DNA of 37,500 bases from a bacterium ADurb.Bin212 (GTDB lineage Bacteria > Patescibacteriota > UBA1384 > XYA2-FULL-43-10). Below, piece after piece: positions 1 through 37,500 of the stretch; position 1 is the stretch's first letter; each line of letters starts with the position of its first letter. Location: the NCBI GenBank assembly GCA_002070055.1, contig MWCM01000013.1, positions 1-37,500 of the forward strand. Reading direction: 5' to 3'. Under the pieces are notes generated by a model. It was not told the origin of the DNA, searched no databases, and worked only from the letters and a program-made list of their open reading frames with translations. The translations under genes and the position numbers were made by a program.

Positions 1-22
1 TTTTAACTCGGACTTAAATGAA

Positions 23-568
23 TTATTTGGCAGGTGAATTGCTTAGTGATTCTTTCCAGCGGCTACTTAAATTATTTAATTTGGTGGCGATTGAATAATC
101 GATAATATAGTGGTCTTTTTTGATAATAGCTCCACCGATAATATCTTTGTCTATTTTAATATCAACAATGACTCTCTTTCCAATATTTTTTGAAATATTT
201 TCAGCCAAGAGGTAAATATCTTCTGGCTTTAGTTCAATAGCACAGGTAATTTCCACAAAATCAATTGTTTTTGACTCAGCAATAAATTCCTTGGCAAACA
301 CAGAAAGGTGAGCAGGATCAAAAAGCCAGAGATTGTCCTCTTCTATCATAGACTGCAAAAAACTCTTTAAATCTTTTGAGGTAATTCGGTTCACCTCTTT
401 GATGGCTAAGCTTTTTAAATGTTTGGCATCGGGTGTTTCTGATGCAACTGATTTATAGCTAATTCTGTCTTTGAGGTATTCAATATCAAAAACAATCTGG
501 TTAAGATCGCTTCTTTTGGAGATTCTGGATATCAACTCATTTACTAATCTTTTTACCTCTGATATCAT
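23..568 (-). CDS. atpH: F-type ATP synthase subunit delta
   Basis: 181 aa, the usual delta/OSCP length. This subunit sits on top of F1 and joins it to the peripheral stalk made by subunit b. The N-terminal two thirds are divergent and helical. The C-terminal part is recognisable: a 'kDIIGGAII' stretch near residues 141-149 followed by 'IIDYSIATKLNNL' matches the family signature of an I-G-G turn and then D-x-S-(I/V)-xxxL. The ATG lies two bases after the b stop codon, with a GAGGG Shine-Dalgarno inside the end of b, so translation is probably coupled. It is the third gene of the c-b-delta block. The next gene, expected to be alpha, starts beyond the left edge: no start codon is visible in bases 1-22. 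Family assignment is fairly secure; stoichiometry and function in this odd complex are not. Confidence 0.88.
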   Translation of the reverse strand: MISEVKRLVNELISRISKRSDLNQIVFDIEYLKDRISYKSVASETPDAKHLKSLAIKEVNRITSKDLKSFLQSMIEEDNLWLFDPAHLSVFAKEFIAESKTIDFVEITCAIELKPEDIYLLAENISKNIGKRVIVDIKIDKDIIGGAIIKKDHYIIDYSIATKLNNLSSRWKESLSNSPAK

Positions 569-570
569 TT

Positions 571-1065
571 TTAGTCGCCCTCAACTTCCTGCAGCGCCTG
601 TTCGATTAATTCACGATGATCTGAATAATTTAGTGATTTTGAGATGACTTTTTTTGTAACACCCATTACCAAATCCACCATTTTGCCTTCAATTTCAGCC
701 TTTTGCTCGGCGACGTAACGATCGGCTTTTTCTCTGGCCTCTTTCTCTATCTCTTTGGCTCTTTTCTCAGTTTTTTTAACAATCTCCTCTGCCTCTTTAA
801 GATATTTTGTTGGGTCAACAACATCTTTTTGTGACAGCATTTTTTTGTGTTTTGTTTCCAGCCTGGCCAGGATAGACTTAATTCTTTCAATCTCCGCTTT
901 TTCTTTGGCTTTGCGTTGGGCTATCTGCACCATATAGCGTTCTCTGATCTCCAGAAACTTCAAATCTGCCATTTTGTGGAGCTTCTTTTCGCGTGAATTG
1001 AAATAAAAGCCAAGACCAAACAGGCAGATGACTGTTATAATTATATTAACTAAACTTAACGACAT
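571..1065 (-). CDS. atpF: F-type ATP synthase subunit b (peripheral stalk)
   Basis: 164 aa. One N-terminal membrane helix (about residues 5-22) is followed by a long, highly charged helix rich in Lys, Glu and Ala that runs to about residue 145. It ends in the family-typical 'KVISKSL..SDHRELIEQAL' segment that binds delta. Role: holds F1 still against the membrane sector. An upstream in-frame start at 1107 exists inside the preceding gene, but I chose the ATG at 1065. The sequence CGGAGGGG, one of the strongest Shine-Dalgarno sites in the window, lies directly after the c-gene stop and 3-6 bases before this ATG. Length fits the family. It sits between the c-like fusion and delta, the standard c-b-delta order. 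Confidence 0.9.
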   Translation of the reverse strand: MSLSLVNIIITVICLFGLGFYFNSREKKLHKMADLKFLEIRERYMVQIAQRKAKEKAEIERIKSILARLETKHKKMLSQKDVVDPTKYLKEAEEIVKKTEKRAKEIEKEAREKADRYVAEQKAEIEGKMVDLVMGVTKKVISKSLNYSDHRELIEQALQEVEGD

Positions 1066-1075
1066 TTCCCCTCCG

Positions 1076-3110
<2,035 letters not shown>

Positions 3111-4340
3111 TTATCCCTGCCAATAAAACATCATAATTGAAAAGTCTGCCAAATTTATAATGCTGTCGTTGTTTATATCGGCAGACTTTTCGTTAGTGCC
3201 CCAGTAATAAACTAAAATCGAGAAATCGGCAAGATTTACTGTGGTGTCGCAATTCAAGTCGCCTTTGCTCACATTACAAACGGGCTCTTCTCCAGGATCT
3301 GTATCACCGTTAGAAACCCTAAAAAAGAGAGTATTAGAAAACAAGCTTTGAGTTCCCAACAGATCTTGAACCAAAGAGTAAAGTTTGTGATCTCCCAACT
3401 CCATATCGATTGTGTCGGATAGTAGATACTCGTAATCACCATTTTCATCAACAGTGACCTCAAAGCTATTTACCGGTGGTTCGGTCATAATAATTGTTTT
3501 GTAACCAGGTGTGCCCCTGCCGGTTATCTGAATAGCCTCTCCTGGAGCGATCTGATTATTATCAATCTCTATTGTTGGTGGCAAAATGATGTCGCTTACT
3601 GTGGTTAACTCGTAAGCTCTGGTAAAAACCTCAATCACGGTTGGTGGGGTGGTTCTATCGTATATATCATTGCCACTTATTGTTATGGTGTGCATGGTTT
3701 CTGGCATGCCGGGGAATATCTGAGCAAAACGACCGTTATCGTCTGCTACAGTGGTGCCAATTGTGGTGGTGCCGGCGGCAAAACTTACAAACATGCCAGG
3801 TGAGCCATAGCCGATAATTCTTAGCATGCCGATATCGGCTTCAATGGCTGCTGACACAACAACCGAGCCAGTGGTCTTTGTGGCAATCACTCTAGTTTCG
3901 TTGCGTAAATTCAAACCGTCAGGGTCATCTGTTATGCGCAGATAAACATCAAAGGCGTCGGGATGGGGAGGGTTATTTGCTGTTATGCCGTATAAACTTA
4001 TGGTTGCCCCGGGGTTAAAAGAGATACCAGTAATTCTGACAAATGTTGCAATGGTTGTAACTACTGGAGTTCCGGTATAATCGCCGGTAATCTGGGTTGG
4101 TTCGGTGGGGTTTGTAAAAGCTGGGAGATCAATAAATATAAAATCATCAGGTTGAACCGGTAAAGAGCTGACCGGAAGAGTAAACCTGATGTTATGAGTA
4201 GCTATTGCCCCGAGGACATTTGTATTGATTGTGTCTCTGGCATTATCCAGCCCACCAACAGCTTTGACACTAACAAAATAAACTGAAAATAAAGACAGAA
4301 TTACAAAAAGGGCTATCTTTTTATAAAATTTATATCGCAA
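3111..4340 (-). CDS. Secreted Ig-like protein with C-terminal type I dockerin
   Basis: 409 aa. Signal peptide at about residues 8-27, then a beta-rich body of several Ig-like segments (for example around 160-240 and 250-345). The C-terminal dockerin (about 354-409) has two F-hand calcium loops: D361-x-N363-x-D365...D372 and D388-x-N390-x-D392...D399, each followed by 'LADFSI'. Dockerins bind cohesin modules in a calcium-dependent way, and two cohesin-fold proteins are encoded upstream in the same gene run. The start is TTG at 4340: an in-frame stop lies immediately upstream and GAGGGG sits ten bases before it. An out-of-frame ATG at 4350 yields only six codons. The gap to the c-fusion gene is 28 bases. 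No catalytic domain was recognised, so it is probably structural or adhesive. Confidence 0.82.
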   Translation of the reverse strand: MRYKFYKKIALFVILSLFSVYFVSVKAVGGLDNARDTINTNVLGAIATHNIRFTLPVSSLPVQPDDFIFIDLPAFTNPTEPTQITGDYTGTPVVTTIATFVRITGISFNPGATISLYGITANNPPHPDAFDVYLRITDDPDGLNLRNETRVIATKTTGSVVVSAAIEADIGMLRIIGYGSPGMFVSFAAGTTTIGTTVADDNGRFAQIFPGMPETMHTITISGNDIYDRTTPPTVIEVFTRAYELTTVSDIILPPTIEIDNNQIAPGEAIQITGRGTPGYKTIIMTEPPVNSFEVTVDENGDYEYLLSDTIDMELGDHKLYSLVQDLLGTQSLFSNTLFFRVSNGDTDPGEEPVCNVSKGDLNCDTTVNLADFSILVYYWGTNEKSADINNDSIINLADFSIMMFYWQG

Positions 4341-4387
4341 TTAAAACCATCCCCTCACTTAACAGGTAAATCACCTGACGGCCAGTG

Positions 4388-5326
4388 CTATTTTGTTAGG
4401 TTGTGCAGAATCCTCTTGACTTGTTTTCTTCCGAAAATCAAGATAATTATTAGAACAAAAATCCCGCCCGCAACATAGCCTAAGTACTTAGGGAATACCC
4501 AAAATGAAACAGACTCTGACAGGGGCTTGTTTTGCTGACCATATGTGGCAACTAAAGTGGCGGTATAACGGCTAGCCAGTGATGCGCTAAATTCCCATCT
4601 GGTATCCATTTTTCTGATTGCGTCCGGTAAGACGTTTAGACCATTCAATGGAATCTCTGTTACTTTTTGACCAAATATATTGGTAATAACAATTGTGCCT
4701 TTGGGGCGAATATGATTATTACCGGCATTTTTGACTCTTAGTTCAAAATTTACCGGACTTTTTTCGTAATAATTTTCATTAGTGGTAAAGGATTCGACGC
4801 TGGCTTCTTCTTTTACATTGCCCGAAACACGGAGCAATATTAAAGAACCGACACGGCTGGCAACAGATGCACCACTACCTTCGGTTTTTGTTTCGCCTCC
4901 CATCTTTACTAGCACAGAGCAGTAGTGTCCGCCTGGTTCAGCGTCTTTTGGGACATTTATAGAAAAAGCAACCTCTCTTTCGGCGCCAGGTTTTAGAGAG
5001 AAAGAAGATGGAGTAGGAGTAACCCATTGTGCCAAAGAGTAGGTGGTGCTTGGTTGACTGTCATCTATTAAGTTTACTTGACCTTCTTCTCCAACTGCCT
5101 GAAAGTCTTCCACCATGATTGTATAACTTGTTTCTACTGCGGAGTCGTTTCTGACACGAATCTTGTCGGTGATACTTTCACCGGGGTTTGCGTAGAGCTC
5201 AAACGACGGTGGGATAACACTAATCGTCCTTCCTGCGGTATCCTGAGCCTTGCTGGTAGTAGTGTTTGTTAGTGAAATAAACGCAATAAAAGCAACGGCA
5301 ACAGCGCAGGTAATCCTTTTTAGCAT
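4388..5326 (-). CDS. DUF916-like (WxL-interacting type) membrane-anchored surface protein
   Basis: 312 aa from the chosen ATG. Signal peptide at residues 1-26 ends near 'SKAQD'. Two Ig-like beta domains follow. The first begins 'SVIPPSFELYANPGESITDKI', with 'PGAEREVAFSINVPKDAEPGGHY' later on, the pattern of DUF916-type domains found at the surface of Gram-positive cells. A single membrane helix near the C-terminus (about 282-300) is followed by a short basic tail, giving an outside-facing protein. The reading frame extends 27 codons upstream, but the ATG at 5326 has AAAGGAG seven bases before it and starts a proper signal peptide. A consensus promoter lies just upstream, so this gene probably leads the transcript that also contains dockerin, c-fusion, b and delta. 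No enzymatic motif was seen. Confidence 0.75.
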   Translation of the reverse strand: MLKRITCAVAVAFIAFISLTNTTTSKAQDTAGRTISVIPPSFELYANPGESITDKIRVRNDSAVETSYTIMVEDFQAVGEEGQVNLIDDSQPSTTYSLAQWVTPTPSSFSLKPGAEREVAFSINVPKDAEPGGHYCSVLVKMGGETKTEGSGASVASRVGSLILLRVSGNVKEEASVESFTTNENYYEKSPVNFELRVKNAGNNHIRPKGTIVITNIFGQKVTEIPLNGLNVLPDAIRKMDTRWEFSASLASRYTATLVATYGQQNKPLSESVSFWVFPKYLGYVAGGIFVLIIILIFGRKQVKRILHNLTK

Positions 5327-5377
5327 AGATTCTCCTTTTTCAAAATGCATTTTATACTCTTGATTATAATCATAATT

Positions 5378-5407
5378 ATAATACCTATATTTTTTGTATA
5401 TTGTCAA
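5378..5407 (-). promoter_or_regulatory. Sigma-70 type promoter for DUF916, dockerin, c-fusion, b and delta
   Basis: On the minus strand, a perfect TTGACA (5402-5407) is separated by 18 bases from TATTAT (5378-5383). TATAAT also occurs three bases further on, with a longer spacer. The predicted start lies near 5371, about 45 bases before the ATG at 5326. This is one of the best promoter matches in the window. Confidence 0.65.
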
Positions 5408-5441
5408 TCAAAAATTGAATTTTGTTTTCAGTTCAACATAA

Positions 5442-6437
5442 TTAAACCTTTTTCTCCACGTTTTCCATAGTTAATTCACTCTTAACCTCTTTAATATCTT
5501 GAAGGTATTGAGCCTTACCATCTGCTCCTCTTTGTTCGACGATATCAAGCTTGTTTTCCAAAACGGCTAATGCACCTAGCTGCTTGTTCATAATTCTTTC
5601 AATTGCCAAGTGGCGTTTCTTTTCGTTTAAGTATAGCTTTAAACCTAAAATAATTATTATCGCCAGAAGAATTGATGTGGGAAGTATGCTGGACCAAAGA
5701 ATGCTGTTGGCTCCAAAAATACCCTTAACTGTGGCGTTATTTAAAATTGCTTCCGCTTTTTGCAACGGCTCTTCGGGGTCTGAACCTTTTCTACCATTAA
5801 CTTGAGCGATTGAGCCAAAAGAGGTGCTGTTGCCAGGCGAAACATCGGATTGTGAAGTTGGAGTAGTGTTGCTTGGGGCAACAGTTTCTTGCAGTGTGGG
5901 TGGGTAGAGAGTAATTGTTTCTACTTCCGGTTGCACCGGATCAACGTCTTCTGCGCCGCTGGTTAAAACATTAATTGTGAGAGAATTTGAAGTAAAGCCT
6001 TCAATGGTTTGACCATTGAACATAATCCAGATGTCTTTTAGAGTAACGGCTGTTGTACCTTCGGTGCGACCTTTAAATCGTAAAGTCGTCACAAGTCCAT
6101 CCGCTCCGACATATCCTCCTTGGGTATTGGCACAATCTATTCTGGTGAAAGACTGAACGGCACACAGCGGAACCACACTTCCGGCATGATTGAGTTGTAA
6201 TCCCTCTAGGGTTTCGGTGGAAAAATCTATACCAAAACCAATTGCGTTAATTCTTTCGCCTTCCGTGTTGATTCGAACAGTAATTTCGGTTGTTTGATCT
6301 TTGTTAATGTAAGCAGATTCAGCAGACAAAGTTAAAGACTTCTCTGCGTGAGCGGAATCAGACATACAAAAAAATACCAATAATGCTACCGGCCAGAGCA
6401 AAAAGGGGAATAAAATATTACTTTGTACCCTCCTCAT
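5442..6437 (-). CDS. Membrane-anchored cohesin-fold protein with cytoplasmic coiled coil
   Basis: 331 aa. Signal peptide ends near A31. A cohesin-type beta domain spans about 34-157: 'INAIGFGIDFSTETLEGLQL' and 'GLVTTLRFKGRTEGTTAVTL' follow the alternating strand pattern of cohesin/CBM-like domains. Cys92 and Cys102 could form a disulfide. A Pro/Ser/Thr-rich spacer (160-245) reaches a membrane helix at 246-268. The last 60 residues are charged and helical, probably a cytoplasmic coiled coil. The protein could therefore pass a contact from outside to inside. The ATG overlaps the preceding gene's stop (ATGA), so the two cohesin genes are translationally coupled. The dockerin protein two genes downstream is the obvious candidate partner. 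Cohesin identity rests on pattern recognition, not a profile search. Confidence 0.72.
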   Translation of the reverse strand: MRRVQSNILFPFLLWPVALLVFFCMSDSAHAEKSLTLSAESAYINKDQTTEITVRINTEGERINAIGFGIDFSTETLEGLQLNHAGSVVPLCAVQSFTRIDCANTQGGYVGADGLVTTLRFKGRTEGTTAVTLKDIWIMFNGQTIEGFTSNSLTINVLTSGAEDVDPVQPEVETITLYPPTLQETVAPSNTTPTSQSDVSPGNSTSFGSIAQVNGRKGSDPEEPLQKAEAILNNATVKGIFGANSILWSSILPTSILLAIIIILGLKLYLNEKKRHLAIERIMNKQLGALAVLENKLDIVEQRGADGKAQYLQDIKEVKSELTMENVEKKV

Positions 6438-6994
6438 AAACCTGCTTTTATTTTTATCTCTTTGTTGGGGAGATCCCTTAATAAATTGGTGCCTTTGCCG
6501 TCGTTAGCCAAGACCATACTTTCTCCAGAAAGAGACAAAGTAGTGTTTTTAATAGCTTTAGGATAAAACTCAATTACCTGGACTTTGTTGGTGCCATTAA
6601 AACCGGGATATGGAGTCCCGCATGAAAGCTTAACGTAGCCACTAATATTACTGAAGACATTTTCAGGGTAGAACTTGCAGAAAGAATTTGTGGTGTCTGT
6701 TTTTACCACCTCGAGAACATTGCTGTCGAAAATCAAGTAGCTTTGAACAGCATTAACATAGTTATTTTGTGTGTTTAGGCGTATTTCAACCAGAAAGTTT
6801 TTTCCAACTCCGTCTATCTCGTCTGGAGCTTCAATTGTTAAGGCCGAAACCGGCTCAATACCCCTCAATTTATTTAAATCAACTCTAATTTTGGGATTGG
6901 GCTTAAAAAACAGAACATAAATCAAAATAACCACAAAAATGGTTGCTAATATTACGAACTCCTTGGTTTTGATTATTTGAAGAGTCTTTTTCAA
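6434..6994 (-). CDS. Cohesin-fold protein with N-terminal membrane anchor
   Basis: 186 aa. A short basic N-terminus is followed by an uncleaved membrane helix at about 13-30, then an outside-facing beta domain (50-185). The segments 'NYVNAVQSYLIFDSNVLEVV' and 'VQVIEFYPKAIKNTTLSLSG' match the cohesin strand pattern and align in order with the neighbouring cohesin protein. Two cysteines (106 and 125) lie in the same region as the Cys pair of that neighbour, suggesting duplication. The start is TTG at 6994 with only a weak upstream purine stretch; a promoter lies 36-64 bases upstream. It is the first gene of the minus-strand run. There is no coiled coil or long spacer, so the cohesin is held close to the membrane. 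Confidence 0.65.
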   Translation of the reverse strand: MKKTLQIIKTKEFVILATIFVVILIYVLFFKPNPKIRVDLNKLRGIEPVSALTIEAPDEIDGVGKNFLVEIRLNTQNNYVNAVQSYLIFDSNVLEVVKTDTTNSFCKFYPENVFSNISGYVKLSCGTPYPGFNGTNKVQVIEFYPKAIKNTTLSLSGESMVLANDGKGTNLLRDLPNKEIKIKAGL

Positions 6995-7029
6995 ATCTTG
7001 GTCCGTATTTTGATTAAAGCATTAAGATT

Positions 7030-7058
7030 ATTATAAATGAATAACCATAAATAGCCAA
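7030..7058 (-). promoter_or_regulatory. Promoter for the two cohesin genes
   Basis: Minus-strand TTGGCT (7053-7058), 17-base spacer, then TATAAT (7030-7035). It lies 36 bases upstream of the TTG start at 6994 and diverges from the promoter of the plus-strand gene at 7108. Confidence 0.55.
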
Positions 7059-7090
7059 TATTTTTAACTACTAGGTAGCCATGATATTTT

Positions 7091-7099
7091 TGATATAAT
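7091..7099 (+). promoter_or_regulatory. Extended -10 promoter giving a nearly leaderless transcript
   Basis: TG-A-TATAAT is an extended -10 element. It ends eight bases before the ATG at 7108, so transcription would begin at or within two bases of the start codon. No good -35 and no Shine-Dalgarno are present. Confidence 0.55.
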
Positions 7100-7107
7100 G
7101 ATAGCAG

Positions 7108-8556
7108 ATGAGGAAAATTTATATAATTTCTGTTTGTTTACTAGCTGCAGCGGCGGCCTATTATTACATCTTCTTCTTTGTTAATAGAAGCGTTTTTGAT
7201 GGTCTCTTGCAACAAGCCTCCGAAAAAGGAGGGGATTTTTCGCAAAAAATAATTAATAACGAGGATAATTCAATTTCTTATTTAAGAGAGAACTTCTGTT
7301 CGTATCGGTCTAATTCAAAAATCATCGATGAGGTCGAGGATATAAAGAATATCAATCTTAACGGGAATGCGGAATCTTTAGAGTTGAGTTCGGAGAACTA
7401 TGCAGGCAAGAATTCAATAAATTTTAGTTTGAGTAACCAGACAAAGGGCGACAAGGCAATTATTGAAAGAAAGTCTTTGTCTTTGGACCTGTCAAGATGG
7501 AAAAAAGATGGAATTTTCTCTGCCTGGGCAAAATTTGAAAAACCGGAAGATATTAGTTCTGTAACACTGATTTTGGAATCGAAAAATGGAGCAAAACGGA
7601 TCTATAACGAATTACAAAACGTAAACATTAACGAGGAAAATAAAATTCGTGTGAATGACCCCCATCCCGACTATTCGTTGCCGGAAGGAGAGAATCAATA
7701 TTGGCAGGATTTTCAGTTGGTTTACGGCTGGAACTATCTCTTTTGGCGAGGAGACCAATATTCAGATTCAGGAGATTTTTTGGTGAATCAAGTTGTGGCT
7801 TATCAACTAAACTTTAATTTGAGACAGGATTATGCTTCAGGCAAAAAAATTCACGTTGATAATGTTCGGGTAAGCGACGGAGTCCAAAAGAGCAACAATC
7901 CTTTGGGCGGCAACTGGTATGCACCAAACGGTATGCCCCAGTATGGAGTTTTTGATTTGTCAGGAGAGCAGGAGTGTAATTTACGCTTGATTAATGTGCG
8001 TCGTGAACAATATCCTAGCAACGGCGACCATGCCAGAATTTTGAGTAACTATACTACCCCACAAAATTTTGCTTTTAAAACCAGATTTAAAATTATTGAC
8101 CCGGCACCGGGCTATGTTAATGAAAATAACTCATACTTAAGGTTTCAGTATAACTTTGATGATGAATATGACCCAGGGCACGATTGGTTCGGAGCATTTA
8201 TCTCCTTTGAATACAAAAATTTTGGCTTAATTAGTGTTGAGCCAGTGGAACGCTATACTAAGCAACGCCAAGAGCCGGAAAACTTTCCTTTTTCTGCAAG
8301 AAAGCACTTTGTCTTTGACAAAGATAAAGAGTATCAAATAGAGTTGGTGGTTAGGTCAAACAAGGCTCAGGCTCACCTGTATCAGGTCTATTCGAATAAC
8401 AAACTGAAAAAAATTTCCAGTGTTTCTTATGATTTTAAGCGCCCCAGAAGCGATATTGGCCGGCCTTTTTCTATCGAAACAACAGGGTCATATCACATGT
8501 TAATTAAGGAGATAGAGATACTTAATTTGGAGCTAATTGAAAAGGATATCAAATGA
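7108..8556 (+). CDS. Membrane-anchored extracytoplasmic protein with beta-sandwich domains
   Basis: 482 aa; I do not recognise a named family. Residues 5-25 form a signal anchor. The exported remainder looks like two concanavalin/carbohydrate-binding-type beta sandwiches. The first is about 85-255, with 'SLSLDLSRWKKDGIFSAWAK' and ending 'KIHVDNVRVSD', a phrase typical of such folds. The second is about 265-478, with 'FAFKTRFKI', 'WFGAFISFEY' and 'YHMLIKEIEILNL'. No catalytic residues can be assigned. A ligand-binding or adhesive role is possible; sugar binding is a guess from fold. The last codons overlap the Nudix gene start by ATGA. The promoter places the ATG at the very 5' end of the mRNA. 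Confidence 0.7.
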   Translation: MRKIYIISVCLLAAAAAYYYIFFFVNRSVFDGLLQQASEKGGDFSQKIINNEDNSISYLRENFCSYRSNSKIIDEVEDIKNINLNGNAESLELSSENYAGKNSINFSLSNQTKGDKAIIERKSLSLDLSRWKKDGIFSAWAKFEKPEDISSVTLILESKNGAKRIYNELQNVNINEENKIRVNDPHPDYSLPEGENQYWQDFQLVYGWNYLFWRGDQYSDSGDFLVNQVVAYQLNFNLRQDYASGKKIHVDNVRVSDGVQKSNNPLGGNWYAPNGMPQYGVFDLSGEQECNLRLINVRREQYPSNGDHARILSNYTTPQNFAFKTRFKIIDPAPGYVNENNSYLRFQYNFDDEYDPGHDWFGAFISFEYKNFGLISVEPVERYTKQRQEPENFPFSARKHFVFDKDKEYQIELVVRSNKAQAHLYQVYSNNKLKKISSVSYDFKRPRSDIGRPFSIETTGSYHMLIKEIEILNLELIEKDIK

Positions 8557-8984
8557 GCCAATACAAGTACAGGATTTCTGCCAAAGGTTTCTATTTTAAT
8601 AAGCAAAACCAGGTTTTGCTGGTTAAGGGAAAAACTTTGCATAATGGAGAGGAGTTTTGGAGTGCGCCAGGCGGTGGCGTAGAAGAGGGAGAAAGTATAT
8701 ACTCTGCTTGTGAGCGGGAGTTGGTTGAGGAGACGGGCTATTTTGGAAATGCTCAAAAAATTGTTTATTTGCAAGATTTTCAATTCCAAGATAGCGGCAG
8801 AAATGTAGAGATTTTTACAGTGGGCGAGATTGATGGGTCGAAACCACCTTTAGCCGAACATGATCACGAATTTAGTTTTTTCGATCAAGGTAATTTTAAT
8901 AAAATTACCTTTTTGCCAGAAGGTATTAATCCGTTTGAGCTTCGCGAACACAATGGTGCGAATTACGGCACGTATCTTAACTAA
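8553..8984 (+). CDS. Nudix hydrolase
   Basis: 143 aa. A complete Nudix box starts at about residue 41: G-x5-E-x7-R-E-L-x-E-E-x-G, read as 'GGVEEGESIYSACERELVEE' and followed by TGY. These residues bind Mg2+ and cleave a nucleoside diphosphate linked to another group. The preceding strand 'KGFYFNKQNQVLLVKG' and 'EFWSAPGGG' are also typical. It has no signal peptide, so it is cytoplasmic. The substrate cannot be told from the sequence; the general form is MutT/ADP-ribose-like. The start overlaps the stop of the exported beta-sandwich protein (ATGA), indicating coupled translation, although the two products would act on opposite sides of the membrane. Confidence 0.9.
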   Translation: MSQYKYRISAKGFYFNKQNQVLLVKGKTLHNGEEFWSAPGGGVEEGESIYSACERELVEETGYFGNAQKIVYLQDFQFQDSGRNVEIFTVGEIDGSKPPLAEHDHEFSFFDQGNFNKITFLPEGINPFELREHNGANYGTYLN

Positions 8985-9030
8985 ACATTTATTAAGATTT
9001 CTACTGGTTTTATTTAGAAGTTAACAATTC

Positions 9031-9045
9031 TGGCAAATTTTGCCA
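9031..9045. promoter_or_regulatory. Perfect 15-base dyad upstream of the HELGH gene
   Basis: TGGCAAA-T-TTTGCCA is a perfect 7-bp inverted repeat around one central base. It lies between a TTAACA (9021-9026) and a poor -10-like CATTTA (9044-9049). It could be an operator in the promoter spacer, or simply a weak hairpin after the Nudix gene. Confidence 0.35.
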
Positions 9046-9067
9046 TTTAACAAAAAAGGAGAAAATT

Positions 9068-9868
9068 TTGGAGCCTGTGCCTGGAGGATATTTGTCGAGA
9101 CATCTCGAACCAGAAGAACATGAAAGTGCAGATGCAAGCAATTCAGAGGATGATTATGGTTTAAACCATCCACTTTTTGATGGTGTGGAAACCGATTATC
9201 GAAAAGAGCAGGGATTTATCTTTGAAAAAGACGGACAGTCAATTGAGGCCCAATACCTTCCTTTTTCCAGAGATGAAACCGACCGAATGCTTCTCAGGCT
9301 ACGATCTGCCCGCAACGAGGTTGATTCCCCAAACCTGGTTGAGCTAATCGAAAAGATGATAAAATTCTATTCTACCGGAGCTTATAATCTTGAAAAACTA
9401 AAAATCCAAAAAGATGAAAATATCTTGGACATTGGTGGTCTCGCTGAGTCAGTCGGTGCTTCAATTGTATTCAATCCGGATATCGAATGCGAGGTAGATA
9501 GTATCGAGCCTTCGGGCAGAATACTGTCTTCAGGAGATATTGCGAATCTCTCTACTGTCGTGAAAATATTACATGAGCTAGGGCACCTAGAAAGGTCTGG
9601 CGAGGAATCTGTCGGTGCAAGAAGGAGATATTTAAAAAGAGAGAGCATAACCGAGTCGGAAGCGGAATATATATTACGCTCCGAGAGAGATGCCTGGGCT
9701 TTTGCTCTGACGAAAATTAAGCCGTTTTTAGGAAAAGATCAGCGGGGGGCCGTTCTTAACTTCATACACCGACACTCTCTAAGTTACTATAGCGACAACA
9801 TTCGAAAACAAATTGCACCCAAATGGCGTCTGATCTTGCCACATCTGTTGGAGTCTTTTTCCGAATAA
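9068..9868 (+). CDS. Cytoplasmic HELGH putative zinc metalloprotease
   Basis: 266 aa. The zinc-protease motif H169-E-L-G-H173 sits in a helix ('VVKILHELGHLERS'). About 35 residues later 'SESEAEYILRSERDAWAFAL'-like sequence supplies several Glu residues, one of which could be the third metal ligand; the ERDAWAFAL segment resembles the E-x-x-A-xx-FA helix of ImmA/IrrE-type gluzincins. The N-terminal 60 residues are acidic and probably disordered. There is no signal peptide or membrane helix. The start is TTG, supported by AAGGAG at 9056-9061; no good in-frame ATG competes. A strong terminator begins at the stop codon, so it is likely monocistronic. Metal binding is probable; protease activity and any ImmA-like anti-repressor role are inference. 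Confidence 0.65.
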   Translation: MEPVPGGYLSRHLEPEEHESADASNSEDDYGLNHPLFDGVETDYRKEQGFIFEKDGQSIEAQYLPFSRDETDRMLLRLRSARNEVDSPNLVELIEKMIKFYSTGAYNLEKLKIQKDENILDIGGLAESVGASIVFNPDIECEVDSIEPSGRILSSGDIANLSTVVKILHELGHLERSGEESVGARRRYLKRESITESEAEYILRSERDAWAFALTKIKPFLGKDQRGAVLNFIHRHSLSYYSDNIRKQIAPKWRLILPHLLESFSE

Positions 9869-9902
9869 ACCAAAAAACCACTAAAAAAGTGGTTTTTTGG
9901 TT
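9868..9902 (+). terminator. Intrinsic terminator after the HELGH gene
   Basis: A 15-bp perfect stem (9868-9882 with 9888-9902) with a 5-base A loop. The right arm itself contains six T in a row. It overlaps the stop codon of the HELGH gene. Confidence 0.75.
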
Positions 9903-9910
9903 AGCTAAAT

Positions 9911-10110
9911 GTTTTGAGCCTTGAGGCTAAAGTACTTGAAGTGCGATTCGAATACTCGTTTCTCAAGGCCCGGATAGTAAATCCCGGGACTCGTGAAAAA
10001 TCTAAACCTGATAACGCACTCGGTATAGATTTTGGCCTTTGGACGGCTAGCTTGTCCTCGTGCCGGAAAACTTATTGTAACAAAGTTTAATGTTATGTGT
10101 CAAAGGTCAG
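9911..10110. ncRNA. Unassigned structured intergenic region, possible non-coding RNA
   Basis: About 270 bases between convergent genes with no convincing reading frame. It is locally more GC-rich than its surroundings and dense in inverted repeats: GCCTTGAG (9918-9925) with CTCAAGGC (9962-9969); CCCGG (9969-9973) with CCGGG (9984-9988); AAAATCTA (9997-10004) with TAGATTTT (10026-10033); GGAC (10041-10044) with GTCC (10054-10057); and GGCCTTTG (10034-10041) with CAAAGGTC (10101-10108, one G-U). ACTCG occurs three times. It does not match tRNA, tmRNA, SRP or RNase P landmarks that I know. The strand is undetermined. Confidence 0.35.
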
Positions 10111-10138
10111 ACTTGGGGAAAACTGGCAATAAAAGAGT

Positions 10139-10669
10139 CTAATTCCTGAGGTAGTTTTGCAAAAGATGTAGTGTTTCTTTGTCTGAGAGTATTTTTTTAA
10201 ACCAGAAAGTATATTTCTCTGGATTATCTTGGATATTTTCAGATATTTCTTCGAGATTAAGCCAACAGTGATCCGATATCTCTTCCGAATTAGGCTCTAT
10301 AACGCCATCATATTTCCCGGCAAAGATACAGTCATATTCATTTTCTATTAAGCCGTTTGGGAAGGCGGCCCTATAGATGAAGCAACCAAGCTTAACTAAT
10401 GTGCAATCGAAACCCATCTCCTCTTTTAATCTTCGATGGACCGCGACATTGTAAGTTTCTCCGGGGGCCGGATGGCTACAAACTGTATTGGTCCAAAGAC
10501 CTCCAGAGTGATACTTTTTAGGGTTTCTTTGTTGGAGCAATAGTTCATTATCTTTGTTAAAAACAAAAATTGAAAAGGCTCTATGTAGCAACCCTTTCTG
10601 GTGTGCTTCAAGCTTCTCCATTTCGCCGATCTTACGATTGTTTTTGTTAACTAATATTACTTTGTCCAT
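10139..10669 (-). CDS. idi: Isopentenyl-diphosphate delta-isomerase, type 1
   Basis: 176 aa, normal length. It converts IPP to DMAPP, the primer for polyprenyl chains. Seen: 'GLWTNTVCSHPAPGE' with the catalytic Cys64; Nudix-type helix 'AVHRRLKEEMGFD' (76-88); and 'IENEYD' (108-113), which holds the second catalytic Glu; also 'LLLQQRNPKKYHSGGLW', typical of type 1 enzymes. Cytoplasmic and metal dependent. It is the last gene of a minus-strand set with a polyprenyl synthase and YjbQ, 66 bases after the synthase. No Shine-Dalgarno is evident. No mevalonate or MEP pathway gene is visible in this window, so the source of IPP is unknown here. Confidence 0.93.
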   Translation of the reverse strand: MDKVILVNKNNRKIGEMEKLEAHQKGLLHRAFSIFVFNKDNELLLQQRNPKKYHSGGLWTNTVCSHPAPGETYNVAVHRRLKEEMGFDCTLVKLGCFIYRAAFPNGLIENEYDCIFAGKYDGVIEPNSEEISDHCWLNLEEISENIQDNPEKYTFWFKKILSDKETLHLLQNYLRN

Positions 10670-10735
10670 TGCGTCTGTTCTTTGCTATCATCAAAAAACT
10701 ATCACCGCATACTACTTATTACATATTGTTCACTG

Positions 10736-11806
10736 TTAGTATTCTCTTTTAACCATATAATCAGCGATTCTTAACAAAAAATCCTTACCCTCTTTGTTAA
10801 GTTTCATTCCTTGCATCGATTTGTAAGATCTTTTTACGAGGTCATCAGCCATCTTTTTCGATTTTTCCAGCGAACCTGTTTGAATAATTATTTTGCGGAC
10901 AATCTCTAACCCCCTAAGGCTAACTCTCTTGTTGCCCAAGTAAAGCAGGATGGTTTCTCTTTGTTTTTCTGTGCAATTCTCCAGAGCGTCTAATATTAAA
11001 AGAGTTTTTTTACCTTCTTTCAAATCGCTGGTTACAGGTTTACCAAGCTTTTCTTCGCTTCCAAACATGCCTAAAATATCATCCTGAATTTGGAAAGCGG
11101 TGCCTAGCGGGTATGAGTATTTCTCTAGGGCTTTAACTTTTTTGTCGTCCGCTCCGGCCAAAATTGCCCCAATTTTAATTGGTCCATCAAATGTGTAAGG
11201 CACAGTTTTCATTTCGTGAACTTTTATTACATCATCTATAATCACATCTTCTCTTATCTCAGATAATATGTCTAAAGCCTGGCCGTAGCCCTCGATGATG
11301 TATATTCTGTTCATCTCCAGTAGGGCCCGTTTTACAAACTCTGACTTAAAATTCCTTTCTGCCAAGATTTCGTTGCTCATTCCACAAGCGATATCTCCAG
11401 CTAAAATTCCCAAAGATGACCCAAAGCTACTACTGTTGGTTTTTCCTTTGAAGCGGTCTTCTGCTATCAGTCGGTAGCTTTCGTGAATTGTTGTGCCACC
11501 TCTTCTTAAATTATCGTTGTCCATGATATCGTCATGTATCAAGAGGTAGGTTTCGGCCATCTCCATACTCATTGCGGCAAGTAGCGCCTCTTTTTTATTT
11601 TTGCCGCCATGGGCAACGTAACTGTAAAATAAAAGAGCGGCCCGAATTCTCTTTCCGCCTCTTAGCGTTAAATCATAAATATGATCCATAAGCTCTTTAG
11701 CGTGAGGAGAAACTTTTGCCGCCTCTCTTACCTTTAGGTCTAAATATTTTTTTAGTTCCCTATCTAAAATCTTTTTGAATTTCGCAAGGTCCTCTTTGGC
11801 TCCCAT
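10736..11806 (-). CDS. Polyprenyl diphosphate synthase (probable geranylgeranyl type)
   Basis: 356 aa. It adds IPP units to an allylic diphosphate. Both aspartate-rich motifs are present: D92-D-I-M-D96 in 'LIHDDIMDNDNLRRG', and 'FQIQDDILGMFG' near residue 248, with 'RGGKRIRAAL' at 49-58 for diphosphate binding. The first motif lacks the two-residue insertion of bacterial farnesyl synthases, and Tyr87 lies five residues before it. In the known family rules this pattern favours a C20 product, as in archaeal/actinobacterial IdsA, but chain length needs assay. GAGGA precedes the ATG, two bases after the yjbQ stop. The product could feed the UbiA-like protein encoded nearby or longer carrier lipids. 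Confidence 0.9.
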   Translation of the reverse strand: MGAKEDLAKFKKILDRELKKYLDLKVREAAKVSPHAKELMDHIYDLTLRGGKRIRAALLFYSYVAHGGKNKKEALLAAMSMEMAETYLLIHDDIMDNDNLRRGGTTIHESYRLIAEDRFKGKTNSSSFGSSLGILAGDIACGMSNEILAERNFKSEFVKRALLEMNRIYIIEGYGQALDILSEIREDVIIDDVIKVHEMKTVPYTFDGPIKIGAILAGADDKKVKALEKYSYPLGTAFQIQDDILGMFGSEEKLGKPVTSDLKEGKKTLLILDALENCTEKQRETILLYLGNKRVSLRGLEIVRKIIIQTGSLEKSKKMADDLVKRSYKSMQGMKLNKEGKDFLLRIADYMVKREY

Positions 11807-11808
11807 GT

Positions 11809-12249
11809 CTAGTCCTCTAATATCTTTACTAATATTTTGCGATTATCCCTCGGCCCATCCAATTCTACCAGTCCAATGTCTTGGAATTGACCCTTGGTCA
11901 GCTTGCCATCTTCAATGTCCAGAATTATTGTTTGATTGGTCATCATCTGTCTTACGTGGCTCGGCCCATTTATATCGTCTGTTTTGCACAACCTACTTGG
12001 GTGCAGAGCACAGCGATGCTTGTATTTTGTGCCATCATCGTCAACTATCTTGGTTAACTGGTCAATAATATCCTGGCATAAATTTACCTCGGCTGATTCT
12101 TGCAAGGTTAAACCGAGGGTTGTGTGCAAAGAATAGGCGAACAAGGTGCCATTTTTAACCTTGCTATCTTTAAGCACTTTTTCGATGTCTTTGGTTATTA
12201 GAATTATCTCCGCATGCTTTTTGGTGTTGTAAGACAATACTTTTTTCAT
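11809..12249 (-). CDS. yjbQ: YjbQ/UPF0047 family protein
   Basis: 146 aa from the chosen ATG. Conserved family features: 'SLHTTLGLTLQE' near residue 40, 'YKHRCALHPSR', 'NGPSHVRQMM', and the C-terminal 'TKGQFQDIGLVELDGPRDNR' with the invariant Q-xx-x-x-E-xDGPR pattern. Members are small trimeric proteins reported to have weak thiamine-phosphate synthase activity; their physiological role is uncertain. The reading frame extends nine codons upstream to a TTG, but the ATG at 12249 has AGGA seven bases before it. It is the first gene of the isoprenoid set, with a promoter just upstream. The functional connection with the prenyl genes is unexplained. Confidence 0.88.
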   Translation of the reverse strand: MKKVLSYNTKKHAEIILITKDIEKVLKDSKVKNGTLFAYSLHTTLGLTLQESAEVNLCQDIIDQLTKIVDDDGTKYKHRCALHPSRLCKTDDINGPSHVRQMMTNQTIILDIEDGKLTKGQFQDIGLVELDGPRDNRKILVKILED

Positions 12250-12280
12250 TTTTTTATCCTGATTTATGATAAACAATCTA

Positions 12281-12309
12281 ATACTAGCACTTAATTATTG
12301 CTTTAACAA
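12281..12309 (-). promoter_or_regulatory. Promoter for yjbQ, prenyl synthase and idi
   Basis: Minus-strand TTGTTA (12304-12309), 17-base spacer, TAGTAT (12281-12286). Predicted start near 12274, about 25 bases before the ATG at 12249. Confidence 0.55.
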
Positions 12310-12322
12310 CAATTCTTTGGAT

Positions 12323-12349
12323 TTGATATTTGTGTCTAAAGCATATAAT
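12323..12349 (+). promoter_or_regulatory. Promoter for SemiSWEET, UbiA-like protein and histidine kinase
   Basis: A perfect TATAAT (12344-12349) with TTGATA (12323-12328) at a short 15-base spacer. It diverges from the yjbQ promoter. The predicted start is about 13 bases before the ATG at 12369. Confidence 0.45.
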
Positions 12350-12368
12350 ATTGTCTTATGGAGGGAGA

Positions 12369-12647
12369 ATGGATTATTTAGAATTAAGTCGCTTATTTAC
12401 GATTGTCGCGAGCATCGTAATAACTTTAGGTCTCTATAGGCAGATTGTAAAAATTTGGAAAACAAAAAGTGCGAAAGATTTCAGCTTACTCCTGATAGTT
12501 GCTTTGTTTATTAACGAAATTGCGTGGCTAAATTATGGGCTTGCTCTTGGTGAGTGGCCTATTATTTTTATTGGAGTAATCAATATACCAGCGATAGTTA
12601 TGGCATTTTATGGTTTCTTAAAGTATGGAATTAAGAAAGACATTTAA
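12369..12647 (+). CDS. SemiSWEET-type small membrane transporter (PQ-loop family)
   Basis: 92 aa with three predicted membrane helices (about 8-26, 38-57 and 63-84), the SemiSWEET size. 'GLYRQIVKIWKTKSAKDFSL' carries the PQ-loop-like turn followed by K-S-A-x-x-x-S, and 'NEIAWLNYGLALGEWPIIFI' matches the second conserved block (W-x-x-Y-G). Such proteins dimerise and let sugars diffuse through the membrane. The ATG at 12369 is preceded by GGAGGGAGA and is preferred over an upstream in-frame non-ATG start at 12330. The last 23 bases overlap the next gene. The substrate is not predictable here. Confidence 0.82.
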   Translation: MDYLELSRLFTIVASIVITLGLYRQIVKIWKTKSAKDFSLLLIVALFINEIAWLNYGLALGEWPIIFIGVINIPAIVMAFYGFLKYGIKKDI

Positions 12648-13485
12648 AAATAAGTTGTTCTTCCACATATTTAGAGGTCTTTTGACCTCTTTTGGGGCTG
12701 TTGCTGAAGCTTTGGCTTTGTCAATTTTGTTTGATATCAGGTTGACTTTCGATTTTATAATACTTGTGATATGTATTTCCGGTATCATATATTTTTATGA
12801 TTTTTTCCGTGAACTTAAGATACCTGAGGCCACAACAGATGGTGAAACAAAAAGAAAAGGCAAATACAGTCGCTACTACGCACTCCCATTGTTGCTATTT
12901 ATATTATATATTATAATTATTTCGCTATACGGTAGTACTCCAAGCATTATTTTTTCAATCTTTTTGATATTGGTCGGTGTGTTGTATGACCCGATATTTA
13001 AAAGAATTACGAAGATAATTCCAGCTTTTAAAGATTTTTATGTGGCTTTTTGCTGGTTGTTGTTACCTGTTTTTATGATAATTTATTACCAGAAAGATCT
13101 CTCCTTATTGGTTGTCGTGACACTTATATTTGTTTTTTCTAGAGATATTGTCAACGCATTTTATTGTGATATAAAAGATATTTCTAATGATAAAAATGCA
13201 CAATTGAAAACCTATGCAGTCATTAACGGGGCTTCAAATACAATATATGTTTTACAGTGGGTTAGTATTTTTTCTGTTTTGTTATTAACAATAAGCACGG
13301 TTATTGGAATACTGCCACTTTTGTCAGTATCTTTAGTAATTCCTGTGATATTAACCTCTTTATTGATGAATTATTCTCAGAAAATTCAAAAATATTCACC
13401 GTTTTTTGTAGAGATAGAGTATTATTTCTGGTATTTGTCGATAATTTTATTTGGTTTGATTTTAAAAGGACAAATTGGATTTTGA
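12625..13485 (+). CDS. UbiA-family prenyltransferase-like membrane protein
   Basis: 286 aa with eight or nine predicted membrane helices. UbiA enzymes move a prenyl chain from its diphosphate to an acceptor and use two Asp-rich motifs. The second is intact: 'DIKDISND' (D-xx-D-xxx-D), near residue 182. The first is degenerate: 'IYFYDFFRE' around residues 55-63 keeps the middle Asp, but the usual leading N-D and final D are I-Y and E. It may therefore have a different substrate or reduced activity. It starts inside the SemiSWEET gene and its end overlaps the kinase start, so three genes are translationally linked. A nearby prenyl synthase could supply its donor. The acceptor is unknown. Confidence 0.75.
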   Translation: MELRKTFKNKLFFHIFRGLLTSFGAVAEALALSILFDIRLTFDFIILVICISGIIYFYDFFRELKIPEATTDGETKRKGKYSRYYALPLLLFILYIIIISLYGSTPSIIFSIFLILVGVLYDPIFKRITKIIPAFKDFYVAFCWLLLPVFMIIYYQKDLSLLVVVTLIFVFSRDIVNAFYCDIKDISNDKNAQLKTYAVINGASNTIYVLQWVSIFSVLLLTISTVIGILPLLSVSLVIPVILTSLLMNYSQKIQKYSPFFVEIEYYFWYLSIILFGLILKGQIGF

Positions 13486-15136
13486 TTTTCTACAAAAAAT
13501 TATTTTTGTTTTCGTTGTTGCCGTTGATTTAACATTGGGCATATCAGTGTTTTTGTCTGACAAAAAAAATAAACGCAATATTTGGTTTTTTATTGTTTCG
13601 CTCTTGATTGTATTGTGGGTTTCTTCCAGTTATCTGGTATATCATCCTGTTGGAACTACTATCTCATTAACACTGGCAAGATTGAATTTTGCTTTTGTTT
13701 CTCTTTGGGTAATCTCGATATACTTTTTTATTAAGAATTTTCCCAAGCCCCAAAATAAAGCTATTGGAGTCTATGATATTCTTGTTGTTGCTACCGGTGT
13801 GTTTATCTCTTTATGTGCAGTTTTTACCGATTTAGTAATTTCGAATATTGTAATTAAAGATGGCTCAGTCAATTGGTATATGGGCCCAGCCGACTTTATG
13901 CTTTATGTGTATTCTGTGGTAATTGCAATAATGATTTTAGTCTCCCTTTATAGGAATTATCAATCATGCCTTAAGGTTGAAAAAATTAGAATAATGATGA
14001 TGCTCTGGGGGGCAATAATTGTAGCCATCTTGAACCTTCTGTTTAATATTCTAATTCCCGCCATCTGGCCTAAATTGAATATTTACTGGGTGGGCGATTA
14101 CTCTTTTGTATTCTTTTTGGGATTAACTGCTTATGCTGTTGTTAAACATCAGCTTTTTAATATTAAAGTTTTGGCAACAGAATCAGCGGTTATCGTCCTG
14201 TCTCTTTTATTGTTTGTGCAGATATTTACCTCTTCGAATTCAACCGAACAAATTGTAAAAGTACTAGTTTGGATTTTGGCGACTTATGTCGGACTATTGC
14301 TTATTCGAGGAGTTAGAATAGAGGTGCGACAGAGAGAAGAGCTTGAACATCTAACAAAAAAGCTTGAGGAGGCCAACTCTCACTTAAGGGAGCTTGATCA
14401 AATGAAAGATGACTTTTTGGGTATGGCGTCACACGAATTAAATACTCCTTTGGCTGCTATTGAGGGTTATCTGAGCATGATATTAGAGGAGGGCATGGGT
14501 GGCGAGCTGCAGCCGCAAACCAGGGAGTATTTAAACAGGATTTTTAGCTCCTCTCAAAGACTCTCGGCCATAGTTAAAGATCTGCTGAACGTATCAAGAA
14601 TTGAGTCCGGAAGGATACATTTGTTATACGCAGAAGTTCAAATCGAAGATCTGGTTAAACAAGCCGTTGCGGAGATTGACCCGAAAGTCAAAGAGAAAAA
14701 GCATACGACTTGCTTAGAGTTGCCAGCTGAGCCTCTTCCCAAAACCTGGGTTGATCCAACAAGAATTACAGAAGTTCTATTAAATCTGCTTGGTAATGCT
14801 GTTAAATATACCGACGAGAGTGGCCATATTGAAATCGGAGCAAAACAGAAGAGCAACAATATATTGATATGGGTAAAAGATAACGGTAAGGGCATACCAA
14901 AAGATCGTGCAGACAGGGTGTTTGCAAAATTTACTCAAGTTGACGTGTTAAAAGATGAGGTCAAAGGAACCGGATTGGGCATGTATATTTCCCAGAAATT
15001 TGTAGAGTTGCATAAAGGAAAAATATGGTTTGATTCAGACGGTTCTGGTAAGGGTACCACCTTTTTTGTTACACTGCCGATAACCAAAAACAAACCATAT
15101 GATCCGAACGACGGCGATGGGCCCATTTTGCACTAG
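13475..15136 (+). CDS. Membrane histidine kinase, orphan
   Basis: 553 aa. The N-terminal 270 residues hold about eight membrane helices, like the 7TM/MASE sensory regions of histidine kinases. A short coiled coil (about 285-310) leads to the DHp domain with phospho-acceptor H320 in 'ASHELNTPL' (Asn where Arg is usual). The ATPase domain shows N box 'LLGNAVKYT', G1 'VKDNGKGIP', F box 'FAKFTQVD' and G2 'KGTGLGMYIS'. No response regulator is encoded nearby. The start is TTG at 13475, overlapping the UbiA-like stop, with AAAAGGA just upstream. The signal may concern the membrane or cell envelope, judging from the membrane-only sensor and neighbours, but this is inference. Confidence 0.93.
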   Translation: MDFDFLQKIIFVFVVAVDLTLGISVFLSDKKNKRNIWFFIVSLLIVLWVSSSYLVYHPVGTTISLTLARLNFAFVSLWVISIYFFIKNFPKPQNKAIGVYDILVVATGVFISLCAVFTDLVISNIVIKDGSVNWYMGPADFMLYVYSVVIAIMILVSLYRNYQSCLKVEKIRIMMMLWGAIIVAILNLLFNILIPAIWPKLNIYWVGDYSFVFFLGLTAYAVVKHQLFNIKVLATESAVIVLSLLLFVQIFTSSNSTEQIVKVLVWILATYVGLLLIRGVRIEVRQREELEHLTKKLEEANSHLRELDQMKDDFLGMASHELNTPLAAIEGYLSMILEEGMGGELQPQTREYLNRIFSSSQRLSAIVKDLLNVSRIESGRIHLLYAEVQIEDLVKQAVAEIDPKVKEKKHTTCLELPAEPLPKTWVDPTRITEVLLNLLGNAVKYTDESGHIEIGAKQKSNNILIWVKDNGKGIPKDRADRVFAKFTQVDVLKDEVKGTGLGMYISQKFVELHKGKIWFDSDGSGKGTTFFVTLPITKNKPYDPNDGDGPILH

Positions 15137-15142
15137 CTAGTC

Positions 15143-15171
15143 TTGATTTGGGGCCAAATTAAAGATAAATT
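15143..15171 (+). promoter_or_regulatory. Promoter for the LiaF-like small protein
   Basis: TTGATT (15143-15148), 17-base spacer, TAAATT (15166-15171), about 34 bases before the ATG at 15205. A moderate match. Confidence 0.35.
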
Positions 15172-15204
15172 ATTAGATGAATAATAATTAATTCGGAGGT
15201 TCTT

Positions 15205-15399
15205 ATGTGGTTTGGTTTGGGGTTGGTTCTGGTTGGAATATTACTTCTTCTTAATAATCTCGGCATCATTAAAGGCGACACTTGGGATTATATTTGGCCT
15301 GCGGTGATAATCTTGGTTGGACTTAGCATGCTGTTCAGACGCAATGATTGTTGCGCTCCAAAGGTGAAGGTGGTTAAAGAAGATAAAAAAGAATCTTAG
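15205..15399 (+). CDS. Small two-helix membrane protein, LiaF-TM/DUF5668-like
   Basis: 64 aa. Two membrane helices (about 3-20 and 29-44) are joined by a short loop 'NLGIIKGDTWDYIWP'. That loop, with 'W.yiWPaviIlvGl', is typical of the membrane part of LiaF-like proteins. The tail is basic and contains a Cys-Cys pair (48-49). Full LiaF proteins continue into a cytoplasmic domain that controls a LiaRS-type kinase; this one stops after the membrane part. It follows the histidine kinase gene by 68 bases, so a link to the kinase is possible but unproven. GGAGG precedes the ATG. Confidence 0.7.
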   Translation: MWFGLGLVLVGILLLLNNLGIIKGDTWDYIWPAVIILVGLSMLFRRNDCCAPKVKVVKEDKKES

Positions 15400-15438
15400 T
15401 TACTAGTTAGATACCATAGATTTTAACGCTAACTTCGT

Positions 15439-16050
15439 CTACTCCATGAAGGTCATTTTTTTGTAGACTTTCCTGGTGGCTTCAACATCTCTTTTACAGT
15501 AGTCGATAATTTCGTCTCCACGTCCGGCCAAAAAGTAGTCATAGACCTTACCACCATCGATCCCCTCCTCTTTCGGCGAAGCTATGCCAAGAGCAATGCT
15601 TAATTTGTGTAGACTTGTGCCTTGTGCGCCCCACTTCTCCCATTCTTTCATGGTGTCAAATATTGGATCGGAGCGATAGCGTGCGAAATTTAAATCGCGG
15701 CTGGGGCGCACACCATTTATAATTGATCTTTTATAAATGAAGCGAAAATCAAACTCCATGATGTTGTGACCGATAAAAAGTTTTTCTTCGCGTGCCTCCT
15801 CCCAGAAATCAATCAAAATCTGTTTTTCATCACCGCTTAAAGCTTCGGCTGGTTCGTCGTCTCTGGCGTATCCGATACAAAAAATTCGACCAAATTCACC
15901 CTGAAAAGAGGTGTTGCGGTGAAATGTATCAAAATCCACCTTTAGCGCCTCACCATTTTTTTTAATTCGCATCTCTTCATAAAACTTTTTTATTAGCTGC
16001 AAATCCTTGCCGGAAGCTGGCAAAGTCTCGATATCAAAGTATAGTCTCAT
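15439..16050 (-). CDS. DEDDy-family 3'-5' exonuclease
   Basis: 203 aa, a stand-alone RNase H-fold nuclease. Exo I is 'YFDIET' (D6, E8); Exo II is 'GHNIMEFDF' near residues 94-102 with N-xxx-F-D; Exo III is 'DYCKRDVEATRKVY' near the C-terminus, where Tyr sits four residues before Asp, placing it in the DEDDy class. The four acidic residues bind two metals. It resembles the exonuclease domain of family B polymerases ('predicted PolB-like 3'-5' exonuclease'). AGGA lies seven bases before the ATG. DNA or RNA substrate is unknown. It is transcribed toward the LiaF-like gene. Confidence 0.85.
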   Translation of the reverse strand: MRLYFDIETLPASGKDLQLIKKFYEEMRIKKNGEALKVDFDTFHRNTSFQGEFGRIFCIGYARDDEPAEALSGDEKQILIDFWEEAREEKLFIGHNIMEFDFRFIYKRSIINGVRPSRDLNFARYRSDPIFDTMKEWEKWGAQGTSLHKLSIALGIASPKEEGIDGGKVYDYFLAGRGDEIIDYCKRDVEATRKVYKKMTFME

Positions 16051-16113
16051 TTTTTTCCTATGTTATTAGATTTTACTTTATTATTTTAGCACAATTTGCT
16101 TCAATAATTAGAG

Positions 16114-16119
16114 TACAAT
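16114..16119 (+). promoter_or_regulatory. -10 element for the AMMECR1 gene
   Basis: TACAAT ends 16 bases before the ATG at 16136 and 4 bases before an in-frame ATG at 16124. No clear -35. The mRNA leader would be very short. Confidence 0.4.
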
Positions 16120-16135
16120 AAAAATGGAGTTTTGC

Positions 16136-16696
16136 ATGATTGATAAAAAAAGTCAAAAATTTTTGTTAGCGCTCTCAAGGCAGACTTTAGTAGACTATTT
16201 TGTGACCGGAAAAAAAATTAAGATTGTTGATAATGAATTGCCGGAAAGAAAATTATCAGATAAAGCAGCCACATTTGTGACCTTAACTAAGGCAGGTGAA
16301 CTAAGAGGATGCGTTGGAAGTCTAAAAGCCAAAAAAGCATTATATGAGGATATTATAAACAATACGCTTCTTGCCGGTTTTGGAGATGCGCGATTTACTC
16401 CCCTAAAAGAAGAGGAGATTCCGGAGGTTAAAATTGAGATATCAATTTTGTCTGAGCCACGACCGTATACTTGTGCTAGGCAAGAGCTATTAGAAAATAT
16501 TAAAGCAAACGATCATGGGGTTATTATTCAGAAGGATTTTAACCAGGCTACTTATCTGCCACAAGTTTGGCAGGAATTGCCAGACAAAGAGCGTTTTTTA
16601 GAAACTTTGTGTCAAAAGGCTGGCCTGGAAAAGAACAGCTGGTTGGATGAAAGCACCGAACTGTTTTACTACACGGTAGAAAAATTTTCTGAATAA
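16136..16696 (+). CDS. AMMECR1-domain protein
   Basis: 186 aa covering one AMMECR1 domain. The signature 'LRGCVGSLKAKKALYEDI' lies near residues 61-78, with 'FGDARFTPLKEEEIPEVKIE' following and 'TYLPQVWQELPDKERFLETL' in the second half. The conserved Cys of R-G-C-V-G has been suggested as catalytic, but no reaction is established. An in-frame ATG exists four codons upstream (16124); I prefer 16136 because GGAG lies six bases before it. It is convergent with tsaC, leaving nine bases between the stop codons. Confidence 0.88.
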   Translation: MIDKKSQKFLLALSRQTLVDYFVTGKKIKIVDNELPERKLSDKAATFVTLTKAGELRGCVGSLKAKKALYEDIINNTLLAGFGDARFTPLKEEEIPEVKIEISILSEPRPYTCARQELLENIKANDHGVIIQKDFNQATYLPQVWQELPDKERFLETLCQKAGLEKNSWLDESTELFYYTVEKFSE

Positions 16697-16705
16697 GGTT
16701 AAAAA

Positions 16706-17281
16706 TTATAACAGTTTTAGAGCTTCTCGGTATCTGGTGCAATCAGCACCCTCTCTTATAATTGTTTTTGACTCGATATCGATTATTGTAGATGGTTTTT
16801 TTATAGGGCATTCGCCAGGATAAATATAATCTATTTCAAGTTCAACTTCACTATCTTTAACGGGGTCCTTATGGCCTGACAAATTGGCAGAAGTAGTAAT
16901 AATGGGACAATCTAACTCTGAAATTATGGCTAGAATCTCTGGGTGGTTGGGTATCCTTAGCCCCACTTTGTGGCTCCCGCCAGTAATAGCGTCAGAAACT
17001 AAGTTTGTTTTTGCCAACAGAAGAGTCACTGGACCTGGGAAAATTTGATCTAAGAACTCCTTCGGCAGATTGGAAAAGTCAGCATATTTGTTTGCCATCT
17101 CTAGACTGCTACAAGCTATGGACATGGCCTTCTGAGTGTCTCGGCCTTTTATCTCTTGTATTCTGCTAATCGATTTTGTAAACAAAATACCACAGCCTAT
17201 ACCAAAAGTTGTATCGGTGGGGTAGGCGATAATCCCGCCCCCTTTTAATATCTTAAGTGCACTCTCTTGATTCTGGTTCAT
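16706..17281 (-). CDS. tsaC: Threonylcarbamoyl-AMP synthase (YrdC/Sua5 domain)
   Basis: 191 aa. It makes threonylcarbamoyl-adenylate from Thr, bicarbonate and ATP, the first step of t6A37 tRNA modification. Seen: 'GGIIAYPTDTTFGIGC' at the N-terminus, basic loop 'KGRDTQKAMSI' that holds the nucleotide, 'FPGPVTLLLAKT', 'VGLRIPNHP' and 'PIITTSANLSG'. Length fits a single-domain TsaC without the Sua5 C-terminal extension. It is the last gene of a minus-strand set with YdjM and DUF5661, 36 bases after DUF5661. No TsaB, TsaD or TsaE gene is visible here. Confidence 0.93.
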   Translation of the reverse strand: MNQNQESALKILKGGGIIAYPTDTTFGIGCGILFTKSISRIQEIKGRDTQKAMSIACSSLEMANKYADFSNLPKEFLDQIFPGPVTLLLAKTNLVSDAITGGSHKVGLRIPNHPEILAIISELDCPIITTSANLSGHKDPVKDSEVELEIDYIYPGECPIKKPSTIIDIESKTIIREGADCTRYREALKLL

Positions 17282-17317
17282 GTGATGAGACTTAGAATGT
17301 TGAATCTAAAATGGAAA

Positions 17318-17602
17318 TCAGGAATTCTCTCGTTTCCCTTCCCAATATTTCTCACCCTCTTCCTCCATTGCTTCAAGGCGGTCATAATAATCGGGGATTT
17401 CATTTAAGTGAGCCAAGGCGATTTTTGCTGTGGTTAATGGATCGTCGTTAGAAACGTTGGTATTGGAGTCAACGCTGCCATGTTCAAGCTCAACGTCCAT
17501 CCCTCTTCTGAATTGATCTACATCCCACTCGCTCCAGTTTATACCCAATTTCTCACCAAGCTCTTTGGCTTGTTCGTTGCTGAAGTGTGATTTTGCACTC
17601 AT
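17318..17602 (-). CDS. DUF5661 family protein
   Basis: 94 aa, soluble and acidic. It matches my recollection of DUF5661: N-terminal 'FSNEQAKELGEKLGI', then 'QFRRGMDVELEHGS' and 'TTAKIALAHLNEIPDYYDRL', ending in an acidic 'EAMEEEGEKYW'. Several His and Glu residues (ELEHG, AHLNE) could bind metal, but no activity is known. GGAG stands seven bases before the ATG and the upstream ydjM stop codon lies directly before it, so the two genes are coupled. Confidence 0.72.
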   Translation of the reverse strand: MSAKSHFSNEQAKELGEKLGINWSEWDVDQFRRGMDVELEHGSVDSNTNVSNDDPLTTAKIALAHLNEIPDYYDRLEAMEEEGEKYWEGKRENS

Positions 17603-17610
17603 ATTTCTCC

Positions 17611-18180
17611 TTATTTAAAGATAATGGTTTTAATATCTTGCCATTTAATAATTATTATAGCAACAAAATATATATCAATCAGCGGGAACAGTATTAAATT
17701 CTCGAACCATTTTCCGGTGTATATTCTAACTCCGTCAAAAGGCTTAGGTGGCAGGCCAAAAGGTCTTTTAATCGGATAAAAAAGCGGGATTCCATCAACG
17801 GTGAACATATCTGCCAAGAGATGCGAAATGTATGCCAAAGAGATTGATATGAATGCAATGTCCTTATTTATTCCCCAATAATCGGGAAAACTATTTAAAA
17901 TTAGGAAGGTAGCCAGAACAAATATTAATGTTCCCAATAGTGAGTGAGAGATATTTCGATGCTTTATTAATGGGTCAACGATCTTCCCAACGGTCTTGCC
18001 CATCGGCAAATTTTCCCAAAAATCTGCTGTTGATCTATCTAAATCTGGTATAAGAGAGGCGAAGTAAGCCCCCACCAAAACTACACCGAAAGTAGCAGGG
18101 GAGTATTCGGCCGGAAAAGCGCAAAGAAAATATGTTGTTGCGCCAGCTAAACCAACCACACGATGTGTTTTACCGGTCAT
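17611..18180 (-). CDS. YdjM-type membrane-bound metal-dependent hydrolase
   Basis: 189 aa with four or five membrane helices. The family's histidine/aspartate motifs are visible: 'KTHRVVG' at the N-terminus, 'PDLDRS' near residue 46, 'KHRNISHSLLG' near 73-83, and 'SHLLADMFTVDGIPLFYP' near 120-137. They resemble a membrane-embedded metal site of the phospholipase C/P1 type. Family members are called predicted inner-membrane metal-dependent hydrolases; the substrate is unknown. It leads the ydjM-DUF5661-tsaC set. No Shine-Dalgarno is obvious. Confidence 0.85.
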   Translation of the reverse strand: MTGKTHRVVGLAGATTYFLCAFPAEYSPATFGVVLVGAYFASLIPDLDRSTADFWENLPMGKTVGKIVDPLIKHRNISHSLLGTLIFVLATFLILNSFPDYWGINKDIAFISISLAYISHLLADMFTVDGIPLFYPIKRPFGLPPKPFDGVRIYTGKWFENLILFPLIDIYFVAIIIIKWQDIKTIIFK

Positions 18181-18235
18181 ATTTTGATTTTTTAATTATG
18201 GCAAAAAAATATTAAAAAATACTTACCGGAGAGTA

Positions 18236-19315
18236 TTATTCTTCGGACAACCTAAAACGATAAATAGAGATTGCTAGGCTTGCCGCTATCCAAGCAAAAA
18301 CAATTAGGACATAATTCAAATCGCTAAAAGGTGAGGTTCCTTCGAGGGTAACGCCACGAATTATTCTTAATAGAGGAGCTAGTGGCAAGTACTGCACTAC
18401 GGAGTATAGCCACGAAGGCAGCGAATCAATTGGAAAAAATACTCCTGCTAAGAACATCATTGGTATTGTTATGGCGGTTGCCATGCCCTCCGCGGCACTG
18501 GTAGTCTTACTAAAACTGGCTATTACAAAACCTATTAGCTGGAACAACAATGCACCAACCAATGACACGGCAAATATTATGGCAATGTTGCCATAAATGT
18601 GAGCGTCAAAAGCATATACACCAATAACCAGTATAAGAGCAATTTGCAAAAAATTTAGAACCAATCTGGAAAGCACCTCAGCGCCGACAAACTGCCAACT
18701 TTTTATCGGCGTGGTAGTAATGCGCTTTAGTATCTTGTCTTCTCGGTATTTTGACATTCCCACAGCGATACCATGTATTGATGAATTCATTAGCGCAAGA
18801 CCTAAAATTCCCGCAAGTACAAAATCGAAGTAAGTTAAATCTTTACTACTTGTTTTTTCTGTTCTTAATTTAAATACTTCTTGAGCTTTAGATATCGCCA
18901 TATTGCTTTGGCTTAAAAACTTATCACTAAAATTCTCCAGGACACTGCCAATTTGAGCGTTTCCCTGGTCGTAATATACAACAAGTGTATTGTCTGCTTG
19001 TGTTAGCATTGTGCCGAAGCTGTCCGGAATATATACAAATGCAGATAATGAGTTCTTGCTGATCTCTTTTTTTGCCTCATCGATTTCATTAAACTCTACT
19101 ATCTTAAAGATGTTGGCTTCCTTTAAGATTTTTTCGTAATTTGCGGCAATTTCTGATCCTGAGTTATTTACGATTCCGATAGTGCCCACCATAGAATTTT
19201 TACCGAAAAACATACCGAATATAAAGGTAAACATCAAAGGAAACATAAAGCTCCAAAAAAGAGCTTGGCGGTTCCTTGTGGTCATTTTTAGATTTGCGAT
19301 AAAGAGTTTTAGCAT
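18236..19315 (-). CDS. ABC-2 type exporter permease
   Basis: 359 aa. First membrane helix at about 19-38, then a large extracytoplasmic loop (about 40-165), then five clustered helices up to residue 355: the layout of ABC-2/DrrB-like permeases. 'GIAVGMSKYREDKILKRITT' and 'IKSWQFVGAEVLSRL' are the coupling-helix segments typical of this family. It partners the ATPase encoded 100 bases upstream. The cargo is unknown; related pairs export lipids, polysaccharide precursors or drugs. No clear Shine-Dalgarno. Confidence 0.9.
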   Translation of the reverse strand: MLKLFIANLKMTTRNRQALFWSFMFPLMFTFIFGMFFGKNSMVGTIGIVNNSGSEIAANYEKILKEANIFKIVEFNEIDEAKKEISKNSLSAFVYIPDSFGTMLTQADNTLVVYYDQGNAQIGSVLENFSDKFLSQSNMAISKAQEVFKLRTEKTSSKDLTYFDFVLAGILGLALMNSSIHGIAVGMSKYREDKILKRITTTPIKSWQFVGAEVLSRLVLNFLQIALILVIGVYAFDAHIYGNIAIIFAVSLVGALLFQLIGFVIASFSKTTSAAEGMATAITIPMMFLAGVFFPIDSLPSWLYSVVQYLPLAPLLRIIRGVTLEGTSPFSDLNYVLIVFAWIAASLAISIYRFRLSEE

Positions 19316-19415
19316 TATTGATTGTTGTTTAAGGATATTATCAAATATTATTTTATTATTATGCCTGACAATTTTTTAAAAAAGGCACTTTATGAAAATT
19401 GTTCTCAACCGGTTA

Positions 19416-20330
19416 TTATTCCGCGATAGTTTTGCCGGTAAGCTCAATAAAAACATCTTCTAGAGTTGCCCTGCCAACCGTTAAAGTTAAGGGCTCCATT
19501 TGGTTGATAACTTTTACTGCGCCGTTAAGCGCTTTTTGATCCTTTATCTTTAGCTCGAAGCGATGTTTTTTTGCTAAGGTGTTACGGACTTCTCCAAATT
19601 TCATAAGTTTTTGAAAGAGGTCAGTTTTTATTTCGGCAACCGAAAAATTAATCGTATATGGGTAATCAATTTGTTCAATCAATTTGTGAGTTTCGTCAAT
19701 TGCCAGAATCTCCCCCTTCTCCATGATCGCGACCCTATCGCACAACAGTTCTGCTTCCTCCATATAGTGAGTAGTAAGAACAATAGTTTTACCTTGATTT
19801 TTAATATCGCTAATAATTTTCCACAGGTTACGCCGTGCTAGTGGGTCGAGGCCGGTGGTGGGTTCATCCAAAAACACAATTTCGGGATCGTTAACAAGAC
19901 TTGCCACAATTGAGAAACGTTGTTTTTGTCCTCCAGACAACATGCCGATTTTGCTCTTTGACTTGTTCTCGAGGTCAACCATTTTGAGTAATTTTTTAAC
20001 GGGTAACCTTTTTTGATAAAAACTGCCGAAAAGCTCCAAGATCTCCTGTAAAGTCAGGTCGGCATAGTAAGCCGAAGATTGCAATTGCACCCCGACTCTC
20101 TCTTTTACACACGCTAGTTTGTGTCTAATGTCACATTCAAGAACATTGATTGTGCCTGATGTTGGTTTTCTTAGCCCCTCAATCATTTCTAGGGTTGTTG
20201 TTTTTCCGGCACCGTTTTCTCCGAGCAGACCAAATATTTCGCCTTTAAATACATCGAAAGACACGCCTTTTACAGCATTATTTTTGCCATATTTTTTAAC
20301 CAATTTATTTACACTTATGACCTTTTGCAT
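19416..20330 (-). CDS. ABC transporter ATP-binding protein
   Basis: 304 aa. Walker A 'GENGAGKTT' (about 36-44), signature 'LSGGQKQR', Walker B 'IVFLDEPTTGLDP' and H-loop 'TTHYMEEAE' are all intact, so it should hydrolyse ATP. The C-terminal about 80 residues form the extra domain of DrrA-type ATPases that work with ABC-2 permeases. It is the first gene of the exporter pair, with a promoter directly upstream, and diverges from uppP. Confidence 0.93.
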   Translation of the reverse strand: MQKVISVNKLVKKYGKNNAVKGVSFDVFKGEIFGLLGENGAGKTTTLEMIEGLRKPTSGTINVLECDIRHKLACVKERVGVQLQSSAYYADLTLQEILELFGSFYQKRLPVKKLLKMVDLENKSKSKIGMLSGGQKQRFSIVASLVNDPEIVFLDEPTTGLDPLARRNLWKIISDIKNQGKTIVLTTHYMEEAELLCDRVAIMEKGEILAIDETHKLIEQIDYPYTINFSVAEIKTDLFQKLMKFGEVRNTLAKKHRFELKIKDQKALNGAVKVINQMEPLTLTVGRATLEDVFIELTGKTIAE

Positions 20331-20339
20331 TGCCTAAAA

Positions 20340-20368
20340 ATTTTACAGCATAATCTTAAAAATGTCTA
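20340..20368 (-). promoter_or_regulatory. Promoter for the ABC exporter genes
   Basis: Minus-strand TAGACA (20363-20368), 17-base spacer, TAAAAT (20340-20345). It ends nine bases before the ATG at 20330, so the leader is almost absent. Confidence 0.5.
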
Positions 20369-20403
20369 GATGGTATTTTAAAAACGTTGTTGGCTAATGA
20401 AGA

Positions 20404-20432
20404 TTGGTTTTATGGTAAAGGTGATATATAAT
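20404..20432 (+). promoter_or_regulatory. Promoter for uppP
   Basis: TTGGTT (20404-20409), 17-base spacer, perfect TATAAT (20427-20432). Predicted start near 20439; Shine-Dalgarno AGAAGGAGAG follows before the ATG. Confidence 0.6.
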
Positions 20433-20461
20433 ATGGCTATAAATATTAGAAGGAGAGTGGA

Positions 20462-21232
20462 ATGGATCTGTTTCAATCTGTCGTCTTGGGTGTTGTAGAG
20501 GGGATAACCGAGTTTTTGCCGATATCTTCCACAGCGCATTTGGCATTGACTTCTATGATTCTCGGTCTCGAACAAAGTGAATTTATGAAAAGTTTTGAGA
20601 TTGGCATACAATCCGGAGCGATCTTGGCTGTCTTGTATATTTATTGGCATAAATTAATCAATAATAAGCAGTGGTTGATCAAGATATTGGTTGCATTTAT
20701 TCCAACCGGAATTATCGGCTTTATATTATATGGCGTAATAAAATCAATGCTTTTGTCTAACTATACTGTGATGCTCTGGTCATTGATAATTGGTGGAGTA
20801 CTGATGATTCTCTTTGAATTGTTGTATAAGGAAAAAGGTCGCCAAACCGAAGATATTTCTGATCTAAACTACGTCAAATGTCTCTATATTGGGGCATTCC
20901 AAGCCTTGGCGGTTATTCCTGGAGTTTCTCGTGCTGCGGCAACAATTATCGGAGGTTTGTTATTAAAAATTAATCGAAAGGTTATTGTAGAATTCTCTTT
21001 TTTGTTGGCAGTTCCCACAATGTTTTTGGCGACTTTATACGACCTGTCAAAATCATCCACCGACTTTACCTCTTCTGAAGTGGTCAATTTGTTGGTTGGT
21101 TTCGCGGTTTCCTTTGTTGTTGCAATATTCGCAATTAAATTCTTGCTGAGTTATATTAGGCGTCATAATTTTGTGGCATTTGGGATATATAGGATTGTTA
21201 TTGCGTTAATATTTTTGTTGTTTATATTATGA
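20462..21232 (+). CDS. uppP: Undecaprenyl-diphosphatase UppP (BacA family)
   Basis: 256 aa, seven or eight membrane helices. It removes a phosphate from undecaprenyl diphosphate, returning the lipid carrier used for wall and surface glycans. Both signature blocks are present: 'EGITEFLPISSTAHL' (residues 13-27) with the catalytic Glu and Ser cluster, and 'PGVSRAAATI' near residue 155 with the conserved Arg. AAGGAG precedes the ATG. The stop overlaps the next gene's ATG. It fits functionally with the sugar-phosphate transferase encoded 1.5 kb downstream. Confidence 0.95.
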   Translation: MDLFQSVVLGVVEGITEFLPISSTAHLALTSMILGLEQSEFMKSFEIGIQSGAILAVLYIYWHKLINNKQWLIKILVAFIPTGIIGFILYGVIKSMLLSNYTVMLWSLIIGGVLMILFELLYKEKGRQTEDISDLNYVKCLYIGAFQALAVIPGVSRAAATIIGGLLLKINRKVIVEFSFLLAVPTMFLATLYDLSKSSTDFTSSEVVNLLVGFAVSFVVAIFAIKFLLSYIRRHNFVAFGIYRIVIALIFLLFIL

Positions 21233-21867
21233 TTTTAAGACGAAGATTATTTTATGGAGCCATGTTGCTGTTGGCAGCAACCGTTGTAATTGTTTTTTTT
21301 GCTGTAATAAAATTCTGGAATGCCAGTGCTTCAGAAAACCAGGTTAGGGGAAAATTGGTTTGGCAAACATCGATGCTCAAAGATTTTGATAAAGATGGCA
21401 CCAAAGAAAAACTAGTTCTGAGGTCATATCAACAAGACAATCGATTCTCAAACTATATATCTTTAGAAAAGGGCCTATTTTATAAAAGGGAGAAAGAGCT
21501 TGTGGGTTTCGAAGACGATCTGGTTTTTTGTCCTCAAAAGAGCTTTGAGAATAGGAGCGAAAATATTATTTGTGTTTTTGGTGAAGTTGGGGTTCATAGT
21601 GAGAACATACAGTTTCTTGACTTTGATAACTTTAACTACATAAAATTTATTGATGAGGACGGCAGAAGGAGAGATAATATTACCTTTGACGCTCCATATT
21701 TTAATTTCGAGACAGATCCGGACAAGGGAGATGTGGTTTATTTTGATAGCAGAAACTACGAAGCTGATCCGTTAGTTGACATTATCCGTTCCTACTATTA
21801 TCTTGATAATACTGTCTTTAAATTTTTGCACAAAGAGTTTATCTCTACAGAAGGTAGCATTAAATAG
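21229..21867 (+). CDS. Membrane-anchored hypothetical protein with a Ca-binding-like repeat
   Basis: 212 aa; no family recognised. Residues 7-28 are a membrane anchor, the rest is exported. 'DFDKDGTKEKLVLRSY' (about 51-66) looks like the D-x-D-x-D-G loop of FG-GAP/VCBS-type calcium repeats, and 'FLDFDNFNYIKFIDEDG' could be a second related strand-loop. The overlap with uppP (ATGA) implies coupled expression. A periplasmic or wall-facing role beside UppP is inference. Confidence 0.6.
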   Translation: MILRRRLFYGAMLLLAATVVIVFFAVIKFWNASASENQVRGKLVWQTSMLKDFDKDGTKEKLVLRSYQQDNRFSNYISLEKGLFYKREKELVGFEDDLVFCPQKSFENRSENIICVFGEVGVHSENIQFLDFDNFNYIKFIDEDGRRRDNITFDAPYFNFETDPDKGDVVYFDSRNYEADPLVDIIRSYYYLDNTVFKFLHKEFISTEGSIK

Positions 21868-21892
21868 AAATATAATTAAACAGAAGGAAATC

Positions 21893-22333
21893 ATGGATAG
21901 TAAAAAAATTTATTTATTTTTCAGTATAGTTATCGCCATTGTTGTGGTGGGGTTGTTGGTTGTCTTCTATACCGGTGGTCAAAAACCAGACCAAACTAAC
22001 TCTGGAGAGAGTGGTGATGTTGCAGGGGCAACCACTCAGGACTCCAGCCAAGACAAAGAGTGGATCGAAGGTCTGGCCAAGAAACTTACCGAAAAAGGTG
22101 TGGTTATGTACGGGGCTTACTGGTGCAGCCACTGTAACAACCAAAAAAAGATGTTTGGCGATGCGGTAAAATATATTGATTATGTGGAGTGTGATCCTTC
22201 CGGTGAAGGTGCAAATCCTGATGAGTGTAAAGCAAATGAAATTGAAGGTTATCCAACCTGGATTTACGAAGGAACTAAATATCCCGGAGAGATGTCCTTA
22301 GAGAAATTGGCGCAAATCGTCGGCTATAAATAG
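21893..22333 (+). CDS. Membrane-anchored VKOR-type thioredoxin-like protein
   Basis: 146 aa. Membrane anchor at about residues 6-26, a Ser/Thr/Gln-rich linker to about 54, then a thioredoxin-like domain outside the membrane. Active site C78-S-H-C81 in 'MYGAYWCSHCNNQKKMFGDA', further cysteines C100 and C112, and cis-Pro region 'YPTW' (P121). This four-cysteine pattern is that of the thioredoxin domain usually fused to or paired with bacterial VKOR, which makes disulfides in exported proteins. No VKOR gene is seen here. An upstream extension of the frame (from 21776) overlaps the previous gene; the ATG at 21893 has AGAAGGA and is preferred. Confidence 0.85.
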   Translation: MDSKKIYLFFSIVIAIVVVGLLVVFYTGGQKPDQTNSGESGDVAGATTQDSSQDKEWIEGLAKKLTEKGVVMYGAYWCSHCNNQKKMFGDAVKYIDYVECDPSGEGANPDECKANEIEGYPTWIYEGTKYPGEMSLEKLAQIVGYK

Positions 22334-22433
22334 AAACTGCTCTACTTGAGCTGGGTGTGACAAATAATCAATCCAGACTTGTGTTTACAGTGAATTTTAG
22401 CCTGAAAAATGACTCAATAATTTGATTTCGTGC

Positions 22434-22462
22434 TTGACAGCTAACTAGGCTCAAAATACAAT
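22434..22462 (+). promoter_or_regulatory. Strong promoter for the DUF5679 gene
   Basis: Perfect TTGACA (22434-22439), exactly 17 bases, TACAAT (22457-22462). The predicted leader is about 40 bases. With the AAGGGAGGTG ribosome site this predicts high expression. The 100 bases before it, back to the thioredoxin gene, show nothing else I can name. Confidence 0.7.
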
Positions 22463-22507
22463 TGATTTGTATAAAAATTAGGAGGTTATTAGAAGGGAGG
22501 TGAAACG

Positions 22508-22651
22508 ATGCAAGCTTACTGTGTAAAATGTCGCGAGAAGGTTGACATGCAAAATCCTGAAGCTATTACTATGAAAAATGGTAAACCAGCTACTCGCGGT
22601 GTCTGCCCAAAATGTGGCACAAAGGTTTTCCGTATTGGCAAAGCTGCCTAA
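22508..22651 (+). CDS. DUF5679 small zinc-ribbon protein
   Basis: 47 aa. Two CxxC pairs, 'YCVKC' (C5, C8) and 'CPKCG' (C36, C39), frame a short basic segment with 'ITMKNGKPATRGVCPKCGT'. This is a treble-clef or zinc-ribbon layout, and the sequence fits DUF5679, a family I recall from Patescibacteria. Its function is unknown; a nucleic-acid or ribosome contact is possible from its size and charge, but this is inference. Strong ribosome site (AAGGGAGGTG), strong promoter and its own downstream hairpin make it a well-defined single-gene unit. Confidence 0.85.
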   Translation: MQAYCVKCREKVDMQNPEAITMKNGKPATRGVCPKCGTKVFRIGKAA

Positions 22652-22668
22652 ATATTTTTTTGTTTTTG

Positions 22669-22724
22669 ATAGATAACAAAATGCCCTTTCTAAAACAGTC
22701 TGAAAGAGGCATTTTGTTATCTAT
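22669..22724 (+). terminator. Long perfect hairpin after the DUF5679 gene
   Basis: A 17-bp perfect stem (22669-22685 with 22708-22724) extended by CTTTC/GAAAG across one bulged base, loop about 11 bases. No T-run follows on the plus strand, so it is an atypical terminator or an mRNA-stabilising 3' end. Confidence 0.55.
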
Positions 22725-22730
22725 TGCCAA

Positions 22731-22759
22731 TTGTAAAAAACTACAGATTGCGATAAAAT
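22731..22759 (+). promoter_or_regulatory. Promoter for the glycan genes
   Basis: TTGTAA (22731-22736), 17-base spacer, TAAAAT (22754-22759). The ATG at 22771 would lie about five bases into the mRNA, and no Shine-Dalgarno is present. Confidence 0.4.
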
Positions 22760-22770
22760 TATCTTAGCTT

Positions 22771-24174
22771 ATGAAAAAAATCGAGCTGTTTTTTACATTT
22801 ATAATGTTACCCGTTGATATTGCTATGGTTATGGCCTCTTTTGTTTTGGGCTACTCTTTAAGGGGCAGCCTTGATTTAGGTCAGTATATTTTTGTTTCGG
22901 ACATCTCTAGTTACTTGATATTATCGGTTTATTCCATACCTGTGGTGATTATTGTCTATGCCACGCAGGGACTATACGACAACAGGCTTTTCAATAATAT
23001 GGCATCCGTATTTTACAGAATATTCATCTCAAATTCTGTTGTTATGTCCCTTATTGTTCTTTCTCTCTTTTTTTCTAAGAACTCTGAGTTTTCCAGAATA
23101 ATACTTGGCTCAACCTGGCTTATTAGTTTGGCTCTGGTATTTATTGGGCGATATTTGGTTAGAAGTGTGCGTTTGGTATTAATTAAAAATAATATCGGCA
23201 GAAAAAATACCGTGATTGTTGGCACAAATGATTTGGCTAAATTGATCGCAAAGCAGCTCAAAAAGCATTATGGTTCGGGTTACAAGTTTCTTGGTTACTT
23301 GTCAGTAGCTGGTAAGGACAAGGAATCAAAAGTGATGGGCGGAGTAAATGATTATAAGGACATCTTTCAAAAAAATACTGTTGAGGAAATCGTTATATGT
23401 GAAAGCTTTGCTCAGGAATTGTCGGAAGAGATGCTCGTTTACTGTGCAGACCATAATATCGCAGTCAAATATACACCGATATTAGCTCCAAGTGTTGCTA
23501 TTAAGGCATATCCATATCAGCTGGGTTTGATACAAATGTTGGAAATTAGAACAACGCCTCTAAACGGTTGGGGCAGGATCATTAAAAGAATTTTGGACTT
23601 CACTTTTGCTCTAATTTTACTGGTATTTCTTATGCCATTGTTTTTGTTAATCGCCGCCATACAGAAAGCTACCACCCAAGGCCCTGTTTTTTACTCTCAT
23701 GAAAGAATTGGTAGAGATAAAAAAAGATTTACACTTTACAAGTTCAGATCGATGTATCATCAGGCAGAAATAAAAGAAAATCGATACTGGACAAAGGAAA
23801 ACGATACTCGCATCACTCCATTGGGTAGAATTTTAAGGAAGACAAATTTAGACGAACTGCCTCAGCTTTATAATATACTTAAAGGTGATATGAGCTTTGT
23901 GGGTCCCAGGCCGGAACAGCCAAAATTTGTAGAAGAATTTAGCAAAGAGATTCCTAATTATCCCAATAGGCACAGAGTAAAATCCGGCTTAACAGGTTGG
24001 GCACAGGTAAACGGCCTAAAAGGCGACACTTCAATTTCCGAAAGAGTCAGATATGATATATACTATGTCGAAAACTGGTCAATTTGGTTGGATCTTAAAA
24101 TTATTGCATTAACGATTGTGATTTTGATCTACGAATTAGTTAAAGGAAAATATGAATATAGCACTGGTTCATGA
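22771..24174 (+). CDS. Polyprenyl-phosphate sugar-1-phosphate transferase (WcaJ/WbaP-like)
   Basis: 467 aa. Four N-terminal membrane helices (about 8-130), a Rossmann-like middle domain ('TVIVGTNDLAKLIAKQL'), a fifth membrane segment near 270-295, then the catalytic domain: 'SHERIGRDKKRFTLYKFRSM', 'LDELPQLYNILKGDMSFVGP' and 'SGLTGWAQVNG'. The D-E-L-P-Q and V-G-P-R-P motifs are diagnostic. It loads the first sugar-phosphate on undecaprenyl phosphate to start a surface glycan. It ends inside the following glycosyltransferase gene (23-base overlap). UppP, encoded upstream, would recycle its lipid carrier. The sugar cannot be predicted. Confidence 0.93.
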   Translation: MKKIELFFTFIMLPVDIAMVMASFVLGYSLRGSLDLGQYIFVSDISSYLILSVYSIPVVIIVYATQGLYDNRLFNNMASVFYRIFISNSVVMSLIVLSLFFSKNSEFSRIILGSTWLISLALVFIGRYLVRSVRLVLIKNNIGRKNTVIVGTNDLAKLIAKQLKKHYGSGYKFLGYLSVAGKDKESKVMGGVNDYKDIFQKNTVEEIVICESFAQELSEEMLVYCADHNIAVKYTPILAPSVAIKAYPYQLGLIQMLEIRTTPLNGWGRIIKRILDFTFALILLVFLMPLFLLIAAIQKATTQGPVFYSHERIGRDKKRFTLYKFRSMYHQAEIKENRYWTKENDTRITPLGRILRKTNLDELPQLYNILKGDMSFVGPRPEQPKFVEEFSKEIPNYPNRHRVKSGLTGWAQVNGLKGDTSISERVRYDIYYVENWSIWLDLKIIALTIVILIYELVKGKYEYSTGS

Positions 24175-25249
24175 TTGGATAACAAATGTGTCCGGTGCCG
24201 AACGAGTTCTCTTGATTATAAAAGAGATCTTTCCAGAGGCCGATATTTACACCTCTGTATTTAAAGAGGATAGCGCTAAAGCTTTTGCTGATTTTGATAT
24301 TAAAACAACATATTTGCAAAACTATCCCGTTTTTAGAAACAAAAGGGAGGCTTTGATCCCTTATGCTCCGGTTGCTTTTGAGTCATTAGATCTTTCGGGT
24401 TACGATCTAGTTATAAGTAATACGACTTTTGCGGCAAAGGGTGTAATCACAAAACCGGAAACCGCTCATGTCTGTTATTGCCATACTCCAACGAGATATC
24501 TATGGGAACAACAAATTGATTCCAGGGCCAACAAGGGTTGTTTTTCTGGAGTCCGGCGTAGGGTTTCCCATAAACTGCGAGTTTGGGATTATGCGGCAGC
24601 CCAACGCCCAGACTATTTTCTAGCCAATTCCTATACGGTGCAGAGAAGAATTAACAAATACTACGGTAGAGATTCAGAGGTAGTCTACCCTCCGGTAAAT
24701 ATCGATAAATTCCAGCCAGTTAAAAATCCAAAAGCTGATTATTATCTGTTTGTATCCCGGCTTATCCGTTATAAAAAAGCAGATTTGGTGATTGAAGCGT
24801 TTAATGTTCTTGGTGACGAGCTTCGAATCATTGGAGCAGGCCCGGAAGAAGGGAGTTTAAGGAAAATAGCAAAGGGTAATATAAAATTTTTGGGAAAAAT
24901 TTCTGATGAGGAGCTGACTGATCAGTATTCCAATGCCAGAGCTTTTATTTTCCCGGCAGAAGAGGATTTCGGTATTGTCCCTGTAGAGGCAATGGCTTCC
25001 GGTCGTCCCGTAATCGCTTATAACAGGGGCGGCGCATCTGAGACAGTCGTTCAAGGAGTCACCGGAGAACTCTTTAAAGAGCAAACCAGAGACGAGATCA
25101 TTGATGCCGTAAAAGCTTTCAATCCTGATAAATACGATATTGAAGCAATAAGGAATAGGGCAGAGAATTTCTCTGAACAAAAATTCAAAAAAAACTTTAA
25201 GGATAGCGTCAGTAACTTTGTTTCCGAGCATAGAGCTAACTTTTCATAA
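24152..25249 (+). CDS. GT4-family glycosyltransferase
   Basis: 365 aa with two Rossmann-like halves (GT-B). N-terminal 'MNIALVHDWITNVSGAERVL' has the Gly-containing acceptor loop. C-terminal 'FVSRLIRYKKADLVIEAF' and the E-x7-E motif 'EDFGIVPVE' (about residue 270) bind the nucleotide sugar. 'YCHTPTRYLWEQ' is often seen in mannosyltransferases of this group, so mannose is a reasonable but unproven donor. It overlaps the sugar-phosphate transferase, so it likely adds the second sugar of the same glycan. Confidence 0.9.
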   Translation: MNIALVHDWITNVSGAERVLLIIKEIFPEADIYTSVFKEDSAKAFADFDIKTTYLQNYPVFRNKREALIPYAPVAFESLDLSGYDLVISNTTFAAKGVITKPETAHVCYCHTPTRYLWEQQIDSRANKGCFSGVRRRVSHKLRVWDYAAAQRPDYFLANSYTVQRRINKYYGRDSEVVYPPVNIDKFQPVKNPKADYYLFVSRLIRYKKADLVIEAFNVLGDELRIIGAGPEEGSLRKIAKGNIKFLGKISDEELTDQYSNARAFIFPAEEDFGIVPVEAMASGRPVIAYNRGGASETVVQGVTGELFKEQTRDEIIDAVKAFNPDKYDIEAIRNRAENFSEQKFKKNFKDSVSNFVSEHRANFS

Positions 25250-25267
25250 CATGTAAAGAGAGGGGAA

Positions 25268-27316
25268 TTGAAGAAATTTCACGATGTAAAACCTCGTGTT
25301 ATTAAGAGGAAAAACAGCCTGGACGATAAGCCTATAGCACATGACGGTTCCATAAAAGAGGAGCACGGTTTTTGGCATGGAACACCAAAAAGAAAGAAAA
25401 AAGTTGTAAAAGACTATTCGAGAATAATTAAGTTTTTCGTCTACTCTTTAGTATTTATCTCTTTTGTTCTTATTTTAGTTGGGCGCGCTTACACCGTGAG
25501 TGCTGAGTTGGAGGTTAATGCCTACAAAGCGAAAGAGCATCTACAAGATAGTCTACAGTATTTGCACGAAAATAATTACAATAAAGCAATCTCTGAAGCT
25601 CAATCTGCTAAGGCGTACCTTATAGACACAAAAATAAATATACAATCTTGGGGTCAAGATAGTAGTTATTTAAAAATGATTTCTACAAAAAGTAAGTACG
25701 TAGAGATTGAAAAAATGATTGACGCTACAAATGTTCTTTTAAATTCTAGTGAAACACTTGACGACATAATCAACACCTACTCAGAAACGTTTTCTTCGGC
25801 TAACGTCGTAAGCAAAGAGCAGATTAATTTATCATTGAATTTGGATAAGCTGGAGAAATCACTAACTTCAGTAAAAAAAGAACTCAATATATTGCATGGG
25901 GCGTTGGGCGTGATGGGCAGTGAAGGAATCATCTTCTCAGCTGATGAAGCTAATGGTCTGCAAAAAACGATAAAAAATGTCGAGACGTCTTTGACTAGTG
26001 TCGAGAGCAATATCTTGCCTGTGGTTAAGTGGTTCTCTGGATACGAATCGGAAAAAAGAATTATGATAATATTCCAAAATAATTCCGAAATTAGAGGCAG
26101 CGGGGGCTTTATTGGTTCATATGCAATTGCCCATTTTGTTAACAATGTTCTCAAAAACATAGATTTCCAAACCAATATTTACAAACTCGACAAGGAGGCA
26201 CAAGGAAAGATAGATATCACTGCCCCAGAGGAGTATGCCCTTTTGGCTGGGGGTAAATTGTATTTGCGTGACTCAAATTATGCAATTGACGGTCCGGAGA
26301 GCTTTGAAGCGGTCAGAAAAATTTACCAAATGGAGAGCGGCCAGGCAGTTGATGGTGTAATTGCAATCGATACGACACCAATTATCAAATTATTAGAGAT
26401 TGTTGGGCCGATATTTTTGGATGAATATAAAATGGAAGTAAGAAGTGACAATTTCTTAAAAGATATTCAATATGAAGTTGAGAGAGATTATTTTTTGCGA
26501 GATGGCGGAAAAGAGCAAAACGAACCCAAAAAGATTCTCGCCGACATGATGCCAATTTTTATCAACAAAACCTTTTCTGCGCTAAAAGATGGTGAAAAGA
26601 AGCAAGCTATTGTTGATACGATCAGTAGATCTGTTTTAGAGAAGCACATATTGTTAAACTCATCGGACGCACAAACCCAAGAAAAGATTAATGTTTTGAA
26701 TTACGGAGCGAATGTTAGGCCTAACGGTGATTATGACTATTTATACTCACACTCTACAAATATCGGTGGAGGGAAAAGTAGCTTGAATATTAACGAAAAA
26801 GTCACAGATAATATTTTTATTGAGGATTTTGGTAAGGTAAAACACAGTTTGAACATTATACGAGATCATAATGGCACCGGAGAGTGGCCCGACCACGATA
26901 ATATTAATTTGCTGAGATATTTGTTACCGGCTGATGCGGAAATTATTGATTTTGATGCTGTGAGCGGAGATTTTTATCCCCACATGAATAAAAAATATAA
27001 CAAAAAGAATCTATATAAAGAGGAAATTGAGGCGCAAAAGAAAAAAATATCATTTTGGATCAACACCTCTCCGGGTAATAGTAGTAGTGTGGTTATCGGC
27101 CACTACTCTAGCAAGGGTCTTGTTGAGTCGGGGGGTAAAATATATTATTACCTATTAATACAAAAGCAGCCCGGCACACCAAACTATGAGTACAATTTGG
27201 ATATCACTACTTCAGATAAGTTCAAAATAAAAAATCTTGGGACAAAAGAGTCTTTGTCAATTAAACTATCCTTGAATTCTGACAAACTGGTTAAGGTCGA
27301 ACTCGAAGAGAGATAG
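25268..27316 (+). CDS. DUF4012-family membrane-anchored protein
   Basis: 682 aa. A basic cytoplasmic N-terminus of about 50 residues, one membrane helix (about 54-76), a helical/coiled region (85-250), then the conserved DUF4012 part beginning 'IMIIFQNNSEIRGSGGFIGS' (about 263-282). 'GVIAIDTTPIIKLLEIVGPI' and a beta-rich C-terminus follow. The N-N-x-E-x-R-x-x-G-G-F pattern is the family hallmark. Members often lie in surface-polysaccharide loci, as here; function is unknown. The start is TTG with GAGAGGGG upstream. It is the last gene of the glycan set, closed by a terminator. Confidence 0.87.
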   Translation: MKKFHDVKPRVIKRKNSLDDKPIAHDGSIKEEHGFWHGTPKRKKKVVKDYSRIIKFFVYSLVFISFVLILVGRAYTVSAELEVNAYKAKEHLQDSLQYLHENNYNKAISEAQSAKAYLIDTKINIQSWGQDSSYLKMISTKSKYVEIEKMIDATNVLLNSSETLDDIINTYSETFSSANVVSKEQINLSLNLDKLEKSLTSVKKELNILHGALGVMGSEGIIFSADEANGLQKTIKNVETSLTSVESNILPVVKWFSGYESEKRIMIIFQNNSEIRGSGGFIGSYAIAHFVNNVLKNIDFQTNIYKLDKEAQGKIDITAPEEYALLAGGKLYLRDSNYAIDGPESFEAVRKIYQMESGQAVDGVIAIDTTPIIKLLEIVGPIFLDEYKMEVRSDNFLKDIQYEVERDYFLRDGGKEQNEPKKILADMMPIFINKTFSALKDGEKKQAIVDTISRSVLEKHILLNSSDAQTQEKINVLNYGANVRPNGDYDYLYSHSTNIGGGKSSLNINEKVTDNIFIEDFGKVKHSLNIIRDHNGTGEWPDHDNINLLRYLLPADAEIIDFDAVSGDFYPHMNKKYNKKNLYKEEIEAQKKKISFWINTSPGNSSSVVIGHYSSKGLVESGGKIYYYLLIQKQPGTPNYEYNLDITTSDKFKIKNLGTKESLSIKLSLNSDKLVKVELEER

Positions 27317-27369
27317 GGCTCAAACTTGAAGGAGCAAGACAATAGTGTTAAGATACTAATGTGTGTAAT

Positions 27370-27405
27370 ACAACCTGTAGAAAACGGGTGTTGTTTATTT
27401 TTTTC
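27370..27405 (+). terminator. Intrinsic terminator between the glycan genes and gyrB
   Basis: Stem ACAACC (27370-27375) with GG plus GTTGT (27387-27394, one bulged T), followed by a T-rich run ending near 27404. It ends 26 bases before gyrB. Confidence 0.6.
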
Positions 27406-27418
27406 TGTTGTCAATTAA

Positions 27419-29494
<2,076 letters not shown>

Positions 29495-29510
29495 TATATT
29501 GGGTTATTTT

Positions 29511-32192
29511 ATGGAAAACGATAAAGACTTATTAAATAATCAAGACACAACTCCCGAAGAGAGTATTCAAGAAGTTAGTGCTGAAGTTTCCGATACACAA
29601 TCTTATGAATTAGTCTCAACCGAAATCGGCTTTGTTAAACCCAGGGCGCTAAACGAAGAGATGAAAACCTCATATTTGGATTACGCCATGAGTGTTATCG
29701 TGGCTAGGGCGTTACCAGATGTTCGAGATGGCATGAAGCCTGTTCACCGCAGAGTTTTGTATGCTATGCACTCTACCGGTTTGAACCACAGCGCTAAATA
29801 TCGTAAGTCGGCAAAAGTTGTTGGTGAGGTACTTGGTAACTTTCACCCACACGGCGATGTGGCGGCATATGATACTTTGGTTAGAATGGCCCAAGATTTT
29901 TCTATGCGCTATCCATTGGTTGATGGTCAGGGCAATTTTGGTTCGATGGATGGGGATTCTGCAGCTGCAATGCGCTACACTGAGTGTAGAATGTCTTCAA
30001 TCGCTGAAGAAATGATGGTGGATATAGATAAAGACACGGTGGACTGGCAGGATAACTATGATGGAACGGTTAAGGAGCCATCTGTTCTACCGGCAAGAGT
30101 TCCGCAATTGCTTCTAAATGGCACTATGGGTATTGCTGTTGGAATGGCAACAAATATTCCTCCTCACAATATTATTGAGCTGTGTGATGCTATCTCACTA
30201 CTTATTGATAAGCCTGATTGTACGGTTGATGAATTAATGGAGCACTTAAAGGGTCCCGATTTTCCGACCGGTGGCATAATCTACAATATTGAGGAAATTA
30301 GGTCGGCTTATGCGACGGGTAAAGGCAAGATAGTAATGAGGGCGAAGGCAGATATAGAAGAAGCCAAAAGAGGCTTTAAAATTATTGTTTCGGAGATTCC
30401 TTATCAGGTTAATAAATCGTCCCTAATTGAGAAAATTGCAGATCTTGTGAAAGATAAAAAGATTGAGGGCGTGAGCGATATTCGCGATGAATCTGACAGA
30501 AGAGGCGTCAGGGTAGTTATAGACCTCAAGGCTAGCGCCTACCCTAAAAAAGTCCTTAATAGATTGTATGAGTTGACCCAGATGCAAACTGCTTTCCATG
30601 TCAATATGCTGGCTCTTACTCCGAATCTTGAACCAGTAGTAATGACGTTAAAGGATGTATTGCAGTATTATGTTGAACATAGGCATATCGTATTAACTCG
30701 TCGTACAAAATATGAGTTAAATAAGGCTAGAGATAGAGCACACATTTTAGAAGGTCTTAAAATTGCACTAGATAATATTGATGAGGTCATAGAGACAATT
30801 AAAAAATCTCAGAACAGAGACGACGCTAAGAAAAACCTTATTCTCAAATTTAAACTCTCTGAGCGTCAGACTGATGCAATTCTTGATATGAGACTATCAG
30901 CTTTGGCTGCTCTAGAAAGAAAGAAGATAGAGGATGAATATAAAATTGTTTTGGAAAGAATCGCTTATCTCGAAGATTTATTGGCGCATCCCGAAAAGAT
31001 ATTTGGTTTAATAAAAGACGATCTAGCTGAAGTTAAAAATAAATATGGTGATAAAAGAAGAACACAGATTATTAAGACAGCAGTTGGTGAATTTTGTGCC
31101 GAAGATCTTATACCAAACCAGCAGGTTATCGTTTCTATTACCAGAGGCAACTACATTAAAAGACAAGAGGTTGATACATATCGCAAACAGGTCAGGGGTG
31201 GAGTTGGAGTTGTGGGCATGACTACAAAAGAGGAAGATATTGTTGACTACCTGATATCAGCTAACACTCACGATGATGTCTACTTCTTTACCAATAAAGG
31301 TAGGGTTTTCAAAAGTAAAATCTATGAAATACCGGCCACTTCGAGACAGTCAAAGGGGACGCCTGTTGTTAATATTATCCAGACATCACAAGATGAAAAA
31401 GTCACCTCGATGTTAACTTTGGCAAAAGATGAGGCTAAAAACGGTTTCTTTGTAATGGGTACTAGCAATGGTGGCATAAAAAGAACTGAAATTTCAAAAT
31501 ATGACAATATTCGCAAAACGGGCATAATTGCTATCGGATTAAAACCTCAAGATGAGTTAAAGTGGGTGAAAATAAGTAATGGCAATAATGTTATTGTAGA
31601 GGTTTCAAAATTGGGTCAGTGCATCTGTTACCATGAACAAGAGGCCAGACCTATGGGCAGAAGTGCCAGCGGAGTAATGGGTATGAGATTAAGGAGAGGC
31701 GACTTCGTTATGTCTATGGATATTGTTAGTATGGAAGATGCAAAGTTTGATGCTGCCGGTTCTCAACGAGGGTCAGACATACTGGTAGTTTTAGAAAACG
31801 GATTTGGAAAAAGAACAATGCTTAGGAACTTCAATATTCAGCACAGAGGGGGAATGGGTATTAAGGCAGCAAACTGCACTGCTAAAACAGGTCCGGTGGT
31901 TGGAATGCACATAACAAATAGCGATGATGGCGATGTGGTTCTGGCAACTAATAAAGGCCAGTTTATCAGAATGGCGCTAAAAACCATCAAGCGTTTAGGC
32001 AGGGATACTCAAGGGGTTACTCTGATTAGGCTAAAAGATGGAGACAAGGTCGCTTCCAGCACAATCATTAGAGAAGAGGCCGAGAGTAATCAACTTATAA
32101 GTCAAGAAGAGAGTAATACTGATCTTAAAAAGATCGAAAACGATGATGGTCAAGTTGATCCGATAGTGGTAAATAATTATAAAAACAAGTAG
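29511..32192 (+). CDS. gyrA: DNA gyrase subunit A
   Basis: 893 aa from the ATG at 29511; a TTG four codons earlier is possible but neither has a clear Shine-Dalgarno. Catalytic Tyr156 in '[10 protein letters not shown]' makes the transient DNA-protein bond. '[20 protein letters not shown]' is the conserved N-terminal DNA-binding segment. The C-terminal beta-pinwheel repeats include '[12 protein letters not shown]' near residue 560, the GyrA box that separates gyrase from topoisomerase IV. The acidic tail (last 40 residues) is common in GyrA. It forms A2B2 with the adjacent gyrB product to introduce negative supercoils. Confidence 0.97.
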
Positions 32193-32235
32193 CAGTTTGA
32201 ATTAATAGGCTCAATCTGTTATCGTAATAATATAT

Positions 32236-34077
32236 ATGAAAAGATCATACAAAAAAAATAAAAGCAGTTTCAGCTTTTCAAAACCTAAGGATGTCTCCAA
32301 GATAGCCGATAGTGTTAGCATACCCCCTGTTATTACTGTTAAAGATTTATCTGACAAGACTAATGTTCCAGCAGTAAAGATAATTTCTGAATTGATGAAG
32401 AATGGGGTTTTGGCTGCTATTAACGAGTCTATCGATTTCGATACTGCCGCAATTGTTTGTGACGATCTTGGAGTAAAGTGCGAGCCTTTATCTGAGACTG
32501 AGGAAGTTGTAACTGAACAAAATTCTTCCGAAGTTAACAAAAAGAATCTGGTGGCTCGACCTCCTGTGGTTACAATTATGGGCCATGTAGATCACGGTAA
32601 AACTACATTACTAGATACTATTAGGAAGGCTCATGTTGTTGACAGTGAATCCGGAGGCATCACACAGCATATCTCTGCGTATCAAGTTTCACTTCCGGAT
32701 CCGGATAATAAGAATGAAAAAAGGTTGATTACTTTTATTGATACCCCTGGGCATGCCGCTTTCTCTGCCCTCCGAAGTCATGGCACTCTCATAACCGATA
32801 TTGTGGTTCTAATTGTGGCGGCTAACGACGGTATAATGCCCCAAACGATTGAAGTTATTGAGCAGTGCAAGACCAACAAAGTGCCGATCATTGTGGCTAT
32901 TAATAAAATTGACCTGCCGGACGCCGATGTAATGAAAATCAAAAAGCAGCTTTCTGACAACGGCTTAATGCCCGAAGAGTGGGGTGGAGACACTTTAGTT
33001 TCTGAAATATCAGCCAAGAGCGGACAAGGCGTCGATGATCTGCTTAACGCGATCTTAGTTAAGTCTGAGATGATGGACCTCAAAGCCGATCCGAAACAGA
33101 CAGCATTTGGTGTTGTTATCGAGTCGCATATGCATAAAGGCGCTGGACCCTTAGCTTTAGTGTTAATTGAAAATGGGACGCTAAGGAAGGGCGACGCTAT
33201 ACAAATCGGTCAAACATGGGGTAAAGTAAGAATCTTGGAGGATTACAATAAGATGCCGATAGATGAAGCTGGGCCGAGTTGTCCAGCGAGAATTGCAGGC
33301 TTAAGAGATATTCCTACTTTTGGTGATCATCTTATCTCTTATCCCAACGAAAAAGAGGCCAAAATCGCTTCTCTAAAATACAATCAAAATACCATACTTA
33401 AGATCGCAACTGCAAAGAAGCTTAATGAGAGTGACCAGGAAGCAGAAACCGAGAATAAGATCTCGGAATTAAACATTATAATTAAAGCGGATGTAAAAGG
33501 ATCTTTGGAGGCCGTTAAAAAACTGGTATCAGAGATTGATACGCTCGAATTAAAACTTAAGGTGGTTGGCGATGGTATCGGCTCTGTATCTGAATCAGAT
33601 GTTACTTTAGCCAAAGCTACCAAATCATATATATACGCCTTTCGAGTGCCTGTGTTAATATCTTCAGAAAAAGTTGCAGAAAAAGAAGGCGTATCTATTA
33701 AGAAGTTTCAGGTTATTTATGAGATGATTGATGATATAAAAAGAGAACTGACAAATATTCTGCCCACTATCTATTCTGACGAGATCTTGGCTAAAGGTAA
33801 GGTCCTGGCGATGTTTAGAAACGATAAAAAAGCTATGGTGGTGGGGGCGATATTAAGTGAAGGTCGAGCAAAGCCGGCAGAGTCCGTGCGATTTATGGCA
33901 GAAGACGGTTCAATTGTCCAAAGCTCGATAGTGTCGTTAAGAAGAGAAAAAAACCAAACCGATGAGATTAACAGTGGAGTTGAGTTTGGTATGTCGCTGG
34001 ATCCTGGTACCGCAGTAAAAGAGGGTAACACTTTCGAAGTATTCAAAAAAGTTAAGATCGATAGAAAGATAGAATAG
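32236..34077 (+). CDS. infB: Translation initiation factor IF-2
   Basis: 613 aa, short compared with many bacterial IF-2 proteins because the N-terminal extension is reduced. An IF2_N domain spans about 33-84. The G domain starts at 'MGHVDHGKTTLLD' (115-127, P-loop), then 'DTPGHAAF' and 'NKID'; domains II-IV follow, with 'SGQGVDDLLNAIL' and C-terminal 'VGAILSEGRAKP'. It brings initiator tRNA to the 30S subunit. No Shine-Dalgarno lies before the ATG; the leader is AT-rich. It is separated from nusA and rbfA, which often neighbour it in other bacteria. Confidence 0.96.
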   Translation: MKRSYKKNKSSFSFSKPKDVSKIADSVSIPPVITVKDLSDKTNVPAVKIISELMKNGVLAAINESIDFDTAAIVCDDLGVKCEPLSETEEVVTEQNSSEVNKKNLVARPPVVTIMGHVDHGKTTLLDTIRKAHVVDSESGGITQHISAYQVSLPDPDNKNEKRLITFIDTPGHAAFSALRSHGTLITDIVVLIVAANDGIMPQTIEVIEQCKTNKVPIIVAINKIDLPDADVMKIKKQLSDNGLMPEEWGGDTLVSEISAKSGQGVDDLLNAILVKSEMMDLKADPKQTAFGVVIESHMHKGAGPLALVLIENGTLRKGDAIQIGQTWGKVRILEDYNKMPIDEAGPSCPARIAGLRDIPTFGDHLISYPNEKEAKIASLKYNQNTILKIATAKKLNESDQEAETENKISELNIIIKADVKGSLEAVKKLVSEIDTLELKLKVVGDGIGSVSESDVTLAKATKSYIYAFRVPVLISSEKVAEKEGVSIKKFQVIYEMIDDIKRELTNILPTIYSDEILAKGKVLAMFRNDKKAMVVGAILSEGRAKPAESVRFMAEDGSIVQSSIVSLRREKNQTDEINSGVEFGMSLDPGTAVKEGNTFEVFKKVKIDRKIE

Positions 34078-34091
34078 CAAAGAATCTGCCA

Positions 34092-34120
34092 TATACAACA
34101 AGTATCAATCTTGCTACAAT
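34092..34120 (+). promoter_or_regulatory. Candidate promoter for cdaA and cdaR
   Basis: TATACA (34092-34097), 17-base spacer, TACAAT (34115-34120). Predicted start near 34127, about 20 bases before the preferred TTG start of cdaA. Confidence 0.45.
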
Positions 34121-34146
34121 ATAGAAAATGGATTATTGGAGGGCGG

Positions 34147-34947
34147 TTGGAAAGTATAGGTGGAAAAATTCTAGGTGTTACATATAAGGCGGGTTATTTT
34201 TTAGATGGATTAAAAATCGAGTCATGGCCGTATGCTGTTTTAGACATACTTATCGTGGCTGTTTTGTTGTATTCTGTGTACCTGCTAATTAGAGAAACTA
34301 GAGCTATGAGAATGCTCTACGGCCTTGTTATTTTAGTATTGCTGATGGGTTTAGCTTATTTATTAAATCTAGTATTATTAAATTGGATTTTGAAATATAT
34401 TACCACCATGCTAGTTGTGGCCATCCCAATAGTATTTCAACCAGAACTAAGGAATGCTCTCGAGAAGATCGGTAGGAGCAGACTAATAAAGGATATATCT
34501 TCAGGTCAAGATGATGATAATTATGTTGGCCAAGTACTGTCTGCGATCGAATATCTATCAAAAGAAAAGATCGGTGCTCTAATTGTAATTCAGCGCAAAA
34601 CTGGTCTTCGTGAATATGCTGAAAGAGGGGTACTAATTGATGGCGCTGTGAGTCATGACCTAATTTGTACCATATTTTATCCAAAATCTCCTCTTCATGA
34701 CGGAGCGGTTGTGATTGCTGATGGCAAAATTGAGGCAGCTGCAGTAATGCTTCCGGTTACTGAAAACGAATTCAATACAAACTATGGTTCCCGGCACCGT
34801 GCGGCAATTGGCATAACAGAAAATTCAGATGCTGTAGCCTTAATTGTCTCTGAGGAGACCGGATGGTTGTCTGTATCTCTTGGTGGCAAGATAGAGAGAA
34901 GAATGAGCATTGAGAGAATAAAAAATAGATTGCAAAAAATATTATAG
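34147..34947 (+). CDS. cdaA: Diadenylate cyclase CdaA (c-di-AMP synthase)
   Basis: 266 aa from TTG at 34147. Three membrane helices (about 23-85) precede the DAC catalytic domain. Catalytic motifs: 'SPLHDGAVVI' with D185-G-A, and 'GSRHRAAIGI' from G214 (R-H-R). It joins two ATP into c-di-AMP, which controls potassium, osmolytes and wall balance. Start choice: GGAGGG lies just before TTG 34147; an alternative TTG at 34111 would add 12 residues but falls before the predicted transcript start. cdaR follows after ten bases, the conserved CdaA-CdaR arrangement. Confidence 0.93.
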   Translation: MESIGGKILGVTYKAGYFLDGLKIESWPYAVLDILIVAVLLYSVYLLIRETRAMRMLYGLVILVLLMGLAYLLNLVLLNWILKYITTMLVVAIPIVFQPELRNALEKIGRSRLIKDISSGQDDDNYVGQVLSAIEYLSKEKIGALIVIQRKTGLREYAERGVLIDGAVSHDLICTIFYPKSPLHDGAVVIADGKIEAAAVMLPVTENEFNTNYGSRHRAAIGITENSDAVALIVSEETGWLSVSLGGKIERRMSIERIKNRLQKIL

Positions 34948-34957
34948 ATAGTAGACC

Positions 34958-36163
34958 ATGATAAAAAGATTTTTCAAGCAGAATATTAAAGCCAAGTTAG
35001 TCGCGATATTAATCGCTTTGATCGCTTGGGTTTTTGTATCCTCAAATCAATCTTTAATGGGTAAATTTCCTAATCAAATATCAGTTAAGGTCTCGAATCT
35101 TTCTACTGATTATGTTGCTTTTTTGGATGACGAAGACGTAGAAATCTATTTAATGGCTGAACCTTCTGTCTGGAACACTCTAAGCAAAGATTCATTTGTT
35201 GCAACAGTAGATGTGGCGGGCTTAAGTGAGGGCACTTTTGATTTGGAAGTAAAGGTGTCGTCCAGTGTTCAAGGTGTTCAAATAACCAGAGTTGAGCCAT
35301 CAAAAGTCTTTGTCAACATCGAAAAAATTGTCACCAAAGATCTGCCGGTTAATGTTAAAATTGATGGAGACCCTGCTGATGGGATGGTGGTGGGTGAAAC
35401 TAGTGCCGATATAGAAAATGTTAAAGTTAGAGGGCCGGAAAGTTTGATAAAAATGGTCAGTGAGGCTACTGCCGAGGTCAAATTAAACGGTGAAAGTAAC
35501 GACTTTACCAGAGAAACAACTTTATCTGCATTATCAGAAAATAATTCAAAATTAGATCAGATTACTTTTCTTCCGGACAAAGTTATTGTCAGTGTCTCAA
35601 TCGTTAAAGGTGGGAATAATAAGACCGTTGGCGTAAAATTGAACGCAAAGAATAGTTTGCCGGATAATTATTATATTTCAAGAATTACCTTGTCTCCATC
35701 CACGGTTGATATTACAGGCCAAAGGAGTGTTTTGTCTGGGATCAATTACATCGAAACTGAATCATTTGACCTGTCATTAATATCTTCAAATACCTCAAAG
35801 GATTTATTGTTAATTCTACCCAGCGGTGTAGCTTTACAAAAGGGGTCGGCTCCATCCACCAGGGTTAATATCGAGATAGCCAAGATGTCACTAGGCACGT
35901 CGATTGTGCCAACAATTTCCTATACCAATTTATCACCTGGGCTTAGAGTAGTTTCAACTGATCCGGAGAGTGTAAAAATAACTGCTTCTTCTGCCGATCA
36001 AAATTTGCTAGTTTCTGCTAATTTTCAATTGGAGATTAATCTATCGGGTTTAGGAATAGGAAATCACATAATTCCCATCTCTGCCGAGATGATTAAATCA
36101 TCTGGCAACCTGGTAATAAATAGTATTTTGCCCACCTCAATCAAAGTTGTTATATCTAACTAG
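34958..36163 (+). CDS. cdaR: CdaR-like regulator with YbbR domains
   Basis: 401 aa. N-terminal membrane helix (about 12-28) followed by about four extracytoplasmic YbbR-type repeats: each has a 'P-x-x-V-x-V' strand near its end and 'VKVRGPESLIKMVSEATAEV' (about 150-170) is the family's clearest block. In Gram-positive bacteria CdaR binds CdaA through the membrane region and modulates c-di-AMP production. Its position directly after cdaA supports the same pairing. No catalytic residues are expected. Confidence 0.87.
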   Translation: MIKRFFKQNIKAKLVAILIALIAWVFVSSNQSLMGKFPNQISVKVSNLSTDYVAFLDDEDVEIYLMAEPSVWNTLSKDSFVATVDVAGLSEGTFDLEVKVSSSVQGVQITRVEPSKVFVNIEKIVTKDLPVNVKIDGDPADGMVVGETSADIENVKVRGPESLIKMVSEATAEVKLNGESNDFTRETTLSALSENNSKLDQITFLPDKVIVSVSIVKGGNNKTVGVKLNAKNSLPDNYYISRITLSPSTVDITGQRSVLSGINYIETESFDLSLISSNTSKDLLLILPSGVALQKGSAPSTRVNIEIAKMSLGTSIVPTISYTNLSPGLRVVSTDPESVKITASSADQNLLVSANFQLEINLSGLGIGNHIIPISAEMIKSSGNLVINSILPTSIKVVISN

Positions 36164-36211
36164 AAGTTGATACTATATTATCTCATGCACGCTTTTGTAT
36201 TTTCAAAGCTA

Positions 36212-36240
36212 TTGACATGATTTTATAGGTGTAGTAGAAT
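36212..36240 (+). promoter_or_regulatory. Promoter for the LysM-CHAP gene
   Basis: Perfect TTGACA (36212-36217), exactly 17 bases, TAGAAT (36235-36240), 25 bases before the ATG. This uncouples the wall hydrolase from cdaA-cdaR. Confidence 0.65.
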
Positions 36241-36265
36241 ACTAAAGTGCGCAGGATTTACAACT

Positions 36266-37375
36266 ATGGCACTTCACAATGAAACCGACCCTTTGCCTAA
36301 AAAGCCTAGTGTCGAAAAAACCAAAAAATTATTTCAAACAATTCTAAAAATAAAACCCAATTTAGTTATATTATTACATAAACTGGCAAAAGCCTTTTTT
36401 TTGTTGGGCTCTAAACTGTCTCGTTTCTTTTTGCACTTTTACCAAGAGATTATCCAAGCGATAATGGTGCTTAACAAATTCTTTAGCTCAAAAAATAACC
36501 ACTTGCCTCATTACTCAATTTGTTTCATTGCATTAATAGTAATCGCCTCAAATCTAATAGTAAAGTACGCTAAGGCCGATTTCTCAGTTTCTTTCACCGA
36601 CCCAGCCAATGAGATTGCTATAGCCACAAACACAGATATTTACACTCCGATCATCCGCAATGATGGAATGATAGCAGATAAAGCATATCAGAATTCATCT
36701 GACGCATTTATTGCTGTTTCAAACTCCATCGATACGAATATTACTCAAAGAGAGGAACCGTTGCCGGATAATTCGCAAAATACAGTCAGCTATGTAGTAA
36801 GAAATGGTGATAATCTAACAACCTTGGGTTGGAAATTCGAAGTTAAGCTAACAACTTTGATGTATTTAAATGATATTGATAACGCGAACTTGGTTCGTCC
36901 CGGTCAAAAACTTAAGATCCCGCCTAAAGGCTATGAGGTATCCGCTTCCGCAATTGCTAAGAAGCAACAGGAGAAGTTAGCTCTAAGTAATAGAAACACA
37001 GTCATAAGAAGCTCGAGCTCAACCAGAAACACTAGCGGCTCAAGCAGAACCGTTAACTATACTGCCGGTAGCTCCAAGAACGGATATCCATATGGATATT
37101 GCACCTACTACGTTGCAACAAAAAGATATGTTCCGACAAATTGGGGTAACGCCAAGAATTGGCTGAATTCTGCTCGAAGAGCCGGATATTCTACCGGTAG
37201 TCAGCCTGCAGTAGGAGCAATTGGTGTGACTCCTGAATCTTGGTGGGGGCATGTTGTCTTTGTGGAGAGCGTTAATGGCAACATGGTAACATTTTCAGAG
37301 ATGAATGCTGTTGGTTGGGGCAGAGTTAGCCGTAGAACTTTGCCGGTCTCCTCATTTAGGGGTTTTGTTTATTAG
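36266..37375 (+). CDS. LysM and CHAP domain cell-wall hydrolase
   Basis: 369 aa. A basic 80-residue N-terminus precedes one membrane helix (about 82-101), so the protein is probably anchored with its domains outside. One LysM domain (about 175-219, 'SYVVRNGDNLTTLGWKFEVK', 'NLVRPGQKLKIP') binds peptidoglycan. A Ser/Asn-rich linker leads to a CHAP domain (about 265-369) with catalytic C279 in 'YGYCTYYVA' and H329 in 'WWGHVVFVE'. CHAP enzymes cut peptide or amide bonds in peptidoglycan. It follows cdaA-cdaR but has its own promoter. The long N-terminus before the anchor is unusual for a secreted hydrolase. Confidence 0.9.
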   Translation: MALHNETDPLPKKPSVEKTKKLFQTILKIKPNLVILLHKLAKAFFLLGSKLSRFFLHFYQEIIQAIMVLNKFFSSKNNHLPHYSICFIALIVIASNLIVKYAKADFSVSFTDPANEIAIATNTDIYTPIIRNDGMIADKAYQNSSDAFIAVSNSIDTNITQREEPLPDNSQNTVSYVVRNGDNLTTLGWKFEVKLTTLMYLNDIDNANLVRPGQKLKIPPKGYEVSASAIAKKQQEKLALSNRNTVIRSSSSTRNTSGSSRTVNYTAGSSKNGYPYGYCTYYVATKRYVPTNWGNAKNWLNSARRAGYSTGSQPAVGAIGVTPESWWGHVVFVESVNGNMVTFSEMNAVGWGRVSRRTLPVSSFRGFVY

Positions 37376-37453
37376 TTTCGATTATTTTATATCTAATCTT
37401 ATTCTCCCTGGTTTGATTGGTGTGGCTTGGGAGTAGCGTTTTTGTAAAAAGCA

Positions 37454-37500
37454 ATGATTATTGATGAAGCAAAAATTACAATTAAAGCTGGTGACGGCGG
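37454..37500 (+). CDS. obg: Obg/CgtA GTPase, 5' end only
   Basis: Only the first 15 codons are inside the window: 'MIIDEAKITIKAGDGG' is the start of the Obg fold (family pattern F-x-D-x-A-x-I-x-V-x-A-G-D-G-G). Obg is an essential ribosome-associated GTPase. No Shine-Dalgarno is seen in the 20 bases before the ATG. A CTCCC...GGGAG inverted repeat followed by TTTTT (37405-37446) could end the preceding transcript. Confidence 0.8.
   Translation, partial: MIIDEAKITIKAGDG

Follow-up and report, generated by a model that had tools for sequence, protein, structure and literature searches.

Why would genes for subunits of a rotary ATPase lie in one run with genes for cohesins and a dockerin? Rotary ATPases are known as ion machines. 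The organism in question belongs to the Patescibacteria, which are ultrasmall and whose cultivated members grow on other bacteria. The window (the whole stretch of 37,500 nucleotides that was analysed) is the entire contig C13 of its 1.22-Mb genome. A preliminary description proposed that two membrane-anchored cohesin-fold proteins and a secreted dockerin protein dock a surface protein near the ATPase, a proposal consistent with the folds, with the membrane topology, and with the location of these genes in one operon. The answer favored here, with a probability of roughly 0.6 and from sequence analysis, is that the operon encodes an alternative rotary ATPase for the cell surface, driven by ATP and equipped with an ion-free rotor that would itself carry ectodomains.

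To begin with the genes themselves, all of the open reading frames first described are present at their positions on the minus strand, and they form a single run in which neighbors overlap or are separated by a few tens of bases (Table 1). What had been called subunit c in this run is in fact only the C-terminal domain, in degenerate form, of an Ig-like protein of 668 aa, referred to here as cX. The first account of the run was also incomplete. It passed over a gene for a WxLIP-type surface protein (PF06030; E=1e-6; score 29.2 bits, where the cut-off is 27.3) and the absence of subunit a from the operon genes read. The b-like protein, for which a Pfam search returned nothing above cut-off, is assigned from its position, its membrane helix, and its alignment with relatives and with ordinary b. 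As had been stated, Pfam detects no cellulase or other catalytic domain in the operon. The contig ends 22 bases beyond the delta gene, truncating the operon there. Directly upstream and divergent (7108-8556) is a gene for a protein of 482 aa that starts with a membrane helix and that Pfam places in no clear family. A DNA search for plasmids gave zero matches.

Table 1. Genes of the cX operon in the window, in order of transcription
Feature	Position	Strand	Characteristics
Cohesin-fold protein 1, 186 aa (predicted)	6434..6994	-	N-terminal membrane helix, predicted cohesin domain outside
Cohesin-fold protein 2, 331 aa (probable)	5442..6437	-	Signal peptide, probable cohesin domain, membrane helix ~243-272, cytoplasmic helix (hydropathy)
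WxLIP-type anchored protein	4388..5407, start probably ATG 5326	-	Signal peptide, WxLIP_PGBD, C-terminal membrane helix
Dockerin protein, 409 aa (secreted, Ig-like; two-loop type I dockerin at the C terminus)	3111..4340	-	PF00404
cX, 668 aa	1076..3082	-	Signal peptide; ectodomain of Ig-like domains, Big_1 among them; subunit-c hairpin at the C terminus, ~598-666
b-like peripheral stalk protein	571..1107, start probably ATG 1065	-	N-terminal membrane helix, long charged helix
Subunit delta (OSCP)	23..568	-	PF00213, E=1.4e-16

What kind of protein is cX? It matches PF02369 (E=1e-11) and PF00137 (E=3.9e-7), both over cut-off. The hairpin keeps the RNP loop, while the ion-binding acid of helix 2 is replaced by leucine. 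This loss is not peculiar to the window: in all 50 fused c genes read, the canonical position lacks an acid, compared with a glutamate in all 27 ordinary c rows (24 distinct genes). Where ordinary c has NPE or NPD, GRNPLA or GRNPMA is a further hallmark of cX. In subunit c both ends of the hairpin are outside and the loop is inside. The signal-like N terminus found in 46 of 47 full-length cX proteins agrees with that outside location. With no acid and no subunit a, ion translocation by the known mechanism is therefore not expected. In the Ig-type cX the glycine motif by which c rings pack is plain, but it is mostly lost in a small type described below, so ring assembly is least certain in the latter. 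A profile of the small type finds only ATP synthase c chains in the PDB (best E=0.0025); its ectodomain has no solid relative in Pfam or the PDB.

Is the adjoining ATPase simply the ordinary ATP synthase of the cell? It is not, as the ordinary operon is complete (a, c, b, delta, alpha, gamma, beta, and epsilon) on another contig, C11. This contig holds the genome's copy of subunit a, of which there is exactly one in each of the four genomes first examined. In a tree of beta subunits, made by a quick method and containing some long branches, the ordinary enzymes, two from other phyla included, form one clade with support of 100, apart from every beta linked to a cX gene.

Where, then, is the rest of the truncated operon? 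In a Berkelbacteria genome (G054, VFKW01000035.1) the whole run is contiguous: cohesin 1, cohesin 2, WxLIP, dockerin, cX, b, and delta are followed by alpha, gamma, beta, and epsilon. An alpha-gamma-beta-epsilon set also lies at the extreme end of contig C3 (L010) of the window's genome. Because the G054 operon is intact and its subunits match those on C3 (68% identity for alpha, 61% for gamma, and 86% for beta), C3 most likely carries the remainder of the window operon. A third set is found on contig C37 (L011, 1-5018), where alpha (cut), gamma, beta, and epsilon are followed by a gene for a TPR protein and by one, cut by the contig end, for a secreted protein with NHL repeats. The beta subunit of C37 groups with that of genome G061, an NHL-type system, with support of 100 in the beta tree, and since the G061 system has an NHL-Ig-cX protein, the cX of the C37 set is probably in an assembly gap. 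No sequence overlap joining the window contig to C3 or C37 was found. Alongside its ordinary enzyme, the genome thus carries two alternative F1 sets. No orthologue was found in close relatives within the same family and order. A search of GTDB 220 with a gamma profile found two orthologues only, both in Berkelbacteria. Two further matches in that search were rejected as orthologues, being 20-24% identical and grouped with the ordinary enzymes by the beta tree.

How widespread is the system? Searches with cX profiles find a fused, acid-less c hairpin in at least about 48 of 380 sampled Patescibacteria genomes, or about 1 in 8. Genomes were counted when the c hairpin ended a long open frame, or a frame broken by a contig end or frameshift, and were tallied by reading the listing. 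The first profile was the whole Ig-type protein, and the second was built from acid-less hairpins and so favors such sequences; the open-frame criterion is independent of this bias. Long frames with c matches that are tandem V-type proteolipids (e.g., G209, L094) were excluded. Three types of ectodomain occur among the cX proteins: Ig-like (the window, G054, G020, G019, G189, G111, and G378), NHL propeller (G073, G092 by sequence kinship, and G061, with a 2589-aa NHL-Ig-cX protein), and a small type of about 150 aa, which is the majority.

The surrounding genes are conserved as well. The order cX, b-like, delta, alpha, gamma, beta, in which the b-like protein starts with a membrane helix, recurs in about 40 loci and is seldom departed from. 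In alignments, beta retains both its Walker A lysine and its GER glutamate in 44 of 44 rows, and alpha its arginine finger in 45 of 45, one row in each being an ordinary control. Losses of catalytic residues suggested by strict motif patterns proved false, as the alignment shows the residues to be present. What about the ordinary enzyme in these genomes? Ordinary c was not found in at least 23 of the cX genomes, and no subunit a was found in G073, G388, and G269. These three are 92-97% complete, which makes any one absence weak evidence, although the same pattern is seen in many members of family f61.

Several individual loci have features of their own. In G020 (contig C81, L053 8807-13876) the cX operon adjoins genes whose translations resemble haem O synthase and cytochrome oxidase, which, if correctly read, would be unusual for the phylum. 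A 2817-aa protein is encoded directly before a small-type cX in L093 (166-8619) and has an odd combination of matches, to Peptidase_S74 (endosialidase-chaperone) and, at its N terminus, to a MerR-like helix-turn-helix. Finally, the cX and beta genes of G111 are split into several frames (L085, 8742-10655 and 14428-15818), reflecting either sequencing error or decay.

If cX and its F1 partners are the conserved part, what are the cohesin and dockerin proteins? The dockerin is the most secure. As had been claimed, the 409-aa protein carries a two-loop dockerin (PF00404, residues 359-404; E=8.7e-7; score 29.5 bits, where the cut-off is 22.9). Its two calcium loops (D-x-N/S-x-D ... D) are conserved in the orthologues of four genomes, its closest relatives in the PDB are cellulosomal dockerins, and it is the one dockerin in the whole genome to score above cut-off. 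The cohesins are less readily seen by profile searches. Cohesin 1 matches the Pfam cohesin model below cut-off (E=0.019), and cohesin 2 has no sequence match in Pfam. A whole-genome scan with the Pfam cohesin model gave no match and missed even cohesin 1, making that scan too insensitive, and a PDB sequence search with cohesin profiles gave no useful match. Structure prediction is more informative. For the AlphaFold model of cohesin 1 (pLDDT 68), the best Foldseek matches are cohesins (2vo8; E=4e-7; probability 1.0), and all but one of the first 25 are structures of a cohesin, free or in a complex; by this model, the 186-aa protein is assigned the cohesin fold. For the weak model of cohesin 2 (pLDDT 50), each of the 15 best fold matches is a cohesin (E=1.5e-3 to 7e-3; probability 1.0), and the 331-aa protein probably has the cohesin fold as well. 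Of the two cohesin-fold proteins in the preliminary description, one is thus upheld and the other is probable. Both have orthologues in G054, 59% identical for cohesin 1 and 34% for cohesin 2. Contig C3 (L010, 867-2651) encodes in addition a membrane protein of 594 aa whose C-terminal module resembles a cohesin (PF00963; E=0.0065, below cut-off), possibly a further dockerin partner.

Among the seven Ig-type loci read, the cohesin pair adjoins the cX ATPase in two (the window's genome and G054) and a dockerin lies beside cX in four (those two, G189, and G111). WxLIP orthologues are present in G054, G189, and G111. In G019 and G020, there is no cohesin, dockerin, or WxLIP gene beside cX. Because cohesins and dockerin adjoin cX only in some Ig-type loci, gene context marks the pair as an accessory, lineage-specific addition to a wider machine rather than part of its core.

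How might such a machine work? In the proposed surface motor, F1 (alpha, beta, gamma, and epsilon) would hydrolyze ATP and thereby turn gamma. Gamma and epsilon would grip a ring of cX hairpins by the RNP loop that these retain, and the ring would in turn rotate, or twist under load, the Ig-like arms outside the membrane. It would pump no ions, because the acid is missing from cX and subunit a from the operon. The b-like protein and delta would act as the stator, keeping F1 still. In this lineage, the secreted dockerin protein would bind the membrane-anchored cohesins, extending the surface layer. Cohesin 2, by means of its cytoplasmic helix, could sit on the stator side and link the static part to the dockerin protein. 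The likely task would be mechanical: gripping, moving along, or remodelling the contact with a host cell or surface. In this reading the surface protein would not merely be docked near an ATPase, as first supposed; the rotor subunit, with no ion-binding acid, is itself the surface protein. Several points count against this reading. The window and C3 are joined by synteny, the packing motif of c rings is mostly lost in the small-type cX, a crown of large arms would need to operate inside the cell wall or S-layer or else across it, and cohesins, to judge from the relatives' loci, are not retained beside cX in most of them.

Could the same genes serve a machine that does not rotate? An F1-like ATPase might instead power a surface adhesin or enzyme through a conformational stroke of limited extent, a mechanism put forward for mycoplasma MIB-MIP, with ATP hydrolysis shifting the cX hairpins so that they reset or release partners such as the cohesin-dockerin pair. 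Precedent exists in the mycoplasma Type 3 F1-like X0 ATPase, on which MIB-MIP depends for its function and with which it is co-purified upon cross-linking (PMC12994834). The layout there is the same, with F1-like genes beside a gene for a signal-peptide protein that has two C-terminal membrane helices. By this analogy a limited stroke deserves consideration, although it seems unlikely: a full stator (b and delta) and rotor (gamma and a c-like hairpin) are kept here, and rotation is favored for that reason. The cX ring might also be an inert, static hub displaying many copies of an adhesin, F1 serving only in its assembly or regulation. A ring is well suited to multivalent display, and Ig, NHL, and cohesin-dockerin modules are typical binding modules, but such a hub would not need the catalytic residues of alpha and beta, which are conserved in all loci, even those whose genomes lack the ordinary enzyme. 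The static hub is accordingly judged improbable.

Two other explanations place cX in more familiar company. F1 relatives do serve export, and some cX clusters adjoin genes for surface-like proteins of 2408-2817 aa, so could the ATPase export large surface proteins as its cargo, much as the flagellar and type III export ATPases do? The retention of gamma, delta, and a b-like stalk speaks against it, as do the ordinary signal sequences of the window's surface proteins and the absence of an export-gate gene from the loci read, and this role is quite improbable. Alternatively, cX could be a minor subunit within ordinary c rings, tethering surface proteins to the ordinary ATP synthase. The F1-contacting loop is conserved in cX, and the ordinary enzyme is also present in most Ig-type genomes. 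However, cX always comes with a diverged F1, b, and delta of its own. In many cX genomes ordinary c was not detected, and in some subunit a was not found either; moreover, an acid-less c within a ring would block proton transport. Such a minor subunit is very improbable indeed.

Why does the surface rotor matter? The system is common in Patescibacteria, and ordinary c was not found in many of the genomes that have it, so genes annotated as "ATP synthase" in such genomes are no proof of energy coupling. No account of the cX system in Patescibacteria was found in the open-access literature, subscription papers and preprints being mostly outside the scope of that search. An F1 motor tied to surface work is known from mycoplasma gliding and from the MIB-MIP motors (PMC11864180, PMC12994834).

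How does the system compare with others already described? With the cellulosome, it shares the cohesin fold and a two-loop type I dockerin with calcium ligands. It differs in having no catalytic enzymes and no multi-cohesin scaffoldin; here, single cohesins on membrane anchors are encoded in an ATPase operon. With the H+ or Na+ F1Fo ATP synthase, it shares alpha, beta, gamma, epsilon, delta, a b-like protein, a c-like RNP hairpin, and the catalytic residues, but the cX operon has no subunit a, and its c has lost the ion-binding acid and is fused to a secreted ectodomain. The N-ATPase (alternate F1F0) resembles the cX system in being an additional F-type set, laterally distinct from the ordinary enzyme. 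It pumps ions, however, and has both subunit a and a complete c, and the subunits here fall below the cut-offs of the N-ATPase models TIGR03324 and TIGR03305 (alpha, 494.2 against 750.5; beta, 530.4 against 752).

The closest known kind are the Type 2 (gliding G1-ATPase) and Type 3 (MIB-MIP) F1-like X0 ATPases of mycoplasmas, which power gliding and are required for MIB-MIP surface function, respectively (PMC11864180, PMC12994834). As here, each is a second F1-like set besides the ordinary ATP synthase and is tied to surface proteins. The mycoplasma proteins MMCAP2_0577 and MMOB1650 have a signal peptide, a large ectodomain, and two C-terminal membrane helices (PMC12994834), an arrangement shared by cX, as compared by published layout only. 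The beta subunit of Type 2 has an N-terminal extension, and so do those of two NHL-type loci here (L088 4488-6428 and L133 491-2563), with 190-235 extra N-terminal residues. There are clear differences, too. The mycoplasma clusters encode a 12-helix protein and no recognized b or c (PMC3369863); that protein is absent from the intact G054 operon. Those who described Types 2 and 3 found no similarity to a, b, or c, whereas in cX the two helices are recognizably subunit c, and b and delta are kept. The F1 subunits here also score below the mycoplasma NCBIfam cut-offs (MMOB1660, 361.6 against 600; MSC_0619, 270.1 against 520; MSC_0618, 435.6 against 570; MMOB1670, 438.5 against 850). By these cut-offs, the cX system would be an F1-like ATPase working at the cell surface outside the mycoplasma families.

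The cX genes suggest, but do not show, that the mycoplasma two-helix protein may be a derivative of c. In the gliding and MIB-MIP motors, the path by which force crosses the membrane has been called unclear (PMC11864180, PMC12994834). The cX genes would offer a concrete answer, in that the rotor subunit itself bears the surface part. There is perhaps an even chance that Patescibacteria possess a widespread class of rotary ATPase in which a c ring relieved of ion transport has become a turning rotor with adhesive ectodomains, and that the membrane part of the mycoplasma motors is its relative or its parallel.

Follow-up and report, generated by a model that had tools for sequence, protein, structure and literature searches.

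6S RNA is about 200 nt long, has abundant structure and is transcribed from its own sigma-70 promoter to a terminator. The candidate described here resembles it (RF00013) in being structured and, by prediction, about 200 nt long, with its own sigma-70-type promoter and a terminator; it differs in having three domains rather than a rod with a central bubble, and in giving no match to RF00013. Like tmRNA, RNase P RNA and the small SRP RNA (RF00023, RF00010 and RF00169, respectively), it is structured and we read it as independently transcribed. Unlike them, it has no SRP match, and the genome's genes for tmRNA (C3:8947-9341, also numbered L155:8947-9341) and RNase P RNA (C3:48800-49123) lie on another contig. 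The best match to RF00013 anywhere in the genome (10.2 bits, E 7.1) is elsewhere than the candidate, and nothing matched RF00169 above the cut-off (best E 2.9); inspected by eye, the best weak SRP match had no apparent SRP gene. The genome is thus without a 6S RNA or a small SRP RNA above the Rfam cut-off, these being either divergent or lost.

A further comparison is with the GC-IGR surveys, which in the excerpts cited here report many orphan intergenic candidates (PMC6429828, PMC11109978). Ours is an orphan of this known kind, an intergenic structured RNA gene: like those described in the excerpts, it is long, GC-rich, structured and without a family, in an AT-richer genome. The named candidates in the same excerpts rest on a comparative consensus structure, whereas here there is a single sequence (PMC6429828, PMC11109978). 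We consider that the minus strand probably carries a small RNA gene in its own right, specific to this lineage. The case is built from sequence, and this is the best explanation because promoter, folding strand, composition and terminator agree.

The spacer and its neighbours

The window, by which we mean the whole 37,500-nt stretch of DNA analysed, corresponds to the entire contig G000:C13; the genome, 1.22 Mb in 74 contigs, is rated 100% complete. The intergenic spacer is the 270 nt at 9869-10138. As the initial annotation had it, this lies between convergent genes, a plus-strand ORF of 266 aa (9068-9868) ending at 9868 and the minus-strand gene for isopentenyl-diphosphate isomerase (IDI, a NUDIX protein; 10139-10669) ending at 10139. 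Both genes point into the spacer, which argues against a riboswitch or leader belonging to either, and ARAGORN reported nothing.

The 266-aa ORF gave no significant match in Pfam and NCBIfam searches. It carries an HELGH motif, which is zinc-peptidase-like, and may resemble peptidases of the ImmA/IrrE type. Weak relatives (35-39% over part of the protein) occur in 2 of 60 related genomes, one of which, G001, has two copies. IDI is the final gene of a minus-strand run, UPF0047 - polyprenyl synthetase - IDI (10139-12276). The IPP isomerase of this run is type I, and a gene for a UbiA-like prenyltransferase lies nearby on the opposite strand (12625-13485). Among named records, the IDI protein best matches one from Candidatus Berkelbacteria (L063, 59%); a second Berkelbacteria record appears lower among the matches (L080, 55%), the ranks between being filled by many groups, archaea included. 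A search of viral contigs with the IDI protein found no relative.

By the standards of this genome the spacer is both long and GC-rich. Convergent gaps (28 pairs) have a median of 64 nt, and only four reach at least 270 nt: the candidate's own, that of tmRNA and two holding small ORFs read by eye. G+C content is 46.7% in the predicted RNA body versus 38.9% in the window, and spacers of at least 40 nt (n=111) average 31.8% in a 223-kb sample made up of the window and ten further stretches of the genome, with ORFs called crudely. Among the 31 spacers of at least 150 nt, 9869-10138 ranks sixth in G+C. Structured non-coding RNAs tend toward long, GC-rich intergenic regions, according to the excerpt cited here (PMC6429828). 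By eye, other long spacers of the window are filled by small plus-strand ORFs, one encoding a membrane protein with a charged tail (15206-15399) and one a CxxC...CxxC zinc-ribbon-like protein (22508-22651), and both have Shine-Dalgarno-like sites, unlike the candidate spacer.

Promoter, fold and terminator on the minus strand

The promoter, which the initial annotation had missed, lies on the minus strand at 10103-10074 and consists of TTGACA (10103-10098), an 18-nt spacer ending in TGT, which makes an extended -10, and TACAAT (10079-10074). It scores 11/12 against consensus and ranks first among 14 sites in 4 kb; an equally good site arose on one strand in 0.2% of 3000 shuffled versions of the spacer (P 0.002). 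It is known as a sequence match, in a part of the spacer with 32.4% G+C; the whole window contains 4 sites of this grade, where shuffles give 1.02, and the expected start position, 7 nt past the -10 box, lacks a purine. The promoter scan reported none on the plus strand within the spacer.

Ahead of the terminator, the predicted body of the RNA takes up about 165 nt of the minus strand (9903-10067), its 5' end near 10067 being placed from the -10 box to within a few nucleotides. Folded from 10067 to 9902 it reaches -50.2 kcal/mol (z -3.96, 0/200 shuffles as good), and a refold of 9903-10067 gives z -3.83 (0/300). The plus strand folds weakly (z -1.64, 13/200; repeat z -1.66, 18/300). Against a background of 226 window tiles, noisy at 20 shuffles each, one tile reached z <= -3.9 and three reached z <= -3; with body and terminator folded together the minus strand reaches z -7.1. 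The idea that the region folds better than shuffled sequence is therefore upheld for the minus strand, and only weakly for the plus. The initial annotation, which left the strand unassigned, had set the span at 9903-10138 (minus z -3.11, 0/200; plus z -1.44, 16/200). That span needs shifting, since 10068-10138 comprises the promoter with the spacer upstream of it, and 9868-9902, the terminator, falls just beyond its edge.

The fold is predicted to have three domains. Helix P1 (9985-10060; 10060-10059 and 10057-10054 paired with 9990-9985, pair probabilities about 0.9) encloses hairpin P2 and a small 3-bp hairpin (10047-10045/10037-10035); a rival closing helix would be AGCUA/UAGCU near 10052-10048 and 9907-9903. 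P2 (9997-10033, pair probabilities 0.7-1.0) has 12-nt arms, 9997-10008/10022-10033, and the loop GAGUGCGUUAUCA; as a hairpin picked after folding it gives z -3.31 by itself (1/200 shuffles as good). A short hairpin, GGAU/AUCC, follows at 9972-9984 (0.96-0.99). Then comes the long hairpin P3 (9916-9971, 0.78-1.0), made up of 10 bp, a 4x4 internal loop, 7 bp, 3 bp and the loop UCGCAC, with z -4.86 by itself (0/200), again for a hairpin picked after folding. The inverted repeats first noticed in this region are thus real, as 9868-9882/9888-9902, 9997-10008/10022-10033 and 9916-9971.

Real, too, is the pair reported across about 70 bases, AGTGCG/CGCACT at 9940-9945 and 10015-10020, with 69 nt between its arms. 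In the RNA this places AGUGCG in the P2 loop (10015-10020) opposite CGCACU in the P3 loop (9940-9945), so that a 6-bp kissing contact between the two is possible, provided that two weak pairs of P2 and an A-U pair of P3 open. Loop-loop runs of at least 6 Watson-Crick pairs occur in 27/1000 shuffles and 35/748 window tiles, and because that is some 3-5% of controls the support is modest and the contact a lead. The triple ACTCG on which the initial annotation had leaned is indeed present (9954, 9989 and 10018), but it is uninformative, since 96.6% of 1000 shuffled regions hold some 5-mer three times.

At the 3' end stands a bidirectional terminator hairpin, 9868-9902, of 15 perfect pairs around a 5-nt loop (arms 9868-9882/9888-9902), with a T run inside the 3' arm on either strand. 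It would serve the candidate RNA and the convergent plus-strand gene in common. A generic terminator scanner did not report it, the hairpin not fitting the scanner's tail rule, and no other terminator was reported between the IDI stop codon and 9902. Both neighbours need a terminator anyway, so the promoter is the sole independent evidence.

How unusual is it to find the two signals together? Defining a unit as a promoter of at least 11/12 followed at 60-300 nt by a terminator, all in one spacer, we found whole units in 2 of the 111 spacers, the candidate's and one at L154:16159-16311. Shuffled spacer sets hold 0.03 units on average and 0/200 of them hold two, a null that is too lenient, as the terminators required by neighbouring genes are shuffled away with the rest. 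Moreover, of the 11 promoter-terminator pairs in the 223 kb, 9 extend beyond any single called spacer; with that, and with 4 sites of this grade versus 1.02, the units are less rare than the shuffles suggest. We read them as enriched in spacers, which is not proof.

Searches for relatives

At the gathering cut-off, Rfam 15 gave 0 matches in the whole window, and relaxed searches brought up terminator-hairpin and chance matches alone; the earlier failure to place the region in a known RNA class is thereby confirmed by covariance-model search. A DNA search of 61 genomes returned, at E <= 0.001, only the body itself, which is single copy in its own genome at that threshold. At E <= 1 there were matches in 41/61 genomes which, besides the locus, are 15-31 nt long with a best E of 0.007, as expected of chance; of two inspected, at L002 and L003, the latter sits within an ORF. 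For a tracrRNA, whose anti-repeat would match a CRISPR array in the same genome, the own genome offered the locus alone at E <= 0.001 and, at E <= 1, three isolated 15-16 nt matches besides. As a yardstick we took the RNase P RNA of this genome (324 nt), which the same search recovered at E <= 0.001 in 35/61 genomes, its own included; among these are 8 of the 10 nearest genomes, those of the same family or order. Since RNase P is seen in 35/61 and the candidate is not, the latter is no housekeeping RNA conserved at that rate, a comparison limited by RNase P being longer and under strong constraint. Plasmids, phages and a search of viral contigs for two exact patterns gave nothing.

We also built a covariance model, R1, from a single sequence entered as two nested copies; it is in effect a one-sequence model, and its reach is limited for that reason. 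In 55 genomes of the class and 379 of the phylum it found only the candidate. P3 being near-palindromic, the model picks it up backwards as well within the window, on the plus strand at 9916-9971 (21 bits). With looser settings, 39 relatives yielded two matches besides self. One, in G007 (L144, E 7.6e-4), was rejected because it overlaps on the other strand an ORF that looks FtsX-like, a label read from sequence alone, and has 31% G+C and many broken pairs; the other, in G028, is at chance level (E 8.96). With filters off, 10 IDI or neighbour loci gave 17 weak matches (best E 0.74), and there was none at E <= 1 in 47 of the 80 loci of IDI protein matches or in 185.5 kb of the own genome. Because scoring is confined to candidates that come through a permissive prefilter, homologues conserved in structure but not in sequence may have escaped it. 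The conservation suggested as a check thus yielded no credible homologue, by DNA or by the one-sequence model.

The nearest relative, G001, of the same family, keeps the order UPF0047 - polyprenyl synthetase - IDI. Despite this conserved isoprenoid operon the candidate RNA is absent there: what follows IDI is another spacer, about 174 bp long, and a hairpin of its own (L044:2099-2138) stands about 100-140 nt past the IDI stop.

Readings of the locus and a second candidate

What would happen at such a locus? RNA polymerase would start near 10067, from the sigma-70-type promoter just behind the IDI operon, and transcribe some 165 nt that would fold into the P1-closed domain with P2, the short hairpin and the long P3. 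Transcription would then stop at the two-way terminator, 9868-9902, releasing a transcript about 200 nt long, in which the loops of P2 and P3 may be locked by their kissing contact. Several marks of a stand-alone small RNA gene are seen here, namely a promoter match on the folding strand, an intrinsic terminator at the 3' end and a fold better than controls. Most likely the folded RNA would act in trans, holding a protein or presenting its loops to other RNAs. Base-pairing small RNAs typically lack extensive self-structure, as the excerpt cited here puts it (PMC6429828), and on that remark our guess leans to a scaffold or protein-binding RNA over a simple antisense regulator. Pairing with the start regions of 34 genes in the window gave a best z of -2.2, which is not significant for 34 tests.

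The main rival reads the stretch as a 3' UTR belonging to the mRNA of the IDI operon, the transcript running on to 9868-9902 and its folded tail stabilising the message or yielding a 3'-UTR-derived small RNA, with the promoter perhaps adding to it or belonging to it. The body does lie on the same strand directly downstream of IDI, with no intervening terminator reported before 9902, and the G001 operon, in the same gene order, ends in that hairpin of its own past the stop. A mere 3' UTR, though, has no need of the near-consensus promoter that separates the IDI stop from the folded body, and in both length and G+C this spacer exceeds most others; we regard the 3' UTR as rather unlikely.

The initial annotation went further than an RNA gene and proposed a new non-coding RNA. 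The gene is supported by folding strand, promoter, terminator, G+C and lack of a credible ORF; the new class is not, as no homologue was found that could give covariation, and several homologues with covarying pairs, the mark of a class, were not found among the 55 class, 379 phylum and 39 relative genomes. That the candidate belongs to an RNA class of its own, confined to a narrow small-genome lineage, with a P2-P3 kissing fold and a role such as scaffold or polymerase regulator in a genome without a recognised 6S RNA, seems to us unlikely; the lineage in question is suggested by the Berkelbacteria record that is the best named IDI match.

It is improbable that the spacer is decayed and functionless, with fold and promoter arising by chance and a working shared terminator at its end. 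In favour of such a spacer are the absence of conservation from every searched genome, the z near -3.9 reached by 1/226 tiles, and a loop-loop pairing and an ACTCG repeat that are near chance; against it, promoter, folding strand, composition and terminator, each uncommon in controls, agree on one strand. Least credible of all, and very nearly to be dismissed, is a small plus-strand protein gene in place of an RNA: the region had been called gene-free, rightly, for its longest ORF (58 aa, 9914-10090, plus strand) starts with TTG and has no Shine-Dalgarno sequence by eye, no Pfam match and no reported plus-strand promoter, and transcription arriving from upstream should end at the terminator.

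If the small RNA gene is real, even a genome as small as 1.2 Mb devotes space to structured RNA specific to its lineage. The candidate is well delimited by promoter, body and terminator; were there no transcript, nothing notable would remain. The small RNAs of candidate-phyla bacteria appear to be little studied: our literature search turned up no paper on both the Candidate Phyla Radiation and 6S RNA and none on both Berkelbacteria and small RNA; one paper mentions Patescibacteria and 6S RNA, each once.

The same genome holds a second orphan candidate, on the plus strand at L154:16159-16311 (about 36159-36311 of G000:C1). It has no Rfam match at the gathering score, and a relaxed search gave chance matches alone. 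A perfect 12/12 promoter is followed by a rod-like body of about 85 nt and then by a strong terminator hairpin. The body, closed by CAAGGTTGG/CCGACCTTG, folds with z -3.6 (0/200 shuffles as good).
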